Origin: Pradoshia sp. D12
GTDB lineage: Bacteria; Bacillota; Bacilli; Bacillales; Pradoshiaceae
Assembly: GCF_008935075.1 (NCBI RefSeq)
Contig: NZ_CP044545.1
Location: 1,019,501-1,083,500 of the forward strand
Direction of reading: 5' to 3'
DNA length: 64,000 nt
In this document: positions 1-64,000 of the stretch, in pieces
Position numbering within the stretch: the first letter of the stretch is position 1
How the letters are laid out: the number at the start of each line of letters is the position of its first letter
Translations under genes and position numbers: made by a program
Notes under the pieces: generated by a model
The model's input: only the letters and a program-made list of their open reading frames with translations
What the model was told of the DNA's origin: nothing
The model's database searches: none

Positions 1-78
1 CTTCTTTCTCCGCTGACCTTCCAGCAAGGGGAGTCCATTCCATGTATAGCACACGCAGTTGCTATTGAAAGACTATAG
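1..78 (+). CDS. spoVAD: Stage V sporulation protein AD, C-terminal end (partial)
   Basis: The window opens inside a reading frame that ends in TAG at 76-78. The 25 visible residues finish with the SpoVAD-like tail GESIPCIAHAVAIERL. SpoVAD is the thiolase-fold protein that binds dipicolinic acid and works with the SpoVA channel to load it into the forespore. The next gene, spoVAE, starts 23 bases later on the same strand, which is the normal spoVA operon order and supports the call. Only the extreme C-terminus is present, so nothing can be said about the rest of the gene. Confidence 0.75.
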   Translation, partial: LLSPLTFQQGESIPCIAHAVAIERL

Positions 79-100
79 CGTTGAAAGGTGAGGAGCATAT

Positions 101-457
101 ATGCTGGCAATGTTTTTTTGGGCCTTTGTTGTAGGAGGCATTATTTGTGTGATTGGACAGCTTCTATTTGATGTAGCAAAATTAACGCCTGCCCATACTC
201 TTTCGACATTTGTTGTCATTGGCGCTATATTGGGTGGTTTTGGATGGTATGAACCATTATTGGATTTTGCAGGTGCTGGGGCATCTATTCCGATAGTAAG
301 CTTTGGGAATTCGCTTGTAAACGGTGCTTTAGAGGAAGCAGAGAAGCATGGCATCGTTGGCGTGTTAACCGGAATGTTTAAAATTACATCATCAGGCATA
401 ACGGCAGCGATAGTCTTTGGATTTATCGCAGCCTTGATTTTTAAACCAAAAGGTTAA
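101..457 (+). CDS. spoVAE: Stage V sporulation protein AE (SpoVAE/SpoVAEb)
   Basis: This 118-residue protein is almost entirely hydrophobic, with about four membrane segments. The stretches [20 protein letters not shown] near the start and [19 protein letters not shown] at the end are typical of SpoVAE. The family forms part of the inner spore membrane channel that moves calcium-dipicolinate into the forespore and releases it at germination. An AGGTGAGGAG ribosome binding site lies just upstream of the ATG, and the preceding spoVAD tail places it in the spoVA operon. That operon is normally transcribed in the forespore by sigma G. Length and content match the family. Confidence 0.93.
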
Positions 458-701
458 TGAAAGAGAACCCATTAATTGTATTCTAAAATTTAAATGGATG
501 GATGCAAAAGCGGTTGTAAGAGGGCTGGAGAGGGCTAGTAACAGCATGTGGAATGTATGATTGGTAATTTGTGTAACTTGGAAGAAAAATTCCATTTTCA
601 TGGTATTATAAAATTGAAAAAGCCGATAATTGATACCTGTTTAGAAGATCTAACACTCCAATTCCGTTGAATATATTCTGTATTAAAACAATAAGTTATG
701 G

Positions 702-726
702 GGAGGGCGCATGCTCTTCCTTTTTG
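702..726 (+). terminator. Weak terminator-like hairpin between spoVAE and the helicase
   Basis: GGAGGGC can pair with the CTCTTCC side through G-C and G-U pairs around a GCAT loop, followed by a run of five T. The remaining bases between spoVAE and the helicase (458-701) show no convincing gene. Confidence 0.4.
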
Positions 727-763
727 AGGTGTAGAATTTTTTATCTGGAAAGAAGGTAAAACG

Positions 764-3700
764 GTGAAAGAAAAACTAATTCATATGAGAGATAAATTGA
801 ATGATATTAGTCGTCGTAATCGCTCTATTCGATTATTGAAAATCTACAATAAATGGAGTTTTGATTTAACTGAACTAGATAAGTTATCAAACAGTAATGA
901 AAAAATCAGTGAAGCTATTGTAAAGAAAATCGTCATGCAGTCTAAAGGTGAAATTACGTTACTTAAGCCGACAATAGAGAATGAAGATTCGATGGTCATT
1001 TCGAAAAAACTCACAGATTTATTGCGAAATATAAAAGGAATTGAAGAAGAAACAGGTATTCACGACTTTTATTTAGGCTACCCCTTTATATCAGGAAGCC
1101 TCTCTGATGGGACTTTTTTTCAGGCTCCCCTATTCTTATATCCAATCCGTTTAGAAAAAAGTAAGGTAAATACACAGAGATGGATCATTCGTGTGGAAGA
1201 AGGTGGTCCGCAAATCAATCGCACTTTATTTTTGGCGTTTAAGAAATTAAATAGTGTCCAGTTTACCGAAGAATTTTTCGAAGAGGCTGCAGAAATCGCT
1301 AAGTCTTATGAGAGGGAAAAATGGGATACTTTCTTCCAAGCACATGATATTAATCTTTCATTTTCTAATGAAGGACTCACAAAGTTAAAAGAATATAAAA
1401 GGGATGAAATTCCTGAATCCACTGGAATCGTACTATTGGAAAATGCGATTATCGGAAACTTTCCACAAGGCGGTTCTTCACTAGTTAAAGACTTTGATGC
1501 CTTGATAGACCTTTCAGAGGACGCTAATCTATCATCGTTAGTCAGTGAATTGATAGAACCACAAGAGTTTGAGTCAGCAGTAGATTTAAACAATGACAAT
1601 GAAGATAATCAGACTAAAGAACCGGATATAATGAATTTGCTTGTTACGGATGGGTCACAGGAGGAAATATTAAAAGAAGCGAGATATAAGAAAGGGATTG
1701 TTGTTCACGGACCGCCTGGAACAGGGAAATCTCAGGTTATAGTTAATTTAATTACAGACGCACTTAGTCAGGGAAAGAAAATATTAGTAGTTTGTCAGAA
1801 AAGGGCTGCTCTAGATGTAGTATACCAACGCTTAGACGGGCTGAGATTATCCAATCATATAGCTTTGGTGCATGATGAAAAAACAGATCGAAAGCCGCTT
1901 TATAATAAAATTAGTGCGGTTCTTGAGACTAATAAAGTATTATTTGATCGGTCACTTGAAGATTTGAAATCCACATCAAATAGCTTGTTTACTCATGAAA
2001 AGCTGTTAAATGATATTGCTAAAGGGCTTTATGAGTACCAGGATTTTGGGTATCGTTTATATGATTTATACGGAAAAGCAACACCATTAGATCATATGGA
2101 CAAAATGCTAAATTTAAAACCTGTGTTAAGTGAGTTAAATAAAGATGTACTAGATGAGATTGGCGGAAAAATCTACAGTTATGCTGAATGGTACGAGCGA
2201 TTCGGCAGCGAGTCTTACGAATTGAAAAAGCGTAAATCATTCGCTCAATTTTCCATTAAAGATAAGCTTAACCTAGTAGAACTTCTAAATGATTTAATTG
2301 TGAAAGCGAAGAACGCCTCTGATTATTTGGATTCCTTGGATTACAAAAAAATTACACCTGCGTATACATGGCTAGTAGGTGGCAAGTTAGATAGTATCTA
2401 TCCTGATTTAGAGGGTACTGGTAAAAAGACACTACAAGGCTTGAGAATATGGTGGTGGACCTCTTTTTCAGGTAAAGCAATTATCGAGGAGTTATTAGAG
2501 GGCGGAAAATTTAAAGGAACAAGTTCTGCGGACTGGGTCAAAATTAAGCAAGCCCTTATAATCATGAATCAATTAGGTAAAGAAACAAAGAAAATGTCTA
2601 ATGAAATCAACCAGCTAAAAAAATATTTCGATGAGAAAATGATCGAAAATTATCAAAGCAGAATTGCGGATGGAGATATTCCATTACAGGAATTAGATCA
2701 ATTATTAGAGTATATTCATCAAGATTTTGAGGACTTACAGCAAATGGATTCATATTGGGAAGAGTGTTCAGAGGTCACGAAGAAAATCATTCAAGAACTC
2801 AGCGTGAAAAGTCCTGCTTCTGAACAAGCTCTACCGGAGTACTGGGTCCATTTATTTAAAAACTCGGCATATATTCATTGGATTGATGAAACGGAAAATA
2901 AATATCCCGAGGTTAAGAAGATTTCAACAAACGAATTTTCAAGGATACGGGAAAAGTTTAGTCAACTGGTTGACCGAAAAAGAGAGGTTGCTAACCAATA
3001 TTTAATTCATCAATTGACACAATCAGTCGAGGAGCTTAAGAAAGCTTACCCGAGGGAAATAAGAGATCTTAAACACCAGGCAGGGAAAAAGAGAATGATT
3101 TGGCCACTGCGCAAATTGGTGAATGAATTTGCTGAGAAGGGTCTTGTGGATTTAATGCCGGTTTGGTTGGCATCACCCGAAATAGTTTCTTCGATTTTCC
3201 CGTTAAATGATGATTTATTTGATTTGGTGATTTTCGATGAAGCTTCTCAATGTACAGTGGAGAGCGGTCTACCAGCAGTTTTTAGAGCAAAACAATTAAT
3301 TGTCGCTGGAGACGAAAAGCAATTGCCGCCATTTAATATGTTCCAGTCATCTTTTGTAAATGAAGATGATGAAGAAGAATATGATGTTGATGAATCGCAA
3401 AGTTTATTAAATCTAGCGAAAAGAAGGTTCCCAGAAAAAATTCTTCAGTGGCACTATCGTTCGAAATTTGAGGAACTCATTAACTTTTCTAATCATGCTT
3501 TTTATAATGGACATGTTCAGATTGCTCCCAATGTCGAGCCTTTAAAAGATCCTCCAGCTATCCAATGGAAAAAAGTGAATGGCAGATGGATCAATCAATC
3601 AAACGAAGTAGAAGCACTTGAGGTCTATAGACTATTAAAAGAAACATTGATTAAGCAGCCCGATAAAACTGTTGGTATTATAACTTTTAATGCCAAACAG

Positions 3701-4519
3701 CAAACAAAAATACTGGATATCATTGAAAAATCAGCTGCAAGCGATCAAGAATTCAATGTTGCTTATAATCAAGTGATGGCAAAAGAACTGGATGAAAGAG
3801 TATTTGTAAAAAATATTGAAAATGTTCAGGGTGATGAACGAGATATCATTATTTTCTCCATAGGATATGCTAAAAATGAAGAAGGAAAGGTCTATAATCG
3901 CTTCGGAATGCTTAACCAATATGGTGGAGAAAATAGATTGAATGTAGCCGTATCAAGAGCCAAGGAACGTATTATTGTAGTATCTAGTATCGAGCCGGAA
4001 GAACTGAATGTTGCGGGCACAGCACAAATTGGACCAAAGCTTCTTAAATCATATTTAAAATATGTAAGAGCTGTTTCACGTACTAACAGGGAGGAAATAC
4101 AGTCGGTTGTCCAGGAAATTAATGATAATGTAAATACACATGTACAAGAACTGGCACTGCATTTTGATTCCCCCTTTGAAGAACAGGTCTATACTCAATT
4201 AAGAAATTTAGGGTATGAAGTCCACACACAAGTAGGAATGTCCGGGTACAGAATCGATATGGCCATCGTCCATCCTAATGATTCTTCCAAATATATTTTA
4301 GGGATTGAATGTGATGGAGCGATGTACCATAGCTCGGCCAATGCAAAAGAACGGGATATCTATCGTCAAAGATTCCTTGAAAGCCGAGGATGGACAATCG
4401 AAAGAATCTGGAGTAGAAACTGGTGGAAAACCCCTGCTCAAGAAATCGAAAGAATGGATCAAAAGGTGAAAGAACTATTAAGAAACGAAGAATTAAAAAA
4501 GAAAGTTAATGCAATCTGA
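764..4519 (+). CDS. Superfamily I helicase with C-terminal Vsr/MTES_1575-like nuclease domain
   Basis: This 1251-residue protein begins with a DUF4011-like segment (residues 1-40, including RDKLNDISRRNRSIRL). A UvrD/Upf1-like ATPase follows, with Walker A GPPGTGKS at 316-323, Walker B and Q-rich motif VIFDEASQC at 822-830, GDEKQLPP about 30 residues later, and C-terminal helicase motifs near NVQGDERDIIIFSIGY and NVAVSRAKER. The last 100 residues, with GIECDGAMYHS at 1180-1190 and a following R..FL..RGW, look like a Vsr/MTES_1575-type endonuclease domain. Start is GTG at 764 behind AGAAGG. Helicase-nuclease fusions of this kind are frequent in accessory and defence loci, but no partner defence gene is visible here, so its role is inferred. 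It stands alone between spoVA and a tandem-repeat block. Confidence 0.85.
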   Translation: MKEKLIHMRDKLNDISRRNRSIRLLKIYNKWSFDLTELDKLSNSNEKISEAIVKKIVMQSKGEITLLKPTIENEDSMVISKKLTDLLRNIKGIEEETGIHDFYLGYPFISGSLSDGTFFQAPLFLYPIRLEKSKVNTQRWIIRVEEGGPQINRTLFLAFKKLNSVQFTEEFFEEAAEIAKSYEREKWDTFFQAHDINLSFSNEGLTKLKEYKRDEIPESTGIVLLENAIIGNFPQGGSSLVKDFDALIDLSEDANLSSLVSELIEPQEFESAVDLNNDNEDNQTKEPDIMNLLVTDGSQEEILKEARYKKGIVVHGPPGTGKSQVIVNLITDALSQGKKILVVCQKRAALDVVYQRLDGLRLSNHIALVHDEKTDRKPLYNKISAVLETNKVLFDRSLEDLKSTSNSLFTHEKLLNDIAKGLYEYQDFGYRLYDLYGKATPLDHMDKMLNLKPVLSELNKDVLDEIGGKIYSYAEWYERFGSESYELKKRKSFAQFSIKDKLNLVELLNDLIVKAKNASDYLDSLDYKKITPAYTWLVGGKLDSIYPDLEGTGKKTLQGLRIWWWTSFSGKAIIEELLEGGKFKGTSSADWVKIKQALIIMNQLGKETKKMSNEINQLKKYFDEKMIENYQSRIADGDIPLQELDQLLEYIHQDFEDLQQMDSYWEECSEVTKKIIQELSVKSPASEQALPEYWVHLFKNSAYIHWIDETENKYPEVKKISTNEFSRIREKFSQLVDRKREVANQYLIHQLTQSVEELKKAYPREIRDLKHQAGKKRMIWPLRKLVNEFAEKGLVDLMPVWLASPEIVSSIFPLNDDLFDLVIFDEASQCTVESGLPAVFRAKQLIVAGDEKQLPPFNMFQSSFVNEDDEEEYDVDESQSLLNLAKRRFPEKILQWHYRSKFEELINFSNHAFYNGHVQIAPNVEPLKDPPAIQWKKVNGRWINQSNEVEALEVYRLLKETLIKQPDKTVGIITFNAKQQTKILDIIEKSAASDQEFNVAYNQVMAKELDERVFVKNIENVQGDERDIIIFSIGYAKNEEGKVYNRFGMLNQYGGENRLNVAVSRAKERIIVVSSIEPEELNVAGTAQIGPKLLKSYLKYVRAVSRTNREEIQSVVQEINDNVNTHVQELALHFDSPFEEQVYTQLRNLGYEVHTQVGMSGYRIDMAIVHPNDSSKYILGIECDGAMYHSSANAKERDIYRQRFLESRGWTIERIWSRNWWKTPAQEIERMDQKVKELLRNEELKKKVNAI

Positions 4520-4600
4520 TTAATCCAGGTTGCTTATTTTGCTGCGAATCATTGATAACAGATGAAAAGGCTGGCATTAATGAGTTAAATATTGAATAGC

Positions 4601-4626
4601 AATACCCCGGCGATAGCCGGGGTATT
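4601..4626. terminator. Hairpin downstream of the helicase, degenerate first copy of the 85-bp repeat
   Basis: An 11-bp perfect stem (AATACCCCGGC at 4601-4611 with GCCGGGGTATT at 4616-4626) surrounds a four-base loop. It may end the helicase transcript, although the T-run is short. Its GC-rich core resembles the palindromes inside the repeats that follow. Confidence 0.45.
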
Positions 4627-4639
4627 TGTGTATGCGCCA

Positions 4640-4985
4640 AAGGTGCTCCAAAGGTGTGCGATAGGTGTGTGAAGTCCAGGAGAAAGCAGCTATGCCCCAC
4701 CACCTATGAGGCACCTATGCCCGGGCTATACCGGGGGATAGGTGGGTGAAAGGTAGGTGAAGTCCTGGGAAAAGCAGCTATACCCCACCTATGAGGCACC
4801 TATGCCCGGGCTATACCGGGGGATAGGCGGGTGAAAGGTAGGTGAAGTCCTGGGAAAAGCAGCTATACCCCACCTATGAGGCACCTATGCCCGGGACATA
4901 CCGGGGTAAAGGTGGGTGAAGTCCAGTGGAAAGTTCTACTATCAAACACCTACCGACCACCTTTCAGGGACCTGTGCCCCCAAAG
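4640..4985. repeat. GC-rich 85-bp tandem repeat with internal palindrome
   Basis: Units starting with CACCTATGAGGCACC lie at 4701, 4786 and 4871, giving an exact period of 85 bp. A degenerate partial copy lies upstream (about 4640-4700) and another decayed piece downstream (about 4930-4985). Units 1 and 2 differ by only a few bases. Inside each, CACCTAT-CCCGG pairs with CCGGG-ATAGGTG (first copy 4712-4744), so each unit can form a long hairpin. The block is far richer in G+C than its surroundings. No convincing reading frame runs through it. It lies between the helicase and the convergent acetyltransferase gene. Confidence 0.85.
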
Positions 4986-5005
4986 AAACTTTTTTTTGGT
5001 TTCCG

Positions 5006-5692
5006 CTATTGGATGGTTTCCGAAATATTCCTCTGAGACGTTATGCATTCATCAAGTACAGCTAAGGAAATTTTATTCATTTTATGATATTTTTCATGAT
5101 AGATTGCTGTAACAACTTGATCATAATTAATATCTTCTCCGCGAGTGAACTTTTTAAATGCGAGATATAAAGGCACCGGAGTTTGTCCAGTATATAGTGG
5201 TGGTTGGACATACTGGTATCCTTTTATAGGTGAAAAGCCAAGATGGTTAAAGAATTGAAGGCGATTTATGGTTTCTTTGTATTCTTCTTCGTTTTGCGCA
5301 TCAATTTCTCTTTCAGTTTCGAGGAAGATTCCCTTTAAGGATGGGTACCCAGCATGTACGGCATCTTCTTTAAGTAGTTTCTCCATTTTTAAAAGTGTTT
5401 GTTTCCCTAAGCCTTTCCCGCGTTCTTTCGGATCGGCTGCTATATAAACAATATAACCGCTATTTACTTGAGCTAAATAATGGGCAGTTGAGAAACAGAT
5501 TACTTTATCGTCTACGATTCCAACTAAAAAATGGAAATTATTTGGTGTGTTTTTCTCACGTTGTCTGATGGACTCGTAAAATACGCATTCATCTTCACGC
5601 ACGTATTCAGGAAAACAATCATGATATAAAGATAATGCTTTCCTTAATAGTTCATCCTCTAATTCTGTTACTTCTTTCCACTCTATAGCCAT
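5006..5692 (-). CDS. GNAT family N-acetyltransferase
   Basis: This 228-residue protein carries a GNAT fold. The acetyl-CoA pyrophosphate-binding motif A is visible as ERGKGLGKQTL at residues 90-100, preceded by the strand VYIAAD. The C-terminal part contains FFNHLGFSPI, the usual last motif. Residues 175-228 extend past the core domain. It is monocistronic, transcribed towards the GC-rich repeats, and its substrate cannot be inferred. The ATG at 5692 is preceded on the minus strand by a purine-rich site (AAGGAGT). Confidence 0.8.
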   Translation of the reverse strand: MAIEWKEVTELEDELLRKALSLYHDCFPEYVREDECVFYESIRQREKNTPNNFHFLVGIVDDKVICFSTAHYLAQVNSGYIVYIAADPKERGKGLGKQTLLKMEKLLKEDAVHAGYPSLKGIFLETEREIDAQNEEEYKETINRLQFFNHLGFSPIKGYQYVQPPLYTGQTPVPLYLAFKKFTRGEDINYDQVVTAIYHEKYHKMNKISLAVLDECITSQRNISETIQ

Positions 5693-5862
5693 GTGTATGA
5701 CTCCTTACTGTTTTCTTTTAGTGTAAAAGATATATTTACAGTAATTCAAGGTATTATTGCCGATTTTAATATTTGGGTATTCTTATATGGAGATTAGCCC
5801 AAACCGAGGAAACACTTTTAACATATGTTATGAGTGTACTAAGCGAAAGCGAGGTGACTTAC

Positions 5863-6021
5863 ATGTTTGGTTGTTATGGATACGGCGGCGGCGGAAGCAG
5901 CTGCGGTGGCGGCTATGGATACGGCGGTGGTGGTAGCTACGGCGGTGGCTACGGTTCTACTTTCGTACTAATCGTTGTACTATTTATCTTGTTAATTATT
6001 GTTGGCGCTAGCTTCTGCTAA
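5863..6021 (+). CDS. yjcZ: YjcZ-family small sporulation peptide
   Basis: The chosen ATG at 5863 follows the ribosome binding site GAGGTGACT, giving 52 residues. A longer in-frame upstream extension lacks a good site. The N-terminal 32 residues are Gly/Tyr/Ser-rich with two Cys, and the C-terminal 20 residues form one hydrophobic segment ([19 protein letters not shown]). This glycine-rich head plus single membrane helix is the signature of YjcZ-type proteins, which are common in Bacillus spores and have little known biochemistry. The neighbouring gene is spoVIF. Confidence 0.9.
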
Positions 6022-6034
6022 TAATAATTGAAAT

Positions 6035-6065
6035 GCATAGAAGAGACCTAAAACCTCTTCTATGC
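6035..6065 (+). repeat. Inverted repeat after yjcZ
   Basis: GCATAGAAGAG at 6035-6045 pairs perfectly with CTCTTCTATGC at 6055-6065 over a 9-base loop. There is no T-run, so it is more likely a transcript-stabilising or processing hairpin than a terminator. Confidence 0.5.
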
Positions 6066-6104
6066 CCTACTGTTAATTAAGTATTTACAATTAGTAAATG
6101 AAAG

Positions 6105-6138
6105 AAAGGGATTTCAGTCTATACTGAATCCCTTTTTT
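6105..6138 (+). terminator. Intrinsic terminator of yjcZ
   Basis: AAAGGGATTTCAGT pairs with ACTGAATCCCTTT, with one bulged T and loop CTAT, followed by six T. This is a strong Rho-independent terminator. Confidence 0.85.
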
Positions 6139-6209
6139 GCATGGAGAAATGAGTCTCACCTTTCCTATTTTCTTTCATATGATAGCAGTAACGATAAGGA
6201 GGCTGAATT

Positions 6210-6467
6210 ATGGATAATGGATTCTTTAAAAATATGGAAAAGAAAACAGGCGTAAATATGAAAGATGTAATGGAGCTGGCTAATTCCTTACAAAATGCAA
6301 ATTTTAAAGATGAAAAAACAGTCCGGAACGTCATTAAGAGGGTTTCGCAAATTGCAAACAAGCCTGTACCGAAGGATGTAGAGGACCAGTTGGTACAATC
6401 AATCATTAAGGATGGGAAATCATTAGATTTTAATACAATTGCCAATATGATGAATAATAAAAAATGA
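6210..6467 (+). CDS. spoVIF: Stage VI sporulation protein F (SpoVIF)
   Basis: This 85-residue hydrophilic protein matches SpoVIF (YjcC) in size and in the segments MDNGFFKNMEKKTGVNMKDV and FNTIANMMNNKK. In Bacillus subtilis SpoVIF acts in the mother cell during late coat assembly and is needed for normal GerE-dependent gene expression and spore resistance. The AAGGAGG site lies 8 bases before the ATG. The following convergent gene is a YjcD-type helicase, the same order as yjcC-yjcD in Bacillus subtilis. Confidence 0.92.
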   Translation: MDNGFFKNMEKKTGVNMKDVMELANSLQNANFKDEKTVRNVIKRVSQIANKPVPKDVEDQLVQSIIKDGKSLDFNTIANMMNNKK

Positions 6468-6535
6468 GTAAAGGAGCCACCTTTACATATGAAGAACATT
6501 TGATTTGACTCAAACTGCCGATCTGTATTACTCGG

Positions 6536-8860
6536 TTATTTGGTAATCAGTTCTTCTTTGTAAGAGGGCTCCCCTTTTAAAATCGTTAAGAAACGGGAAG
6601 ATCTTGCCCGTTTTGAACGTCTATTTTCCGGTATGGAAATATATAATCCCGAGCATGCGCGTGTTACCGCTACATATAATAACCGTCTTTCTTCCTCCAT
6701 AGGTTTCCTGTCACCGTCACGCCAAGATTCCAGAGCATAATCATGAGGCATGTTTCCGTCTACGCAGCCAAGAATATAAACATATTTATATTCAAGTCCT
6801 TTTGAACGATGGATGGTGCTCAGCTGAATAGCATTTATTGTTTTTTTAGACATTGATTTAATCTCTTTTGACATGGCTGTCATATGATCCGCATGAAGAA
6901 TAAATTCCAGCACTGTATCAAAGCGTCTTGCAGCAATTTTCACATCCTTGATATCGTCCGACCCTTTGTCCATTTTATTGCCTTCATTCCCCCGCTTTTT
7001 GAGGTAGGCCCCAAAACCGAGTTCTTTTTCTATCATCTCGATAGCAGTTGATGGAGACAAATCCTTAAGTGAATGGATGACGGAGACAGCTTTATCTATT
7101 GCTCGCATTTGGAACGGTTTTAAATTATTGAGGAATCGAAGTGCCTCGAGCAAAGTGCAATCATTCAGGATGGATAGAGCTTTAGCATCCTGGACTGCCG
7201 ACTTTTTCAAATATAGCGGCGGTAATAAATCCTGTAGCATTCCCGGATCATCTGGATTTATACTTGCTTTCATAAAGGCCAAAATACTGCGCACAGTCTT
7301 TCTTGTATAAAAGGAATCATAGTCAGAATCCACCCGAAATGGAAGACTTGAAGATGCAAGCTTTTCAAAAATAGCACGGCTCATTGTATTGGTACGATAA
7401 AGAATCGCAAAATCCTCTGGGTTTGCTCCATGCCTTATTTTTTCGGTTATGTCGGTCATAATCATGATTGCCTCAGATTCTTCATCAAATGGATAAAATA
7501 AAACCGGAGAAGGTGATTGATCATGTGTAGCCACCATTTTTTTTGGTGTTCTTGTTTTATTTTGAGAAACAATCTTGTTGGCTGTTTGAATGATTTTATG
7601 CCCAGAACGGTAATTAGCTGACAAGATTATGGTTTCGAGATAATCGTAGTCAAGCTTCAGGTTTTGTAAAAAGGCAGAATCACTGCCACGGAATGAATAA
7701 ATGGCCTGATCATCGTCGCCTACAAAACATGCAGATTCTGCATTTGAAGCAAGCAGTCTAACAATCTCATATTGTACCTTATTAATATCTTGAAACTCAT
7801 CGATTAGAAAGTGTTTGAACCGGTTTCGATAAAAATTAAGAATCTGTTCATTCTCTTTTAAAAGTTGATAACAGCCTGTTTGCATATCATCAAAATCGAA
7901 TTTATTATTTATTTCTTTATATGATTCGTATTTTTTATAAAGCTCCTGGCAATTGACTTCCCAATCGTCAGCAGGATGAATATCCTGAGGAGATAATAAA
8001 TCGTTTTTCCATCTGCTGATTTGCTGTAAGGCTTGATCAAATGCAAATTCCCGTTCATCGATTCCTAATTCTGAAGCTGCTATTTTTAGGACATATTCTT
8101 TCTCCCCATCAAATTTTATCAATTTACTTGAATGCCATTTTTGAGGTTCATGTTGTAAAAGAATTCGATAAAAAATGGAATGGAAGGTACCGGTAAATAC
8201 ATGCTGCAGCATAAAGGGAGTTACACCGGGCATTTGCTGTAGCCTGCTTTTCATCTCAGCAGCTGCTTTAGATGTAAACGTAACGAGCATCACCGATTTA
8301 GGATCCGTTTGTTTTTCTAATAGTAAAAAGGCTGTCCGAGCAGTCAAAACACGGGTTTTTCCACTGCCTGCTCCTGCAAGAACGAGTAAATGTCTTGCAT
8401 CAGTTACGACAGCATTTGCTTGTTGATCGTCCAATAACCAGCCGTGGGCACTCAGAATGTCGATGAATGGATGATTGCTATTCACCCCAGGCAGATGTTT
8501 TTCATTATAGGATGGCAGACTTGTAATGGACTTTGGTCCTTGCCAGATAGTTTCATCAGAGCAATTGGTAATGGACCTGGATTGCGGTAAGCGAAATCCT
8601 CCGTATTCCACTGAAGCTTCATTCACTGCCGGATTCGTTTTCTCAGTTTTGTCCACACAAGGAGGACGTGAAGAATCACGATGAATAAAATATGGTTCTT
8701 CATGGATTCCAAGATACATATAAACAGGTTGACCACAATGATTACATTGAAGTTCACCATTTTTTCCAGCTTCATGAATACGAGCAAATGCCTCCTTGGG
8801 CCATGTGAGTAAAGAGATAGATTCGTTTTTCCAATTAGCTGTTTTCATCATATTCCTCAT
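6536..8860 (-). CDS. yjcD: UvrD/Rep-type ATP-dependent DNA helicase YjcD
   Basis: This 774-residue SF1A helicase has an unusual N-terminal 130 residues with a possible zinc site (C39, C42, H60, C68), similar in spacing to CoiA/zinc-ribbon segments. The helicase core begins at about residue 143 with the Q-motif-like DDQQANAV. Walker A is AGAGSGKT at 162-169, followed by DEFQDIN, GDDDQAIYSFRG, ANYRSG, STIHRSKGLE and VAVTRA. It is expected to unwind DNA in repair or recombination. The gene sits in the B. subtilis yjc order (spoVIF-yjcD-...-yjcF). Two further in-frame ATGs at 8851 and 8848 lie closer to a good GAGG site, so translation may begin at 8848. Confidence 0.92.
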   Translation of the reverse strand: MRNMMKTANWKNESISLLTWPKEAFARIHEAGKNGELQCNHCGQPVYMYLGIHEEPYFIHRDSSRPPCVDKTEKTNPAVNEASVEYGGFRLPQSRSITNCSDETIWQGPKSITSLPSYNEKHLPGVNSNHPFIDILSAHGWLLDDQQANAVVTDARHLLVLAGAGSGKTRVLTARTAFLLLEKQTDPKSVMLVTFTSKAAAEMKSRLQQMPGVTPFMLQHVFTGTFHSIFYRILLQHEPQKWHSSKLIKFDGEKEYVLKIAASELGIDEREFAFDQALQQISRWKNDLLSPQDIHPADDWEVNCQELYKKYESYKEINNKFDFDDMQTGCYQLLKENEQILNFYRNRFKHFLIDEFQDINKVQYEIVRLLASNAESACFVGDDDQAIYSFRGSDSAFLQNLKLDYDYLETIILSANYRSGHKIIQTANKIVSQNKTRTPKKMVATHDQSPSPVLFYPFDEESEAIMIMTDITEKIRHGANPEDFAILYRTNTMSRAIFEKLASSSLPFRVDSDYDSFYTRKTVRSILAFMKASINPDDPGMLQDLLPPLYLKKSAVQDAKALSILNDCTLLEALRFLNNLKPFQMRAIDKAVSVIHSLKDLSPSTAIEMIEKELGFGAYLKKRGNEGNKMDKGSDDIKDVKIAARRFDTVLEFILHADHMTAMSKEIKSMSKKTINAIQLSTIHRSKGLEYKYVYILGCVDGNMPHDYALESWRDGDRKPMEEERRLLYVAVTRACSGLYISIPENRRSKRARSSRFLTILKGEPSYKEELITK

Positions 8861-9003
8861 TTATATAAAAAATTTTAAAAACGACAGACAAATATCATCT
8901 TATCAAATCGAATCATATATTACAAAAGAGGATAGTAGTTTTATTCCCTTAAAAAGCGGGTAATAAAAGTAAAAAAAGGATAAAAAAGTGAGGTGGAAAA
9001 GGA

Positions 9004-9291
9004 ATGGGGTACATAAGTCCAATCACGCAATACGAATACATACAGTACACGAACAGAACGATTGCAGCGGAGAAGCTGACTAAAAATATGATCTCGTGCT
9101 TTCAGCCTGTACAGCCAATCAGATTCCATCGCAAGAATGAAGAACGGGATTCATTTGACAGGGAAATCAATTCAGACGATTTTAGAGGTTCATCTAATCG
9201 CATTTACAAAAATTATGTGCCGACAGAAATAGTCAAAAAAACCGCTACTGAAATGACTGGGGTCGGTCAATTTATTAATGAAAGTATTTAA
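9004..9291 (+). CDS. Hypothetical protein, yjcE position
   Basis: This small, polar 95-residue protein (N-terminus MGYISPITQYEYIQYTNR) has no recognisable domain or signal peptide. An AGTGAGGTGG ribosome binding site precedes the ATG, and a strong terminator follows. It lies between yjcD and yjcF, the place yjcE occupies in Bacillus subtilis. Sequence relationship to YjcE was not checked, so identity is by position only. Confidence 0.65.
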   Translation: MGYISPITQYEYIQYTNRTIAAEKLTKNMISCFQPVQPIRFHRKNEERDSFDREINSDDFRGSSNRIYKNYVPTEIVKKTATEMTGVGQFINESI

Positions 9292-9321
9292 ACCATACAT
9301 TTAAAATCACTCTATACATAT

Positions 9322-9357
9322 GGAAAGCAGCGTATTTTAATACGCTGCTTTCCTTTA
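9322..9357. terminator. Terminator after the yjcE-position gene
   Basis: GGAAAGCAGCGTA (9322-9334) pairs with TACGCTGCTTTCC (9341-9353), with a 6-base loop and a short T-run. It probably acts in both directions. Confidence 0.8.
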
Positions 9358-9378
9358 ATGTTTATGAGTATAAACACT

Positions 9379-9404
9379 TAAGACTGCAGTCGGCTGCAGT
9401 CTTA
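9379..9404 (-). terminator. Hairpin overlapping the yjcF stop codon
   Basis: A perfect 11-bp inverted repeat (TAAGACTGCAG with CTGCAGTCTTA) overlaps the TAA of yjcF. It likely ends the yjcG-yjcF transcript together with the adjacent hairpin. Confidence 0.65.
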
Positions 9405-9827
9405 AATATGTTTCTTCATAGTGTGATGAGGGATGCCGGCATCTAAAAATTCATCGGATATAACTGAGTAACCGAGTTTTTCATAAAAAGGGATCGCCTG
9501 GTTTTGAGCGTTTAATTTAAGGATCTCAATTTGTTTAGATAGGGCATATTGTTCTATGGCATTCATTAAATCTTTGCCCACCCCTTTTGAGCGGAAATCT
9601 GGTAAGATACAAATCCTTTCGACTTTTCCATAGCTATCAACCACCCTGAAGCGTCCGGCACCTATTGGATTACTTTCCTCATCTATTACGAGAAAATGTG
9701 TAGATTCCTCTTCTAAATGATCAATTTCTTCTTCTTCAGGTACATTTTGTTCATCTACAAAAACTTTAGTACGTACCGAAAATACCTGATCCAATTCTTC
9801 TTTTTCTGATACAATCTTGATGTTCAT
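9402..9827 (-). CDS. yjcF: GNAT family N-acetyltransferase YjcF
   Basis: This 141-residue single-domain GNAT protein starts MNIKIVSEKEELDQVFSVR. It has the acid-rich segment typical of YjcF/ElaA-like acyltransferases (VPEEEEIDHLEEE), then motif A as FRSKGVGKDLM, then LNAQNQAIPFYEKLGY. It is 5 bases downstream of yjcG and co-directional, so the two are almost certainly co-transcribed. The substrate is unknown. Order and length agree with the Bacillus subtilis yjcF-yjcG-yjcH group. Confidence 0.9.
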   Translation of the reverse strand: MNIKIVSEKEELDQVFSVRTKVFVDEQNVPEEEEIDHLEEESTHFLVIDEESNPIGAGRFRVVDSYGKVERICILPDFRSKGVGKDLMNAIEQYALSKQIEILKLNAQNQAIPFYEKLGYSVISDEFLDAGIPHHTMKKHI

Positions 9828-9832
9828 CGTGA

Positions 9833-10348
9833 TCAGTTGTCCTTTCTTAATTGGTATGTTTCATATACTTTCCATGCCCCATTTTCAGTTTGATAGAGTA
9901 AATGGAAGTGATCAACTACTTCTTCGTGTTCGAATTTCATGAGACGCAGTTGTCCGAGAATATCGTTATGTTCCTTGTCAGATAAATCTTGACCAATAGT
10001 AATATGCGGAACAAATTTGTATTTTTTATCTTTGCCCAGAATATCATTATGGAAATCTTCGTGAAGTGCACTTAATTCGGCAGTAGGGTCAATTTTTAAA
10101 TAAATCACATTATTGACTGGTTGGAAGGTGCTAACTTTTAAGACCTTTAATGTAAAAGGCTGGTGTTGGTTTGCAATCTCCTCGAGTTTAGCTGAAATTT
10201 CCTTGATTTGCTCATCTGTGGCTGTGAATTCAGATTTTAATGTGACATGAGGAGATATACGAGAGTAATGTGAGTCATAACGCTTTCTATATGAGTTTAC
10301 AATGTCTTGCAAATTTTTTGAAGGGAAAATAGCAATTCCAAAATTCAT
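9833..10348 (-). CDS. yjcG: 2H phosphoesterase / 2'-5' RNA ligase family protein YjcG
   Basis: This 171-residue protein carries the two catalytic HxT motifs of the 2H phosphoesterase superfamily: HVT at residues 34-36 and HIT at 115-117. Members cleave or ligate 2'-5' or cyclic phosphodiester bonds in RNA or nucleotides; the substrate of YjcG is unknown. An AGGGGGT site lies upstream of the ATG. It forms a two-gene unit with yjcF and is separated from yjcH by 78 bases. Confidence 0.93.
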   Translation of the reverse strand: MNFGIAIFPSKNLQDIVNSYRKRYDSHYSRISPHVTLKSEFTATDEQIKEISAKLEEIANQHQPFTLKVLKVSTFQPVNNVIYLKIDPTAELSALHEDFHNDILGKDKKYKFVPHITIGQDLSDKEHNDILGQLRLMKFEHEEVVDHFHLLYQTENGAWKVYETYQLRKDN

Positions 10349-10426
10349 GTAAGAACCCCCTGACTTATTTTGTAAAATTAGATATTACTTCATTATAGCA
10401 AATATTCAAAAAAATTTCCTTGCTAA

Positions 10427-11167
10427 TTATGTCCTGTGAAAGAGCCAGGTAAGTGTCCTCTTCATATCTGACTGCCATGCCCTCCAGGTATGGTCTCCAT
10501 CAATCTCTTCGTAAAAGACCGGAAAGCCTTTGCTTTCAATAATCGAGTTAAGTTCCTGATTAGGTTGTACAAAATCTATGATCCCATCTTTAGATGTTTG
10601 TACTGTTGTTTCATTCTTTCCAATCGTATGGTAGATTTGCGTTAAATGCGGGAACTGAAAAGACTCCACTGCTGATAGTACGGACTCGTTTACAAGTGGG
10701 GAATGCAATGCAATCTTGCCGAATGTATTGGGATAATCCATAGCTGCCATTAATGAAACAGTAGCTGCCAGGGAGTCTCCGATTAGGGCGCGGCTCAGCC
10801 CCATTTGGTAGGTCGGATATTCGGCATCAATATATGGAACAAGTTCATGTGCAAGAAACCTTTTATAGGCAGTATGCTTCAGGCCGTCAGGATGATATTT
10901 ATTCCAGCGATCTTCAACATTTTTATAAGGGACACCTATAATGATTATATTTTCTATTTCTTGTCTTTCTAAAAGCTCATCTGCAGCTCGTCCAATTTTG
11001 CCTAATTGGAAATAATCTTTACCATCCTGTGCAATCAGGACGGAATACTTATACAGATGGGAAAAGGCTGAAGGTAAATATACAAGGAGTTCGATTTCCT
11101 CATTTAATTCCTTGCTGTTAAAAGATATACCCTTAATTGTTCCGGCTTTTAATGCCAATGAGCTCAC
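10427..11167 (-). CDS. yjcH: Alpha/beta-hydrolase esterase YjcH (esterase D/Fes type)
   Basis: This 246-residue hydrolase has the nucleophile elbow GDSLAA (Ser132), followed by a late acidic and His region (IDGDHTWRAW). Segments such as YSVLIAQDGKDYF and GVPYKNVEDRWNKYHPDG are characteristic of the Fes/esterase family that includes YjcH. No signal peptide is seen, so it is likely cytoplasmic. It completes the conserved yjcF-G-H order. The start ATG is preceded by AGGGGGTGAGC. Confidence 0.9.
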   Translation of the reverse strand: MSSLALKAGTIKGISFNSKELNEEIELLVYLPSAFSHLYKYSVLIAQDGKDYFQLGKIGRAADELLERQEIENIIIIGVPYKNVEDRWNKYHPDGLKHTAYKRFLAHELVPYIDAEYPTYQMGLSRALIGDSLAATVSLMAAMDYPNTFGKIALHSPLVNESVLSAVESFQFPHLTQIYHTIGKNETTVQTSKDGIIDFVQPNQELNSIIESKGFPVFYEEIDGDHTWRAWQSDMKRTLTWLFHRT

Positions 11168-11293
11168 CCCCTGTTATTCTTTTCAGGTATATTTTAGCAT
11201 ACTCTAACTTGTATATAATAATCAGGAGATTTGTGATATTATGAAGATTCTGATGGTATAATGGATGAAAGTGTAAAAAGGAGTAATAGAGAT

Positions 11294-11854
11294 ATGATTA
11301 AAAAACGTGTACATAGTAAAACAGTGACAAATGCTGCTAAACTTGCCTTGCAAAGTCGAGGTGTTACACTTGAAGCAATCGCTGAAATTGTTTATGAAAT
11401 GCAATTTCCTTATAATGATAATTTAACTCTGGATGAATGCATATATAGTATAGAACGTGTCCTGATGAAACGTGAAATTCAGCATGCCCTTCTTGTAGGT
11501 ATTGAATTAGATCGATTAGCTGAAAAGGGCATGCTGTCAGAGCCATTGCAGTCTATTGTTGAGTCTGATGAGTCCTTATTTGGTGTGGATGAAACCATTG
11601 CCTTAGGAGCTGTGCTCGGTTATGGAAGTATTGGTGTGACAACATTTGGTCACCTGGATAAGAATAAAGTGGGGATTATCCGATATTTAGATACGAAGAA
11701 AGAGGGAAGAGGCGTAAATACATTCCTTGATGATTTGGTCGCTGCAATTGCAGCAAGTGCTGCTTCCAGATTAGCTCATCGTCTGCGTGATAAAGAGGAA
11801 TCCCTGTCCGAGGATGAAATTGAAGATATAGATCATGAAGAAATGATTGGCTAA
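11294..11854 (+). CDS. yutG: Phosphatidylglycerophosphatase A-related protein YutG
   Basis: This 186-residue protein matches the PgpA/YutG family: the N-terminal helix (AAKLALQSRGVTLEAIAEIV), LTLDECIYSIERVLMKREIQHALLVGIELDRLAE and the C-terminal FLDDLVAAIAASAASRLAHRL. PgpA-type enzymes act on phosphatidylglycerol phosphate, but YutG proteins are soluble and their true substrate is uncertain. I chose ATG 11294 because AAAAGGAG lies at 11275-11282. An earlier in-frame ATG at 11261 overlaps a TATAAT element (11257-11262), which would leave it outside the transcript. Confidence 0.85.
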   Translation: MIKKRVHSKTVTNAAKLALQSRGVTLEAIAEIVYEMQFPYNDNLTLDECIYSIERVLMKREIQHALLVGIELDRLAEKGMLSEPLQSIVESDESLFGVDETIALGAVLGYGSIGVTTFGHLDKNKVGIIRYLDTKKEGRGVNTFLDDLVAAIAASAASRLAHRLRDKEESLSEDEIEDIDHEEMIG

Positions 11855-11884
11855 GGGAAGGGGGGGAACCTCTTCTTTTTCTTT

Positions 11885-12100
11885 TTATGATGACCGCTGG
11901 GATTGATAAACGAGTTGGGTAGATAAGATTTGTTCCTTCTTAAATGTTCGATAGAGTTTGCGGTTAAAACAATAGGCACGAATCAGTTGCTCACCCATTG
12001 ATTTAACCAGAATACGGCGTTTTGTAAAAATATTTTTATTCGAGACATAGATGATATCGATGGGAATTTGTTCTCTCATGCTCCTAAGTAAATCATTCAT
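11885..12100 (-). CDS. Small WYL-like protein under SOS control
   Basis: This 71-residue protein has the segment IDIIYVSNKNIFTKRRILVKSM followed by IRAYCFNRKLYRTFKKEQIL, resembling an isolated WYL-type beta-barrel (WYL domains sense ligands or nucleic acid). In Bacillus, similar mini-WYL genes often accompany YolD/UvrX SOS genes. An ideal AGGAGGTGAAG site precedes the ATG. The promoter contains one LexA box between -35 and -10 and a second immediately upstream, so it should be strongly DNA-damage inducible. No yolD or Y-family polymerase gene is adjacent. The WYL assignment rests on my reading of the sequence only. Confidence 0.75.
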   Translation of the reverse strand: MNDLLRSMREQIPIDIIYVSNKNIFTKRRILVKSMGEQLIRAYCFNRKLYRTFKKEQILSTQLVYQSQRSS

Positions 12101-12121
12101 TTATCTTCACCTCCTATTTTC

Positions 12122-12151
12122 ATTATATACGAACATACGTTTCTTATTCAA
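12122..12151 (-). promoter_or_regulatory. Sigma-A promoter of the mini-WYL gene
   Basis: On the minus strand, TTGAAT (12146-12151) and a perfect TATAAT (12122-12127) are separated by 18 bp. The first LexA box fills the spacer, so LexA binding would exclude polymerase. Confidence 0.85.
12130..12143 (+). promoter_or_regulatory. LexA (DinR) box 1
   Basis: CGAACATACGTTTC fits the Bacillus LexA consensus CGAACRNRYGTTYC at every fixed position. Confidence 0.93.
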
Positions 12152-12158
12152 CAAAAAA

Positions 12159-12172
12159 GAAACGTATGTTCG
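12159..12172 (-). promoter_or_regulatory. LexA (DinR) box 2, identical and inverted
   Basis: GAAACGTATGTTCG is the exact reverse complement of box 1. The two 14-bp sites form a 43-bp inverted arrangement, with box 2 just upstream of the -35 element. Confidence 0.9.
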
Positions 12173-12326
12173 ATGTTTGTTTTTGTTGAAGTTGTTAATC
12201 ATCATTAAATAATCATCCGTTTAATGAACCTTGATAGTAGAAGATATTTACCAAGATAAAAAGAAGGAAAGAGACAAGCCTAGCAATCATATACTCTTTG
12301 TGAAGGAATGAAGGAGGGGAAGTTGT

Positions 12327-12806
12327 TTGGCTAATACACTTGCATATCATGAAACACTGGAATTGCATGAATTAGTAGCATTTGCATCAAATGCATTAGT
12401 AGGCTTGAAAATGAAGGTCAGAGATGTACCAAATCAGGAGTTGAAAAATCTATATTTGACTACAATTAAAGTTTTGGAAAGATATATTAAAGAGTTGCTG
12501 CAATACTTTCCAAGAGCACCGCAAAGGGAAGAGGATGAAAGAGAACAACCGGACGCCAGCTTTTTTGCAGGGAATTTATTGGGATTAACAAAAACATTAA
12601 TCCGGAATTATTCGATAGCCATCACTGAAACGGCTACTCCTGTTTTGAAAAAGACATTAACAAACCAACTAAACGGAATGATTGATTTGCATAGCCAGGT
12701 ATTTAACTATATGTATAAGAATAATATGTATCCCGCATATGATTTAAGTGCTTTGATTAAAAACGATGTAAACAACGCTAATAGAGCAATTGCAAAAAAA
12801 TATTGA
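12327..12806 (+). CDS. Spore coat protein, CotF-like family
   Basis: This 159-residue helical protein has the ferritin-like pattern of CotF-domain coat proteins: LAYHETLELHELVAFASNAL, DVPNQELKNLYL and the C-terminal HSQVFNYMYKNNMYPAYDL, which is highly typical. Translation starts at TTG 12327, 7 bases after an AAGGAGGGG site. CotF-type proteins lie in the spore coat; their biochemical role is unknown. The gene is monocistronic with its own terminator. Confidence 0.88.
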   Translation: MANTLAYHETLELHELVAFASNALVGLKMKVRDVPNQELKNLYLTTIKVLERYIKELLQYFPRAPQREEDEREQPDASFFAGNLLGLTKTLIRNYSIAITETATPVLKKTLTNQLNGMIDLHSQVFNYMYKNNMYPAYDLSALIKNDVNNANRAIAKKY

Positions 12807-12813
12807 AGGCTCT

Positions 12814-12836
12814 GGCACCTAGATGGGTGCCTTTTT
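12814..12836 (+). terminator. Terminator of the CotF-like gene
   Basis: GGCACC and GGTGCC pair over a short loop, followed by TTTTT. Confidence 0.8.
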
Positions 12837-12880
12837 GGTTCCTGAAATAAAACTGTTATAATGGCCATGAGGTGATACAT

Positions 12881-13555
12881 ATGTGTGGTAGATTTACGTT
12901 ATTTTCAACGTTTGAAACGATTATTGAACGATTTCATATAGAGGCAGCCTTTGATGAGGCAGATTATCAAGTTAGTTATAATATTGCACCGTCTCAGAGA
13001 ATTGTTGCCGTTATTAATGATGGATCCAAAAATCGCTTAGGTTATTTGAGGTGGGGATTGATTCCATCGTGGGCAAAGGATGAAAAAATCGGATATAAGC
13101 TGATCAATGCTCGATCAGAAACGCTTGCGGAAAAACCAAGTTTTCGGAAGGCATACCAAAATAAACGCTGTTTAATTGTGGCTGATTCCTATTATGAATG
13201 GAAGCAAACGCCTGAAAGAAAAATACCGATGCGGATTAAATTGAAAAGCGGAGAACCATTTGGATTGGCAGGTTTATGGGAATCATGGAATTCACCAGAA
13301 GGACAGGCCGTATGCACGTGTACCATTATTACAACGTCCTCCAATGAATTGATGTCTTCCATACATGACCGGATGCCAGTTATTCTTAACCCGGAAGATG
13401 AACAAAAGTGGCTGAATCCAAAGATTCATGATTCGCATTTACTAAAACAATATTTACGTCCGTTTAATCCTGAATTAATGGAAGCTTTTGAAGTAAGTGC
13501 TGATGTGAATTCACCCAAAAATAATTCGGAACACGTAATTCAAAGAATATGTTGA
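12881..13555 (+). CDS. SRAP (HMCES/YedK) abasic-site crosslinking protein
   Basis: SRAP proteins covalently trap abasic sites in single-stranded DNA through a thiazolidine formed by the N-terminal Cys. I place the start at ATG 12881, so the protein begins MCGRF and Cys2 becomes the exposed N-terminus after Met removal. An upstream GTG in frame would bury the Cys and lies inside the GAGGTG binding site. Catalytic residues are visible: Cys2, Asn76 in INARSET, Glu106 in YYEW and His162 in IHDRMPVIL. Length is 224 residues, normal for the family. A TATAAT at 12857-12862 is a probable -10. No LexA box is seen directly upstream. Confidence 0.93.
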   Translation: MCGRFTLFSTFETIIERFHIEAAFDEADYQVSYNIAPSQRIVAVINDGSKNRLGYLRWGLIPSWAKDEKIGYKLINARSETLAEKPSFRKAYQNKRCLIVADSYYEWKQTPERKIPMRIKLKSGEPFGLAGLWESWNSPEGQAVCTCTIITTSSNELMSSIHDRMPVILNPEDEQKWLNPKIHDSHLLKQYLRPFNPELMEAFEVSADVNSPKNNSEHVIQRIC

Positions 13556-14108
13556 TTATTATTTTTCTCGGCATTTATTAACGGAAATTTTCGTTTTCTG
13601 TGGAAATCCTTCAGATTATCTAAAACTCTGACGATTAGGTATTCGCCGTATAATCCCGTATTAAACCTTACTTTTAAAAAGGAGTTATTCGTTTCTTGTT
13701 AATAGGTGCTATTTTCATACTTCGATTTTTCAATTAACAACATTAGTAAAAATAAAAAAAGAATAATGACTACTATCATGTTTCCCTGACCTCCTTCAAA
13801 TAGGTTGATTAACTTTTTCATTCAATATAGTAAACTACAGTACAATCATACTACTGTATGGTAAAAATTAGAATATGAGAAGTAGGAAAGGCAACATATT
13901 GATTACAAAATGGTAGTAAGAGAGATACTATGAAATGCTAGTATGATTTCAACGACTGAAACTATTATTTCGAATTTAAACATTAAGTTCGAATAACAAG
14001 AGAATAACAAAAAGGTTAAATGCGTGTAATTATGTTTTTATCTTTTAAAAGAGGATAAATATAGTAGTGTAAGCAACAAAATAATTTCTTAAAAAGGAGC
14101 GATTATTT
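13556..14108. other. Intergenic region with one tiny ORF
   Basis: Apart from the small minus-strand peptide gene at 13699-13779, I see no gene. The last 75 bases likely hold the promoter of the KGG gene: GTTTTT at 14034 and GGATAA at 14053 are a weak match to the sigma-B pattern. Confidence 0.5.
13699..13779 (-). CDS. Candidate 26-residue membrane peptide
   Basis: An ATG at 13779 on the minus strand is preceded at ideal distance by GAAGGAGGTC. It encodes MIVVIILFLFLLMLLIEKSK followed by YENSTY and a stop. The first 16 residues form one membrane helix and the tail is polar, like many Bacillus micropeptides that regulate membrane complexes or act as type I toxins. No neighbour suggests a function. 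The strong ribosome binding site is the main support. Confidence 0.5.
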   Translation of the reverse strand: MIVVIILFLFLLMLLIEKSKYENSTY

Positions 14109-14297
14109 ATGGCAGACAAAATGTCTAGAGAAGAAGCAGGACGCAAAGGCGGAGAAGCTACAGCTAAAAATCATGATAAGGACTTCTACCAAGAAATTGG
14201 CGAAAAGGGTGGAGAAGCCACCAAGAAAAATCATGATAAAGACTTCTATAAAGAGATTGGTGAAAAAGGCGGTAAAGCCCGCGCAAACAACGATTAA
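14109..14297 (+). CDS. KGG-repeat general stress protein (GsiB-like)
   Basis: This 62-residue, highly hydrophilic protein is built from three KGG motifs (RKGGEA, EKGGEA, EKGGKA) spaced about 20 residues apart, with a duplicated linker (KNHDKDFYQEIG and KNHDKDFYKEIG). KGG proteins such as Bacillus GsiB are hydrophilin-like stress proteins controlled by sigma B. AAAAAGGAGCG precedes the ATG. The internal duplication at DNA level suggests expansion by repeat copying. A bidirectional terminator follows. Confidence 0.9.
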   Translation: MADKMSREEAGRKGGEATAKNHDKDFYQEIGEKGGEATKKNHDKDFYKEIGEKGGKARANND

Positions 14298-14339
14298 ACC
14301 TTCTTCAGAAATTAAAAAAAATACTATAAGCAATCAAGG

Positions 14340-14375
14340 AAAAACCATGCTGACTTAGCATGGTTTTTCCTTTTT
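14340..14375. terminator. Bidirectional terminator between the KGG gene and the YqcI/YcgG gene
   Basis: AAAAACCATGCT (14340-14351) pairs with AGCATGGTTTTT (14357-14368). A-runs and T-runs on both sides serve both convergent genes; it overlaps the stop of the minus-strand gene. Confidence 0.85.
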
Positions 14376-15119
14376 CTGATTACCTTTACCAGATGATAAT
14401 AGAGTATTCCTCATTGGACAAGTTCCTTTAATTGGATTGCAATCATCCGTAATTAAATACTGTTTCCATTCTCTCTTGGATAAATCCTCATAGCCGCCTA
14501 AATCTGGATGATACGGCATGTTTTCAATCTTCTCAACTTTTTTTCTAATAACCTCAATTGCTTTTCTGCCATGTGGAGTAGTATAAGACGTATCAGCAAA
14601 AATTCTTCTTGGCTGAAAAATCATGATTAGGCAATCACCTAGATTTCGGGTAATACGATTTTGGTAAAAAGGAGCATTGCCAGATACAAAGATAGGTTCC
14701 CCGTTGAAAACAAATTCCCAATGGGGATCATCTGGATCAAGGGGAATATCATTGGACCATTCTTTATCATCCTGTTCGTGCAAATAGGATAAAATACTCC
14801 AAAAATTGGCATTATAATAATCATAATCAAGGTGCTGATAATTAAGTTCAGGCTCTACGAAAAGAACCAATGCATACCGAATAGATGGATTCTTCCTTGA
14901 AAGTTTGAGAAATTCGCTAAGTGTATGTGGAAGCGCAGAAAAATTATGATTCTCACAATACGTATAGCGGAGGAGGCCATCTCGCTCTGCTTTCATGCCA
15001 AAGTGACATGGGAATTGATTGTCACTGACAGTAGAACTCCAATAGTTATAGGCCTCATTCAGCCACCTCGGAAGAAGATTCCCCTTTTTAAAGTCAGATT
15101 TAATCAGTAAATGGTTCAT
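14355..15119 (-). CDS. YqcI/YcgG family protein
   Basis: This 254-residue protein matches the YqcI/YcgG family: FPCHFGMKAERDGLLRYTYC near residue 40, NFWSILSYLHEQD near 105, a heme-like or metal-like region FVSGNAPFY and LIMIFQPRRIF. The function of the family is not established, and some members are linked to heme. There are two Cys near the N-terminal third and two near the C-terminus (DDCNPIKGTCPM). It is monocistronic and convergent with the KGG gene. Confidence 0.82.
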   Translation of the reverse strand: MNHLLIKSDFKKGNLLPRWLNEAYNYWSSTVSDNQFPCHFGMKAERDGLLRYTYCENHNFSALPHTLSEFLKLSRKNPSIRYALVLFVEPELNYQHLDYDYYNANFWSILSYLHEQDDKEWSNDIPLDPDDPHWEFVFNGEPIFVSGNAPFYQNRITRNLGDCLIMIFQPRRIFADTSYTTPHGRKAIEVIRKKVEKIENMPYHPDLGGYEDLSKREWKQYLITDDCNPIKGTCPMRNTLLSSGKGNQKKEKPC

Positions 15120-15290
15120 AAATTAAACTCCTTGACGTATTTTTACGTACGGGACAATTAGGGATAATTTCATCATATGAAAATGATTGGAATGGTTGCT
15201 TTGTTCGATTAGATTAATGATGAAATTCTTCAGCTCTCACTGGTTTGATATAATAAAACAAACGAATAAATAGTAAGGAGCATCCTCAAT

Positions 15291-16184
15291 ATGGAAAGAA
15301 AGTATGGATGGTTAATCTATAATGGGAGTTTGCTGTCTCCAAAATTTATGGAAATCCATGATTGGTATAAAGAGTCAGCTTCAAAAAAAGGAATCATTCT
15401 CGACTTAGTTAAAAATACAGAATTATTCTCTGTTATTGAAGGAAATCAAACCATTATTAAAAGTGAAAGACAGCATGCACGGCCGGATTTTATTTTGTTC
15501 TTGGATAAGGATATTCGTCTGGCAAATCAGTTGGAACAGATGGGTTATCGACTGTTTAACAAGGCTTCCGTGATTGAAGTGTGTGATAGCAAAATCATGA
15601 CATTCCAGGCACTGGCTGATCATTCAATTAAATTACCGAAAACTATATTTTCCCCGTTGACTTTTACAAATACATTGGAAAAGGATCATTCATTTATTGA
15701 GTTTATTGAAAGGGAATTATCCTATCCGATTGTTATTAAAGAGGCCTACGGATCTTTTGGTGAGCAGGTGTATCTGGTACAAACCCGTGAAGAATTGGAG
15801 AAAAAGAGAAAAGAACTACTTCAAATCCCACATCTTTATCAGGAATTCATTAAAAACAGTAAAGGCAGAGACGTAAGAGTTCATGTGGTAGGTGACAAAG
15901 TGGTGGCGTCTATGCTGCGAACTTCCGAAACAGATTTTAGAGCAAACGTGACAAATGGTGGGGTCATGCATGAATATGTTCTTCCGAAAGAATTTGAAGA
16001 ACTGGCAATTAAGGCAAGTAAGATTATCGGAGCTGATTTTAGTGGAGTGGATCTTTTGTTTGGCGAAGAGGAAGAACCGATTCTTTGTGAAGTAAATTCA
16101 AATGCTCATATAAAAAATATCTATGATTGTACAGGTATTGATGTAACTGAGCATATCTTCGATTATATTTTGCGGATGGTGTGA
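15291..16184 (+). CDS. RimK-family ATP-grasp ligase
   Basis: This 297-residue ATP-grasp enzyme resembles RimK/alpha-L-glutamate ligases. The nucleotide-binding half includes YPIVIKEAYGSFGEQVYLV, the hinge is LYQEFIKNSKGRDVRVHVVG, and the metal-binding end is DFSGVDLLF followed by ILCEVNSNAHI. Such enzymes join an amino acid to a carboxylate via an acyl phosphate. The acceptor is unknown. AGTAAGGAGCATC lies upstream of the ATG. A second, related ligase follows after one base (TGA-C-ATG), so the pair is an operon and probably a duplication. Confidence 0.85.
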   Translation: MERKYGWLIYNGSLLSPKFMEIHDWYKESASKKGIILDLVKNTELFSVIEGNQTIIKSERQHARPDFILFLDKDIRLANQLEQMGYRLFNKASVIEVCDSKIMTFQALADHSIKLPKTIFSPLTFTNTLEKDHSFIEFIERELSYPIVIKEAYGSFGEQVYLVQTREELEKKRKELLQIPHLYQEFIKNSKGRDVRVHVVGDKVVASMLRTSETDFRANVTNGGVMHEYVLPKEFEELAIKASKIIGADFSGVDLLFGEEEEPILCEVNSNAHIKNIYDCTGIDVTEHIFDYILRMV

Positions 16185-16185
16185 C

Positions 16186-17048
16186 ATGTTTAAAGGCTTA
16201 CTGATCTATAAGCGCGAGGATTATGACAAAAATAAATGGTTTGCCAATCAGTTTATTAATAAAATAGTAATCAGCACAATCTAAATATCCAGCTTGTATT
16301 TGCCGAGGAATTGAGTTTAATAATTGATAATGGAAAATTGTCCGTTTATATGGAGGAGGGGAATTCACTTCAACCGGATTTCGTCATTAACCGCACCCGA
16401 GACAGTCAAATAAGTCTTCATTTTGAATTAATGGGGTGCAGAGTTTTTAACAATTCTCAAGTGACGGATATTTGTAATCATAAAGCTAAAACACATCAAA
16501 TGATTAACAGCCATGGAATAAAATCTGTGAAGACGGCAATCTCATTCACTGAGGGACAGTCGCTATTAAATTATCCACTTATCTTGAAGACCAACAGCGG
16601 CCATGGTGGGACGGATGTTTTTAAAGTAGATTGCAAAACAGAATTAACTAAGCAGATGGGGGAGCTTAATAAGGGGGATGTTATCCTACAGGAAATGTGT
16701 GATAATCCCGGTGTTGATGTGCGAGTCTTCGTACTGGGCAGAGAGATTATTGGAGCGGTTAAACGTTATTCCAGCAACAGCTTTAAGTCCAATTTTTCAC
16801 TTGGCGGAAAGGCAGAGCGTTATACTTTATCTGAGAACCAAGAGAATTTAGTAAATAAAATAAGTATGATATTTGATTTTGACTTTGTAGGTATCGATTT
16901 TCTCATCGGCCAGGACGGAGAATTCCTGTTCAACGAAATAGAAGATGCAGTAGGTACCCGTACACTTTACCAACAATATGACTTTGATGTTGTACATATG
17001 TATCTGAAATATATTAATAAACAAATGGTTGATATGTGCGCAAAATAA
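16186..17048 (+). pseudogene. Second RimK-like ATP-grasp ligase, frameshifted
   Basis: ATG at 16186 opens MFKGLLIYKREDYDKNKWFA but hits a stop after 33 codons. Protein similarity continues in another frame from about 16264 to 17048 (IQLVFAEELSL, LILKTNSGHGGTDVF, GVDVRVFVLGREIIG, DFVGIDFLI, EIEDAVGTRTLY). Adding one A to the A4 run at 16261-16264 restores one 287-residue ligase reading through NKNSNQHNLNIQLV. The break is therefore a single-base deletion in a homopolymer: real decay or a sequencing error. The catalytic Asn of the first copy (EVNSNA) is here EIEDA, a change at a metal-binding site. Confidence 0.85.
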
Positions 17049-17132
17049 TCCTTTCATTTAAAAAAAATGTAAAATATTTGATAAAATAATAGTGATATAC
17101 TTCACAAATATGAGAGGTAAAGGGATGAGTGG

Positions 17133-18020
17133 ATGAGAAAGAAGGTCGTGATTACTGGGGGGACAGGTTTTATTGGTCAGTATTTTGAGAAGCAGTTTCA
17201 TTCAATGGGATATGATGTGCTTATCATTTCCAGAAGTAACGAACATATTAACTGGGATAATAATGGTGAAATAAGGAAAGCGCTTGAAGGGGCCGAGTTA
17301 TTGGTTAATTTGGCTGGAAAATCGGTAAATTGCCGCTATAATACCAGTAATAAGCAGGAAATTGTCATGTCTAGAACTGAAACAACAGCTATATTGGGTA
17401 GTGCTCTCCTTGAGTGCACGACTCCACCGCCTCTGTGGATTAATTCAAGTACTGCCACAATATACAGACATGCGGAAGATCGACCTATGACAGAGAAAAA
17501 GGGTGAGATCGGAAGCGGCTTTTCAGTTGATGTTGCTAAAGCGTGGGAAGAAACATTTTTTAACTTTGAATTACCGCATACAAGAAAAGTTGCCTTAAGA
17601 ATTGCAATTGTATTAGGGGAAAGCGGCGGAGTAATGACTCCGTATAAAAATCTCGTTACGTTTGGCCTTGGAGGTTATCAGGGATCTGGACGACAAATGT
17701 TTAGCTGGATACATATTGAAGATTTATTTCAAATTGTTCTCTTTCTTAAGAACAGAGAAGACTTGGAGGGGGTATTTAATTGCTCCTCACCCCATCCACT
17801 CACCAATCGTGAATTAATGACTCACCTTCGTAACAGTATGAACAGAAAAATTGGCCTCCCCACACCAGCGTGGATGCTTAAGGCAGGTGCAATTCTAATC
17901 AGAACTGAGCCGGAGCTTGTTTTAAAAAGTCGCTGGGTACTCCCTGAAAGGCTTGAACAAGCGGGATATACGTTTAAATATAAAAATTTGAAAGATGCTT
18001 TAAAAGATATATTTAAATGA
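17133..18020 (+). CDS. TIGR01777 family NAD(P)-binding epimerase (SDR39U1 type)
   Basis: This 295-residue extended short-chain dehydrogenase has the Rossmann motif GGTGFIGQ at residues 9-16. Family hallmarks follow: LVNLAGKSVNCRYN, SSTATIY, MFSWIHIEDLF and FNCSSPHPLTNRELM. The C-terminal DUF1731 segment (PTPAWMLKAGAILIRTEPELVLKSRWVLPERL) is complete. Substrate is unknown. The Bacillus subtilis relative is YfhF. An AGAGGTAAAGGGATG region precedes the ATG. It is co-directional with the ATP-grasp pair but 84 bases away. Confidence 0.9.
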   Translation: MRKKVVITGGTGFIGQYFEKQFHSMGYDVLIISRSNEHINWDNNGEIRKALEGAELLVNLAGKSVNCRYNTSNKQEIVMSRTETTAILGSALLECTTPPPLWINSSTATIYRHAEDRPMTEKKGEIGSGFSVDVAKAWEETFFNFELPHTRKVALRIAIVLGESGGVMTPYKNLVTFGLGGYQGSGRQMFSWIHIEDLFQIVLFLKNREDLEGVFNCSSPHPLTNRELMTHLRNSMNRKIGLPTPAWMLKAGAILIRTEPELVLKSRWVLPERLEQAGYTFKYKNLKDALKDIFK

Positions 18021-18219
18021 GATAGTTTGATTAACCCTCTGTATTTTGTGTTGGTCCTCTTGATAAACTTCCGTTTTAATGGAAATTATATATTTATTAT
18101 GGAAGTCATCTCCATTGCATTTAAATGATTAGAGGAGTATTATATTTAATACGAGCTACATTGTACGTGATGCATAATTTAAGTTTTAACCTTTAAGCTG
18201 TAATAGGGAGTTTTATTAT

Positions 18220-18375
18220 AAAGGCTGGAATGACAAGCCTCTGTCTATATGACCTGGAGGACAAGCAGGAAAGCTTTTGCGAACACCCACTTGGAGAAGT
18301 GGTGGTTTAAAACTTTCTTATATGTAACGGCAAAAGTGGCTTATAAACCAATTCCATTTCGGAATTGGTTTTTTA
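18220..18375 (+). ncRNA. Candidate structured small RNA, possibly 6S-like
   Basis: The segment is not coding and is well structured. A GAAAG...CTTTC outer stem (near 18268 and 18313) encloses an internal loop, then a strong CACCCACTT-GGAG-AAGTGGTG hairpin near 18283-18305. The transcript would end at the terminator 18345-18375. TATTAT at 18214-18219 with a weak -35 near 18192 could start it just upstream. The strand TTTAAAACT after the apical hairpin recalls the conserved strand of 6S RNA, and the size of about 155-200 nt fits. The 6S assignment is only a guess. Confidence 0.4.
18345..18375 (+). terminator. Terminator of the candidate small RNA
   Basis: AAACCAATTCC pairs with GGAATTGGTTT over ATTTC, followed by six T. 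No coding gene lies upstream for 320 bases, which implies a non-coding transcript. Confidence 0.85.
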
Positions 18376-18577
18376 TATTTACCCATAAAAAATGACAGAC
18401 AGTAATAAATACAAAGGCTAAAATGAAATCAGTTGTTGATTGTTTATTTTGTATTTATTAAAATATTAATATAACTTATCTTAATATTTGAAATTGAAAT
18501 TACTATTAGTTTTTTTATTTTATAAAAATAAAACAGATGGAACGGGAAATATTATTTAGAGTATTTGGGTGATTTTA

Positions 18578-18952
18578 ATGAATTCCAGGTTATTTATATT
18601 AGCAATCATATTTTCTTTAGTTATTTCTTTGATACCAGAATTAAAAAAACAGACAATCGCTGTTGCTTCTGCTAATTTAGGGATGACTAGTGAAATGGAT
18701 AAGGTGCAGTTTGCACATAATTCACTTTCTAAAACCTCAAATAATATTGATTCAACAATACAAGTATTCGACCCTATTACTTCCGAAGATATTATTGGTC
18801 GTATAGTACCAAGTAAGTGTTTAACAGGGAAGGGTATGGTTGTTGAAGAAATTTCTCAGACTAGCGAACATGTTATTAGTAGCTTATATCCTTTTGGGAT
18901 TTTTATTATATTTACAGGATTTATATATATGGCTTTACGTTTAAAGAGATAA
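18578..18952 (+). CDS. Hypothetical secreted/membrane protein
   Basis: This 124-residue protein has an N-terminal signal-like helix (LFILAIIFSLVISLIPELKK), a polar middle of about 70 residues and a C-terminal membrane helix (FGIFIIFTGFIYMALRLKR). This suggests an anchored extracytoplasmic domain. The ATG at 18578 follows GGGTGAT; an in-frame GTG at 18569 would lie in that site. No domain is recognised. A terminator follows. Confidence 0.6.
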   Translation: MNSRLFILAIIFSLVISLIPELKKQTIAVASANLGMTSEMDKVQFAHNSLSKTSNNIDSTIQVFDPITSEDIIGRIVPSKCLTGKGMVVEEISQTSEHVISSLYPFGIFIIFTGFIYMALRLKR

Positions 18953-19033
18953 CCGTGATAGAATGCAGTTCTGTTGTAATTTAAATTACCTAGGCTGAAC
19001 TTGTTTAACACCAATGACTATAAAAGAGAAAAA

Positions 19034-19075
19034 TAAAGACTTCTATCTGTTTAAGAGATAGAAGTCTTTATTTTG
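19034..19075 (+). terminator. Terminator of the 18.6-kb gene
   Basis: A 15-bp perfect stem (19034-19048 with 19056-19070) is followed by TTTT. Confidence 0.85.
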
Positions 19076-19136
19076 TATACATCCTTTTAAAATCCTTAAT
19101 ATACGGATAGATGGGAGTGTGCAGCATGGTGAAAAT

Positions 19137-19164
19137 AAACTCCTAATTTTTCAATTAGGAGTTT
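19137..19164 (-). terminator. Terminator of the phosphodiester glycosidase gene
   Basis: A perfect 12-bp stem AAACTCCTAATT with AATTAGGAGTTT over a 4-base loop lies 22 bases past the stop codon on the minus strand. Confidence 0.75.
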
Positions 19165-19186
19165 ATCTTATAATTGTATATTCTAT

Positions 19187-20809
19187 TTACTTTGTAATAA
19201 AGAGAGCACTGCCAATTTTTCTGGGGCTTTCGCCTAATTTATTAATTAAATTACCATTGATATATAGGGTGCTGGATCCTCCGCCATCTAAATTTACAGC
19301 TTCAACTGCCCCTAATTTCATCATAACATCAGCGCTTTGGCTTGCTGTTAAACCACTACTCCCATTAATTCGGCCATCTGTAACTGCCATGATAAACCGT
19401 CCATCTTTAGTCTGACCAAACAATGTTCGAGGGTTCCTGCTTTTACTGTGTGAGAAATACTCACTATGCGCTAAATTTATTTTGCCGTTCTGTACTAAAG
19501 AATATGAAGTACCAACAGCAAAATAATTATTTTCCTTCATATCTTCTAATTCTTGAAGATTTATTAATGGTGTTGCGATACTACGAATATCTATTTTCCC
19601 TGTCTTTTTATATTCCATAATTACGTATTTAGGATTATGGTTACTGGTTACTTGTCCATTTACCATAAATAAACCACCATGTTCCATTTTTGAGTTAAAA
19701 AAGCCTAAGTTTATCTTTGCTAGTTCATTTGGTAGCTTAATAGATGACAATGGTTCAAGAACATTAGGTTTTCCTTTGGAAACTGTTAAATTAGCATTAG
19801 GATTACTTGTATAGATATGAATATTCGTATTATAATATCTTACATTTTTATAATTAGGTACTGTCTCTTTGATGACAGACTTCTTCATGTATGTCGAGTT
19901 GACAAAGCCTGTCTTATTAGCATATTTAACTTTAAACCAACTTCCGGATTTGGAGAGATAGGTCACATTTTTCCCTTTCGGAATGGTTAGGATTACTTTA
20001 TGTTTATTAGAAGCACCAGTCCTTAAATTGACATTAGCCGTTGTTTGATATGTAACGGTAGCCTGTGAATTAGTCTGGGAATTAGCTGTTGGTTTCTTTA
20101 AATAAGAAGAGCTCACAAAGCCTGTCTTATTAGCATATTTAACCTTAAACCAACTTCCAGATTTGGAGAGATAAGTCACATTTTTTCCTTTCGGAATGGT
20201 TAGGATTACTTTATGCTTATTAGAAGCACCAGTCCTTAAATTGACATTAGCCGTTGTTTGATATGTAACGGTAGCCTGGGTACTAGCCTGTGAATTAGCA
20301 GTTGGTTTCTTTAAATAAGAAGAGCTCACAAAGCCTGTCTTATTAGCATATTTAACCTTAAACCAACTTCCGGATTTGGAGAGATAGGTCACATTTTTCC
20401 CTTTCGGAATGGTTAGGATTACTTTATGCTTATTAGAAGCACCAGTCCTTAAATTGATATTAGCCGTTGTTTGATATGTAACGGTAGCTTGGGTACTAGT
20501 CTGAGAATTAGCTGTTAGCTTCTTTAAATAAGAAGAGCTCACAAAGCCTGTCTTATTAGCGTATTTAACCTTAAACCAACTTCCGGATTTGGAGAGATAG
20601 GTCACATTTTTCCCTTTCGGAATGGTTAGGATTACTTTATGCTTATTGGACGAACCGGCTCTTAAATTGACATTAGCTGTCGTTTGATAGAGTGTGGAAG
20701 AAGAAACGGTTGCTGCGTCTACTTTTGTGTATAAATCAGTTGTTCCAAATAAAACCAAACCAAATGTAATAAAAATTAATACGATTTTTTGTGTCAATGA
20801 GTTTCTCAT
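19187..20809 (-). CDS. Secreted phosphodiester glycosidase with four SH3b repeats
   Basis: This 540-residue exported protein has a signal peptide (about 1-33, ending VDAA). Four SH3b cell-wall-binding repeats start at residues 41, 112, 183 and 254, a period of exactly 71 residues (213 bp). The C-terminal NAGPA/DUF2233 phosphodiester glycosidase domain (about 320-540) contains LGFFNSKMEHGGLF, AVTDGRINGSSGLTASQ and the active-site loop NLDGGGSST. The enzyme likely removes a sugar from a wall polymer or phosphodiester outside the cell. The repeats differ mainly in linkers, showing recent duplication or gene conversion. Confidence 0.9.
   Translation of the reverse strand: MRNSLTQKIVLIFITFGLVLFGTTDLYTKVDAATVSSSTLYQTTANVNLRAGSSNKHKVILTIPKGKNVTYLSKSGSWFKVKYANKTGFVSSSYLKKLTANSQTSTQATVTYQTTANINLRTGASNKHKVILTIPKGKNVTYLSKSGSWFKVKYANKTGFVSSSYLKKPTANSQASTQATVTYQTTANVNLRTGASNKHKVILTIPKGKNVTYLSKSGSWFKVKYANKTGFVSSSYLKKPTANSQTNSQATVTYQTTANVNLRTGASNKHKVILTIPKGKNVTYLSKSGSWFKVKYANKTGFVNSTYMKKSVIKETVPNYKNVRYYNTNIHIYTSNPNANLTVSKGKPNVLEPLSSIKLPNELAKINLGFFNSKMEHGGLFMVNGQVTSNHNPKYVIMEYKKTGKIDIRSIATPLINLQELEDMKENNYFAVGTSYSLVQNGKINLAHSEYFSHSKSRNPRTLFGQTKDGRFIMAVTDGRINGSSGLTASQSADVMMKLGAVEAVNLDGGGSSTLYINGNLINKLGESPRKIGSALFITK
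19880..20690 (-). repeat. Four 213-bp direct repeats inside the glycosidase gene
   Basis: The SH3b units are nearly identical in DNA (identical runs spanning the SNKHKVILTIPKGKNVTYLS coding part). Such in-frame repeats can change number by recombination. Confidence 0.85.
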
Positions 20810-21141
20810 GCAAGACTTTCTCCTAATATTTGTGATAAATAATTTGTTGTGGTAGTTATAATAATATAAAAATATTAATATATTTACTTATAGAAATAAA
20901 CAAAAAATTAGCTATTTTATTATTTTTATATAATTAATAAGGAATAAATAAAGGATTCTTAATAAGGACAGAAGTAAATTATAAATGAGGATGTATTTGT
21001 GTTTTTTTAGATAAGGTGAGTTGTTTATTAAAATCATTGAACTAAAGTGAAAAAAGTATGAGGTTTGCAGATATTTTTCTGTGAAAATAACAAGATATGG
21101 ACTGACACATAGGTCCTTGTTGAACTGGTTATATTTAATCA
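20810..21141. other. Very AT-rich intergenic region
   Basis: This holds only the presumed promoter of the glycosidase gene and AT-rich sequence. I see no gene or clear structure before the terminator at 21142. Confidence 0.4.
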
Positions 21142-21183
21142 AAAAAGGGAGACATGTTGAGTTAACAACATGTCTCCCTTTTT
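21142..21183. terminator. Strong bidirectional terminator
   Basis: AAAAAGGGAGACATGTTG pairs perfectly with CAACATGTCTCCCTTTTT over a 6-base loop. It ends the minus-strand symporter gene. Confidence 0.9.
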
Positions 21184-21251
21184 GATTTATTGTTTTTTGA
21201 CTGAAATCTCTATACGGACACCATTTTTGTATATCTATCTTATTTTTGTAT

Positions 21252-22451
21252 TTAAATTAAATTTTCTATTTGTTTATTTTGAATTATTTCTTTGCTGGTT
21301 TTAGGAACAAATCGCTCCGTAAGTGCTGAGATAGCGCCATCGCCTGTTACATTGCATGCTGTTCCGAAGCTATCCTGAGCTAGGTATAATGCGATCATGA
21401 GGGAAAGCATGTTATCAGAGAAACCGAGCATGGATTCTAATAAACCAAGTGCAGCCATAACAGCTCCTCCTGGAACTCCTGGCGCGGCGATCATTGTGAC
21501 ACCAAGCATTAAAATAAATGGTAGCATTTGTGTGATGCTAGCATCCGTACCCTGTAACAGCATAACTGCCATCGTACAGCTGACGAGGGTAATTGTACTT
21601 CCAGATAAATGGATAGTTGCTAATAGTGGAACAGTGAAGTTTGCTATCTTTTCTTTCACACCCATTTTTTTAGTCCGATCCACAGTAACAGGAATCGTTG
21701 ATGCGGAAGACTGAGTGCCTAAAGCTGTAAAATACGCTGGTAACATAGTCTTAAGCATTTTAAATGGATTTTTCTTAGAAGCTGCACCCGCAACTGTATA
21801 CTGTATGACTAACATAAACAAATGTAAAGCAATGATCATCACAAATACTTTAGCAAATACGCTTAAGATAGACGCAATTTGACCGCCCTGAGTCATGTTT
21901 GCGAATATACCAAAGATGTGAAATGGTAAAAGAGGGATAATAATCGTATTAATTACCTTCACGACAATCTCTTTGAATTCTTCCATTACATTAAGAAGTG
22001 CTTCTCCTTTGATAGACGCCATCCCTACACCAATTGTGAAGGCTACAAGCAAAGCCGTCATAACACCCATTACAGCAGGCATCTCAATTGTAAAATATGG
22101 AGAGAGTAAAGCTTCCTCAGGATTTGCAAAGCTTTGAGCAGTCTGGTTTTTTAATATAATTGGATACAATGCTTTGGCAACGAAAAAAGCAATTAAGCCA
22201 GCCATTATTGTAGAAGCATACGCTAAGCCAGTTGTGATACCGAGCATTTTACCGGCACCTTTGCCCATCATTCCAATTCCTGAAGCAATAAAACCAATGA
22301 TAATAAAGGGAATGATAAATTCTAAAAAGCTGCTAAAAAGCCCGTTGAAAGTAGTGAAAATACGAAGCATCCAGGCTGGAGCAATCATTCCTATACCAAT
22401 ACCGAGAATAATAGCGAATATAATTTTGGGTAATATACCGAATTGTTTCAT
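21252..22451 (-). CDS. Dicarboxylate/amino acid:cation symporter (DAACS family)
   Basis: This 399-residue protein has about eight membrane helices and two re-entrant loops. The serine-rich loop is seen as LGTQSSASTIPVTV, with the second hairpin motif HLSGSTITLV and the substrate/sodium region ALYLAQDSFGTACNVTGDGA. Such carriers take up glutamate, aspartate, serine or C4-dicarboxylates with H+ or Na+. The substrate cannot be told from sequence. AAGGAGGACACC precedes the ATG on the minus strand. Confidence 0.9.
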   Translation of the reverse strand: MKQFGILPKIIFAIILGIGIGMIAPAWMLRIFTTFNGLFSSFLEFIIPFIIIGFIASGIGMMGKGAGKMLGITTGLAYASTIMAGLIAFFVAKALYPIILKNQTAQSFANPEEALLSPYFTIEMPAVMGVMTALLVAFTIGVGMASIKGEALLNVMEEFKEIVVKVINTIIIPLLPFHIFGIFANMTQGGQIASILSVFAKVFVMIIALHLFMLVIQYTVAGAASKKNPFKMLKTMLPAYFTALGTQSSASTIPVTVDRTKKMGVKEKIANFTVPLLATIHLSGSTITLVSCTMAVMLLQGTDASITQMLPFILMLGVTMIAAPGVPGGAVMAALGLLESMLGFSDNMLSLMIALYLAQDSFGTACNVTGDGAISALTERFVPKTSKEIIQNKQIENLI

Positions 22452-22770
22452 GGTGTCCTCCTTATAAATACAGTTGTACTCTATATGTGGATTATACAGA
22501 AAAATGAATTAAAAAGTAACCTTTCTGCTTAAAAAGAATAAAATAATATTTTTGGTTGGTGGTTGAAGTTAAATCTCTTAAATTTGGGATATACATATTG
22601 GTTAAATCATATAAATGAAAAAGCTATAGGGGAGCAGAGAAAACGTTTTAAATTCAATATATTTCCATATAATGATATAATTGATTGGAGATATATAATC
22701 ATTCTCTATTTATTCTTCTGTTTACTGACTTTAAATAATGAGTGATTGTGTGTATGAATGGAGGAGATAT
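22452..22770. other. Intergenic region, divergent promoters
   Basis: This gap holds the promoter of the symporter and that of the following membrane gene. A 60-codon TTG-started frame here (22563-22745) has no convincing ribosome binding site. Confidence 0.35.
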
Positions 22771-23247
22771 ATGCTAGGAATTCTGGAGTTTCAGTTAAGC
22801 AAGATTATAGTTAATATCTTCATTATTATTGGGATTTTTTGTTTTGTGGTCCTTTTTACAAAGCAAGCCGAGTATGTTGAAAGCCTAAAAGGAAATGCGA
22901 TTACCTCTGAAGATATGAAAATTTCTCTTATTAAGAGAATGGCTTATGGCGCAGTTTTAGCTATCATTACTATTTTAATTGAGTATATCTTGGTTTATTA
23001 TCTGTCGGGTTATTTTAAAGTAGAGATTAACGAATTTAGTTTTATATTCAGTATCTTTGTTTTGTGTTTTTTCTTAATGATAGGAGTGGGCCCAAAGGAA
23101 TATACTGAACCAACCACTAATAATTATTGGGTTAGACAAGAGTTATACTGGACACTCGACAATAAAGAATTTGATATATTGGGAAAACCATATTTAATAG
23201 GGGCTGTAACTTTTTTTCTCATCAATTTAGTTTACTTCATCGTCTAG
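22771..23247 (+). CDS. Hypothetical four-helix membrane protein
   Basis: The ATG at 22771 is preceded by GGAGGAG, giving 158 residues. Hydrophobic segments lie near residues 10-30, 55-77, 90-108 and 138-158. No domain is recognised. It may be monocistronic. An in-frame upstream start at 22738 lacks a ribosome binding site. Confidence 0.55.
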   Translation: MLGILEFQLSKIIVNIFIIIGIFCFVVLFTKQAEYVESLKGNAITSEDMKISLIKRMAYGAVLAIITILIEYILVYYLSGYFKVEINEFSFIFSIFVLCFFLMIGVGPKEYTEPTTNNYWVRQELYWTLDNKEFDILGKPYLIGAVTFFLINLVYFIV

Positions 23248-23511
23248 ATCCTCAACAGTTTGATCTAATCATGATATTCCATCCCTCACGATCTCCTCTT
23301 ATTAAATGATAAATGGTCGTTTTTTGTGTAAAATCATTCCAATGACCCATAGAGAATCATGAATATTTTTGATAAAAATAAATAATTATACATAGATAGA
23401 ATGGTTTATTTAGGTTTTAAAGGTATAAAAAGTAAATGTATCTATTGCTAATTTTTCCATAAACTGATAATATTAGGACGTTGTTATTTTGGAAAGCAAA
23501 TATTCAAATAG

Positions 23512-23741
23512 TTAGAGTCTTTCCAAGCAGATAAAAATTGACCACTTGCCCACGGGAAGTTAAGGCCATACGGACAGCCGGGTCAAATGCCGACAGGCAA
23601 CATTAGTTGCCCTATTGATTGAGTTAGAAGCTCAAATTTTATAAGTTGGTTACTTTATAACCAGTACGACATAAATCGTGCAAAACTTGTGAAACGGTCA
23701 ATAAGAGTGGTAAAAGTATTTATTTGCTATATAGACTCTGA
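23512..23741 (+). ncRNA. Candidate structured leader RNA upstream of the polyamine operon
   Basis: Several long-range helices nest: 23512-23520 with 23733-23741 (9 bp), 23526-23535 with 23719-23728 (10 bp, one G-U) and 23537-23543 with 23696-23702 (7 bp). Inside are local hairpins such as GGCAAC-ATTA-GTTGCC (23596-23611) and TTGAG/CTCAA (23619-23635). This multi-branch closed architecture is typical of riboswitch aptamers. I do not recognise the consensus of a known class. It lies about 120 nt before an intrinsic terminator and 270 nt before the first polyamine gene. Confidence 0.55.
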
Positions 23742-23859
23742 TCTCCTTTTTAGGTATGTTGAATATTAAGAAGCTTTTCAGACATAAAATTCATTTGATT
23801 TTATGCGTGGCAATATGTCTGTATTTGTATATGCTTTTTAATAGGATAATAATATCTAC

Positions 23860-23902
23860 AAGCAAGTGATGTGCAATGAAATGCGCGTACACTTGCTTTT
23901 TT
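23860..23902 (+). terminator. Leader terminator before the polyamine operon
   Basis: AGCAAGTG (23861-23868) pairs with CACTTGCT (23890-23897), extended by a GC-containing inner helix, followed by six T. It lies inside the leader, so read-through would decide operon expression unless a second promoter exists downstream. Confidence 0.8.
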
Positions 23903-24009
23903 GTTGTCTTTTAACTTTATCAATTAATAAAAATCACCCCATAAATTCTTACGATTTAAACCAGATGGAAAGGGAAGTGGGAGAATTTTCAGCGAGAGGA
24001 AGTTTTGTG

Positions 24010-25482
24010 ATGATTGAACAAGAAAGATTATTTCGTCTTTCGCAGGGGCGGGCTCCTATTTATGAAGCTTTGGAAGAGTTCAAGAAAAAACGAATTGTTC
24101 CTTTTGATGTACCCGGCCATAAACGCGGGAGAGGTAATCCTGAATTGACAGCTTTTTTGGGTGAGCAAGCGGTTAGTGTGGATGTTAACTCGATGAAGCC
24201 GCTAGATAATCTCTGTCATCCGGTATCCGTCATTAAAGAAGCAGAAGAATTAGCAGCTGAGGCATTTGGTGCTGCACATGCATTTTTTATGGTGAATGGA
24301 ACGACATCTGCCGTACAGGGGATGGTCCTGACAGCTTGTAAAGCGGGAGATAAAATTATTCTTCCCCGAAATGTTCATCGCAGTGTCATTAACGCACTTG
24401 TTCTATGTGGTGCCGTGCCGGTATATGTAAATCCGGAAATGGATAAAAATCTAGGAATTGCGCTTGGTATGTCTCTCAACCAGGTGGAAAAAGCGATTAA
24501 AGAAAACCCAGAGGCTAAAGCCATTTTGGTCAATAATCCAACCTATTACGGAATCTGCTCAGATTTACGAGGGATTGTGAAACTTGCCCATCAGCATAAT
24601 ATGCTTGTTCTTGCAGATGAAGCACACGGAGCACATTTATACTTTGGAAAAAACCTTCCCGTGACTGCCATGGCTGCTGGTGCAGATATGGCTTCAGTCA
24701 GCATGCATAAATCCGGGGGGAGTTTAACGCAAAGCTCATTTATGTTAATGGGACCTTCTGTGAATGTCGGTTATGCAAGGCAAATTGTTAATCTGACACA
24801 AACGACAAGCGGATCGTATTTGCTGCTTTCAAGCTTAGATCTTTCTCGAAGAAATCTAGCGTTAAATGGAGAGCGGATTTTCGATGATGTTATTAATCTT
24901 GCAGAATATGTTCGGAACGAAATCAATCAAATTGGTAACTATTATGCCTTTTCAAGAGAATTGGTGAATGGAGATAGCATATTTGATTTTGATGTAACTA
25001 AGCTCTCGGTACATACATTAGATATTGGACTAGCGGGAATTGAGGTATATGACTTATTGCGAGATGAGTATGATATCCAAATTGAATTTGGAGATATAGG
25101 CAATATTTTGGCCTATGTATCTGTTGGTGATCGGAAAAGAGATGTCGAACGTCTGATCAGTGCCCTATCAGAAATACGTCGTCGTTATTCGACTGATAAA
25201 TCAGGTCTGATTACACAAGAATATATTGACCCGGAGGTTGTGATTACACCGCAGGAGGCATTCTATGCAGATAAAGAATCATTGAGTCTGCGAGATACAG
25301 AGGGTCGAGTGTGCAGTGAGTTTGTGATGTGCTATCCTCCTGGAATTCCAATCCTCGCACCAGGTGAAAGAATCACGAAAGAAATCATTGAGTATATTGA
25401 CTATGCAAAAGCAAAAGGCTGTTCCATGACAGGACCGGAAGACCTTGCTATTGAACGTCTGAATGTACTAAAGGGAGTGTGA
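24010..25482 (+). CDS. speA: Orn/Lys/Arg decarboxylase family enzyme (SpeA-like)
   Basis: From ATG 24010 (AGAGGAAG site) the protein has 490 residues, the length of Bacillus SpeA. A longer frame from 23866 starts inside the leader terminator and is rejected. It is a fold-type I PLP enzyme: FDVPGHKRGRG near residue 33, FFMVNGTTSAVQGM, LADEAHGAH and the PLP lysine K234 in SMHKSGGSLTQSSF. It should make agmatine, cadaverine or putrescine; which one is not decidable by eye. Being first in an operon with aminopropyl-transfer genes supports a polyamine role. Confidence 0.88.
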   Translation: MIEQERLFRLSQGRAPIYEALEEFKKKRIVPFDVPGHKRGRGNPELTAFLGEQAVSVDVNSMKPLDNLCHPVSVIKEAEELAAEAFGAAHAFFMVNGTTSAVQGMVLTACKAGDKIILPRNVHRSVINALVLCGAVPVYVNPEMDKNLGIALGMSLNQVEKAIKENPEAKAILVNNPTYYGICSDLRGIVKLAHQHNMLVLADEAHGAHLYFGKNLPVTAMAAGADMASVSMHKSGGSLTQSSFMLMGPSVNVGYARQIVNLTQTTSGSYLLLSSLDLSRRNLALNGERIFDDVINLAEYVRNEINQIGNYYAFSRELVNGDSIFDFDVTKLSVHTLDIGLAGIEVYDLLRDEYDIQIEFGDIGNILAYVSVGDRKRDVERLISALSEIRRRYSTDKSGLITQEYIDPEVVITPQEAFYADKESLSLRDTEGRVCSEFVMCYPPGIPILAPGERITKEIIEYIDYAKAKGCSMTGPEDLAIERLNVLKGV

Positions 25483-25486
25483 CAGC

Positions 25487-26347
25487 ATGGAGTTGTGGTT
25501 TCATGAACGTAGCACGGCAGAAGTAAAGCTTTCCATCAAGGTGGACAAGCATTTATACAGTGAACAGAGCGAATTTCAGAGGATTGATATCTTTGAATCG
25601 AACGAGTTTGGGAGATTTTTGACCCTGGATGGCTATATGATGATGACTGAAAAAGATGAGTTTATTTATCATGAGATGATTACCCATGTACCTATGGCTG
25701 TTCATCCAAATCCACGGAAGGTTTTGGTTATTGGTGCAGGGGATGGCGGTGTTGTACGTGAGCTAACCCGTTATCAACAGATTGAACATATTGACATGGT
25801 GGAAATTGACGAAAAGGTAGTTGAAGCCTGTAAGAATTATTTGCCGTTAACAGCTTCCAAGCTTGATGACGAACGGGTTCATATTCATTATGAGGATGGG
25901 CTGAAATTTGTTCGCTCCTGTGAAAATCAATATGATTTGATCATCGTGGATTCAACCGACCCATTCGGACCGGGTGAAGGCTTGTTTACGAAAGAATTTT
26001 ACGGTAATTGCTACAAGGCCTTACATGAAGATGGAATTATGGTAAATCAGCATGAGAGTCCGTTTTATGCAGAAGACAGGGCAGCGATGCAGAGGGCGCA
26101 CCAACGGATTATCGACTGTTTCCCAATTAGCAGGGTATATCAGGCACATATTCCATCCTACCCGTCCGGCCACTGGTTGTTTGGATTTGCATCCAAAAAA
26201 TATCAACCTCTTGCAGATTTAAATCAAGAGGCTTGGAAACAGTTAGGTATTAAAACACGCTATTACAATCCTAATTTACACCGTGGTTCCTTTGCTTTGC
26301 CAACGTATGTGGAGGAGCTGCTGAGGGACGTGGAAGATATTCCATGA
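25487..26347 (+). CDS. speE: Polyamine aminopropyltransferase (spermidine synthase SpeE)
   Basis: This 286-residue protein starts 4 bases after the decarboxylase. The N-terminal beta domain (LWFHERSTAEVKLSIKVDKH) is followed by the Rossmann methyltransferase-like fold with VIGAGDGGVVREL, the acidic VEIDEKVVE and the active-site DSTDPFGPGEGLF. It moves an aminopropyl group from decarboxylated S-adenosylmethionine to putrescine or agmatine. No speD or speB gene is in this operon. The acceptor-site loop here reads QHESPFYAED. Confidence 0.92.
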   Translation: MELWFHERSTAEVKLSIKVDKHLYSEQSEFQRIDIFESNEFGRFLTLDGYMMMTEKDEFIYHEMITHVPMAVHPNPRKVLVIGAGDGGVVRELTRYQQIEHIDMVEIDEKVVEACKNYLPLTASKLDDERVHIHYEDGLKFVRSCENQYDLIIVDSTDPFGPGEGLFTKEFYGNCYKALHEDGIMVNQHESPFYAEDRAAMQRAHQRIIDCFPISRVYQAHIPSYPSGHWLFGFASKKYQPLADLNQEAWKQLGIKTRYYNPNLHRGSFALPTYVEELLRDVEDIP

Positions 26348-26420
26348 AAATCTTCTAGTGTTTAAAACAAGCAGAAAGAAGTTTGTTAGATAAATAAATA
26401 ATGGATTGGAGATATGAAAA

Positions 26421-27620
26421 ATGGGAAAAGCACTGATTATTGGTTGTGGCGGAGTAGCCTCTGTGGCAATAAACAAATGTGTACAAAACAGTGAGGTATT
26501 TGAAGAGATTTGTATTGCAAGTCGTACTAAGTCCAAATGTGATGATTTAAAAGCTAAGCTTGACGGCGGTAAGACAAAAATTACAACGGCTCAGGTGGAT
26601 GCAAACAATGTGGATGAGCTAATTGCTTTAATAGAAGAAGTGAAACCAGATATAGTCATGAACCTTGCCTTACCATATCAGGATTTAACGATTATGGATG
26701 CCTGTCTTGCAACTAAAATTCATTATATGGATACAGCTAATTATGAGCCTGAAGATACAGCGAAGTTTGAATATAAATGGCAATGGGATTACCGTGAGCG
26801 CTTTGAAGAAGTGGGTATTACTGCATTATTAGGAAGCGGATTTGATCCTGGCGTTACAGGAGTATTCTCAGCCCATGCCTTAAAACATCATTTTGATGAA
26901 ATTGAATACATTGATATTTTAGACTGTAATGCAGGTGACCATGGTTATCCTTTTGCAACAAACTTTAATCCTGAAATAAATATCCGTGAAGTAACAGCAA
27001 ATGGCTCCTATTGGGAAAATGGCCAATGGGTAGAAACAGAGCCAATGGAAATTAAACGTACGTACAATTTCCCTGAGATCGGTGACAAAGATATGTATCT
27101 ATTACATCATGAAGAAATTGAATCACTTGCTTTGAATATTCCTGGCATTAAGCGGATTCGTTTCTTTATGACATTTGGGCAAAGTTATCTCACTCATTTA
27201 AAATGTCTAGAAAATGTTGGGATGACATCTATTGAGCCAATCGAATTTGAAGGGAAAGAAATCATACCTCTTCAATTTTTAAAAGCAGTACTTCCAGACC
27301 CTTCTTCACTTGGTCCGCGTACAAAAGGAAAAACGAATATTGGCTGTATTTTCCGCGGTAAAAAAGATGGAAAAGATAAAACTTATTATGTATACAATGT
27401 TTGTGATCATGAAGCGTGTTACAAAGAAGTGGGATCACAGGCGGTTGCTTATACAACAGGGGTTCCTGCAATGATTGGTGCGATGATGGTTATGAACGGA
27501 AATTGGAACAAGCCTGGTGTTTACAATATTGAGGAATTTGATCCAGATCCGTTCATGGAAGCATTGAATAAATGGGGACTTCCTTGGAAAGAAAGCTTTG
27601 ATCCGGAGTTAGTAGACTAA
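26421..27620 (+). CDS. Carboxy(nor)spermidine-type dehydrogenase (LYS1/saccharopine dehydrogenase family)
   Basis: This 399-residue protein has the N-terminal Rossmann motif GCGGVASVA at residues 8-16, then NLALPYQDLTIMDACL, and GSGFDPGVTGVFSAHALKHH typical of carboxynorspermidine/carboxyspermidine synthases. These enzymes reductively condense aspartate semialdehyde with a diamine (putrescine, diaminopropane or agmatine). The next gene, one base away, encodes the matching decarboxylase, which strongly supports this specificity over lysine biosynthesis. GGAGAT precedes the ATG. Confidence 0.9.
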   Translation: MGKALIIGCGGVASVAINKCVQNSEVFEEICIASRTKSKCDDLKAKLDGGKTKITTAQVDANNVDELIALIEEVKPDIVMNLALPYQDLTIMDACLATKIHYMDTANYEPEDTAKFEYKWQWDYRERFEEVGITALLGSGFDPGVTGVFSAHALKHHFDEIEYIDILDCNAGDHGYPFATNFNPEINIREVTANGSYWENGQWVETEPMEIKRTYNFPEIGDKDMYLLHHEEIESLALNIPGIKRIRFFMTFGQSYLTHLKCLENVGMTSIEPIEFEGKEIIPLQFLKAVLPDPSSLGPRTKGKTNIGCIFRGKKDGKDKTYYVYNVCDHEACYKEVGSQAVAYTTGVPAMIGAMMVMNGNWNKPGVYNIEEFDPDPFMEALNKWGLPWKESFDPELVD

Positions 27621-27621
27621 G

Positions 27622-28749
27622 ATGCGCTTTGATCAATTACCAACACCATCTTATGTGGTAGATGAAGGTCTACTCGAGAAAAACCTAAAAATTTTAAAGG
27701 GTGTAATGGGTCGAACCGGATGTAAAATTATCCTGGCACAAAAAGCATTTTCTATGCATGCAATGTATCCGTTAATCGGTCAGTATTTGAGTGGGACTGC
27801 TGCGAGCGGATTGTATGAAGCTAAGCTTGGCTATGAGGAGATGGGAAAGGAAAATCATGTGTTTTCCCCAGCCTACCGCGAAGATGAGATAGATGAAATT
27901 ATCTCTATTTGTGATCATATTATCTTCAATTCTTTTTCACAGCTTGAGAGATTTGGGGATAAAGTACTCCAGGCAGGTAAAAGCATAGGCCTCCGTATTA
28001 ATCCAGAATGTTCGACTCAAGAGGGCCATGAAATCTATGATCCATGCACTAGAGGATCCAGATTTGGTATAACGGCTGATGAATTTCGTCCAGATTTGCT
28101 GGAAGGTGTATCGGGATTACATTTCCATACGCTTTGTGAACAGGATTCGGATGCCTTGGCACAAACCCTCAATGCTGTCGAAGAGAAATTTGGAAAATGG
28201 CTGCCGCAAATGAAATGGATTAATTTTGGCGGTGGCCACCATATTACAAGAGATGGGTATAATATAGGCCTGCTGGAGGACTGTATTACCCGTATTCAGA
28301 AGACATATGATTTGGAGGTTTATCTTGAGCCGGGTGAAGCAATTGCTCTTAATGCCGGATTTCTTGTGACAACGGTTCTTGATACATTAAAGAATGATTT
28401 GGAAATTGCTATCCTCGATACTTCGGCTTCCTGTCATATGCCGGATGTGTTGGAAATGCCATATCGCCCTCCGCTTCTTGGTAGTGGTGAACCCGGTGAA
28501 AAGGCCCATACGTACAGATTAGGCGGTCCAACCTGCTTAACAGGGGATATTATTGGAGATTATTCATTCGATCAGCCGTTAAAAAGTAATGACCGATTGG
28601 TTTTTGGGGATATGGCGATTTATTCGATGGTTAAAAACAATACATTTAACGGAATGGCCCTGCCGACAATTGCTGTACAGGACAAGAATGGTGAATGCCG
28701 CATTTTGCATAAATTTAATTATATGGATTTTAAAAATAGACTATCTTAA
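27622..28749 (+). CDS. nspC: Carboxynorspermidine/carboxyspermidine decarboxylase
   Basis: This 375-residue alanine-racemase-fold PLP decarboxylase has the PLP lysine K41 in LAQKAFSMHAM, and NFGGGHHITRDGYN, LEPGEAI and the cysteine loop GPTCLTGDIIGDY. It removes the carboxyl group left by the dehydrogenase, giving spermidine, norspermidine or aminopropylagmatine. Its start is one base after the dehydrogenase stop, so translation is probably coupled. It is the last gene of the operon, followed by a terminator. Confidence 0.92.
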   Translation: MRFDQLPTPSYVVDEGLLEKNLKILKGVMGRTGCKIILAQKAFSMHAMYPLIGQYLSGTAASGLYEAKLGYEEMGKENHVFSPAYREDEIDEIISICDHIIFNSFSQLERFGDKVLQAGKSIGLRINPECSTQEGHEIYDPCTRGSRFGITADEFRPDLLEGVSGLHFHTLCEQDSDALAQTLNAVEEKFGKWLPQMKWINFGGGHHITRDGYNIGLLEDCITRIQKTYDLEVYLEPGEAIALNAGFLVTTVLDTLKNDLEIAILDTSASCHMPDVLEMPYRPPLLGSGEPGEKAHTYRLGGPTCLTGDIIGDYSFDQPLKSNDRLVFGDMAIYSMVKNNTFNGMALPTIAVQDKNGECRILHKFNYMDFKNRLS

Positions 28750-28753
28750 TGAA

Positions 28754-28787
28754 AAAGCCAGATTCCAATGTGAATCTGGCTTTCTTC
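28754..28787 (+). terminator. Terminator of the polyamine operon
   Basis: AAAGCCAGATTC pairs with GAATCTGGCTTT, followed by a T-rich tail. Confidence 0.85.
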
Positions 28788-28942
28788 TATAGATAGGTAT
28801 TATATATAGAAGAAACTCGTATATTAAGTTTTCTACGATTTGATTAAAGACGGATATCTCTGATTGTTAAAGGTGTTTTTAATACTTTTGTAGAATTACT
28901 TTGAATGAATAAAAACTGAAAACTAGTAAGGGGTGAGACGAA

Positions 28943-29335
28943 ATGGAAAAAAATGAGGTTATCATGATTGAGGAACGAAGTAATAGTAAAATGAATTTTC
29001 CATTTATATTAAAGATTGTTGGGATTATTGCACTATTATTTACCGTTATTACTTTAGGTGCAGGGTTGTATAAATTATATGTGTATGAAAGTCCCTATAG
29101 TAAAGAGGAAATGATAGACCAAGGATATGAAGAAATATTCAATGAGAAGAAGGCAGTTAATGCATATAATTTATTTGATGTGCAGAATTTATCGGTGAAT
29201 GCCGGAATGGCTACAGCTTATTTTACGTTAGCAATTTTGTTTAGCATCCTTGGAATAGGAGCTTTTGTAATGGCTGAAATACTGAAACGGAATGAGCAAA
29301 GGAGCATGTTGAGTATAGATAATCTAAAAGAATGA
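28943..29335 (+). CDS. Hypothetical two-helix membrane protein
   Basis: This 130-residue protein has membrane helices near residues 22-45 and 88-112, with an acidic 40-residue loop between them. AAGGGGTGAGACGAA gives a good site for the ATG. No family is recognised. It is monocistronic, with a weak hairpin (29339-29364) shared with the convergent gene. Confidence 0.6.
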   Translation: MEKNEVIMIEERSNSKMNFPFILKIVGIIALLFTVITLGAGLYKLYVYESPYSKEEMIDQGYEEIFNEKKAVNAYNLFDVQNLSVNAGMATAYFTLAILFSILGIGAFVMAEILKRNEQRSMLSIDNLKE

Positions 29336-29377
29336 AAAGCTCAAACCCAGTCAGGAGTTTGAGCAAGGTTGAATAAG

Positions 29378-29731
29378 TTATATAGTCTCTATTGTCCGAC
29401 CGCTTAACTTCGCAAAAATGTTACTAATAGATAAGAAAACGGTAAAGAATGCATTCAGCACTATATTAATCAAGCCACTGAATATACTAAGAATGAAGTA
29501 GACGATTGCTGATATTAAAATACCTTCCATTAACATTTCAATAGAAAATGAACGTTCATAAATTGCACCAATAATAGTAATGAGCCATATTAATACAATA
29601 TATATCATGGGGAAATAGGCAATGAATTGACAGATCCATGAAAGGATACGTGTAATTCCTGCAGCAATCCAATAAAACGGGGAAAAAAGAATAAGTCGAA
29701 AGATCAGGAAGTAATGTTGTATGGTATTCAT
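29378..29731 (-). CDS. Hypothetical membrane protein
   Basis: This 117-residue, strongly hydrophobic protein has three or four helices (for example FPMIYIVLIWLITIIGAIY). A GGAGGAGTTGAGC site precedes the ATG on the minus strand. No domain is recognised; it is convergent with the previous gene. Confidence 0.55.
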   Translation of the reverse strand: MNTIQHYFLIFRLILFSPFYWIAAGITRILSWICQFIAYFPMIYIVLIWLITIIGAIYERSFSIEMLMEGILISAIVYFILSIFSGLINIVLNAFFTVFLSISNIFAKLSGRTIETI

Positions 29732-30096
29732 GCTAGCTCAACTCCTCCGTATTAGTCTAAGGTGCTTCATTATTTAAATTCCCGTAATAATTTCCTTTAA
29801 AAATGAAAAAATTGTGAATGATATAGGGGATGTGACAACCATTATAGTTGGTTAACGTTTTATATAAAAATTCAATTAAGATACGAGAAAAAATAGAGGG
29901 TTAATTTGTTTATTTTTAAACAGTCTTCTAAATGTATGAGCAGATTTATGAATCTATTAGTCATTTAAACCATAAAAATTAGCAGATAATATGATAGAAG
30001 AGGTAAAGGTAAATATAAAAATATGGTAGACCATACAACAAAAGGGTAATGCAATAAAGAACACAATTGCTGTTTATCATAAAAGGAGGACAAGAT
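29732..30096. other. AT-rich intergenic region
   Basis: This holds divergent promoters only. I see no gene, operator or stable structure. Confidence 0.4.
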
Positions 30097-30681
30097 ATGT
30101 TAAAAAGACTTTCTCTCTTATCTCTGCTAACGGTATGTATTCTTGTGCTGGGTGCTTGCTCTCAAACAACTGAGGAAGACCAAACTGAGGATACTAATAA
30201 TAAAGAATTGCAACATGATACACAATCTCATGATATGAAGGGAATGAATCATTCAGGTTCTGGTGAGGTTCCGGAAGATTTAAAAGTGGCTGAAAATCCT
30301 ACTTTTAAAGTTGGAAGCCATGCAATCCTTAAAGATGGACATATGGAAGGTATGAAAAGTGCTGAAGCCACCATCATTGGAGCTTATGACACAACCGCAT
30401 ACCGCATTTCTTACAATCCAGCTACAGGTGGGGAAAGGGTGAAAAATCATAAGTGGATTATTCATGAAGAGATAAAAGATAGTGGAGAGGAATCTTTGCA
30501 GCCTGGTGCAGAAGCCATTACGACTGCCTCTCATATGGATGGAATGAAGGGTACCACTGTAAAAATTGAATCAGCACAAGAAACGACTGTTTATATGATT
30601 GATTACAAACCAACAACAGGTGGGGAAGAAGTAACTAATCACAAATGGGTGACAGATGACGAATTGATGCTTGTTGAATAA
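30097..30681 (+). CDS. ydhK: YdhK-family lipoprotein (two DUF1541 domains)
   Basis: The ATG at 30097 follows AAAGGAGGA, giving 194 residues. The lipoprotein signal ends LVLGAC (Cys19). A His/Met-rich linker (HDTQSHDMKGMNHSG) precedes two DUF1541 repeats, FKVGSHAILKDGHMEGM...NHKW and LQPGAEAITTASHMDGM...NHKW. The duplicated H-M-x-GM motifs suggest metal binding, and relatives occur in copper or cadmium loci; this role is inferred. The mature protein is anchored outside the membrane. Confidence 0.9.
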   Translation: MLKRLSLLSLLTVCILVLGACSQTTEEDQTEDTNNKELQHDTQSHDMKGMNHSGSGEVPEDLKVAENPTFKVGSHAILKDGHMEGMKSAEATIIGAYDTTAYRISYNPATGGERVKNHKWIIHEEIKDSGEESLQPGAEAITTASHMDGMKGTTVKIESAQETTVYMIDYKPTTGGEEVTNHKWVTDDELMLVE

Positions 30682-30726
30682 TTACTCGCATTGCCGTGCC
30701 ATTCGTTTTGTTTGTTAAACCTTAAA

Positions 30727-30753
30727 AGGCACCTATCATACTGGGAGGTGCCT
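30727..30753. terminator. Terminator for the two-component operon
   Basis: AGGCACCT and AGGTGCCT form an 8-bp stem. The T-run lies on the minus strand, past the histidine kinase gene. Confidence 0.75.
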
Positions 30754-30779
30754 AGAATAATATCCTCTAATTAAGCTCT

Positions 30780-32141
30780 TTAATAGCCTATAGGTAAACG
30801 AAACTTAAAGGTACTTCCTTTATCTAATTCACTTGATACATCAATGGTGCCGCCGTGCAGACTGACAATCCATTTTACGATCGACAAGCCAAGACCTGTA
30901 TTGCCGTTAGCAGTTGAGGTGCGAGAAGGATCGACGCGATAAAAACGATCCCATATTTTATTTATATGTTCTGCACTAATGCCAATTCCATTATCCGAAA
31001 TCTCACCTATCACATGATTACCCTGCTGATATGATTTAATCTTTACATATCCGCCAGGCCTTCCATAGGCAACCGCATTCGTAATCAGGTTCATAAGTAA
31101 TCTCATGATTAACGTTTGATCTGCTTTTATAAAAAGATTATCCTCTAGGTCTGTAATTATCTCAATATCAGCTTTATCAGCCATATAGGTTAATTCTTCT
31201 GCTATCATTTCTGTTAACTCACTAATATTAAGCCTTTCAAATAGAAAATGGTCCATATTCTGCTGATCAACTCTGGCCAGTAAAAGTAATTGCGAAATGA
31301 GAGAGGACATTTTTTGGGATTGTTTTAGAATGACCTCAAGGGATTTCTTTACTTCTTTTGAATCATCAATTTGAGATAAGGCGTATTCAGATTGAGAGAT
31401 GATGACAGAAGTAGGTGTCCTTAATTCATGAGAGGCATCAGAAGTAAATTGTTTTTCATTCTCAAATGAAGATTGTAATCTATCGAACATTCGATCAAAG
31501 GTCTGTGCCAAAGCATGAATTTCATCATTTGATCCTTTAAGGTTGATACGTTTTGATAAATCTTGTCCGTCGTTAATTTCGCTGACTGTATCAATCATTT
31601 TTTGTACGGGACGAAACGCTCTTTTTGTAATAGAATATCCGCCGGTAGCTGCTACAATAATAAGGAATGGAAAAGCAATTAGCGTCACAAGTAAAATGGT
31701 GTTCATGGCTGACGATAATTGATTTAATTGATAAACGCCTCGAATCCATATCTCATCATTAAATTTTTTATATGGGTGATCATATAATAGCCATTCCTGT
31801 CCATTCTGTTCAATGGTTTGAAGTCCATCCTTATTCATTGGTGTGTCCCCGTTAAATCCAGATGGAACATTGCCTTCCAGTAAAGCACCATTTTTATCGT
31901 AAATTAAAAGAGTGACCCCATCATCATAATACTCAAAATCATTATCTACCTCTAAATGTCCGTTTTCATAATCTATATCTCTAAAACCTTCTTTTACTGA
32001 TTCCTCGAGTTGGTCCTGGATATTTAACAGAAGAATTTTATCGGAAGAGGCCAAAATAATACTTAATACCATAGCCATAATAATCACAATCAGGCCCGTA
32101 TACCAGAGAGTGATCTTCATTTTAATAGATAATTTTTTCAT
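30780..32141 (-). CDS. Sensor histidine kinase, YkoH-like
   Basis: This 453-residue protein has a first membrane helix at 10-31, an extracytoplasmic domain of about 110 residues, a second helix at 147-167, a HAMP linker, a dimerisation box with FTSDASHELRTP (phospho-His238) and an ATPase domain with NAVAYG, DNGIGI and GLGLSIV. It is 4 bp overlapped (ATGA) with the upstream response regulator. Architecture, length and the neighbouring PepSY gene resemble the Bacillus subtilis ykoG-ykoH-ykoI locus. The signal is unknown. Confidence 0.9.
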   Translation of the reverse strand: MKKLSIKMKITLWYTGLIVIIMAMVLSIILASSDKILLLNIQDQLEESVKEGFRDIDYENGHLEVDNDFEYYDDGVTLLIYDKNGALLEGNVPSGFNGDTPMNKDGLQTIEQNGQEWLLYDHPYKKFNDEIWIRGVYQLNQLSSAMNTILLVTLIAFPFLIIVAATGGYSITKRAFRPVQKMIDTVSEINDGQDLSKRINLKGSNDEIHALAQTFDRMFDRLQSSFENEKQFTSDASHELRTPTSVIISQSEYALSQIDDSKEVKKSLEVILKQSQKMSSLISQLLLLARVDQQNMDHFLFERLNISELTEMIAEELTYMADKADIEIITDLEDNLFIKADQTLIMRLLMNLITNAVAYGRPGGYVKIKSYQQGNHVIGEISDNGIGISAEHINKIWDRFYRVDPSRTSTANGNTGLGLSIVKWIVSLHGGTIDVSSELDKGSTFKFRLPIGY

Positions 32142-32812
32142 GACTCTATCCTCAATACGTAGCCAGATCCTCTTATGGTATGGATAAGCTTGATTTCAAA
32201 ATCATTGTCTATCTTCTTTCTTAGATAACGAATATAAACATCAACGATATTTGAGCCGCCTTCATAATCATAATTCCAAACATGCTGTTCAATATTATCT
32301 CGAGACAATACAATATCTTTATTGCGAATCATATATTCCAAAATTGCAAACTCCTTGCTGGAAAGGTCAATATTTTTACCCTGTCGCGTTACCTTATGGG
32401 TATTACAGTCCACTACTAAATCGCCTATTTCATAAACGTTGGATGTGTTACCTGATTGCCGGCGCATTAACACCCGTATCCTGGCCAGTAGTTCATCGAA
32501 GGCAAATGGTTTGATTAAATAATCATCTGCGCCTAAATCCAGTCCTTTGACCCGATCTTCAATCGTATCTTTTGCGGTTAACAATAAAACAGGAGTACGA
32601 TTCCCTTCTTCTCTTATATGCTGCAAAACTTCCAGTCCATTTACTTCTGGAATCATTATATCTAACACAATCAAATCATAAGAAGCCATGGAAATATAAT
32701 CGAGTGCATCAGACCCATTTCCACATGCGTCCACACTGTAATTTTCCACTTTTAAACGGTTTGCAAGAACGTTTTGTAAATCTTTTTCATCTTCGACTAT
32801 GAGAATCCGCAT
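32138..32812 (-). CDS. OmpR-family response regulator, YkoG-like
   Basis: This 224-residue protein has a receiver domain with acidic pocket E7-D8-E9, phospho-acceptor D51, T79 and K101, followed by a winged-helix DNA-binding domain ending in RGSGYVLR. It pairs with the overlapping kinase. AAGGAGAC precedes the ATG. The divergent PepSY gene 320 bp away is a probable target, as for ykoGH/ykoI. Confidence 0.93.
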   Translation of the reverse strand: MRILIVEDEKDLQNVLANRLKVENYSVDACGNGSDALDYISMASYDLIVLDIMIPEVNGLEVLQHIREEGNRTPVLLLTAKDTIEDRVKGLDLGADDYLIKPFAFDELLARIRVLMRRQSGNTSNVYEIGDLVVDCNTHKVTRQGKNIDLSSKEFAILEYMIRNKDIVLSRDNIEQHVWNYDYEGGSNIVDVYIRYLRKKIDNDFEIKLIHTIRGSGYVLRIES

Positions 32813-33131
32813 GTTTAGTCTCCTTTTCTTCTTATTTAATATATTTTACTATAATTCACGTTTATTAAAAAAAGATGAGAAAATCATTTTTATTCATTAA
32901 TGTTCCTTTAATGTTTACCCATTATGATGAAGTCAAGATCAAGGAAAAGAATAAAAGACAGGAGGAGAGGCGTCAAAATTAATGGAATGATAATTGGTTC
33001 CTGTTCTGGTCAAATGGTCTTATGTTCTTCGTAAATTAAAAATTCTAATCAATTTTATTGACCAATTAGACCAGTTTGAAGATTAACTAGAAAAGGAAAT
33101 TGTATATAAACGATAAAAAGGAGAGATAGCT
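32813..33131. other. Divergent regulatory region of the two-component system and PepSY gene
   Basis: No gene is seen. A CTGGTCAAATGGTC sequence (33006-33019) and its inverted partner near 33057-33074 (ATTGACCAATTAGACCAG) form an inverted pair that could bind the response regulator. Confidence 0.45.
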
Positions 33132-33521
33132 ATGTTAACAAAATACAAAAACATGGTAGTAGAAAATAAAAAGAAAATAATCGGTGGCTTTATTGCCATA
33201 ATTGTTCTTGGAATCGCCATTGTAGGCGGTTATGTTGGAATGGGTTATTACTATGCAAATAAGAATGACAACTATACAGAAGCACAAATTAAAGAAATAG
33301 CTTTGAAGCAAATTGATGGAGAAGTTATCAGTGTTCAAAAAGAATTCAATTTGGAGGATGACCGTATTTCCCGTTCTGAATACGAATACGATGTTGAAAT
33401 TAAAACTTCAGAAAATCTTTTGAAAACAATCACTGTAAAAGGTAGAACAGGTACTATAGAAATAGATGATGATTTTGACGATGATCATATTTCCCGTTCC
33501 GAATTTGATGATAAAAATTAA
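33132..33521 (+). CDS. Membrane-anchored PepSY-domain protein, YkoI-like
   Basis: This 129-residue protein has a short cytoplasmic N-terminus, one membrane helix (about 18-42) and a PepSY domain (YTEAQIKEIALKQIDGEVISV...YDVEIKT). The sequence RISRSEYE recurs as HISRSEFD at the acidic C-terminus, an internal repeat. PepSY proteins near two-component systems are thought to modulate proteases or sensing. AAAAAGGAGAGATAGC precedes the ATG and a terminator follows. Confidence 0.8.
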   Translation: MLTKYKNMVVENKKKIIGGFIAIIVLGIAIVGGYVGMGYYYANKNDNYTEAQIKEIALKQIDGEVISVQKEFNLEDDRISRSEYEYDVEIKTSENLLKTITVKGRTGTIEIDDDFDDDHISRSEFDDKN

Positions 33522-33599
33522 ATTCATGAAAATTTCATAAGTACAACCAACATAAGAGGAAGAACATGTCTAATTGAATTAAATGGATTTAATAATCAG

Positions 33600-33644
33600 G
33601 AGACTCCGCCAAAAGATTTATCTCTTTTTGGGAGTCTCTTTTTT
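33600..33644 (+). terminator. Terminator of the PepSY gene
   Basis: GAGACTCC (33600-33607) pairs with GGAGTCTC (33631-33638), with an A-run/T-run loop and six following T. Confidence 0.8.
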
Positions 33645-33712
33645 ATGGATATGGATAAGTTAAATTCTGGTATTATGATATAAAAGATATCTGGATACAA
33701 GGAGGAGACGAT

Positions 33713-34168
33713 ATGTACCAATATTTTAACGGCTTAGTCATCCGGGAAGGGACAGAAGGAGTTCCAGCTGAAAGTGTAGAAACTCTTTTTACAGATGCAG
33801 GATGGGCGAGAAACACACCAGATTGGCAGAAAGAAAAGTTTTCATTAATATTTGAAAACTCCACCTGGGCTTATACTGTATGGGATTCTAGCCGAATGAT
33901 TGGAATGGTTCGGGTTATTTCAGACAAAATAATGGCCGCTACTATAATGGATTTAGTCGTTTTAACCGAATATCGAGGAAAGGGGATCGGTAAAAAATTA
34001 GTTGAACTATGTGTACAAAAGCTTCCTCATGGAGATTGGTTCGCGCATACGTCCGCTGATAATTTCAGTTTCTATGAAAAGTGCGGATTTGAAGTCAAAG
34101 ACTTGTCCCAAAATGGAACGTGCGTCTATTATGGATATATACAAGCCCGTAAAGAGGGGCATAGATAA
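33713..34168 (+). CDS. GNAT family N-acetyltransferase
   Basis: This 151-residue single-domain GNAT protein has IMDLVVLTEYRGKGIGKKLV as the acetyl-CoA strand and loop, then HTSADNFSFYEKCGFE. A perfect AAGGAGGAGACG precedes the ATG. The acceptor is unknown. It is monocistronic. Confidence 0.87.
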   Translation: MYQYFNGLVIREGTEGVPAESVETLFTDAGWARNTPDWQKEKFSLIFENSTWAYTVWDSSRMIGMVRVISDKIMAATIMDLVVLTEYRGKGIGKKLVELCVQKLPHGDWFAHTSADNFSFYEKCGFEVKDLSQNGTCVYYGYIQARKEGHR

Positions 34169-34176
34169 ATAAAAAC

Positions 34177-34223
34177 AAAGCTAACACCAACTAGAATCGC
34201 AGAGGATTTAGGGTGTTAGCTTT
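34177..34223. terminator. Bidirectional terminator
   Basis: AAAGCTAACACC (34177-34188) pairs with GGTGTTAGCTTT (34212-34223), serving the GNAT gene and the convergent exporter. Confidence 0.8.
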
Positions 34224-34269
34224 ATTTATTTCACTCTATTTGGTTTCGTTTTCTCTCAATCTTCCCAGT

Positions 34270-35661
34270 TTACTGTGTTTTTTTCAAGAAGAATGAAAGA
34301 ACGACATTTATGATAGCTAAAATTAAACTGATCTTAAATACAAATGCTGAACCAGTAGCTGCAGCTGCAGTTAAATCATTGGCTGCACCGGATAAGTAAT
34401 CAGCTTGTTTCATAGAGAATAGAGATACCATTACCGCAATACCTATAGCTCCGGCTACTTGCTGAGACGTTTGTGTAATTGCAATACCATCTGGATAATA
34501 TTGTCTAGGTAATGCATTCAGTGTATTTGTTTGTACGGATGCTAAGACCATACCAACACCTAACATCATCACGATATGTGTCAATACCATAATCCAAAGA
34601 GCGGTATCTGTTCCGTATGATGCATAAAGTCCATATCCAATGACAACAAGAATTGTACCTGGAGTAATCACGGCACGTGGTCCATATTTGTCAAATAATT
34701 TACCAATTATCGGCGCAAGTACACAGTTGATTAAACTCCCCGGAAGCATCATTAATCCTGTTACAAATGCTGAAACGATAAGGGCCATTTGCATATACAT
34801 TGGTAAAACAACAAGCATGGAAAGCATGTTGAGGAAGGTAATAATATTCATAGCAAGACCTAAAACGAACATTGGGTATCTAAATGCTTTTAAGTTTAAC
34901 ATTGGGTGTTCCATCTTATTTTGACGGATACAGAAGAATAGTAATGCGATTAAGCCGATAATAATTGTTCCTAATACTGTTGCATTTGTCCAGCCAAGCT
35001 CTCCACCGACACTTACACCGTATACAACACCACCAAAACCAATTGTAGATAATACTACAGATAAAATATCAATTGAGACATTACGGATTTCATTAACATT
35101 CGGTATATAGATATAGCCAATGATTAGTGAAATTAATAAGAATGGAATGGTGAACCAGAAAATCCAATGCCAAGATAAGGTGTCTAAAATCATGCCTGCT
35201 AAGGTTGGTCCAAAAGCTGGTCCAGCTAAAATAACTAATCCCATTGTTCCCATTGCAGCTCCACGTTTATTTGGCGGGAAAATCGTGAAAATAACACTTT
35301 GTGTTAAAGGTAAAATGATAGCCAACCCAGCGGCTTGAATAATACGTGCTGTTAAAAGTACGCTAAATGTGGGTGCTAAAGCAGCTAAAACTGTCCCTAT
35401 AAGAGAGAAAAATAAAGCTGCCATGAACATTTGGCGTGTCGTGAATTTTTGCATTAAAATACCTGTAACTGGTACTAAAATACCAAGTGTTAAAAAGTAG
35501 CCTGTTGCCAACCACTGAATGGTTGTTGCATCCACACTAAAAATTTGGCTTAATTGTCCTAATGCTATATTTAAAGCTGTTTCACTAAAAAGCCCGACAA
35601 ATCCTGCTACCAAGAGGGCAGCCATTATCGGTCCCGTTTTGATTTGTATTTGTTTATTCAC
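34270..35661 (-). CDS. DHA2-family multidrug MFS exporter
   Basis: This 463-residue, 14-helix drug:H+ antiporter of the EmrB/QacA/LmrB type has motif C (GLVILAGPAFGPTLAGMIL) and helix 1-2 features LATGYFLTLGILVPVTG with the motif A variant LMQKFTTRQMF. Expected role is efflux of drugs or toxic lipophilic compounds. GAGGAGTTATAAC precedes the ATG. Such genes are usually paired with a TetR or MarR repressor, but none is adjacent here. Confidence 0.9.
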   Translation of the reverse strand: MNKQIQIKTGPIMAALLVAGFVGLFSETALNIALGQLSQIFSVDATTIQWLATGYFLTLGILVPVTGILMQKFTTRQMFMAALFFSLIGTVLAALAPTFSVLLTARIIQAAGLAIILPLTQSVIFTIFPPNKRGAAMGTMGLVILAGPAFGPTLAGMILDTLSWHWIFWFTIPFLLISLIIGYIYIPNVNEIRNVSIDILSVVLSTIGFGGVVYGVSVGGELGWTNATVLGTIIIGLIALLFFCIRQNKMEHPMLNLKAFRYPMFVLGLAMNIITFLNMLSMLVVLPMYMQMALIVSAFVTGLMMLPGSLINCVLAPIIGKLFDKYGPRAVITPGTILVVIGYGLYASYGTDTALWIMVLTHIVMMLGVGMVLASVQTNTLNALPRQYYPDGIAITQTSQQVAGAIGIAVMVSLFSMKQADYLSGAANDLTAAAATGSAFVFKISLILAIINVVLSFFLKKTQ

Positions 35662-36812
35662 TTGTTATAACTCCTCTAAAAATAAATTATTTGTAAATTC
35701 GAGATTGCTCTCAGGGAGAAACGCATTTGTAGAGCAAAAATCCATCTTCATTGGAAGCCTAATCACTAAAGAAATAGAAGAATACAGAATCTTCCGAAAA
35801 AAGATTCGATAAAACCTTTGATTATAAAATTTTCTCAATTAAAACCAGACTCTTATAAACATACATACTAAAACTATATTAGGGAGAATTTTCACTCACC
35901 TATATTTGCTAACTGTAAAGCAAGTCATTGTCTCTATGTTTTTTTAGTCATTGATTCGTTTTTAATCATTCCACTTGGGCATTAATTATTGATAATTTGA
36001 GATAAATCCAGTATTCGCAAGTAGAATCATACTTCTTTCAAATGGTGAGAGAACGAAACTTTGCTATTTTTATGCTTGTTTCGTAGGATCCAACACCTGT
36101 ATATCCTTTTGGCGGGATAGTCCATTGCATTCGTAAATAATCAGCAATTTTGTATCCCTCCTGTTAGTACACCTCCACCATACTAACCAGTCAGTCTGTT
36201 TTTCACTATAACAAAATATTTCTTCTTGTGTAAGTAATTTGTTTTTTTTGTGACAATATTTTTATAATTGATCTTTTTATGTATTAGGAGTTTTATGCAT
36301 GGGGGTAAAAATGAAACCTTGCTATATCAAGGATGAATCAGTATATAAATCTATTAAAAATGTATCCCCTTACATTTATAGCAGGGTAAACATGCACTAA
36401 ATTGGGAAGTGGATTGTATTTTTTAAGTAATTCATATACCGAATTTTATTATTTCAAAATAATATAAAGCGGTGGTTAGATTAACTGGTTATTAGTGATG
36501 GTTTCATACAGCGGGGTAGTTTATTCTATCTAAATTCAACTATTGATAAATATTCATTGATAGGCAGTTCCCGATTTATTATCCTCTGAATACCTATTTC
36601 ACTACTGGCCACCAAGAAAATAGTAAATAAAATCATCCTGTGATACATAATTATTTAAGATGTGAAATATTTGAAAATGAAAAGGTTCTGCTTTCTGATT
36701 AAATAAAGTTTTACATCTTTAAGAACTGTATAGAATAAAAAAGGATTAACGGCATTAGGAGTCGAAAAGCTATAGTAATAGGTTGTTACTAGGATATAAG
36801 GAGTATGGAATC
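35662..36812. other. 1.15-kb region without a clear gene
   Basis: I see no intact gene. On the minus strand, TTACAC and TATAGT with a 17-bp spacer, then ACAGACTGACTGGTTAGT (near 36181-36200) and AGGAGGG, look like a promoter, TetR-type operator and ribosome binding site. Only very short frames follow. The rest is AT-rich. Confidence 0.45.
36178..36240 (-). promoter_or_regulatory. Orphan promoter with TetR-like operator
   Basis: The minus strand reads -35 TTACAC, 17-bp spacer, -10 TATAGT, then ACAGACTGACTGGTTAGT, resembling operators of TetR drug regulators. No regulator gene follows, although the exporter lies 500 bp downstream on the same strand. Confidence 0.35.
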
Positions 36813-37046
36813 ATGCTGAAAATTTTACGCTATGTTTTTTCAACGGTAGTTTTAATATTTGTATTATACGGATTTATTACTAGAAGCTTTGCGTACCAAC
36901 CATTTATGATTTTTTTCTTAGGGTTAATGATGTTAATCATTGGATTAGAAGAATATCAAAAAGGACGAAAACTGATTAGTTGGGTGAGTCTAGGTGGATT
37001 TTTGTTTGCCATGTATGTAGCAATTGAAGGTTTTATACTGAATTAA
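36813..37046 (+). CDS. DUF3953 family small membrane protein (YczI-like)
   Basis: ATG 36813 is 9 bases after ATAAGGAG, giving 77 residues with three hydrophobic helices, including MIFFLGLMMLIIGLEEYQKG, which is typical of DUF3953/YczI. Function is unknown. An upstream in-frame start at 36783 has no site. The gene is monocistronic. Confidence 0.75.
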   Translation: MLKILRYVFSTVVLIFVLYGFITRSFAYQPFMIFFLGLMMLIIGLEEYQKGRKLISWVSLGGFLFAMYVAIEGFILN

Positions 37047-37241
37047 CAATCTGCAGTAGGATCTTTTTGGCGCTTTCAGATTTATGATCAATATGTGATC
37101 ACATCTTACATTTCAGATTACATTGTGAGTAATCATATTGTTTAGAGATCTGGCATAAACTGATCCATATCCACATTGGTAAAAAATCCTGAATAAATTG
37201 ACAAGAAAATGTACTCGTGTTAAATTTATCCTTAATTAAAG

Positions 37242-37259
37242 AATTTTGAATTCGAGATA
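37242..37259 (+). promoter_or_regulatory. MhqR-type operator 1 of yceI
   Basis: GAATTCGAGATA matches the right two-thirds of the 18-bp MhqR palindrome (15 of 18). It overlaps a -35-like TTGAAT at 37246-37251. Confidence 0.65.
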
Positions 37260-37276
37260 TATTGCATTTTACATAA

Positions 37277-37294
37277 AGTCTCGAATTCGAAATA
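37277..37294 (+). promoter_or_regulatory. MhqR-type operator 2 of yceI
   Basis: AGTCTCGAATTCGAAATA matches 15 of 18 palindrome positions, just after a TACATA -10-like element at 37270-37275. The centres of the two sites are 35 bp apart. Confidence 0.65.
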
Positions 37295-37315
37295 AAAGTA
37301 TTGGAGGAATAAAAA

Positions 37316-37843
37316 ATGGCGAAATGGATAGTTGACCAGTCTCATTCAACAATTGGCTTTGCAGTGAAACATATGATGGTATCAAAGGTAAAAGGAAAAT
37401 TTGATTCGTATACAGCAGATATTGAAGCTGCGGATTTAACAGATTTGACAACAGCTCAAATTGCATTTCAATTTGATCCAGCAAGTATTAACACTTTTTC
37501 AGAAGATCGTGATACACACTTGAAATCTGCTGAATTTTTTGATGTGGAAGAATATCCTACAATCGAATTTAAATCTACAAGCATTACAAGATCTGGGGAT
37601 GACTATAAAGTAACTGGTGATCTGACTATTAAGGATATAACAAAGTCAGTTACATTCGATGTCGAATTTGGCGGAAAAGGCAAAAATCCTTGGGGAGTTG
37701 AAGTATACGGTTTTGAAGGGGACGCGAAGATTAACCGAGAAGATTTTGGTCTTACTTATAATGCAGCACTTGAAACGGGCGGCGTTTTAATTGGTAAAGA
37801 TATTAAAATAGAAATAGAATTAGAGATTAACCCGGCAGCATAA
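37316..37843 (+). CDS. yceI: YceI family polyisoprenoid-binding-like protein
   Basis: This 175-residue single-domain YceI protein starts MAKWIVDQSHSTIGFAVKHM, with FFDVEEYPTIEFKSTSI and DLTIKDITKSVTFDVEFGG. The lipocalin-like fold binds long isoprenoids or quinone-like amphiphiles in relatives. There is no signal peptide, so it is cytoplasmic here. TTGGAGGAA precedes the ATG. The promoter carries two MhqR-type palindromes, suggesting induction by quinones, which fits an isoprenoid/quinone ligand. Confidence 0.92.
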   Translation: MAKWIVDQSHSTIGFAVKHMMVSKVKGKFDSYTADIEAADLTDLTTAQIAFQFDPASINTFSEDRDTHLKSAEFFDVEEYPTIEFKSTSITRSGDDYKVTGDLTIKDITKSVTFDVEFGGKGKNPWGVEVYGFEGDAKINREDFGLTYNAALETGGVLIGKDIKIEIELEINPAA

Positions 37844-37889
37844 GTTTAATCGTTCTTCTAAGGGGAAATAAAGAAGGATAATGTCTTCT

Positions 37890-37927
37890 AAAGAGGGTAA
37901 TTTATGAGTGATTCCGCTCTTTTTTTA
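37890..37927 (+). terminator. Terminator-like hairpin between yceI and mhqO
   Basis: AAAGAG and CTCTTT close an imperfect hairpin followed by a seven-T run, so yceI and mhqO probably have separate transcripts. Confidence 0.55.
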
Positions 37928-37931
37928 TCCA

Positions 37932-37951
37932 TTATCTCGAATTCGAGATAA
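37932..37951. promoter_or_regulatory. Perfect MhqR-type operator of mhqO
   Basis: TTATCTCGAATTCGAGATAA is a perfect 20-bp palindrome containing the published Bacillus MhqR motif TATCTCGAATTCGAGATA. It lies 22 bp before the mhqO start codon. Confidence 0.88.
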
Positions 37952-37972
37952 ATAGTTAACGGAGGTATAGAT

Positions 37973-38962
37973 ATGATATTGAATGAATTAAAAGGATTGC
38001 ACCATGTGACTGCGATTACGAGCAGTGCAGAAAAAATTTATGAATTCTTTACAGGGGTTCTTGGTATACGCTTAGTGAAGAAAACCGTCAACCAGGATGA
38101 TATTAAAACGTATCATTTATTTTTTTCAGATGATGTCGGCTCCCCGGGTACAGATATGACTTTCTTTGATTTCCCTAGTATTTCAAAGGGAATTCACGGG
38201 AACAATGAAATTTCGAAAACATCTTTCCGAGTTCCAAGTGACGCAGCTCTAGACTATTGGATTAAACGGTTTGATAAATACGAAGTTAAACATACAGGAA
38301 TTCAAGAATGGTTCGGCAAAAAAACAGTGTCCTTTACTGATTTTGATGATCAGTCATATCAACTAATTTCTGATCAGAGTAATGAGGGAGTAGCTTCCGG
38401 AACGCCTTGGCAAAAGGGGCCTGTCCCATTGGAATATGCTATTACAGGATTGGGTCCAATATTTATTCGTACCTCTAATTTCGATTATTTAAAAAAACTT
38501 ATGGAAGAGGTTTTGTTGTTTAGAGTGTTAGACAGCCATGAATCTTATCATTTGTTTGAAATGGGCGAAGGAGGCAATGGAGCACAGGTTATTGTAGAAC
38601 ACAATACAACTCTTCCACAGGCACAGCAAGGCTTTGGTACAGTTCACCATGTGGCATTTCGCGTGAATGACCGCTCAGAGCTGAAGGATTGGCAAAAACG
38701 TTTGCAGGCATTTAATATACCCAATTCAGGTTATGTAGAACGTTATTATTTTGGTTCACTCTATGCAAGATTGGCACCGCATATTTTATTTGAATTTGCA
38801 ACGGACGGTCCTGGATTTATGGAGGATGAACCATATGAAACTCTTGGAGAAAAATTATCCTTGCCGCCATTTTTAGAAGAAAAACGAGAACAAATTGAAA
38901 GTATAGTTCGATCCATTAATACGGTTCGCAGTACCTTAACGTTTGAAAAAGAATACTTGTAA
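37973..38962 (+). CDS. mhqO: Ring-cleaving (hydroquinone) dioxygenase MhqO
   Basis: This 329-residue enzyme has two vicinal-oxygen-chelate domains: LKGLHHVTAITSSAEKIYEF at the start and GTVHHVAFRVNDRSELKDW near residue 220. The C-terminal YFGSLYARLAPHILFEFATD supplies the glutamate metal ligand. MhqO-type enzymes open hydroquinone or catechol rings during quinone detoxification. ACGGAGGTATAG precedes the ATG. A perfect MhqR operator is in the leader, giving regulation by quinone stress. Confidence 0.92.
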   Translation: MILNELKGLHHVTAITSSAEKIYEFFTGVLGIRLVKKTVNQDDIKTYHLFFSDDVGSPGTDMTFFDFPSISKGIHGNNEISKTSFRVPSDAALDYWIKRFDKYEVKHTGIQEWFGKKTVSFTDFDDQSYQLISDQSNEGVASGTPWQKGPVPLEYAITGLGPIFIRTSNFDYLKKLMEEVLLFRVLDSHESYHLFEMGEGGNGAQVIVEHNTTLPQAQQGFGTVHHVAFRVNDRSELKDWQKRLQAFNIPNSGYVERYYFGSLYARLAPHILFEFATDGPGFMEDEPYETLGEKLSLPPFLEEKREQIESIVRSINTVRSTLTFEKEYL

Positions 38963-39034
38963 AGAGTAAGAACAACATAATCGGCAATTCATTATAAGCA
39001 ACTAAGATGAGATTGAAAACTAAGATACTATTTC

Positions 39035-39066
39035 AGGGCTAATCGTAAATTTCGATTAGCCCTTTT
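39035..39066 (+). terminator. Terminator of mhqO
   Basis: GGGCTAATCG (39036-39045) pairs with CGATTAGCCC (39053-39062), followed by TTTT. Confidence 0.85.
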
Positions 39067-39121
39067 ATCTTTAATAGTGAATCTAGTTTTCTATATAAGG
39101 AAGATAGATTATTTGAAAATT

Positions 39122-39140
39122 GTTACAATATTTTTGTAAC
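39122..39140. promoter_or_regulatory. Candidate operator of the serine dehydratase locus
   Basis: GTTACAA-TATTT-TTGTAAC is a perfect 7-bp inverted repeat, with another TTACAA half site 4 bp further. It lies in the promoter region of the YheO-type regulator, which may bind it. Confidence 0.4.
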
Positions 39141-39269
39141 TATTACAATTTTATTTAAATTATACCAAATTCATGTTATGATATCTGAGTTAACAAATAA
39201 AGCCATTTTTGATTAAATTTTATTTATTTTAGAATGATTTGAAACCGTTTGCGTTTAGGGAGTGAGAGT

Positions 39270-39941
39270 ATGGCGATAGATCCGAATGCACCGATTTTTA
39301 ATATGGCGATACGCACAGCAGATATGATTGTTAAAATGTTTGGGCCGCGCTGTGAAGTGGCGGTACATGATTTTGCAGATTTAAAAAAATCTCTTGTCTA
39401 TTTAGCCGGCAATGTTACAGGAAGAGAAATAGGTAGTCCATGTACGGATTTAGTATTAAACGAATTGACTAAACCTGTATCTGACATAGAGGATATTCCA
39501 AACTATAAAACCAGATTGATAAATGGAATCACAATGAAATCATCGACCATTTTTCTGCGGGATGTGGAAAATCATGTTATTGGGGCTATTTGCATTAATT
39601 ATGATATTTCAATGATGATTCAATACGAGGCAGAAATTCAGGATTTCATTTCTTTTACTGAAACAGAAGAGAAGTCTGAAAACTTTTATTCGACCGTACA
39701 GGAAGTCATTCAAGATATGGTTGATCAAGTTTTATCCGGTTTTAAGAAACCGCCATCCATGTTGAGTCTAGAAGAGAAAATAGAATGTGTAAGATTATTA
39801 CAGGAAAAAGGTGCTTTCCTAATTAAAGGTTCAACAGACTATTTAGCATCCGTTTTAGGAGTATCGAAGTTTACAATCTATAATTATTTGCAAAAAATAC
39901 GCACACAAATAGATTACCAATTAGAATATCAGGTGAAATAA
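39270..39941 (+). CDS. YheO/DauR-type PAS-HTH regulator
   Basis: ATG 39270 follows AGGGAGTGAG and gives 223 residues. The N-terminal YheO/PAS_6 domain (CEVAVHDFADLKKSLVYLAGN...GITMKSSTIFLRD...GAICINYD) precedes a C-terminal HTH_22 (YLASVLGVSKFTIYNYLQKI). Relatives such as DauR control D-amino-acid or serine catabolism. The two L-serine dehydratase subunits follow on the same strand, so they are the probable targets. Confidence 0.85.
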   Translation: MAIDPNAPIFNMAIRTADMIVKMFGPRCEVAVHDFADLKKSLVYLAGNVTGREIGSPCTDLVLNELTKPVSDIEDIPNYKTRLINGITMKSSTIFLRDVENHVIGAICINYDISMMIQYEAEIQDFISFTETEEKSENFYSTVQEVIQDMVDQVLSGFKKPPSMLSLEEKIECVRLLQEKGAFLIKGSTDYLASVLGVSKFTIYNYLQKIRTQIDYQLEYQVK

Positions 39942-40084
39942 AGGAATCTATTACTTGTCGATTAAGGATTTTTGCACTATTTAGCTAAGCTTCTAATAGA
40001 ATGAAAGCGATGGGGCTTTGGCTGGAAGTATCTGAAGAAAAGTAAGCTATCTAAAAAGCAGATTGAAAAAAGGAGAAAAACATA

Positions 40085-40744
40085 ATGAAGTATCGATCAG
40101 CATTTGATATAATTGGTCCGGTTATGATTGGCCCATCCAGTTCACATACAGCAGGAGCTGCCAAAATAGGAAGAGCAGCCAGAACTATATTTAGCAAACA
40201 ACCAAAGCGAGCAATCATTTCGTTATACGGTTCTTTTGCAAAAACCTATAAAGGTCATGGAACAGACTTAGCCTTAATTGCTGGTTTACTGGATTTTGAT
40301 ACCTTTGATGAGCGTATTCCAGATGCATATAAATTCGCTGAACAGGCAGGAATGGAAGTTCAATTTCTGGTTGAAGAGGCTGTAGTTGAACATCCTAATA
40401 CGGTTAAAATAAATTTGTTTGATGATGGAGATAAAAAGTTAGAATTAGTCGGCATTTCCATTGGTGGTGGAACGATTGAGATAACTGAAATAAATTCGTT
40501 TAAATTAAAGCTGTCAGGTGGGCAGCCAGCTATATTGGTTATTCACAGAGATCAATTTGGGCTGATATCATCCGTTACAAGTGTATTAGCTAAAAATGAG
40601 ATTAATATCAGCCATATGGAGGTTTCGCGTAAAGAACGGGGAGACATCGCAATTATGGTAATTGAAATGGATCAAAAGCTCGGAGAAGAAATCATAGAAG
40701 AGCTTAGTTCATTGCCAAACGTAAACCATGTAATCCGTATGTAA
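40085..40744 (+). CDS. sdaAB: L-serine dehydratase, iron-sulfur-dependent, beta subunit
   Basis: This 219-residue protein begins MKYRSAFDIIGPVMIGPSSS followed by HTAG, the SDH beta signature. It ends in an ACT domain (PAILVIHRDQFGLISSVTSVL...NEINISHMEVSRKE), which in this family mediates allosteric response to serine. With the alpha subunit it converts L-serine to pyruvate and ammonia. AAAAAGGAGAAAAAC precedes the ATG. Confidence 0.95.
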   Translation: MKYRSAFDIIGPVMIGPSSSHTAGAAKIGRAARTIFSKQPKRAIISLYGSFAKTYKGHGTDLALIAGLLDFDTFDERIPDAYKFAEQAGMEVQFLVEEAVVEHPNTVKINLFDDGDKKLELVGISIGGGTIEITEINSFKLKLSGGQPAILVIHRDQFGLISSVTSVLAKNEINISHMEVSRKERGDIAIMVIEMDQKLGEEIIEELSSLPNVNHVIRM

Positions 40745-40777
40745 AATTAAATACTGACAGCAAGAGGAGGAAAGAAT

Positions 40778-41683
40778 ATGTTTCGAAATGTGGCCGAGCT
40801 TGTAGAGCTGGCACAATCCAATAATGTTAAAATTTCCGAAATTATGATTAGGCAGGAAATGGAAGTGTCCGAGCGATCAAGAGAAGATATTATTGCTCAA
40901 ATGGATGAGAACCTCGCAGTTATGGAACGGGCGGTAGAGAGAGGTCTTAATGGTGTTAAATCTCATTCGGGATTAACCGGAGGAGATGCGGTGTTATTAC
41001 AAAACTATATTAATTCAGGTAAATCTCTATCTGGTAAACTTTTATTAGATGCTGTCAGCAAAGCAGTGGCAACCAATGAAGTAAATGCAGCAATGGGAGT
41101 TATTTGTGCCACACCAACAGCAGGTTCAGCCGGTGTTGTTCCTGGTACATTATTTGCCGTTAAAGAACAGTTGAATCCGACTAGAATGGAAATGATTGAA
41201 TTCTTATTTACGACAGCAGCGTTCGGTTTTGTAGTAGCAAATAATGCATCCATCTCTGGTGCAGCTGGGGGTTGCCAGGCAGAAGTTGGATCAGCTAGTG
41301 CCATGGCGGCAGCTGCCATAGTGGAGATGGCTGGTGGAACACCGCAGCAATCCGCAGAAGCTTTTGCAATTACTATGAAAAATATGCTTGGGCTTGTATG
41401 TGACCCAGTCGCCGGGCTTGTGGAAGTTCCGTGTGTTAAACGAAATGCGATGGGAGCTTCAAATGCAATAACAGCAGCTGACATGGCGTTGGCAGGTGTA
41501 ACAAGCCGTATCCCATGTGATGAAGTAATCAGTGCGATGTATGAAATCGGAAAGTCCATGCCATCTGCATTACGGGAAACAGCAGAAGGCGGACTTGCAG
41601 CCACTCCAACAGGCCGCAGATTGGAAGAAGAAATCTTCGGAAAACCAAAAGCTAAATTAGTAGATTACTTGTTGGCAAAATAA
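40778..41683 (+). CDS. sdaAA: L-serine dehydratase, iron-sulfur-dependent, alpha subunit
   Basis: This 301-residue catalytic subunit carries the [4Fe-4S]-binding cysteines, seen in AAGGCQAEVGSASAMAAA and GLVCDPVAGLVEVPCVKR. It starts 33 bases after sdaAB behind AAGAGGAGG and forms an operon with it. Together they deaminate serine, probably under control of the upstream PAS-HTH regulator. A terminator follows. Confidence 0.95.
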   Translation: MFRNVAELVELAQSNNVKISEIMIRQEMEVSERSREDIIAQMDENLAVMERAVERGLNGVKSHSGLTGGDAVLLQNYINSGKSLSGKLLLDAVSKAVATNEVNAAMGVICATPTAGSAGVVPGTLFAVKEQLNPTRMEMIEFLFTTAAFGFVVANNASISGAAGGCQAEVGSASAMAAAAIVEMAGGTPQQSAEAFAITMKNMLGLVCDPVAGLVEVPCVKRNAMGASNAITAADMALAGVTSRIPCDEVISAMYEIGKSMPSALRETAEGGLAATPTGRRLEEEIFGKPKAKLVDYLLAK

Positions 41684-41689
41684 TAAGAA

Positions 41690-41732
41690 GCGTCTGTCCG
41701 CATCAAGTTAAGATGCAGGCAGGCGCTTTTTA
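41690..41732 (+). terminator. Terminator of the sda operon
   Basis: A 15-bp stem with a few G-U pairs (41690-41704 with 41712-41726) is followed by TTTTT. Confidence 0.8.
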
Positions 41733-41776
41733 AATGGTTGTGAGTGTGGTCCTGAAATTTAATGGGAAGGAATCCA

Positions 41777-43318
41777 TTAATCTTCTTTATGTGGATCTAT
41801 AATCATGTAAGGCCTCATCATGTCATAATCTTCATGTTCCAGAACGTGACAATGCCAAACATACGAGCCGCTATATGGAGAGAAGCGCATGATCAAGCGG
41901 GTAATCTCTCCAGGAGGGACAGCAACTGTGTCTTTCCAACCGTATTCATTTGGCTTTGGAGGCTGTGCAGGTCCAGTAAAGATAATGGTTCGATCCTCGT
42001 TATAACGATCCAAATCAAATGGCCGGCGATCGAGTATTTGGAATTGGATTAAATGGATATGAATTGGATGAGTAACGTTTGTAAGATTCATTAAGCTCCA
42101 AATCTCAGTCGTATCTAATCGTGGTTTTTCTGTCACTGGATCCATCCACATTTTATTATCGAGTAAAAGCAGAGTACGGCTGTATTGGTCGGTTGTACTT
42201 ACTAATTTGAGGTTGCGAATGGCCGATATATTGTTGTGTTTTAAAGAGGGTACATAGGATAATCTGTTGGGAATATGGCTATTGTCCTGGCTGGAAAGTG
42301 GCTGATTTACCCTGAATTGAAGGATATCACCTGTTTGATCAGCTGGGTCTGTATTAGTTCCAAGATTATTTTTTAGCGTGATGGTTTTGCCTTCATATTG
42401 GCTAAAATCGACGATGACATCCATTCTTTCTGCAGGTTCAATTAGAATGCTGTCCATCATTACTGTTTTTGGCAATAAACCGCCATCAGATCCAATTTGA
42501 TAAAAAGATTGTCCGGAATCAAGTTCCATTTGGTAACCGCGTGTATTCGAACCATTCAAAATACGAAAACGATATTTGCGTGGCTCCACTTCTAAAAACG
42601 GCCATACCTTCCCATTTACAAGAATAGTATCTCCAAGAAAGAACGGTCTGATGGAAGGGTTTGGTAAACCTTCTGCGGGATTATCCGGCTGGCTTGGATA
42701 AAATAAAGAGCCGTCATCGTTGAATGTCCGGTCCTGTATCAATAGGGGAATTTCAAAAGAACCGCTTGGCAGTTTCAGCGATTTTTCCTGTTCATCCCGA
42801 ATAATATACATTCCGGCAAGACCGGCATATACATTCAGTCTGGTAATGCCCATGGCGTGATCATGATACCAGAGGGTAGCTCCACGCTGATTGTTTGGAT
42901 ATTCATATACTTTTCTTGTGAAAGCTTCGCCAACTTCCTTGAAATTATTTGTAAACCAGGCATCCGGGTATCCATCACTATCGGGACGGGTTTCGCTGCC
43001 ATGTAAATGTGTAACTGTTCGAACCTCCGGCATATGTTCTAGATGATGGAATGTTTTATCGACAGGGAGAAAATGCTTGTCAGGAAGATTATTCTTCCAT
43101 TTAACCTTTACAACCTCCCCCTGCTTGGCTTCTATAGTAGGCCCGGGATATTGGCTGTTATAACCCCATAAGCGAGTTGGCGGTAAATCTCGGTGTAGCT
43201 TTTGTTGAAACTCCTGCATTCTTACTTCATAATATGTTCCGCCTCGACCATTCTCCTTGGGATTCAGGGTTTTCATAATTTGGAGTGGATCCACGAACTT
43301 TTCCAGTTTTGGACTCAT
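41777..43318 (-). CDS. cotA: Spore coat multicopper oxidase CotA (laccase)
   Basis: From ATG 43318 (AAGGAGACC site) the protein has 513 residues, the same length as Bacillus subtilis CotA, and aligns along its length. Copper ligands are visible: HLHG at residues 104-107, WYHDHAMG, THPIHIHL near the C-terminus and the T1 site WHCHVLEHEDYDMM. CotA oxidises phenolics and helps make the brown spore pigment in the outer coat, usually under sigma K and GerE. A longer frame starting at 43384 has no site. It is monocistronic. Confidence 0.96.
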   Translation of the reverse strand: MSPKLEKFVDPLQIMKTLNPKENGRGGTYYEVRMQEFQQKLHRDLPPTRLWGYNSQYPGPTIEAKQGEVVKVKWKNNLPDKHFLPVDKTFHHLEHMPEVRTVTHLHGSETRPDSDGYPDAWFTNNFKEVGEAFTRKVYEYPNNQRGATLWYHDHAMGITRLNVYAGLAGMYIIRDEQEKSLKLPSGSFEIPLLIQDRTFNDDGSLFYPSQPDNPAEGLPNPSIRPFFLGDTILVNGKVWPFLEVEPRKYRFRILNGSNTRGYQMELDSGQSFYQIGSDGGLLPKTVMMDSILIEPAERMDVIVDFSQYEGKTITLKNNLGTNTDPADQTGDILQFRVNQPLSSQDNSHIPNRLSYVPSLKHNNISAIRNLKLVSTTDQYSRTLLLLDNKMWMDPVTEKPRLDTTEIWSLMNLTNVTHPIHIHLIQFQILDRRPFDLDRYNEDRTIIFTGPAQPPKPNEYGWKDTVAVPPGEITRLIMRFSPYSGSYVWHCHVLEHEDYDMMRPYMIIDPHKED

Positions 43319-43371
43319 GTTGTCGGTCTCCTTTTTCACAATATACATTAGACTATGATGAACAGGATGGT

Positions 43372-43602
43372 TTGAAGTGGTCATTTGGACTAGTAAAGAG
43401 AGATAAATTAGTAAGAATAGCGGAGCGGCGATCGTTTAAAGAAAATGCATTAAAATTTTTAGCAATAAAAAAGGGAACAACAGACTGGCTGAAGTTCCCT
43501 GAATCTATTTATTTGAGTACCTTCCACAAATCAGTTCCAGTTGAGAATGATGAAGCAATAAATGAAACCGAAAATGAGAAGACTGCTGAAATGCCTGCTT
43601 AA
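43372..43602 (+). CDS. Possible small protein upstream of the PadR gene
   Basis: A TTG-started frame of 76 residues (beginning MKWSFGLVKRDKL) lies between divergent cotA and the PadR gene. It has natural-looking composition (WLKFPESIYLSTFHKSVP, then an acidic tail). The upstream AGGATGG is a weak, very close site. No family is recognised, so it may not be real. Confidence 0.3.
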   Translation: MKWSFGLVKRDKLVRIAERRSFKENALKFLAIKKGTTDWLKFPESIYLSTFHKSVPVENDEAINETENEKTAEMPA

Positions 43603-43643
43603 TTTTGCTAAAATAAAGATAATTATGCTGAAGGAGCTTAGAA

Positions 43644-44183
43644 ATGGCTATCCAAATCTTTATATTAAGCAAACTAATGGAGGATAATAATTATCCTTAT
43701 AAATTAAAAAAGCAGCTTTCAGAGCCAATTCCATTGGATCAATTAGGTGGATTAACAGAAAGCAAACTGTACTATCACTTTGAATCGTTGGCTAAACAGG
43801 GATTGGTTGAACAAGTTGAAGTTATAAAAGAGGAACATCGTCCAGATAAACAAGTTTTTGCGATTACGGATAAGGGACGTGAAGAGCTTCCTAAGAAAAT
43901 ATACAAACTGTTGGAAAATGCCGAGGATATCAGTGATATGGTAGTAGGTATTGCTAATATCAGGTATGTCGATCGTGATCGGGTTCTAACTATTCTTAAC
44001 AAGAAATCAGAGCATATCCGTGCTCAATGGATGCATATTAAAGATTTTGAAAAAAAGGTTGAAGTAGACGAGGAAAACAAGAACCTTGTAGAGTTTATAG
44101 GGGAGTATGTGACTGCTAGAGTAGATCATACTATTTACTGGTTGGAAGAGTTAATCAAACAGATCAAACAGAGGAAAATATAA
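43644..44183 (+). CDS. PadR family transcriptional regulator
   Basis: This 179-residue protein has an N-terminal winged helix of the PadR type (AIQIFILSKLMEDNNYPYKL...ESKLYYHFESLAKQGLVEQ, then VFAITDKGREELPKKI) and a C-terminal coiled-coil dimerisation region. AAGGAGCTTAG precedes the ATG. The inducer and targets are unknown. It is monocistronic. Confidence 0.88.
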   Translation: MAIQIFILSKLMEDNNYPYKLKKQLSEPIPLDQLGGLTESKLYYHFESLAKQGLVEQVEVIKEEHRPDKQVFAITDKGREELPKKIYKLLENAEDISDMVVGIANIRYVDRDRVLTILNKKSEHIRAQWMHIKDFEKKVEVDEENKNLVEFIGEYVTARVDHTIYWLEELIKQIKQRKI

Positions 44184-44234
44184 ATTAACAGGAACTATAT
44201 TTTTTTGAAAAATTACAAAAGATTTGGAGATTTT

Positions 44235-44280
44235 AAGGCACCACAAATGTTAGAGTCTACTAACAATTGTGGTGCCTTTT
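44235..44280 (+). terminator. Terminator of the PadR gene
   Basis: AAGGCACCACAA (44235-44246) pairs with TTGTGGTGCCTT (44267-44278), with an inner TGTTAG/CTAACA stem, followed by T. Confidence 0.85.
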
Positions 44281-44588
44281 ATATGCTGCCTAATAAAGTG
44301 TTGGCGATACCTATCTAGAAGGAGAGGTGTTCTATAAAAATGAAATATAGATTGGTCAGCTTCTCACCAATAAACTCCTATATTTTATTTCTACTAGAAT
44401 TGGACACAAAGATTTTCTCATTTATAAAGGTACATATATTTATGGTTCTTTTATCTACTTCACAGAATTATCATTCACCATACAACATTAGATAACTGCT
44501 GTTATTTAAAATTCTGGTAGAAATATAGGATAAATTTCATGTATTTTTTTTGAAAAAAGAGGTTTAAAACTTAGAAATACCATATCAT

Positions 44589-44618
44589 TTGCAATCTTTT
44601 TAACCTGTAATTTATAGT
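44589..44618 (+). promoter_or_regulatory. Probable catalase promoter
   Basis: TTGCAA (44589-44594) and TATAGT (44613-44618) are separated by 18 bp and sit directly upstream of the PerR box. Confidence 0.55.
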
Positions 44619-44633
44619 AATAATAGAAGTTGT

Positions 44634-44648
44634 TTATAATTATTATAG
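44634..44648. promoter_or_regulatory. PerR box
   Basis: TTATAATTATTATAG matches the PerR consensus TTATAATNATTATAA at all but the last base. Placed at the expected transcription start of the catalase, it would give peroxide-inducible expression. Confidence 0.85.
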
Positions 44649-44741
44649 ATTGAAATTAATTCCAAAGATGGTACTCCTTAATACTGTATATTCATCATAC
44701 AGGGGTTATAAGGAGAGCTATTAAAAGAGGAGGTTTTCAGT

Positions 44742-46391
44742 ATGGCAGAGAACAAAGATCATAATGGTTCAAAGAAAGAAGAAATGAAACGCGAGACTTT
44801 GACAACTCGTCAGGGCCATCCAGTAACGGATAACCAAAATATCCGCACAGTTGGAAATCGTGGACCGGCAACACTTGAGAACTATCACTTTATTGAAAAG
44901 ATTTCCCACTTTGACCGTGAGGAAGTACCTGAGCGTGTCGTTCATGCTCGTGGTGCAGGAGCATTTGGATATTTCGAAACATATGGAAAAGTTGGCGATG
45001 AGCCAGTAGAAAAATATACTCGTGCAAAAGTATTTTCCGGTGCTGGAAAACGTACCCCATTAATGGTTCGTTTCTCTACAGTGGCAGGTGCAAAAGATTC
45101 ATCTGAAACAGCACGTGATCCACGTGGATTTGCTGTTAAAATGTATACAGAAGACGGTAACTGGGATTTGGTTGGGAACAACCTTAAAATTTTCTTTATC
45201 CGTGATGCAATGAAATTCCCTGATATGATTCATGCATTTAAAGTGGATCCAGCTTCAAACGTGGCAGATCCTAGAAGGATGTTTGATTTTGTTTCCCGCA
45301 CACCTGAAGCAACACATATGATTACATTCCTATTCTCTCCATGGGGTATTCCAGCAACATACCGCCACATGCAGGGATCTGGTGTAAATACGTATAAATG
45401 GGTAAATGATAAAGGCGAAGCAGTGTTGGTTAAATATCACTGGGAGCCAAAACAAGGAATTCGTAACTTGACACAAGAAGATGCAGATTCTATCCAGGCT
45501 AAAACAACTGCCCATGCAACACAGGATTTATATGAAGCGATTGAACGTGGAGAATACCCTGAATGGGAGTTATATGTACAAATTATGGAGGATGATTATC
45601 ATCCTGAACTTGATTTTGATCCTCTTGATGATACTAAACTATGGCCAGAGGACAAATTCCCATGGTTGCCAGTTGGTAAAATGGTATTAGATCGTAATCC
45701 GGTCGATTATCATGCTGAAATTGAACAAGCTGCCTTCGGTACTGGAGTTCTTGTTGATGGTATGGATTTCTCAGACGATAAAATGCTGCAAGGACGTACA
45801 TTCTCCTACTCTGATACACAACGTTATCGTGTAGGACCGAACTATCTTAAATTGCCAGTGAATGCACCAAAAGTGCCAGTTCGCACTAATCAGCATCGCG
45901 GCCAAATGGATGTTCGCGATCCAAAAGAATCCGGAGATAATCCGCATATTAACTATGAGCCATCTATGGTTGGCGGATTCCAGGAAGCAAGTAAAGAAGA
46001 ACGTCCGCAACACCGTCCAACATACAATGCTGCAGTCATGAGTGAACCAATTGACCGTCCTAACAACTTTGGTCAAGCAGGTGAAACATATCGCAGCTTT
46101 GAGGATTGGGAACGTGATGAGTTAATTAACAACCTATCCAATGCTCTTGCAATTTGTGATAAACGTATTCAAGATGCCATGGTGGAATACTTCACTCAAG
46201 CAGATGAAGAATATGGACGCCGTGTAAGAGAAGGCATCGAAATGAAAATGAAAGAATTAGCAGAAATGAAGGAAGAATCTGCAGTACCAGGCCGTGAAGC
46301 AGGTAAATCCAGATTCGGTCAAGGTACGGCAGCAGCAATGGAAGCAACAAAAGATGCTGTGAAGAAAAGCCATGAGGCTGATCCATATTAA
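44742..46391 (+). CDS. Heme catalase (KatA/KatX type)
   Basis: This 549-residue monofunctional catalase has the active-site His68 in [14 protein letters not shown], the Asn in [15 protein letters not shown] and the heme-binding Tyr in [15 protein letters not shown]. It has an alanine- and lysine-rich C-terminal tail beyond the usual core, close in length to Bacillus subtilis KatX (547), whereas KatA is 483. It removes hydrogen peroxide in the cytoplasm. The PerR box argues for vegetative peroxide control, as in katA. An AAAGAGGAGG site precedes the ATG, and a strong terminator follows. Confidence 0.93.
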
Positions 46392-46406
46392 TAGATGGAC
46401 TAAAAG

Positions 46407-46438
46407 AAACTGCCAGTCAATTTGACTGGCAGTTTTTT
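46407..46438 (+). terminator. Terminator of the catalase gene
   Basis: AAACTGCCAGTC pairs with GACTGGCAGTTT, followed by six T. Confidence 0.9.
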
Positions 46439-46532
46439 AATGACGATTTGTTATTGAAGCAATAGAAGTAGTTAGAGATAAATGATAGAAAGAGAGGATT
46501 CCCTTTATTAAATCGCCTTCCCAATATGATAA

Positions 46533-47108
46533 TTAGGAACTTTGGTTTTCAGAATCTTCATACATGATTTCGTTCATATCTTCAATCAATTGCTTCAAGT
46601 CTTCCTGATGTCTCAATGCAGCAAAACGCAAAGAAGATACAAATAGAGGATAAATATAAGTGAGGCTGATAAATTCTAGATAATCATTGAGATTACTGGC
46701 CTCTTCGGGATCTATAGCCACCCCTGTTGAAATCATATAATCATAATCTTCTTCTGCAGCATAAGCGATTTCAAACATTTGGTGACCAGCATCATTATTA
46801 GCTTGTTCTGCCACTTTTTCCATTTCCTCCATTAAATAATCAATATTGACGCTTAAATAGAGGGCAGCTTGCGGAAGGAAATTATAATCAGCATAGAGTA
46901 CTAAACAACCGTCTCCTTCACCTTCTTCCCAGATTGGATACAGGGTAGGTGATAATCCTGGAAAGGGAAAATCGGGTACTTCCTCAAAATGAAAATATGT
47001 TTGCTTAGCTCTTTTCCCATAGCTTACTAGATCTTCATAACTGATCTCTTCAGCCAGTTTTCCACTAACAGAATTTCCTTGCCCAGTTTTAATCATCGCT
47101 CTTTTCAT
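46533..47108 (-). CDS. Hypothetical acidic cytoplasmic protein
   Basis: This 191-residue, acid-rich protein has a C-terminal helical half (LRHQEDLKQLIEDMNEIMYE). It has no signal peptide, no membrane segment and no recognised domain. A purine-rich GGAGTGGAAG site precedes the ATG. It is convergent with the catalase. Confidence 0.55.
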   Translation of the reverse strand: MKRAMIKTGQGNSVSGKLAEEISYEDLVSYGKRAKQTYFHFEEVPDFPFPGLSPTLYPIWEEGEGDGCLVLYADYNFLPQAALYLSVNIDYLMEEMEKVAEQANNDAGHQMFEIAYAAEEDYDYMISTGVAIDPEEASNLNDYLEFISLTYIYPLFVSSLRFAALRHQEDLKQLIEDMNEIMYEDSENQSS

Positions 47109-47660
47109 TAGCCTTCCACTCCTTTGTAATTTGTTCGTTTATCCCTTTTTCCAGCGTGCTAATCATAGAAAATATTGAACATGTGTTTGGCAACAAATTA
47201 AAACTACTGAGGTGTTTATCTCTAGCTCATCTTTAAAAAGCTAAAAACTAACCTAAATAAACGTCATTTCATGGGATAGGAAGGAATGACTTTTTTAGTG
47301 ATGTAGTATGTATTTTAAATTGATTGGCAAACTTATGTAAGATCCTCAAGGAGTACAGTCTAGCAGAGCAAGATTGCTAAGATTTGTATTCTTATTTGTT
47401 AATATATGTAATATTTTGACATCTGAGAAATCAAAGATAAAGAGAATCTACGAAAATCAATCAATATTTTGGAAAATATTTAACTAAAATAGATAGCATT
47501 ATAAAATTGTAAAAGAATTGTTGGTATACGCTGGCTTGCAAAACCTTGTGAGGGCTCTTTCATTTTTTAAATGACTATAAATGTTAACAATTACAGAAAT
47601 ATAAATCTATTAGTATGTTAAAATATTCCTGTATAGAATTAGTGTACAGGAGTTGAAAAG
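47109..47660. other. Intergenic region with an orphan hairpin
   Basis: No gene is seen in 550 bases. GTCATT (47263-47268) pairs with AATGAC (47285-47290), followed by six T, a weak terminator-like element without an obvious upstream gene. Confidence 0.35.
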
Positions 47661-48176
47661 ATGAAAAAAGCTTTATTTATCATGATCAGTTTATGGTCCA
47701 TTTTTTTGTTGATGGGATGTAATTCGGAAGAGGAAAGTAAAGAAGAAGGACAGGATATAAGGGAAATGGTTCAAGATTATAGTACGGGGAGTTTTGATAA
47801 TGTCTCTGCGTCCATTACATCACATAAGTTAATTGTGAAGGATGATAAGGAGAAGTCTTATGATCTTCCTGCGGAAGAGTTTTTTGTTTCCATTGCACCC
47901 TATGTTAAAGAGACTCATCCATGTGAAATCCACAGTTTAACAGGCTGCCAGGGGGAACTGGTTAATAAGGATTTCAATGTATATATTCAAGATGAAGATG
48001 GCAAGGTCATTGTTGATGAAACCATGACTTCCTTGGAAAATGGGTTTATAGATATATGGTTACCACGGGAGAAAACATATCAGGTAAGAATTAACTATGG
48101 AGAAAAAACATCTGAAACGACGATTTCTACCTATAAGGACGACAATACCTGCATTACTACAATGCAATTAATATAG
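47661..48176 (+). CDS. cueP: CueP family copper-binding lipoprotein
   Basis: This 171-residue lipoprotein has signal peptide and lipobox LLMGC (Cys20). The mature part carries the CueP metal-site signature: HPCEIHSLTGCQGEL around residue 93 and DNTCITTMQL at the C-terminus, giving three conserved Cys. CueP binds periplasmic copper in Gram-negatives; here it would be anchored to the outer face of the membrane. No copper exporter is adjacent. TACAGGAGTTG precedes the ATG. Confidence 0.9.
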   Translation: MKKALFIMISLWSIFLLMGCNSEEESKEEGQDIREMVQDYSTGSFDNVSASITSHKLIVKDDKEKSYDLPAEEFFVSIAPYVKETHPCEIHSLTGCQGELVNKDFNVYIQDEDGKVIVDETMTSLENGFIDIWLPREKTYQVRINYGEKTSETTISTYKDDNTCITTMQLI

Positions 48177-48330
48177 GTGTCTATTCAGAAATATGTTTGA
48201 GATTAACTATCCGCTGATTTTTTTATCTATACAAATATAAAAGTAGAGAGTGAACTAAAGGAAATAAATTGGGAATTACAACAAAAATTCAAAAAAAATC
48301 TACAAAGATTCCACCCCATAAGCAAAAGTA

Positions 48331-48364
48331 AAATCCGCCAATTTAAACGATGGCGGATTTTTTA
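48331..48364 (+). terminator. Terminator of cueP
   Basis: AAATCCGCCA pairs with TGGCGGATTT, followed by TTT. Confidence 0.85.
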
Positions 48365-48395
48365 TATCAATGATTTATCTATTTGGTTACTGTGC

Positions 48396-49673
48396 TTACA
48401 AATCATTTAACGAGATAATATCCCCGCTCGAGGCGCGTACTCCATAATGACAATCTAATAGTCCGCATAATATATATTTATTTTGCTGAGAATCAAAGAC
48501 ATAACGAGGTGTCAGCTCAAAATGATCTTTAATTTTTTGATAAGCTTCGTTTTTATTGACCAAAACTTCTTCTGAGCAAGAAAAATGACCAAATTGATCA
48601 ATAAAAGGCTGATTATCCATGTAATTAATAGCTTGCAAACTCTTCGCATCAAAAATAATCATAAGCTTTCTATGAAAAACACATTTAGTGTCTTCTTGAT
48701 TTAATCGTAATATTGCGTGGATGTATCCTTGATCACGGTGTAGAGTTTTCAGTGTCCAATTTCCTGTTTCATTTGAGTATACCTGGCGCAAAAATTCAGT
48801 GACCCCTACTATACATTTTTCTTCCTCAGCTTTACTAATTGGGAATGAATCCGGGCTCTGCTCATTGGATATTGCTTGCTCGATTGTTACATCCCAACTC
48901 AATTTAAGTTCCTGTCTTTCAAATGGTTTAAGGTTGGGTTCATCCCAATATATAGGTTTATTTATTTCTAAGGGTCTCATATCTTTGTTGAAATCTAATG
49001 GGATTACAGATTTCTGTTCATTTGTAACATAAATTTCCTCCACGCCATAAACGGGGATGAGTTGTTCCGATTCAAAGGATGGAAAATTGAGTAACTTTAA
49101 TTGTTTCCATGCAAGGTGTTCTATTGATTCAAGAGATAGTGTGTATACTTCTTTCTTTATCATTTCATTGGGTGGAAATAGACCATGTTTAGAGTAGAGG
49201 GTGAGGTTACCATTATGATCTACAATCACTTTAATATGACCCGAGGGAGAAAAATATATATCTTCAAAGCATGCTTCAAAGTTAAATTCCCCATTTTCTT
49301 CTTTATGCAATTTAAAGTGCTTCCCATATGACAAACCAGTTTCTTGTTCAATCCAGTTTACAACGGTGTCTCTATTAACTTCAGTAAATCTAAAGCCGTT
49401 TGCATAAGAAATGTCGCCTACAAAAATTACTCTCTCATATCTTAGGCTATTAATATCTAATTCAATAACTGCTGTGCCCTCAGGGTTAAGTTCTTCTTCC
49501 TCTTGTTCCTCCACATGATTAGGAAACCACTCCATTTCAAGAAAATATACCGTCTCATTTAAGATATTTAACTTGCGAGATAATGAATGTCGTTTCAAAT
49601 AATAATTATCCAAACCAAATTTAGCTCTGGTAGAATCAATTAATTCGTTTATTTTTATATTCATATTTTGCAC
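48396..49673 (-). CDS. Hypothetical protein with PepSY/YcdB-like features
   Basis: This 425-residue protein lacks a signal peptide. Segments such as YFSPSGHIKVIVDHNGNLTLYS and YVFDSQQNKYILCGLLDCHYGV with GDIISLNDL resemble the beta-hairpin repeats of PepSY/YcdB-like proteins, but the match is loose. The C-terminal half has several Cys. Function is unknown. The start codon is preceded by AGGGGTAGGTGC. Confidence 0.55.
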   Translation of the reverse strand: MQNMNIKINELIDSTRAKFGLDNYYLKRHSLSRKLNILNETVYFLEMEWFPNHVEEQEEEELNPEGTAVIELDINSLRYERVIFVGDISYANGFRFTEVNRDTVVNWIEQETGLSYGKHFKLHKEENGEFNFEACFEDIYFSPSGHIKVIVDHNGNLTLYSKHGLFPPNEMIKKEVYTLSLESIEHLAWKQLKLLNFPSFESEQLIPVYGVEEIYVTNEQKSVIPLDFNKDMRPLEINKPIYWDEPNLKPFERQELKLSWDVTIEQAISNEQSPDSFPISKAEEEKCIVGVTEFLRQVYSNETGNWTLKTLHRDQGYIHAILRLNQEDTKCVFHRKLMIIFDAKSLQAINYMDNQPFIDQFGHFSCSEEVLVNKNEAYQKIKDHFELTPRYVFDSQQNKYILCGLLDCHYGVRASSGDIISLNDL

Positions 49674-49904
49674 CTACCCCTTTATAATCAGAACGCATAT
49701 TACCTTAATTATACAGAAGAGTGAGCTTTAGGTTATAAATTATTAATTCTTCGATTATTAGTAATAACAATAATCCATACAAAACATAGCTAATTAGTTG
49801 GAATTAACTATTGACGTAATGTTTGGATAAATTGTAAGATTATTCTTAATCATTAATTTGATAGCTCGGATTTAAAAAAATTAAGCAGTATTTGAGGTGT
49901 TCAA

Positions 49905-51083
49905 ATGACAGAACGATTTTATGACCAATTAAGTAAAGATTTTGAGGAAATGGTTTCCTGGAGGAGATATTTACATCAAAATCCGGAATTGTCATTTCAA
50001 GAGTCAAACACTGCTAAATTCATTGCAGATAAGCTGCGAAGCTTTGGAATCAACGTGAAGGAGCAGGTTGGAGGAAATGGAGTGATCGGTGTTATTGAGG
50101 GCAATCATCCGGGAAAAACCATTGCTTTCCGAGCTGATTTTGATGCTTTACCAATCCATGATGAAAAGAACGTTAAGTATAAATCAAGTGTTGACGGAGT
50201 CATGCACGCTTGCGGTCACGATGGACATACATCGGCTTTACTTGCGGTAGCGAAAGTATTAAACAATCATCGCAATCAATTAAAGGGGAAAGTAGTTTTA
50301 TTATTTCAACATGCGGAGGAGAAGCCACCAGGCGGTGCAAAATTTATGATAGAAGAGGGTGCTTTGGACGGTGTGGATTTCATCTTTGGTGGGCATCTTG
50401 CGACTGATTTGCCTGTGGGGAAGATTGCAACAAGACCGGGTCCTGTCATGGCATCTGTTGACGCATTTAAAATCACCTTGCAGGGGATAGGAGGACATGG
50501 TGCAAGACCGCATCAAACCATTGATACTGTAGCAATTGGGAGCAGGTTGGTTACTCATCTGCAGGAGATAGTCAGCCGCCGTGTTGATCCAGTTGAACCG
50601 GCTGTTGTAACGGTTGGAAGCTTCCATGCCGGAAACGCCTTTAATATTATTGCAGATTCGGCCATTTTGGAAGGAACTGTTCGCGCTATGAACTCGAATG
50701 TTCGCCAACAAATCGAGTCCGAAATTCGTGCTATTCTGGATGGGATGAAGGTTGCTGATAGAATTGAGTATTCATTAGAGTATATCCACGGATATCCAGT
50801 CCTGGTCAATCATAAAGAGGAAGCCTTATTAATTGAAAAATTAGTAAAAGAAACGATTTCTTTGGATGCCTTTGTTGAAAAAGACATCGTCCTTGGAGCT
50901 GAGGATTTTGCTTATTATCTGGAAGAGAGACCAGGGGCATACTTCCATGTTGGAGCACATAATGAACAGGCAGAAACACAGTTCCCTCACCATCATCCGC
51001 GATTTGATTTTGATGAAAAGGCATTGCTGCAGTTAAGCCGTATTTTTCTACAATTAGCTAATCATTATTTAGTAACAGACTAG
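49905..51083 (+). CDS. M20 family amidohydrolase
   Basis: This 392-residue metallo-hydrolase of the M20D/hippurate hydrolase type has zinc ligands in HACGHDGHT and QHAEEKPPGG, and a dimerisation domain starting GGHGARPHQTIDTV. It cleaves an N-acyl or amino-acid amide. It is the first gene of a five-gene run with a VOC protein and an SsuABC-like importer, suggesting it unmasks an imported N-acylated or sulfur/nitrogen compound. TGAGGTG precedes the ATG. Confidence 0.9.
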   Translation: MTERFYDQLSKDFEEMVSWRRYLHQNPELSFQESNTAKFIADKLRSFGINVKEQVGGNGVIGVIEGNHPGKTIAFRADFDALPIHDEKNVKYKSSVDGVMHACGHDGHTSALLAVAKVLNNHRNQLKGKVVLLFQHAEEKPPGGAKFMIEEGALDGVDFIFGGHLATDLPVGKIATRPGPVMASVDAFKITLQGIGGHGARPHQTIDTVAIGSRLVTHLQEIVSRRVDPVEPAVVTVGSFHAGNAFNIIADSAILEGTVRAMNSNVRQQIESEIRAILDGMKVADRIEYSLEYIHGYPVLVNHKEEALLIEKLVKETISLDAFVEKDIVLGAEDFAYYLEERPGAYFHVGAHNEQAETQFPHHHPRFDFDEKALLQLSRIFLQLANHYLVTD

Positions 51084-51094
51084 GGGGAAGATTT

Positions 51095-51904
51095 ATGTTT
51101 CAATTTGACCATCTTGTTCACTTTGTTAATAGCCCAGTAGAGGCAATAGAGCAGTTTCGCGATGTTGGCTTACACGCTGTTGAAGGCGGTAAGCATGAGA
51201 GTTTAGGTACATATAATTCTCTTAGTTATTTTGATTTAAGTTACATAGAATTGATCGGTGTTTATGACAAAGAGGCAGTAGTATCTTCCTCTGGTATGAA
51301 ATATAGCTTAAGGGAAACATTGAAGAACGATCAATTCGTAGAAGGATTATCAAGGATCGCGCTGCGTTCCAATGATTTAGAAAGTGTTGCGGAGAGGTTT
51401 CGTCAACATGGATTGGATGTATATGGGCCGCACCCGATGAGTCGAAAAAGACCCGATGGAAGTGTGGTCAGCTGGAAGCTATTATACGCAGGGAAACAGG
51501 GAGCAAAACTAGATTTACCATTCTTTATTGAATGGGATCAAAAAGACGAAGAACGCAAACAGGATTTAAAAGATCGATCTGTCATCGCAAAGCATGAAAA
51601 AGGTGACATTCATTTATCATACGTAGGATTTGCTGTTCAAAAGCATGATGAAACAGCGAAAAAATGGGCTGAATATTTAGATTTGCAGGAAGGAGAAACC
51701 TTTATCGATTCTTCATTGAATGCTACTGGAAAAAGGCTGCATGTAATGGGTGGAGATATTGTTTTATTTAGCCCGAATGGAGAAGGCCGTGTATCCGACA
51801 TTTTAAATAAAAGAGGAGAAAAGCCATTTTTAGTCCAATTTAGCGGTGCCGGACAGGATGAAGAGGTCCAAATTTCAAAAGCAATCTATAGATTTTCAAA
51901 ATAA
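51095..51904 (+). CDS. VOC/glyoxalase-like protein (glyoxalase_3 type)
   Basis: This 269-residue protein has an N-terminal FDHLVHFVNSPVEAIEQFRD and a first VOC half, then WKLLYAGKQGAKLDLPFFIEWD, then a second half (HLSYVGFAVQKHDETAKKWAEYL). It starts 11 bases after the M20 gene behind AGGGGGAAG, so it belongs to the same operon. Specific activity is unknown; a lyase or dioxygenase on the imported compound is possible. Confidence 0.82.
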   Translation: MFQFDHLVHFVNSPVEAIEQFRDVGLHAVEGGKHESLGTYNSLSYFDLSYIELIGVYDKEAVVSSSGMKYSLRETLKNDQFVEGLSRIALRSNDLESVAERFRQHGLDVYGPHPMSRKRPDGSVVSWKLLYAGKQGAKLDLPFFIEWDQKDEERKQDLKDRSVIAKHEKGDIHLSYVGFAVQKHDETAKKWAEYLDLQEGETFIDSSLNATGKRLHVMGGDIVLFSPNGEGRVSDILNKRGEKPFLVQFSGAGQDEEVQISKAIYRFSK

Positions 51905-51926
51905 ATGAAGATAAGGGTGGGGACCT

Positions 51927-52901
51927 ATGAAAAAGCGTACATCAAACTACTTAATCGGAATTCTATTACTGGTTGGTGTATTATTCATCACTGGATGCGG
52001 AAAAGAAAGTTCAAGTAACGCTTCAAAAAATGGAGATAAAGAGATTACGATTGGCTATCAAAAAGGGAATACACTACATATTTTAAAAGAATCTGGCTAT
52101 CTGGAAGATACCTTGAAAGAAAAAGGGTACAAAGTGAAATGGGAAATGTTTACACATGGCGGAACATTGTTAGAAGGATTATATGCCGGTGCCATTGACT
52201 ATGGACACGCTGCTGACGGATCCGGAATCTTTGCTCAAGCCTCCGGTAAACCACTTGTATATGTAGGGGCAGATGCACCAAATCCTGAAGGTGTTGGATT
52301 GATGGTTTTAAAGGAATCAGGGATTACTTCGATTGAACAGTTAAAAGGAAAAAAGATAGGGGTTTTAAAAGGTGGTAATCATCATTATTTAGCGGTACTG
52401 GCAATTGAAAAGGCCGGTCTGTCGGTTGATGATGTGGAGTGGGTATATCCGGAGGATGCTGCGCAGGGAAGATCCATTTTTGAAACGAAAAAAGTGGATG
52501 CTTTGGCATCCTATGACCCATTCTTTGCTGCTGCTGAAGTTGAATTAGATACGATCACATTTACAGAAAACGTGGATTATCAATATCCCAATCGTACGTT
52601 CTACTATGCAACGCCAGACTTTGCGAAAGAGCATTCAGATTTAGTTGATCTTATTTTAGAAACTACGGATAAATCAGACCAATGGGCAAATGAAAATAAA
52701 GATGAAGTAGTCAAGATTATGTCCAAGGCATTGGGGATTGACGAAAAGATCGTGAAAAAGCAGTTGGATCGTCGAACATTCGGAGCAACGAAATTAACTC
52801 AGGAGATTGTGGATACACAGCAAAAACAAGCTGATAAATATTTTGAAATTGGTTTGATACCGAAAGAACTCGATGTTTCTAAAGATATGCCAATCAACTA
52901 A
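51927..52901 (+). CDS. ABC transporter substrate-binding lipoprotein (SsuA/TauA/NMT1-like)
   Basis: This 324-residue lipoprotein has lipobox LFITGC (Cys24). The mature part has ITIGYQKGNTLHILKESGYL, IDYGHAADGSGIFAQASGKP and LKGKKIGVLKGGNHHYLAVL, typical of sulfonate/taurine/pyrimidine-precursor binding proteins. It delivers the ligand to the permease encoded next. GGGTGGGGACC precedes the ATG. Confidence 0.9.
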   Translation: MKKRTSNYLIGILLLVGVLFITGCGKESSSNASKNGDKEITIGYQKGNTLHILKESGYLEDTLKEKGYKVKWEMFTHGGTLLEGLYAGAIDYGHAADGSGIFAQASGKPLVYVGADAPNPEGVGLMVLKESGITSIEQLKGKKIGVLKGGNHHYLAVLAIEKAGLSVDDVEWVYPEDAAQGRSIFETKKVDALASYDPFFAAAEVELDTITFTENVDYQYPNRTFYYATPDFAKEHSDLVDLILETTDKSDQWANENKDEVVKIMSKALGIDEKIVKKQLDRRTFGATKLTQEIVDTQQKQADKYFEIGLIPKELDVSKDMPIN

Positions 52902-52907
52902 AAAGGA

Positions 52908-53684
52908 ATGAAGACAATGAATCATAAAATAGTTAGGAATATTGAGCCCTGGATTATTCCAGTTATCATCCTGATTGTCTGGGAAGTCGTCGCCAGATTA
53001 GAAATTGTTAATGCTTCCCTTTTTCCTGCCCCTATCAGTGTATTAATTAGTGGTTGGGAGTTACTCGCGAGCGGTGAATTGGTCACTCATATTGGGGCAA
53101 GCTTAGGGCGCGCTGTTGTTGGGATGGTGATTGGCGGACTAATCGGTTTTGCACTTGGTATATTTAATGGCCTTTCAGATCGCTCCTATCGTTTAACAGA
53201 TACGAGCATTCAAATGCTACGCAATATACCGCACTTAGCATTATTGCCGCTCGTCATTGTTTGGTTGGGAATTGACGAAGGTGCAAAAATATTTCTGGTT
53301 GTATTAGGTGTGTTGTTCCCTGTCTATGTTAATACATTCCACGGCATTCGTAATGTGGATCCAGGACTAGTTGAAATGGGGAAAATGTATAAATTAAAGG
53401 GATGGAGATTATTTAAGGAAATTCTTCTGCCTGGTGCACTTCCTTCCATCTTCGTTGGTTTACGATATGCTCTCGGTGTAATGTGGTTAACCTTAATCGT
53501 TGCTGAAACAATTCCAACACAAGTAGGAATTGGCTATTTAGCAACGAATGCAAGGGAATTTATGCAAACGGATATCATTATATTAAGTATTGTAATCTAT
53601 GCGTTACTGGGTAAACTGGCAGATATCATTGCCCAATTAGGTGAGAAAAAAGCGCTGAAGTGGAACGTAAGCTACAACAAATGA
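52908..53684 (+). CDS. ABC transporter permease (SsuC-like)
   Basis: This 258-residue protein has six helices. The EAA loop is visible as [20 protein letters not shown] followed by ALPS. It is 6 bases downstream of the binding protein and overlaps the region before the ATPase. It forms the channel of an SsuABC/TauABC-type importer. Confidence 0.93.
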
Positions 53685-53701
53685 AGGAGGAGGTGGTAAG
53701 A

Positions 53702-54472
53702 GTGAGTAAGCTGGCAGCTGTAAAGTGGGAGAGTCAGAAAGAAATAGTTAATGATCAGGCGATTCAGATTGAAATCAATGATGTTAGCAAGCAATTCGGT
53801 GACAAAGAGGTATTAAAAAATATACAGCTAACCATTGAAAAAGGAGAGTTTGTAGCCATCATTGGGAAAAGTGGAAGTGGGAAAAGTACGCTTTTAAGAC
53901 TTGTCGCAGGACTAGAGACTTTAACAAGCGGAGAACTGCTATTTAATGGAGTAGCATCCAATCAATCAACTGCCAATGTGACGATGATGTACCAGGATTC
54001 AAGATTGTTGCCATGGAAAAACGTTGTTGATAATGTAGGGCTCGGTCTTGATGGGAATTGGCAAGCAAAAGCAGAGGAAGTGTTGGACGCAGTTGGCTTA
54101 TTATCGTTCAAGGATCAATGGCCGTCTACATTATCAGGAGGACAAAAACAACGTGTCGCTTTAGCGCGTGCGCTCATTCATGAACCATCTTTGCTCATGC
54201 TGGATGAACCATTAAGCGCTCTTGATGCATTTACAAGGATGGAAATGCAAAATTTAATCGAAACCCTCTGGCAACGAACTGGATTTAATGCTTTACTCGT
54301 CACTCATGACGTAAGAGAAGCAATTCGTCTGGCAGACCGGATAATCCTTATACAGGATGGTTATGTATCAATGAATGTAAAAGTCGATGCACCTAGACCG
54401 CGACAATTTACAGACAATAAGTTAACGTTATTGGAGGATAAGGTCCTGCAGCGAATTATGCAGGGGGAGTAG
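53702..54472 (+). CDS. ABC transporter ATP-binding protein (SsuB-like)
   Basis: I choose the GTG at 53702, behind AAGGAGGAGG, giving 256 residues; an ATG-like in-frame start at 53660 would lie within the permease gene. Walker A is GKSGSGKST, the signature LSGGQKQR, Walker B LLMLDEP, H-loop VTHD. It energises the importer encoded by the two preceding genes. A terminator follows about 120 bases later. Confidence 0.93.
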
Positions 54473-54851
54473 AAATAAAGCACGTCATTATTTTGGGGAA
54501 TAAACTTGAAGAGATAAACGGTATAATCAAACAACTAAAATGTAGAACAATAAAGAATTTATAAAAATGAAATTATATTGCTATTTGATGGATCTCCCCA
54601 AAAGTTAAAGTTGGATTCTAACTTTTGGGGGTCATTTTTTTGGAGAGGTCTTCTTCTACTATCTTGTATCATCATGTAAGATCTGTGAAGTAACTTAAAC
54701 CAGAAGTTATATGTTGCGGTTACTCACGGTAATTCAGTATAAAACGTGGAATATCAGAAAAACAGGTTCTTAACTGGTGTGTATATTCGGTATATCTTCA
54801 AGCACTGTATACCAATTACTATGCAGTAATCTGTTGCTATGTCCTAAAGAG
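54473..54851. other. Intergenic region after the importer operon
   Basis: This holds the terminator at 54596-54637 and no visible gene. Confidence 0.5.
54596..54637 (+). terminator. Terminator of the importer operon
   Basis: CCCCAAAAGTTA pairs with TAACTTTTGGGG, followed by GGTCA and seven T. Confidence 0.8.
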
Positions 54852-55430
54852 TTAAAGGGCTTTATCCTGACTCTTTACATCCTCATTAAGTGCATCGTAT
54901 TTGATGACTCCGTTCTCTGCCATTAGAATATAATTATCTGGATTTGCAGGGTTGAGCAGGAACACAAGGTATTCTGGTCCCAGTTCACCACTAAGTTTAG
55001 CTATTGAGTCAGCCAGATAGTTCCAGTCGTCCTTCGACATTTTACCGGTTAAAATCATTTCCATTTCCACAATAAAGTTCGGATCGGTCGGCAGAATCAG
55101 GAAGGCTTTTAATTCTGCGTTGTACTCCACCTTGGCAATTCCTTGGTATGCGTCTTGAAGGATTGACAGAGCGACTTGAGGGTCAATGGACCCCTTTTGT
55201 ACTGGGGGAGGGGCTTCCTCTTTAGGCTCCACGGCTGGGGGAGCTTCTTCTTTAGGTTCCTCAATTGCAGGTGCCTCTTCTTTAGGCTCTTCTACTGAGG
55301 GAGCTTCCTCTTTAGGTTCCACTGCTGCAGGAACTTCTTCTTTAGGCTCTCCCTTCGGCTTAACTACCTCTTCTTCACCACAAGCAACCAACAGACCAAC
55401 AAGACCAGCAAAAAGAATCAGTTTTTTCAA
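54852..55430 (-). CDS. Lipoprotein with Glu/Pro/Ala repeats
   Basis: This 192-residue lipoprotein has lipobox LLVAC (Cys17), then about 60 residues made of EPKEEAP-type repeats (seven copies, likely an extended wall-spanning stalk). A 110-residue C-terminal domain (DPQVALSILQDAYQGIAKVEY...YNAELKAFLILPTDPNF) is of unknown fold. AAGGAGGAATATAGC precedes the ATG. It is monocistronic. Confidence 0.75.
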   Translation of the reverse strand: MKKLILFAGLVGLLVACGEEEVVKPKGEPKEEVPAAVEPKEEAPSVEEPKEEAPAIEEPKEEAPPAVEPKEEAPPPVQKGSIDPQVALSILQDAYQGIAKVEYNAELKAFLILPTDPNFIVEMEMILTGKMSKDDWNYLADSIAKLSGELGPEYLVFLLNPANPDNYILMAENGVIKYDALNEDVKSQDKAL

Positions 55431-55642
55431 GCTATATTCCTCCTTCTGAAAATACGTTATTCAGTTAGGGGATGTTTTGCTCATCACTTTCGACTATTTC
55501 TGAACTGCTTGTTTCAACATTTAATTAAACATTTCAAGCTAGTTGTTATTACACTTTATGGCATAGTGTTATGGAGTGTATATAACCTACTAACGGCCTT
55601 CTTTTAATAAAAGTAGTATAATATTGTTTGGTGGGTGATGAA

Positions 55643-56269
55643 ATGGATAAAAAATTGGAGAGACGCAAGAGGATGGTTAAAGCTGCTAAAGAATTATTTG
55701 CAGAGCATGGTTTTGAAAAAACAACCATGCAGAAAATTGCAGATGAATCTGGTGTAGGTGTGGCAACTCTATTTCGTTATTTTCCGAAAAAAGAGCATTT
55801 AATTATTGAAGTTATAAAAGAAGTCATAGAACAACAGGTACCAATTTTTGAGAAAATTATAGAATCTAACAAAACGGGTATAGAAAAAATGGATGACGTG
55901 CTAACTGCTTATATTATGTATATAAACGAAGAAAATAGCATATCATCAAAACTTTTGGAAGCTTTCGAAGTTTATATTGCATTTATCCAAATTGAAGTTG
56001 GATTGCTAGAAGAAATACATAAGGCCTACGGGAAAATTAGCGGCATCATTTTAAAAATTATTAATGAAGGTAAGAAGGATGGAAGCATACAGCTTTCACA
56101 AACCAATGAAGTGATTATAAGTACGATCATGAATATGTTCGGAACTGCTGTAAAGAAATATTCATTATATTCTTTAATACCAGAGGATGTTTTTATCTCT
56201 GCTCCTAAAAAGGAAAATTTAATTATAGTAAAGGATATAATTCTATCATACTTACAAAAAGGGAAGTAA
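55643..56269 (+). CDS. TetR/AcrR family regulator
   Basis: ATG 55643 gives 208 residues; the earlier in-frame TTG at 55628 overlaps the GGTGGGTGATG site. The N-terminal HTH (AAKELFAEHGFEKTTMQKIADE...GVATLFRYFPKKEHLI) is clear, and the C-terminal ligand domain is all-helical. Its natural downstream region is now interrupted by an insertion element. It faces the CoxG/flavoprotein genes convergently, and its targets are unknown. Confidence 0.88.
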   Translation: MDKKLERRKRMVKAAKELFAEHGFEKTTMQKIADESGVGVATLFRYFPKKEHLIIEVIKEVIEQQVPIFEKIIESNKTGIEKMDDVLTAYIMYINEENSISSKLLEAFEVYIAFIQIEVGLLEEIHKAYGKISGIILKIINEGKKDGSIQLSQTNEVIISTIMNMFGTAVKKYSLYSLIPEDVFISAPKKENLIIVKDIILSYLQKGK

Positions 56270-56309
56270 TAAGGGTTCCGTTATTTGAGATGTATGATTT
56301 ATTAGTTTT

Positions 56310-56317
56310 TCTTATAA
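56310..56317 (+). repeat. Target-site duplication, left copy
   Basis: TCTTATAA, repeated exactly at 58077-58084. Confidence 0.92.
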
Positions 56318-56407
56318 GGCTCTGTTAAAGGTAAATGTTGATATTTGAAACCTTACCGAAAAGTTTGTATAATTACCATAAGAACAAACGTTCGGGAGGC
56401 GGCAAGG

Positions 56408-57436
56408 TTGAGCAAAGCGTTCAGTAATCTATTAAAACATATCGGCAATTTGTCACATACAGAAAAAGAACGAGTGTTTCAATGGGTAAAACGCTACGTT
56501 GAACCTTCTTCCTCTGTTGATGGTCGCCTAATCAATGAAATGCGAGAAACTCGTTTTAAAGAAGGATTTCAATGCCCTCATTGTGCATCTGAACATATTG
56601 TTCGATTTGGAAAACACAATGGTCGTCAACGCTATCGTTGCAAGTGTTGTAGTAAAACATTTACTGATACAACAAACACTGTTCTATATCGTACTCGTAA
56701 AGGTGATGAATGGATTACGTTTGTTGACTGTATGTTTAAAGGCTATTCCCTGCGAAAATCTGCCGAAATTGTAGGGGTTACTTGGGTTACACTTTTTTAT
56801 TGGAGACACAAATTGTTAAGTGCATTAAAACAATTGGATTTTGAGCAATTCGAAGGTATTGTCGAAGTTGACGAGACCTATTTCCTATACTCTCAAAAAG
56901 GTCAACGTGGCATTACAGAACGAAAACCTCGTAAGCGAGGTGGCAAATCTAAGCATAGAGGAATAAGCCACGAACAAGTTTGTGTTCTTGTCGCAAGAGA
57001 CCGCACCAAAGCAACTGTATCAAAAGTAGCTTGTATGGGGCGTGTTGTTAAAACCAAGGTAGAAAGTATGATAGGTTCTAAACTGACACCGAATAATGTA
57101 CTTGTTACAGACGCTTGGAGAGCCTACAAAACCTATGCTAAAGAGAAAGGAATTGAACATTACAGAATTAAATCAAACGATGGTAAGCACGTTATCAAGG
57201 GCTTGTATCACATTCAAAATGTAAATGGTCTCCATTCTCGTATGAAACAATGGATAGACCGATTTAAAGGTGTGGCTACAAAGTATTTAGATAACTACCT
57301 TGCGTGGTTCTTGTTTGTAGATAGCAGGAGTAACGAAAGCACAAAACACAACATTAAAGAGTTCTTACTCACATCATTTGTATTTGAAATGACTGATACT
57401 TATGATAGTTTACGTTTATCAAAATTCAGAGCTTAG
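56408..57436 (+). CDS. IS1595-family transposase
   Basis: TTG 56408 follows GGGAGG, giving 342 residues. A zinc ribbon (CPHCASEHIVRFGKHNGRQR, then YRCKCCSKTF) is followed by an HTH region and an ISXO2-like DDE domain: EVDETYF, NVLVTDAWRAY and a late N/E residue after LHSRMKQWIDRF. It catalyses movement of the element. It is intact. Confidence 0.93.
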   Translation: MSKAFSNLLKHIGNLSHTEKERVFQWVKRYVEPSSSVDGRLINEMRETRFKEGFQCPHCASEHIVRFGKHNGRQRYRCKCCSKTFTDTTNTVLYRTRKGDEWITFVDCMFKGYSLRKSAEIVGVTWVTLFYWRHKLLSALKQLDFEQFEGIVEVDETYFLYSQKGQRGITERKPRKRGGKSKHRGISHEQVCVLVARDRTKATVSKVACMGRVVKTKVESMIGSKLTPNNVLVTDAWRAYKTYAKEKGIEHYRIKSNDGKHVIKGLYHIQNVNGLHSRMKQWIDRFKGVATKYLDNYLAWFLFVDSRSNESTKHNIKEFLLTSFVFEMTDTYDSLRLSKFRA

Positions 57437-57499
57437 TTTCTTCTCTATTTTGAAAAAACTGTTTATTTAGCACAGCTATCTGAAAGGGAGAATTAACTT

Positions 57500-57985
57500 A
57501 TGAAAAGAGAAGAAAGAAAAAAGCGTTTGGAAGAAATACTGAGAGAAAGAAAAAAGAATGAGGAAAAATTAGAAACCGAACGACGAATTACGGAGATGTT
57601 AGAACTATTCCCTGATAAAGATAAAGTGGAAATATTAGATGAAAAAGAAAGTGATAAGGTTGAAACTGAAATGACAGAATGCTTTCCGATTGCGTGGTAC
57701 GGAAGACTTGATTGGGATAGGTTGAGTAACAAAATAGTTATCCCGAACGAAGATATTTCAAATATACCGTTTTTCCTATCACAACAAAGTTTGGAAAATA
57801 CGTTACCAGTCTATATAATTGTCGGATTATACAAATACCCTGTGGTCAAGACTTCATTAACGACAGCTTTGGACAATATTGAAGAGATTATGAGTATGGG
57901 ACCAGACCAGTGGATTTACTGCCCTTTATCAAAATATGTGATTGAGTTTTTCCACGATGACATAATATCTGTGGGTTGGTTGTAA
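57500..57985 (+). CDS. Passenger gene of the IS1595 element, unknown function
   Basis: This 161-residue protein has a highly charged coiled-coil-like N-terminus (residues 1-55, K/E/R rich), then a compact domain (FPIAWYGRLDWDRLSNKIVI...YPVVKTSLTTALDNIEE...WIYCPLSKYVIEFFHDD). The C-terminal part loosely recalls immunity-type proteins of toxin systems, but this is only an impression. GGGAG lies 9 bases before the ATG. It lies within the inverted repeats, so it moves with the element. Confidence 0.7.
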   Translation: MKREERKKRLEEILRERKKNEEKLETERRITEMLELFPDKDKVEILDEKESDKVETEMTECFPIAWYGRLDWDRLSNKIVIPNEDISNIPFFLSQQSLENTLPVYIIVGLYKYPVVKTSLTTALDNIEEIMSMGPDQWIYCPLSKYVIEFFHDDIISVGWL

Positions 57986-58076
57986 AATCGTTCGTGATAA
58001 ACAGATGGTGGGAAACCTTATTGATAAGACTTCCCTTTAATCTCACCTAATATCAACATTGAAATTTAACACAGCC

Positions 58077-58084
58077 TCTTATAA
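58077..58084 (+). repeat. Target-site duplication, right copy
   Basis: TCTTATAA, identical to 56310-56317. Confidence 0.92.
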
Positions 58085-58132
58085 AATACTGCACAATAAA
58101 TATTGTCATCATGGTTTCAAACTATGAAAGAA

Positions 58133-58168
58133 GAAAAAAAGACGCGTAATTTACACGTCTTTTTTTCT
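58133..58168. terminator. Bidirectional terminator
   Basis: An A-run, GACG/CGTC stem and T-run at 58133-58168 lie downstream of the CoxG gene on the minus strand. It was probably also the original terminator of the TetR gene before the insertion. Confidence 0.6.
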
Positions 58169-58225
58169 ATCTTTTTATGATAAACAATCCTAAATAGAAC
58201 TTTATATATGGGTAGATCGCTTCTA

Positions 58226-58681
58226 TTATTTTTTTACTGTATTAATTTCAAGTAATTTATCTACAATTGCATCTGTTAGTTCCTGTGCTGTCTGTGGAAC
58301 AAATTTGGTTAGTATTTGATTGACCATTGCACCCATCATACCGCCAGCAGTGATATCAAGATGTCCTGACATTTTAGTTGTCTTTTCGTCAATGACTTCG
58401 GCACGGAAATAGCCTCCGCCATTAAAGTTATCAGACAAACCTTTTAGATCAAAAATTACTTCGGATGGTTCATTCCATTCTTTAATATCGATTTGGAGCT
58501 TAACTGTCTTTTTCATAAACCCTAAGTCACCCTTGAATGCCCAAGTAGATTGGCGTTCACTTAAAATTTCATGGTCGATATATCCTGGAACAAGTGGAGC
58601 CCATTTGTTCATGTCATGAACAAATTCCCAAATTGTTTGAATATCTAATGGTACTTCAACTGTATGTGTTCCTTGTGGCAT
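58226..58681 (-). CDS. CoxG-like SRPBCC protein
   Basis: The ATG at 58681 lies 8 bases after GGAAGG and gives 151 residues. The SRPBCC/CoxG fold shows MPQGTHTVEVPLDIQTIWEF, MNKWAPLVPGY, FKGDLGFMKKTVKLQIDIKE and GHLDITAGGMMGAMVNQIL. Such proteins bind hydrophobic ligands or help membrane anchoring of flavin or molybdenum enzymes. It follows the flavoprotein gene by 87 bases, so it may act with it. Confidence 0.85.
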   Translation of the reverse strand: MPQGTHTVEVPLDIQTIWEFVHDMNKWAPLVPGYIDHEILSERQSTWAFKGDLGFMKKTVKLQIDIKEWNEPSEVIFDLKGLSDNFNGGGYFRAEVIDEKTTKMSGHLDITAGGMMGAMVNQILTKFVPQTAQELTDAIVDKLLEINTVKK

Positions 58682-58768
58682 GATCTGCACCTTCCCGTTT
58701 CTGTATGGTTGTTTTATATGGTTATTGACGCAAATGAGTCATTATCTAAGAAAGTCTTTGTTTTTTTA

Positions 58769-60398
58769 TTATGAATTGGCTGCGTGCTGTCCAGCTAAGA
58801 AGCCAAATACCATAGCAGGCCCGATTGTTCCGCCGGCACTTGGATAAATTGGGCCAAGTGGATTTCCTGAAGCATTTCCGGCAGCGTATAAACCTTTAAT
58901 TGGTTCACCATTAAAGTTAACAACTTGTCCATTTTCATTGATTTTTGGTCCGCCATTCGTACCGAGTGCACCTAAATAGATAGGTAATGCGTAAAATGGA
59001 CCTTTTTCAATTTTGCCTAGGTTTTTCTCAGGACTTCCGCCGCCATTTGTTAAGGCTTCAAACTGTATCGTACCGCGGTGGAAATCAGGGTCTTCACCTT
59101 GCTCACAATATTCGTTCCATTTTTGAATCTCCATTTCCAAACCGTCTGGATCAACACCAATTTTTTCAGCTAGCTCGCGAATAGTATCAGCTTGATCTAC
59201 CCATTCAGGTGCAGGATCACCAGGTGCCATAGTAATAATGAGTTCGCTATCTTTTAGCTGTTGGTCAAAAATCATCCAGTTTGGTCCTTTGTTTGGAAAC
59301 TCTACTTTTACTGGATCATAATTAAAGAAGGCTCTTGGCATATCGTTATAGGTTGTTCCTTCATGGACGAATCGGCGTCCGTATTTATTCACGATGATAG
59401 AGTTTGGACCATTACGGCCACCACCTAGCTGCGCCATTACATTATCTTCATATTCAAATGTTGGATCCACCATTGCTGGATACCACCATGCTTCACTCAT
59501 ATTTTCAAGTGCAGCGCCAGCCTTCATAGCCATTAAGAGTGCGTCTCCTTCATTACCAGGAGGGGTAACTGGATGAGTGAACTCAGCTTTTAAGAAGGCT
59601 TTGACTAATTGTTTATTCCATTCAAATCCGCCTGATGCTAGAATTACTCCTTTGCGTGCAGCGAAACGTAAAATTTCTCCATCTTTTGTTTCAGCGACAA
59701 TTCCGACTACTTGTCCATCCTCGTCCATAATTAGCTCTTTACCAGGCTGTTTCGATTAAGGTTTCGACGCCGCGATCCAAGCATGCTTTAAATAAAGAAG
59801 CGACTAATGAGCGACCCATAGTAACAATATTATTTTGCATACGCTCAGCCACTAACTGGAAGTCAATTCCTCCAACGGCTCCGCCTTCTTCTAATGTCAG
59901 AGGAGGGAAAATTGGGTTTTGACGGACTAATGAACCCCATTCTCCAATTTCATTTAAATCAAATGGAGCAGGGTCTAATGAACGTGTCCCATGTTTTAAT
60001 GCCTCATCCATACGTGCATAATATTCTGGATAAGATTTTGGAGAAACAAATTTGACAGGAGTATGATCATCTAAAAACTTAATGATTTCATGTCCTTTAT
60101 CTACAAAAGTTTCAATCATAGAATCTTCTGCTCGGCCAAGTGCTAAGCGTTTTATGAAATTAATAGCATCTTCACGATTATCTTCATACCCTTTTTCTTT
60201 CATATAATGATTAAGTGGAATCCAAGGAACTCCACCTGAAAAAGCAGTTGTTCCACCGATTTGATGGGTCTTTTCTAACACAAGAACCTTGGAACCGCTT
60301 TCAGAAGCGGCCACAGCAGCTGTCAAAGCGGCGCCACCAGTCCCTAAAACGATTACATCTACTTCTTTGTCCCAATTAGTAGGTATTTTACTAGACAA
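58769..60398 (-). pseudogene. KstD/fumarate-reductase-type flavoprotein, frameshifted
   Basis: The N-terminal frame (60398 to 59739) has the FAD motif DVIVLGTGGAALTAAVAASE and GGTTAFSGGVPW. The C-terminal frame (down to 58769) has GVILASGGFEWN and the substrate-end YPSAGGTIGPAMVFGFLAGQ. They join near 59744-59748: removing one base there turns ETAW-stop into ETPGKELIMDED. The whole span is 1630 bases, exactly one more than a 542-residue gene. The restored protein resembles 3-ketosteroid delta-1-dehydrogenase or fumarate reductase flavoproteins. Real inactivation or sequence error cannot be told. Confidence 0.88.
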
Positions 60399-60671
60399 AA
60401 AATCATCCCCTTTGCCATTTTTGATAGTGACACTATCAATAAATTGATTATCACCGATAATTCTAATTATTTCAAGTTATTTGTCTAATTTGTGAAAAAA
60501 ATAATTTATTATGTTTCTAGAATGCAAAACTCCAACCTTATCAATAGTGGGATAAGAACAATAGAACCATCGGAATATGTCTTTTGGACTATGTGGTAGA
60601 GAGAATATTAAAAGGGTAAGTGGTATAAACATGAACTAAGTTGTTTAAATGGTGAATAGGGGAGTTTTAAA

Positions 60672-60983
60672 TTGAAGGAGAGGGGTAGCTTTTTTATCAC
60701 ATTATTACATATTTTGATATGCTTAATGGTGGTAGGACTCTTAAATTTTACTGTTTCAACCGGATAGAGTGATGTTGGATTGCCAGGAGAAGGATTATTA
60801 AAAACTTATATCTCTATAACATTTTGTGCACAGCTGATGATTCAAGTTCTTTTCTATCTTATCTCTCGTTCAGTTAAAAGGAGAGGACATTCAACTTTTA
60901 TAAATATTTGTTCTATATTCTTAATTACAATTAGTTTTTTATTTTATATTTACTATATTATAGCGAGTTTTATTTACTATTAA
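60672..60983 (+). pseudogene. Small membrane protein interrupted by an amber codon
   Basis: One frame begins TTG 60672 behind AGGGGAG, encodes MKERGSFFITLLHILICLMV and stops at TAG 60765. The same frame goes on without another stop to 60983 (GLLKTYISITFCAQLMIQVL, then two more hydrophobic stretches). Read through, it is a 103-residue protein with three or four helices. No family is recognised. A nonsense mutation is the simplest explanation. Confidence 0.5.
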
Positions 60984-61202
60984 TAAATAAAAACTCATTG
61001 AACAACGGTAATTATTACTCAATTAGCTGATCATATCTTCGACCAAGCCAGTGCCGATTAGAAGTTTTTTCAGGACAATCTATGAATAGTAGAGTGATTT
61101 TTCCAATATATATATATGAATTAGTAGTTGATCAATGCTTGTCATTTGATTCATATTCAACTATAATTCCTCTGTTAAAAAATAAGTTTTGCGGAGGACA
61201 AC

Positions 61203-61637
61203 ATGAATTTAAAAGGCAAGAAGATTTATTTAGCAAGTGGTTGGTTTAACGATAATCAGGCACAGCGACTTTCCAAAGCAGAAGAAGTTCTGCGAAATAT
61301 GGGCTTTGACGTATTTAGTCCAAGAGAGCATCAATTTAAGGAATATGTGTATAATACACAGCCTTGGCGAGATGTAGTTTTTAAGAATGATGTAGACCAT
61401 GTAAAAGATGCAGATCTCATTTTCGCGATATATGATGAAACAGATTCTGGGACAATGTTTGAGATTGGGTTAGCTTATTCAATTGGTAAACCCATCTTTG
61501 TCTTCCACGAGAAAGAAGAATATTGCAACTTAATGATCACAGAATCATTGCAAGCTTATTTTAAAACGTGGGAAGAAGTGCAGAACTATGATTGGACTAC
61601 TTGCCGATTGATTCGTTTTGAAGGAGAAGTAGAATAA
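61203..61637 (+). CDS. Nucleoside 2-deoxyribosyltransferase
   Basis: This 144-residue protein begins KKIYLASGWFND and has FDVFSPRE, DADLIFAIYDETDSGTMFEIGLA with the nucleophile Glu87, and GKPIFVFHE. The enzyme exchanges bases between 2-deoxyribonucleosides by a covalent intermediate. TTTGCGGAGGACAAC gives a strong site. It is monocistronic with a terminator. Confidence 0.93.
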   Translation: MNLKGKKIYLASGWFNDNQAQRLSKAEEVLRNMGFDVFSPREHQFKEYVYNTQPWRDVVFKNDVDHVKDADLIFAIYDETDSGTMFEIGLAYSIGKPIFVFHEKEEYCNLMITESLQAYFKTWEEVQNYDWTTCRLIRFEGEVE

Positions 61638-61687
61638 GCATTTTTGCTAAGTAGTAAACTATTAATAATATGAATATCATTAAATTA

Positions 61688-61715
61688 AAAGCCGGTCTAA
61701 GACTGGCTTTTTTTA
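61688..61715 (+). terminator. Terminator of the deoxyribosyltransferase gene
   Basis: AAAGCCGGTC pairs with GACTGGCTTT (one G-U), followed by a T-run. Confidence 0.8.
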
Positions 61716-61937
61716 TTTATGAAGCAAAAATATCATTCTCTATTTTTCCAAGACATTTGAAAGAAAAAGATGAAACTTATGTCTGCATTATCGTTAATTT
61801 TCAGGTAGTAGATGATTATATGGAGTATTAACATGATGTCCTAAAAATAAATTTCAAAAAGATAGAGGGAATAAATCTACAAGTAGATTTATATGAATGA
61901 ATTATAAATGAAGGAAAGTTTAGAGAGAGGGTGGGTC

Positions 61938-62387
61938 TTGTTAGATCAGATTTTAAATACACAGCTAATCCAGTTCAAGGATCAATTGAATACATGGGAA
62001 GAAGCTATTCAATTAGCGGCTGCTCCCTTGATAGAAAATGATTCTATTGAACAGACTTATGTAGATAAAATAATCAGTAATACGAAGGAACTAGGTCCTT
62101 ATTATGTACTTGGCCCAAACATTGCTTTGCCTCATGCAAGACCGGAATTTGGTGTAAAACAGATGGGATTAAGCTTTCTAGTTATGAAAGAACCTGTATG
62201 GTTTTCGGATAAGGACCACCATAAGGTTCAGCTGATTATTGTACTGGCAGCGGTGGATAATCAATCACATCTAGAAGCACTATCTGAATTGGCAGCTGTC
62301 TTAGGTGAAGAATTGAATGTGAAACAACTAATCCATTCCAAATCCAAAGATGATTTTTTAGAGCAATTATTTTCATTTATACAATAG
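61938..62387 (+). CDS. PTS ascorbate-type EIIA component
   Basis: This EIIA of the mannitol/fructose type has the phospho-acceptor His in GPNIALPHARPEFG. I favour the TTG at 61938, which follows a GAGAGAGGGTGGG stretch and gives MLDQILNTQLIQF; an in-frame ATG at 61908 has no site. It hands phosphate to the EIIB encoded 11 bases downstream. Substrate is unknown, but the family carries ascorbate or related sugars. Confidence 0.88.
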   Translation: MLDQILNTQLIQFKDQLNTWEEAIQLAAAPLIENDSIEQTYVDKIISNTKELGPYYVLGPNIALPHARPEFGVKQMGLSFLVMKEPVWFSDKDHHKVQLIIVLAAVDNQSHLEALSELAAVLGEELNVKQLIHSKSKDDFLEQLFSFIQ

Positions 62388-62398
62388 GAGGCAGCAAG

Positions 62399-62671
62399 AT
62401 GAAAATATTAGTTGTATGTGGGAACGGTTTAGGAAGTAGTTTTATTGCAGAAATGAATGTAAAGAAAGCTTTGCGTGAAATGAATCGGGAGGCAGAAGTA
62501 GGGCATACCGATTTAACATCCGCCAAAGCGGAGACAGTAGATTACTATATTGGTTCACCTGAAATCATGGAGCAGTTAGAGGGAGATGGAAGGAAAGTCA
62601 TTCCGCTCATTAATTTATTCAATGTCGAAGAAATCAAAACTGTTTTAGAAAAACATCTGGAGGATATATAA
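62399..62671 (+). CDS. PTS ascorbate-type EIIB component
   Basis: This 90-residue EIIB of the lactose/ascorbate type has phospho-cysteine Cys8 in LVVCGNGLGSSF. AGGAGGCAGC precedes the ATG. It is between the EIIA and EIIC genes; the EIIC start is one base after its stop. Confidence 0.92.
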   Translation: MKILVVCGNGLGSSFIAEMNVKKALREMNREAEVGHTDLTSAKAETVDYYIGSPEIMEQLEGDGRKVIPLINLFNVEEIKTVLEKHLEDI

Positions 62672-62672
62672 C

Positions 62673-63929
62673 ATGGATTTGATAGTAGACATATTAAGTA
62701 CTCCGGCGATTTTGGTTGGTTTATTCGCTCTGATTGGTTTATTGCTGCAGAAAAGAGCAGCTACTGAGGTTGTATCTGGAACATTAAAGACAATTATGGG
62801 CTTCCTGATTATTGGTGCTGGTGCAACTGTCATTACGGGTTCACTCTATTTCTTTGGAAAAATGTTAGAGAAGGGCTTCGATATAGATGGTGTTATCCCG
62901 AACAACGAAGCGATCGTTGCGATGGCTCAAAATGCTTTTGGTACTGAAACAGCTTTAATCATGTTGTTAGGTATGATTATTAATATCCTCTTAGCTCGCT
63001 TCACTCCATTTAAATATATATTCTTAACAGGACACCATATTATGTTTATGGCTTGTTTGTTAGCAGTCGTATTATCGACAGGCGGACTAGATGGAGCAGC
63101 TTTAATTATAATTGGGTCTATTATTCTAGGATTATTAATGGTTTTAAGTCCAGCCCTGCTACAGCCCTTTGTTAGAAGGATTACAGGTAATGATGACATT
63201 GCGATCGGTCACTTTGGTTCATTCGGATATTGGGTTGCTGGATTAGTAGGTAAAGGAGCAGGGAATAGAGCTAAGTCAACAGAAGATATTCGAGTGCCAA
63301 GAAGTTTAGGATTCCTTAGAGATACATCCGTAGCAATCTCCTTAACTATGTTAGTTATGTTCTTTATCGTTTCGATTGCTGCTGGTCCAGCTTACATTGA
63401 AAATGAGTTGAGCGGCGGTCAAAACTTTATTGTATTTTGCCTTATCCAAGCAATCACGTTCGCTGCAGGTGTTTATATCGTTTTAGCGGGTGTTCGATTA
63501 TTATTAGCAGAAATCATTCCTGCCTTCAAAGGGGTAGCGGACAAAGTTGTTCCTCATGCTAAACCGGCATTGGATGTACCAGTGGTGTTCCCTTTCGCCC
63601 CAAATGCAGTCATTATTGGTTTTATTTTTAGCTTTCTCGGAGGTATTATAAGTATGTTTTTACTTCCGTTATTTGGCTTGAAAGTAATTGTTCCTGGTCT
63701 AGTACCACACTTCTTTTGCGGAGCAACAGCTGGTGTATTCGGAAACGCTACAGGCGGCAGAAGAGGAGCTATGTTAGGTGCATTTGTTAACGGTATTCTG
63801 ATCAGCTTCTTGCCAGCATTATTACTACCGGTCTTAGGAGACTTAGGTTTTGAAGGTACAACATTTGGCGATACCGATTTCGCGATCGTGGGTATTTTCT
63901 TAGGATATTTAATGAAACTATTTATGTAG
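62673..63929 (+). CDS. PTS ascorbate-type EIIC permease (UlaA/SgaT family)
   Basis: This 418-residue membrane permease of the SgaT/UlaA family has the helices LVGLFALIGLLLQKRAATEV and GFLIIGAGATVITGSL, the conserved GHHIMFMACLLAVVL, and GVFGNATGGRRGAMLGAFVN. Its N-terminus overlaps closely with EIIB. It forms the sugar channel of an ascorbate-type PTS. No dehydrogenase or lactonase gene is yet visible; the window ends 70 bases later. Confidence 0.92.
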   Translation: MDLIVDILSTPAILVGLFALIGLLLQKRAATEVVSGTLKTIMGFLIIGAGATVITGSLYFFGKMLEKGFDIDGVIPNNEAIVAMAQNAFGTETALIMLLGMIINILLARFTPFKYIFLTGHHIMFMACLLAVVLSTGGLDGAALIIIGSIILGLLMVLSPALLQPFVRRITGNDDIAIGHFGSFGYWVAGLVGKGAGNRAKSTEDIRVPRSLGFLRDTSVAISLTMLVMFFIVSIAAGPAYIENELSGGQNFIVFCLIQAITFAAGVYIVLAGVRLLLAEIIPAFKGVADKVVPHAKPALDVPVVFPFAPNAVIIGFIFSFLGGIISMFLLPLFGLKVIVPGLVPHFFCGATAGVFGNATGGRRGAMLGAFVNGILISFLPALLLPVLGDLGFEGTTFGDTDFAIVGIFLGYLMKLFM

Positions 63930-64000
63930 ATGCTAGAAAAGCATCGAACAACAGAAGAAGTGATAAATATTTTAGTTTTAAATGAGTTTTAACGCAAAAA

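What the first reader, a model, noticed from the sequence alone, without database searches (positions are those of the whole stretch)
23512..23902. Folded leader RNA plus terminator before the polyamine operon: possible new riboswitch or attenuator
Three long-range helices (9, 10 and 7 bp) close a multi-branch RNA of about 230 nt, followed 120 nt later by an intrinsic terminator and then the decarboxylase gene. The 7-mer CACTTGC in the folded RNA (23543-23549) recurs exactly as the right arm of the terminator (23890-23896). It could therefore pair with the terminator left arm (GCAAGTG, 23862-23868) and act as an antiterminator. An alternative pairing ACCACT with AGTGGT (23541-23546 with 23706-23711) also competes with one helix. 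I recognise no known riboswitch class. A polyamine, agmatine or S-adenosylmethionine derivative would be a natural ligand.
Basis: partly seen in the sequence, partly recalled or inferred. Interest (0 to 1): 0.78.

Follow-up and report, generated by a model that had tools for sequence, protein, structure and literature searches.

The report
Polyamine operon leader RNA switch
Upstream of spermidine-making genes lies a large, strongly conserved folded RNA ending in a transcription stop signal; the same RNA sits before polyamine synthesis and uptake genes in many Bacillota, and Rfam holds only a 54-base piece of it, filed as a small RNA.

Summary
The leader is real and larger than described. Rfam recognises only 54 nt of it (RF02440, SpF59 sRNA or 'ldcC RNA'; 68.9 bits, cut-off 37.2), so "no known class" is wrong for that piece. 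The RNA is about 230 nt; ten helices are supported as a set by covariation in 63 relatives. A covariance model of the part outside RF02440 (E<=0.01) matches all 18 RF02440-positive genomes of a 398-genome sample, plus 2 more. In 146 correctly placed distinct loci the first downstream gene is an Orn/Lys/Arg decarboxylase (43), carboxynorspermidine synthase (42), PotA importer (27) or SpeD (26); of the other 8, six lack downstream sequence. A terminator follows within 200 nt in 139 of 143. Its left arm is preferentially complementary to the 3' strands of P9/P7, a candidate antiterminator.

The pneumococcal version has been catalogued as an sRNA (SN20/F59/srn235/M7), as late as 2025. Best explanation: a transcription-attenuating riboswitch that senses a polyamine end product, probably spermidine, and turns synthesis and import off. 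Ligand binding is untested. It is distinct from the published spermidine riboswitch, a SAM-I variant.

The parts
23445..23473 (+). putative promoter: TTGCTA, 17 nt, TAATAT with TG one base upstream; start of transcription expected near 23480
   Evidence: read from the sequence. A canonical TTGAC..TAnnnT promoter occurs somewhere in the 125 nt upstream of the RNA core in 81 of 115 related loci, shuffled expectation 1.5; this window's copy does not match that strict pattern and was not listed by the promoter scan
23492..23507 (+). P0 outer helix, 5' strand (GAAAGC..ATATTCAA)
   Evidence: sequence; own pairing better than swapped partners in two groups of loci, p=0.0002 and 0.005
23512..23520 (+).
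   Evidence: reading of alignment A2
23526..23535 (+).
   Evidence: 6 of the 7 pairs counted show changes on both sides, 70.8% of cells paired
23539..23593 (+). match to Rfam RF02440 SpF59_sRNA (ldcC RNA), 54-nt model
   Evidence: 68.9 bits, gathering 37.2
23539..23585 (+). P2 domain: P2 (23539-23543 x 23581-23585) enclosing hairpin P3 (23544-23547 x 23557-23560) and hairpin 23564-23566 x 23577-23579 with conserved loop CAUACGGACA
   Evidence: covariation
23596..23611 (+). P4 hairpin
   Evidence: 6 of 6 pairs with changes on both sides
23612..23708 (+). 3' half of the aptamer, outside RF02440: P5 (23613-23618 x 23698-23703), P6 (23619-23625 x 23629-23635), P7 (23637-23647 x 23684-23694), P8 (23648-23652 x 23658-23662), P9 (23664-23669 x 23676-23681)
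   Evidence: model R1, 102.6 bits on the window (the window copy is in the training set)
23704..23739 (+). possible alternative hairpin P10 (23704-23708 x 23735-23739) that excludes P1
   Evidence: 91.1% of cells paired, weak covariation
23759..23779 (+). P0 outer helix, 3' strand
23685..23690 (+). proposed antiterminator strand in P7 (ACUUGU), pairs with 23862-23867
   Evidence: in this window it is not the best partner of the left arm, which lies around P4
23860..23901 (+). intrinsic terminator; its left arm GCAAGU (23862-23867) is the proposed antiterminator partner
   Evidence: -21.6 kcal/mol; a terminator lies within 200 nt in 139 of 143 correctly placed loci
24010..25482 (+). Orn/Lys/Arg decarboxylase (speA/ldc type); ATG 24010 with GAGAGG upstream is the likely start, not the longest ORF from 23866
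   Evidence: PF01276, 237 bits, searched from 23968; sequence
25487..26347 (+). speE, spermidine synthase
   Evidence: TIGR00417/NF002010 over cut-off
26421..27620 (+). carboxynorspermidine synthase (dehydrogenase) relative
   Evidence: NF043000, 418 bits, below its curated cut-off of 800
27622..28749 (+). nspC, carboxynorspermidine decarboxylase
   Evidence: TIGR01047 over cut-off

Best explanation
It is a cis-acting leader RNA of the polyamine operon: an aptamer-like domain of about 230 nt (P1-P9, with an outer helix P0) followed by an expression platform. Shown by computation: the conserved fold, the terminator, the preferential complementarity of the terminator's left arm to the 3' strands of P9 and P7, and the gene association. 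Inferred: the aptamer binds a polyamine end product, most likely spermidine. When that is plentiful P7/P9 stay closed, the terminator's left arm is free, the terminator forms and transcription stops before the decarboxylase. When it is scarce the P9/P7 3' strand pairs with the terminator's left arm, the terminator cannot form, and the synthesis (or, elsewhere, import) genes are transcribed.
For: Covariation: 61 pairs over 63 relatives, 88.5% of cells paired, score 0.193 against 0.115 shuffled and at most 0.075 with partners slid; 214 cells changed on both sides against 84.7 shuffled and at most 84 slid. The 3' half alone (model R1, outside RF02440, E<=0.01) matches all 18 RF02440-positive genomes (E<=0.001) of the same 398-genome phylum sample, plus 2 without RF02440; 11 of the 18 loci are in R1's training set, and one (G367) passes only at E=0.009. 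First downstream genes: 138 of 146 correctly placed loci are OKR decarboxylase, CANSDH, PotA or SpeD; of the other 8, six have no downstream gene in hand and two have one of these genes second. A terminator lies within 200 nt in 139 of 143; a control with shuffled downstream sequence gives 34 of 146 against 141 of 146 observed, or 6.3 against 140 at -13 kcal/mol or better. The best blind duplex of the own left arm falls in the P9/P7 3' strand in 105 of 139 loci (20 shuffle rounds: mean 50, maximum 58). A perfect stem of 5 bp or more occurs in 30 of 46 cluster representatives against 10.2 shuffled. Extension beyond the CUUG:CARG core is 3.58 against 2.35 (sd 0.20) with partners exchanged among 38 representatives. 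Short transcripts of the pneumococcal homologue (869478-869791 or -869804, in front of SP0916) were recorded by tiling arrays and later listed (PMC2887815, PMC12323649), as expected of a terminated leader.
Against: No ligand binding, expression or probing data for the full RNA. By nearest-neighbour energies in the window the aptamer beats the antiterminator by about 12 kcal/mol (-102.4 against -90.2, RNA 23480-23880), so antitermination would need kinetic control or a missing factor. In the window itself the best partner of the left arm is around P4, not P7. A stricter own-versus-swapped duplex energy test was not significant on 52 cluster representatives (27 of 52 better, p=0.40), although significant on all 139 (94 of 139 better, p=4e-8). 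Pairing at fixed register shows no excess among 38 representatives at any of 8 offsets (a slight excess at offsets 5-8 in all 118 related rows); the excess appears when bulges are allowed. P5 and P7 hardly vary and have no pair with a two-sided change. Most aligned sequences were fetched with a pattern that fixes part of the 5' core, including strands of P2 and P5, so their constancy there is partly by selection. The streptococcal terminator lacks the CAAG arm.
Confidence: 0.6

Rival explanations
1. The leader is an attenuator read by an RNA-binding protein that responds to polyamines or nitrogen, not by a metabolite directly.
For: The energy gap of about 12 kcal/mol between aptamer and antiterminator would leave work for a protein. 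One locus carries an ORF that looks like a P-II protein (recognised by eye, not searched) between the RNA and potA (L075).
Against: 34 columns are invariant in 63 sequences along a 230-nt fold, 18 of them outside the stretch fixed by the search pattern; that is more than a protein site usually needs (general knowledge). The eight gene clusters of more than one member printed for the up to four downstream ORFs per locus are polyamine enzymes and the Pot transporter; other flanks were not examined.
Confidence: 0.2
2. It is a riboswitch for a precursor or another related compound (agmatine, putrescine, arginine, lysine, cadaverine), or an ON switch.
For: 43 of 146 loci start with an Orn/Lys/Arg decarboxylase; in pneumococcus SP_0916 is an arginine decarboxylase (PMC7531197, title and passages).
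Against: The same RNA heads SpeD (26), CANSDH (42) and PotABCD operons (27), which share polyamines and not arginine, lysine or SAM. Repression of both synthesis and uptake fits an end product.
Confidence: 0.12
3. It is a trans-acting small RNA, as its Rfam type and the pneumococcal sRNA lists say.
For: Rfam types RF02440 as 'Gene; sRNA'. Short transcripts are detected in pneumococcus, and the 2025 list keeps it among 58 candidate sRNAs.
Against: It lies directly in front of polyamine genes in 138 of 146 loci, with record titles from Bacilli, Clostridia and Negativicutes (class placement of the titles recalled), and a terminator between RNA and gene. A terminated leader gives the same short transcript. 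An additional trans role is not excluded.
Confidence: 0.05
4. Leader-peptide attenuation, with ribosome stalling on Arg, Lys or polyamines.
For: The window has an ORF of 37 codons at 23756-23869 ending in the terminator's left arm.
Against: It has no clear ribosome-binding site (by eye). Only 11 of 91 representative leaders hold any ORF of 8 or more codons behind a ribosome-binding site, and apart from a few sharing MQIF, which lies over the conserved UGCAAAUAUUUU strand, the peptides show no common sequence.
Confidence: 0.03

Closest known systems
Rfam RF02440 SpF59_sRNA (ldcC RNA)
   Same: Its 54-nt model matches 23539-23593 of this RNA at full length and hits 10 of 12 other loci scanned.
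   Different: It models pairs of P2 and P3 only. The other 170 nt or so, the terminator and the polyamine association are not in the model, and it is typed as an sRNA. It was not found in two genomes that carry the rest.
Pneumococcal SN20 / F59 / srn235 / Spd_sr49 / M7 (PMC2887815, PMC3395615, PMC12323649; passages read)
   Same: Same position, in front of SP0916 (arginine decarboxylase); 82 nt (F59), 318 nt as printed (SN20), 869478-869804 (M7).
   Different: Listed as an sRNA. One paper guessed an FMN-switch-like role from a shared motif. No cis-regulation of polyamine genes is described in the passages read.
Spermidine riboswitch, SAM-I variant (PMC10853860; passages read)
   Same: Polyamine genes, OFF logic with antiterminator and terminator; there spermidine is the shown ligand.
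   Different: Variant of the SAM-I aptamer, with 13 representatives in its alignment. This RNA has no SAM-I match, another fold, and also heads PotABCD.
odc1 and potE motifs (PMC8632094; passages read)
   Same: RNA motifs before ornithine decarboxylase or a putrescine-ornithine antiporter.
   Different: odc1 is a hairpin with a predicted pseudoknot in alphaproteobacteria (labelled uORF-25-1 in the paper); potE is confined to Veillonella and environmental samples.

Membership tests
Rfam RF02440 (SpF59_sRNA) | score over the curated gathering cut-off across the full 54-nt model | tested here: met
   68.9 against 37.2 bits, positions 1-54
Rfam RF02440 (SpF59_sRNA) | independent trans-acting sRNA gene, as typed | tested here: inconclusive
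   Position and terminator argue for a cis leader; a trans role was not tested
Spermidine riboswitch (SAM-I variant) | SAM-I type aptamer core | tested here: not met
   No SAM family among matches up to E=1 in 23200-24100, none at gathering score in the window or 12 loci
Spermidine riboswitch (SAM-I variant) | association with polyamine synthesis genes and a terminator platform | tested here: met
Riboswitch (kind) | conserved structured aptamer-like domain with covariation | tested here: met
Riboswitch (kind) | expression platform with mutually exclusive terminator and antiterminator | tested here: inconclusive
   Complementarity enriched, and own-specific when bulges are allowed, but energetics unfavourable in the window and one swap test not significant
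Riboswitch (kind) | direct ligand binding | not testable with these tools
   needs probing or binding assays
T-box | match to the T-box model | tested here: not met
   No Rfam T-box match in the window at gathering score or up to E=1 in 23200-24100

The most novel reading that the evidence does not exclude
A widespread riboswitch class of the Bacillota, with its own aptamer fold unrelated to SAM-I, senses spermidine (or a related triamine) and shuts off both synthesis by either biosynthetic route and PotABCD import. In pneumococcus it has been filed as an orphan sRNA since 2010-2012.
Probability: 0.5. Interest if true: 0.88.

Novelty: new variant of a known kind. Interest (0 to 1): 0.77.

Why it matters
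Polyamines are abundant RNA-binding cations. The 2023 spermidine-riboswitch paper calls earlier evidence for polyamine riboswitches unconvincing and itself rests on rare SAM-I variants. This RNA would be a common, structurally independent polyamine sensor in Bacillota, including gut bacteria, paenibacilli and streptococci, and makes the question directly testable: the aptamer limits, the terminator and the predicted switch strands are named. It also bears on a database entry: an 'sRNA' of pneumococcus is most likely the leader of its polyamine operon.

Tried and rejected

Led nowhere: the word 'F59' found mostly unrelated papers (20 of 1,229 listed); the potABCD 'ABC-leader' of PMC2965389 concerns Haemophilus and Pasteurella; PMC6296669, PMC11109978 and PMC6429828 hold none of the words searched for in their main text; PMC8546594 had one irrelevant passage; PMC11477304 discusses another (speF-like) motif in C. 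difficile. Searches behind 'not in print': in an open-licence library, with only part of the longer lists shown; subscription papers and preprints outside it were not searched.

The thermodynamic comparison of the two states did not favour the antiterminator. No 3D prediction and no full-length covariance model was made.

Rows dropped and errors found. A1 took 64 of 71 representatives: L016, L029, L057, L099, L107, L125 and L127 were left out as broken, over-long or aberrant. A2 took 58 of the 71 plus L157, L159, L161, L180 and L181; left out were L025, L029, L041, L044, L045, L049, L057, L074, L099, L107, L124, L125 and L127, and also L145 and L149, whose 5' domain diverges. A check of the locus finder showed three of the 149 distinct loci misplaced (L029, L091, L099); gene counts are therefore given as k of 146, and terminator counts as k of 143 instead of 146. 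Antiterminator tests used 139 of 143 terminator hits; 4 hits over 300 nt away were excluded, and none of the three misplaced loci is among the 139. The finder missed 1 of 182 loci (L074).

Full report
What is there. The window carries a polyamine operon: Orn/Lys/Arg decarboxylase, speE, carboxynorspermidine synthase relative, nspC. The synthase match is below its curated cut-off; the gene order supports the name. The likely decarboxylase start is ATG 24010 with GAGAGG in front (sequence); the longer ORF from 23866 starts inside the terminator and is unlikely. A putative promoter at 23445-23473 would start the transcript near 23480 (sequence), giving a leader of about 530 nt; the simple promoter scan did not list it, and listed none on the + strand between terminator and gene. 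The leader folds far better than shuffles (z -6.6) and ends in a strong hairpin plus U-run at 23860-23901.

Rfam. cmscan of the window at gathering scores gives 6S RNA (18150-18346) and RF02440 SpF59_sRNA '(ldcC RNA)' at 23539-23593, 68.9 bits against 37.2. With permissive filters on 23200-24100 only RF02440 and a sub-threshold opuB match on the other strand remain. So a known family exists, but its 54-nt model spans about a quarter of the RNA.

The full RNA. RF02440 was found in 18 of 398 genomes drawn from the phylum. Reading those loci showed conservation running about 150 nt further downstream. One pattern scan of genome contigs gave 118 more stretches, capped, with Bacillota-type or unspecific bacterial titles (Paenibacillus, Bacillus, Neobacillus, Kurthia, Lachnospiraceae, Oscillospiraceae, Acidaminococcus, Phascolarctobacterium and others). 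I built a covariance model, R1, from 64 sequences of the P5-P5' part alone, which shares no base with the RF02440 match. In the same 398 genomes R1 (E<=0.01) matched 20: all 18 with RF02440 and two without. Eleven of the 18 loci are in R1's training set and one of the 18 passes only at E=0.009, so this is a co-occurrence result rather than an independent test. In 398 genomes of the class R1 matched 36, including eight of one genus with scores near 50 bits; two of these (L181, L182) were fetched and resemble the pneumococcal leader in gene and position, and L181 also matches RF02440 (39.8 bits).

Structure. On 63 full-length sequences the ten helices P1b, P2, P3, the GGC/GCC hairpin and P4-P9 (61 pairs) are 88.5% paired. 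Covariation score 0.193, shuffled 0.115 (sd 0.004, 0 of 500 as high), slid partners at most 0.075; 30 pairs and 214 cells change on both sides. P1b, P2 (one pair), P3, the GGC/GCC hairpin (one pair), P4, P6, P8 and P9 carry the covariation; P9 (63% of cells paired) and P1b (71%) are also the least regular. P5 and P7 are nearly invariant and are supported by conservation and complementarity only. Caveat: most sequences came through a pattern that fixes GGACAGCCGGGTC, GCCG and ATTGATTG, so constancy of those strands, which include parts of P2 and P5, is partly by selection; 18 of the 34 invariant columns lie outside it. An outer helix P0 pairs each leader's own flanks better than swapped flanks (25 of 33 representatives with a CUUUCC motif, p=0.0002; 44 of 68 others, p=0.005). 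A mutual-information scan of 133 sequences put pairs of P2, P3 and P4 among its top ten and a P6 pair just below, next to one column pair (166-203) that is not in the model; further down, non-pairing column pairs are mixed in.

Genes. The finder placed 149 distinct loci; a check found three misplaced (L029, L091, L099). In the other 146 the first downstream ORF is an OKR decarboxylase in 43, CANSDH in 42, PotA in 27 and SpeD in 26 (names on one representative per cluster, CANSDH below its curated cut-off). Of the remaining 8, six have too little downstream sequence or no long ORF in it (L019, L032, L041, L052, L055, L133). L075 has a P-II-like ORF (by eye) and then PotA and PotBCD, and L121 another ORF and then the decarboxylase. 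A canonical promoter pattern occurs in the 125 nt upstream in 81 of 115 loci, shuffled expectation 1.5; the window's own promoter is weaker.

Expression platform. A hairpin plus U-run by my criterion lies within 200 nt in 139 of 143 correctly placed loci with at least 250 nt downstream. Control: in the first 260 nt, 141 of 146 scanned against 34 with shuffled sequence; at -13 kcal/mol or better 140 against 6.3 (the 146 include the three misplaced loci). Left arms share CAAG or CAGG in 118 of 139. Searching the whole aptamer without prior choice, the own left arm pairs best with the 3' strands of P9/P7 in 105 of 139 (20 shuffle rounds: mean 50, maximum 58). In this window the single best duplex lies elsewhere, around P4 (-14.8), with the P7 pairing at -12.3 kcal/mol. 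Own-specific extension beyond the four-base core is 3.58 pairs against 2.35 with partners exchanged (38 representatives). Results against: the duplex-energy swap test on 52 representatives is not significant (27 of 52, p=0.40), fixed-register pairing shows no excess among representatives, and the window's energies favour the aptamer by about 12 kcal/mol.

Literature. The pneumococcal homologue was seen by tiling array as SN20, 869478-869791, between SP0915 and SP0916 (PMC2887815, passages). It was listed as F59, 82 nt (PMC3395615, passages), and in 2025 as M7 = srn235/F59/Spd_sr49, 869478-869804, among 58 candidate sRNAs, while two other candidates were removed as cis-regulators (PMC12323649, passages). 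SP_0916 is an arginine decarboxylase (PMC7531197, passages). That F59 is the RNA of Rfam's SpF59 rests on the shared name and position; no named pneumococcal sequence was fetched. The published spermidine riboswitch is a SAM-I variant aligned from 13 representatives, acting by termination (PMC10853860, passages). Ten searches showed no paper on the full RNA; the library holds open-licence papers only and long lists were shown in part.

Mechanism. The strongest inference is that the ligand is a polyamine end product. The metabolites common to arginine/lysine/ornithine decarboxylation, SpeD/SpeE, the carboxynorspermidine route and PotABCD import are polyamines (pathway knowledge), and repressing both synthesis and uptake is what an end-product sensor does. 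A protein-mediated attenuator remains possible.

Verdict. A real, widespread cis-regulatory RNA whose databased part is a fragment; a strong candidate for a new polyamine riboswitch class. Cis-regulation of polyamine genes: about 0.9. Direct sensing of a polyamine end product with an OFF outcome: about 0.6.

Noticed in passing
window 18150-18346 (+): 6S / SsrS RNA, 75.7 bits, about 5 kb upstream of the polyamine leader.
   Followed up: no
window 19187-20809 (-): ORF of 540 aa with four near-identical repeats that look like SH3 domains (by eye) before a different C-terminal region; probably an exported cell-wall protein.
   Followed up: no
L075, first ORF after the RNA (starts about 8 nt after the 3' end used): A P-II-like ORF (recognised by eye, not searched) lies between the leader RNA and potA, suggesting a link of nitrogen status and polyamine uptake.
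   Followed up: no
L149 and L145: Two genomes keep the 3' half (R1) but have a strongly changed or replaced P2/P3 domain that RF02440 misses at gathering score; possible subclasses with another specificity.
   Followed up: partly
L021, L046, L050, L055, L069, L071, L080, L085, L095, L115, L117, L126: An extra hairpin-like insert lies between the conserved UGCCGA strand and P4 in this group, mostly Oscillospiraceae or other Clostridia by title.
   Followed up: no
L029 (RNA core at 4409): A copy that seems to lose the 3' half after P8 (by eye); a decayed leader or an assembly join.
   Followed up: no
window 23571-23573 and 23590-23592: Loop CGG and the CCG strand could form a short pseudoknot; both are invariant in A2 (partly fixed by the search pattern), so covariation cannot test it.
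   Followed up: no
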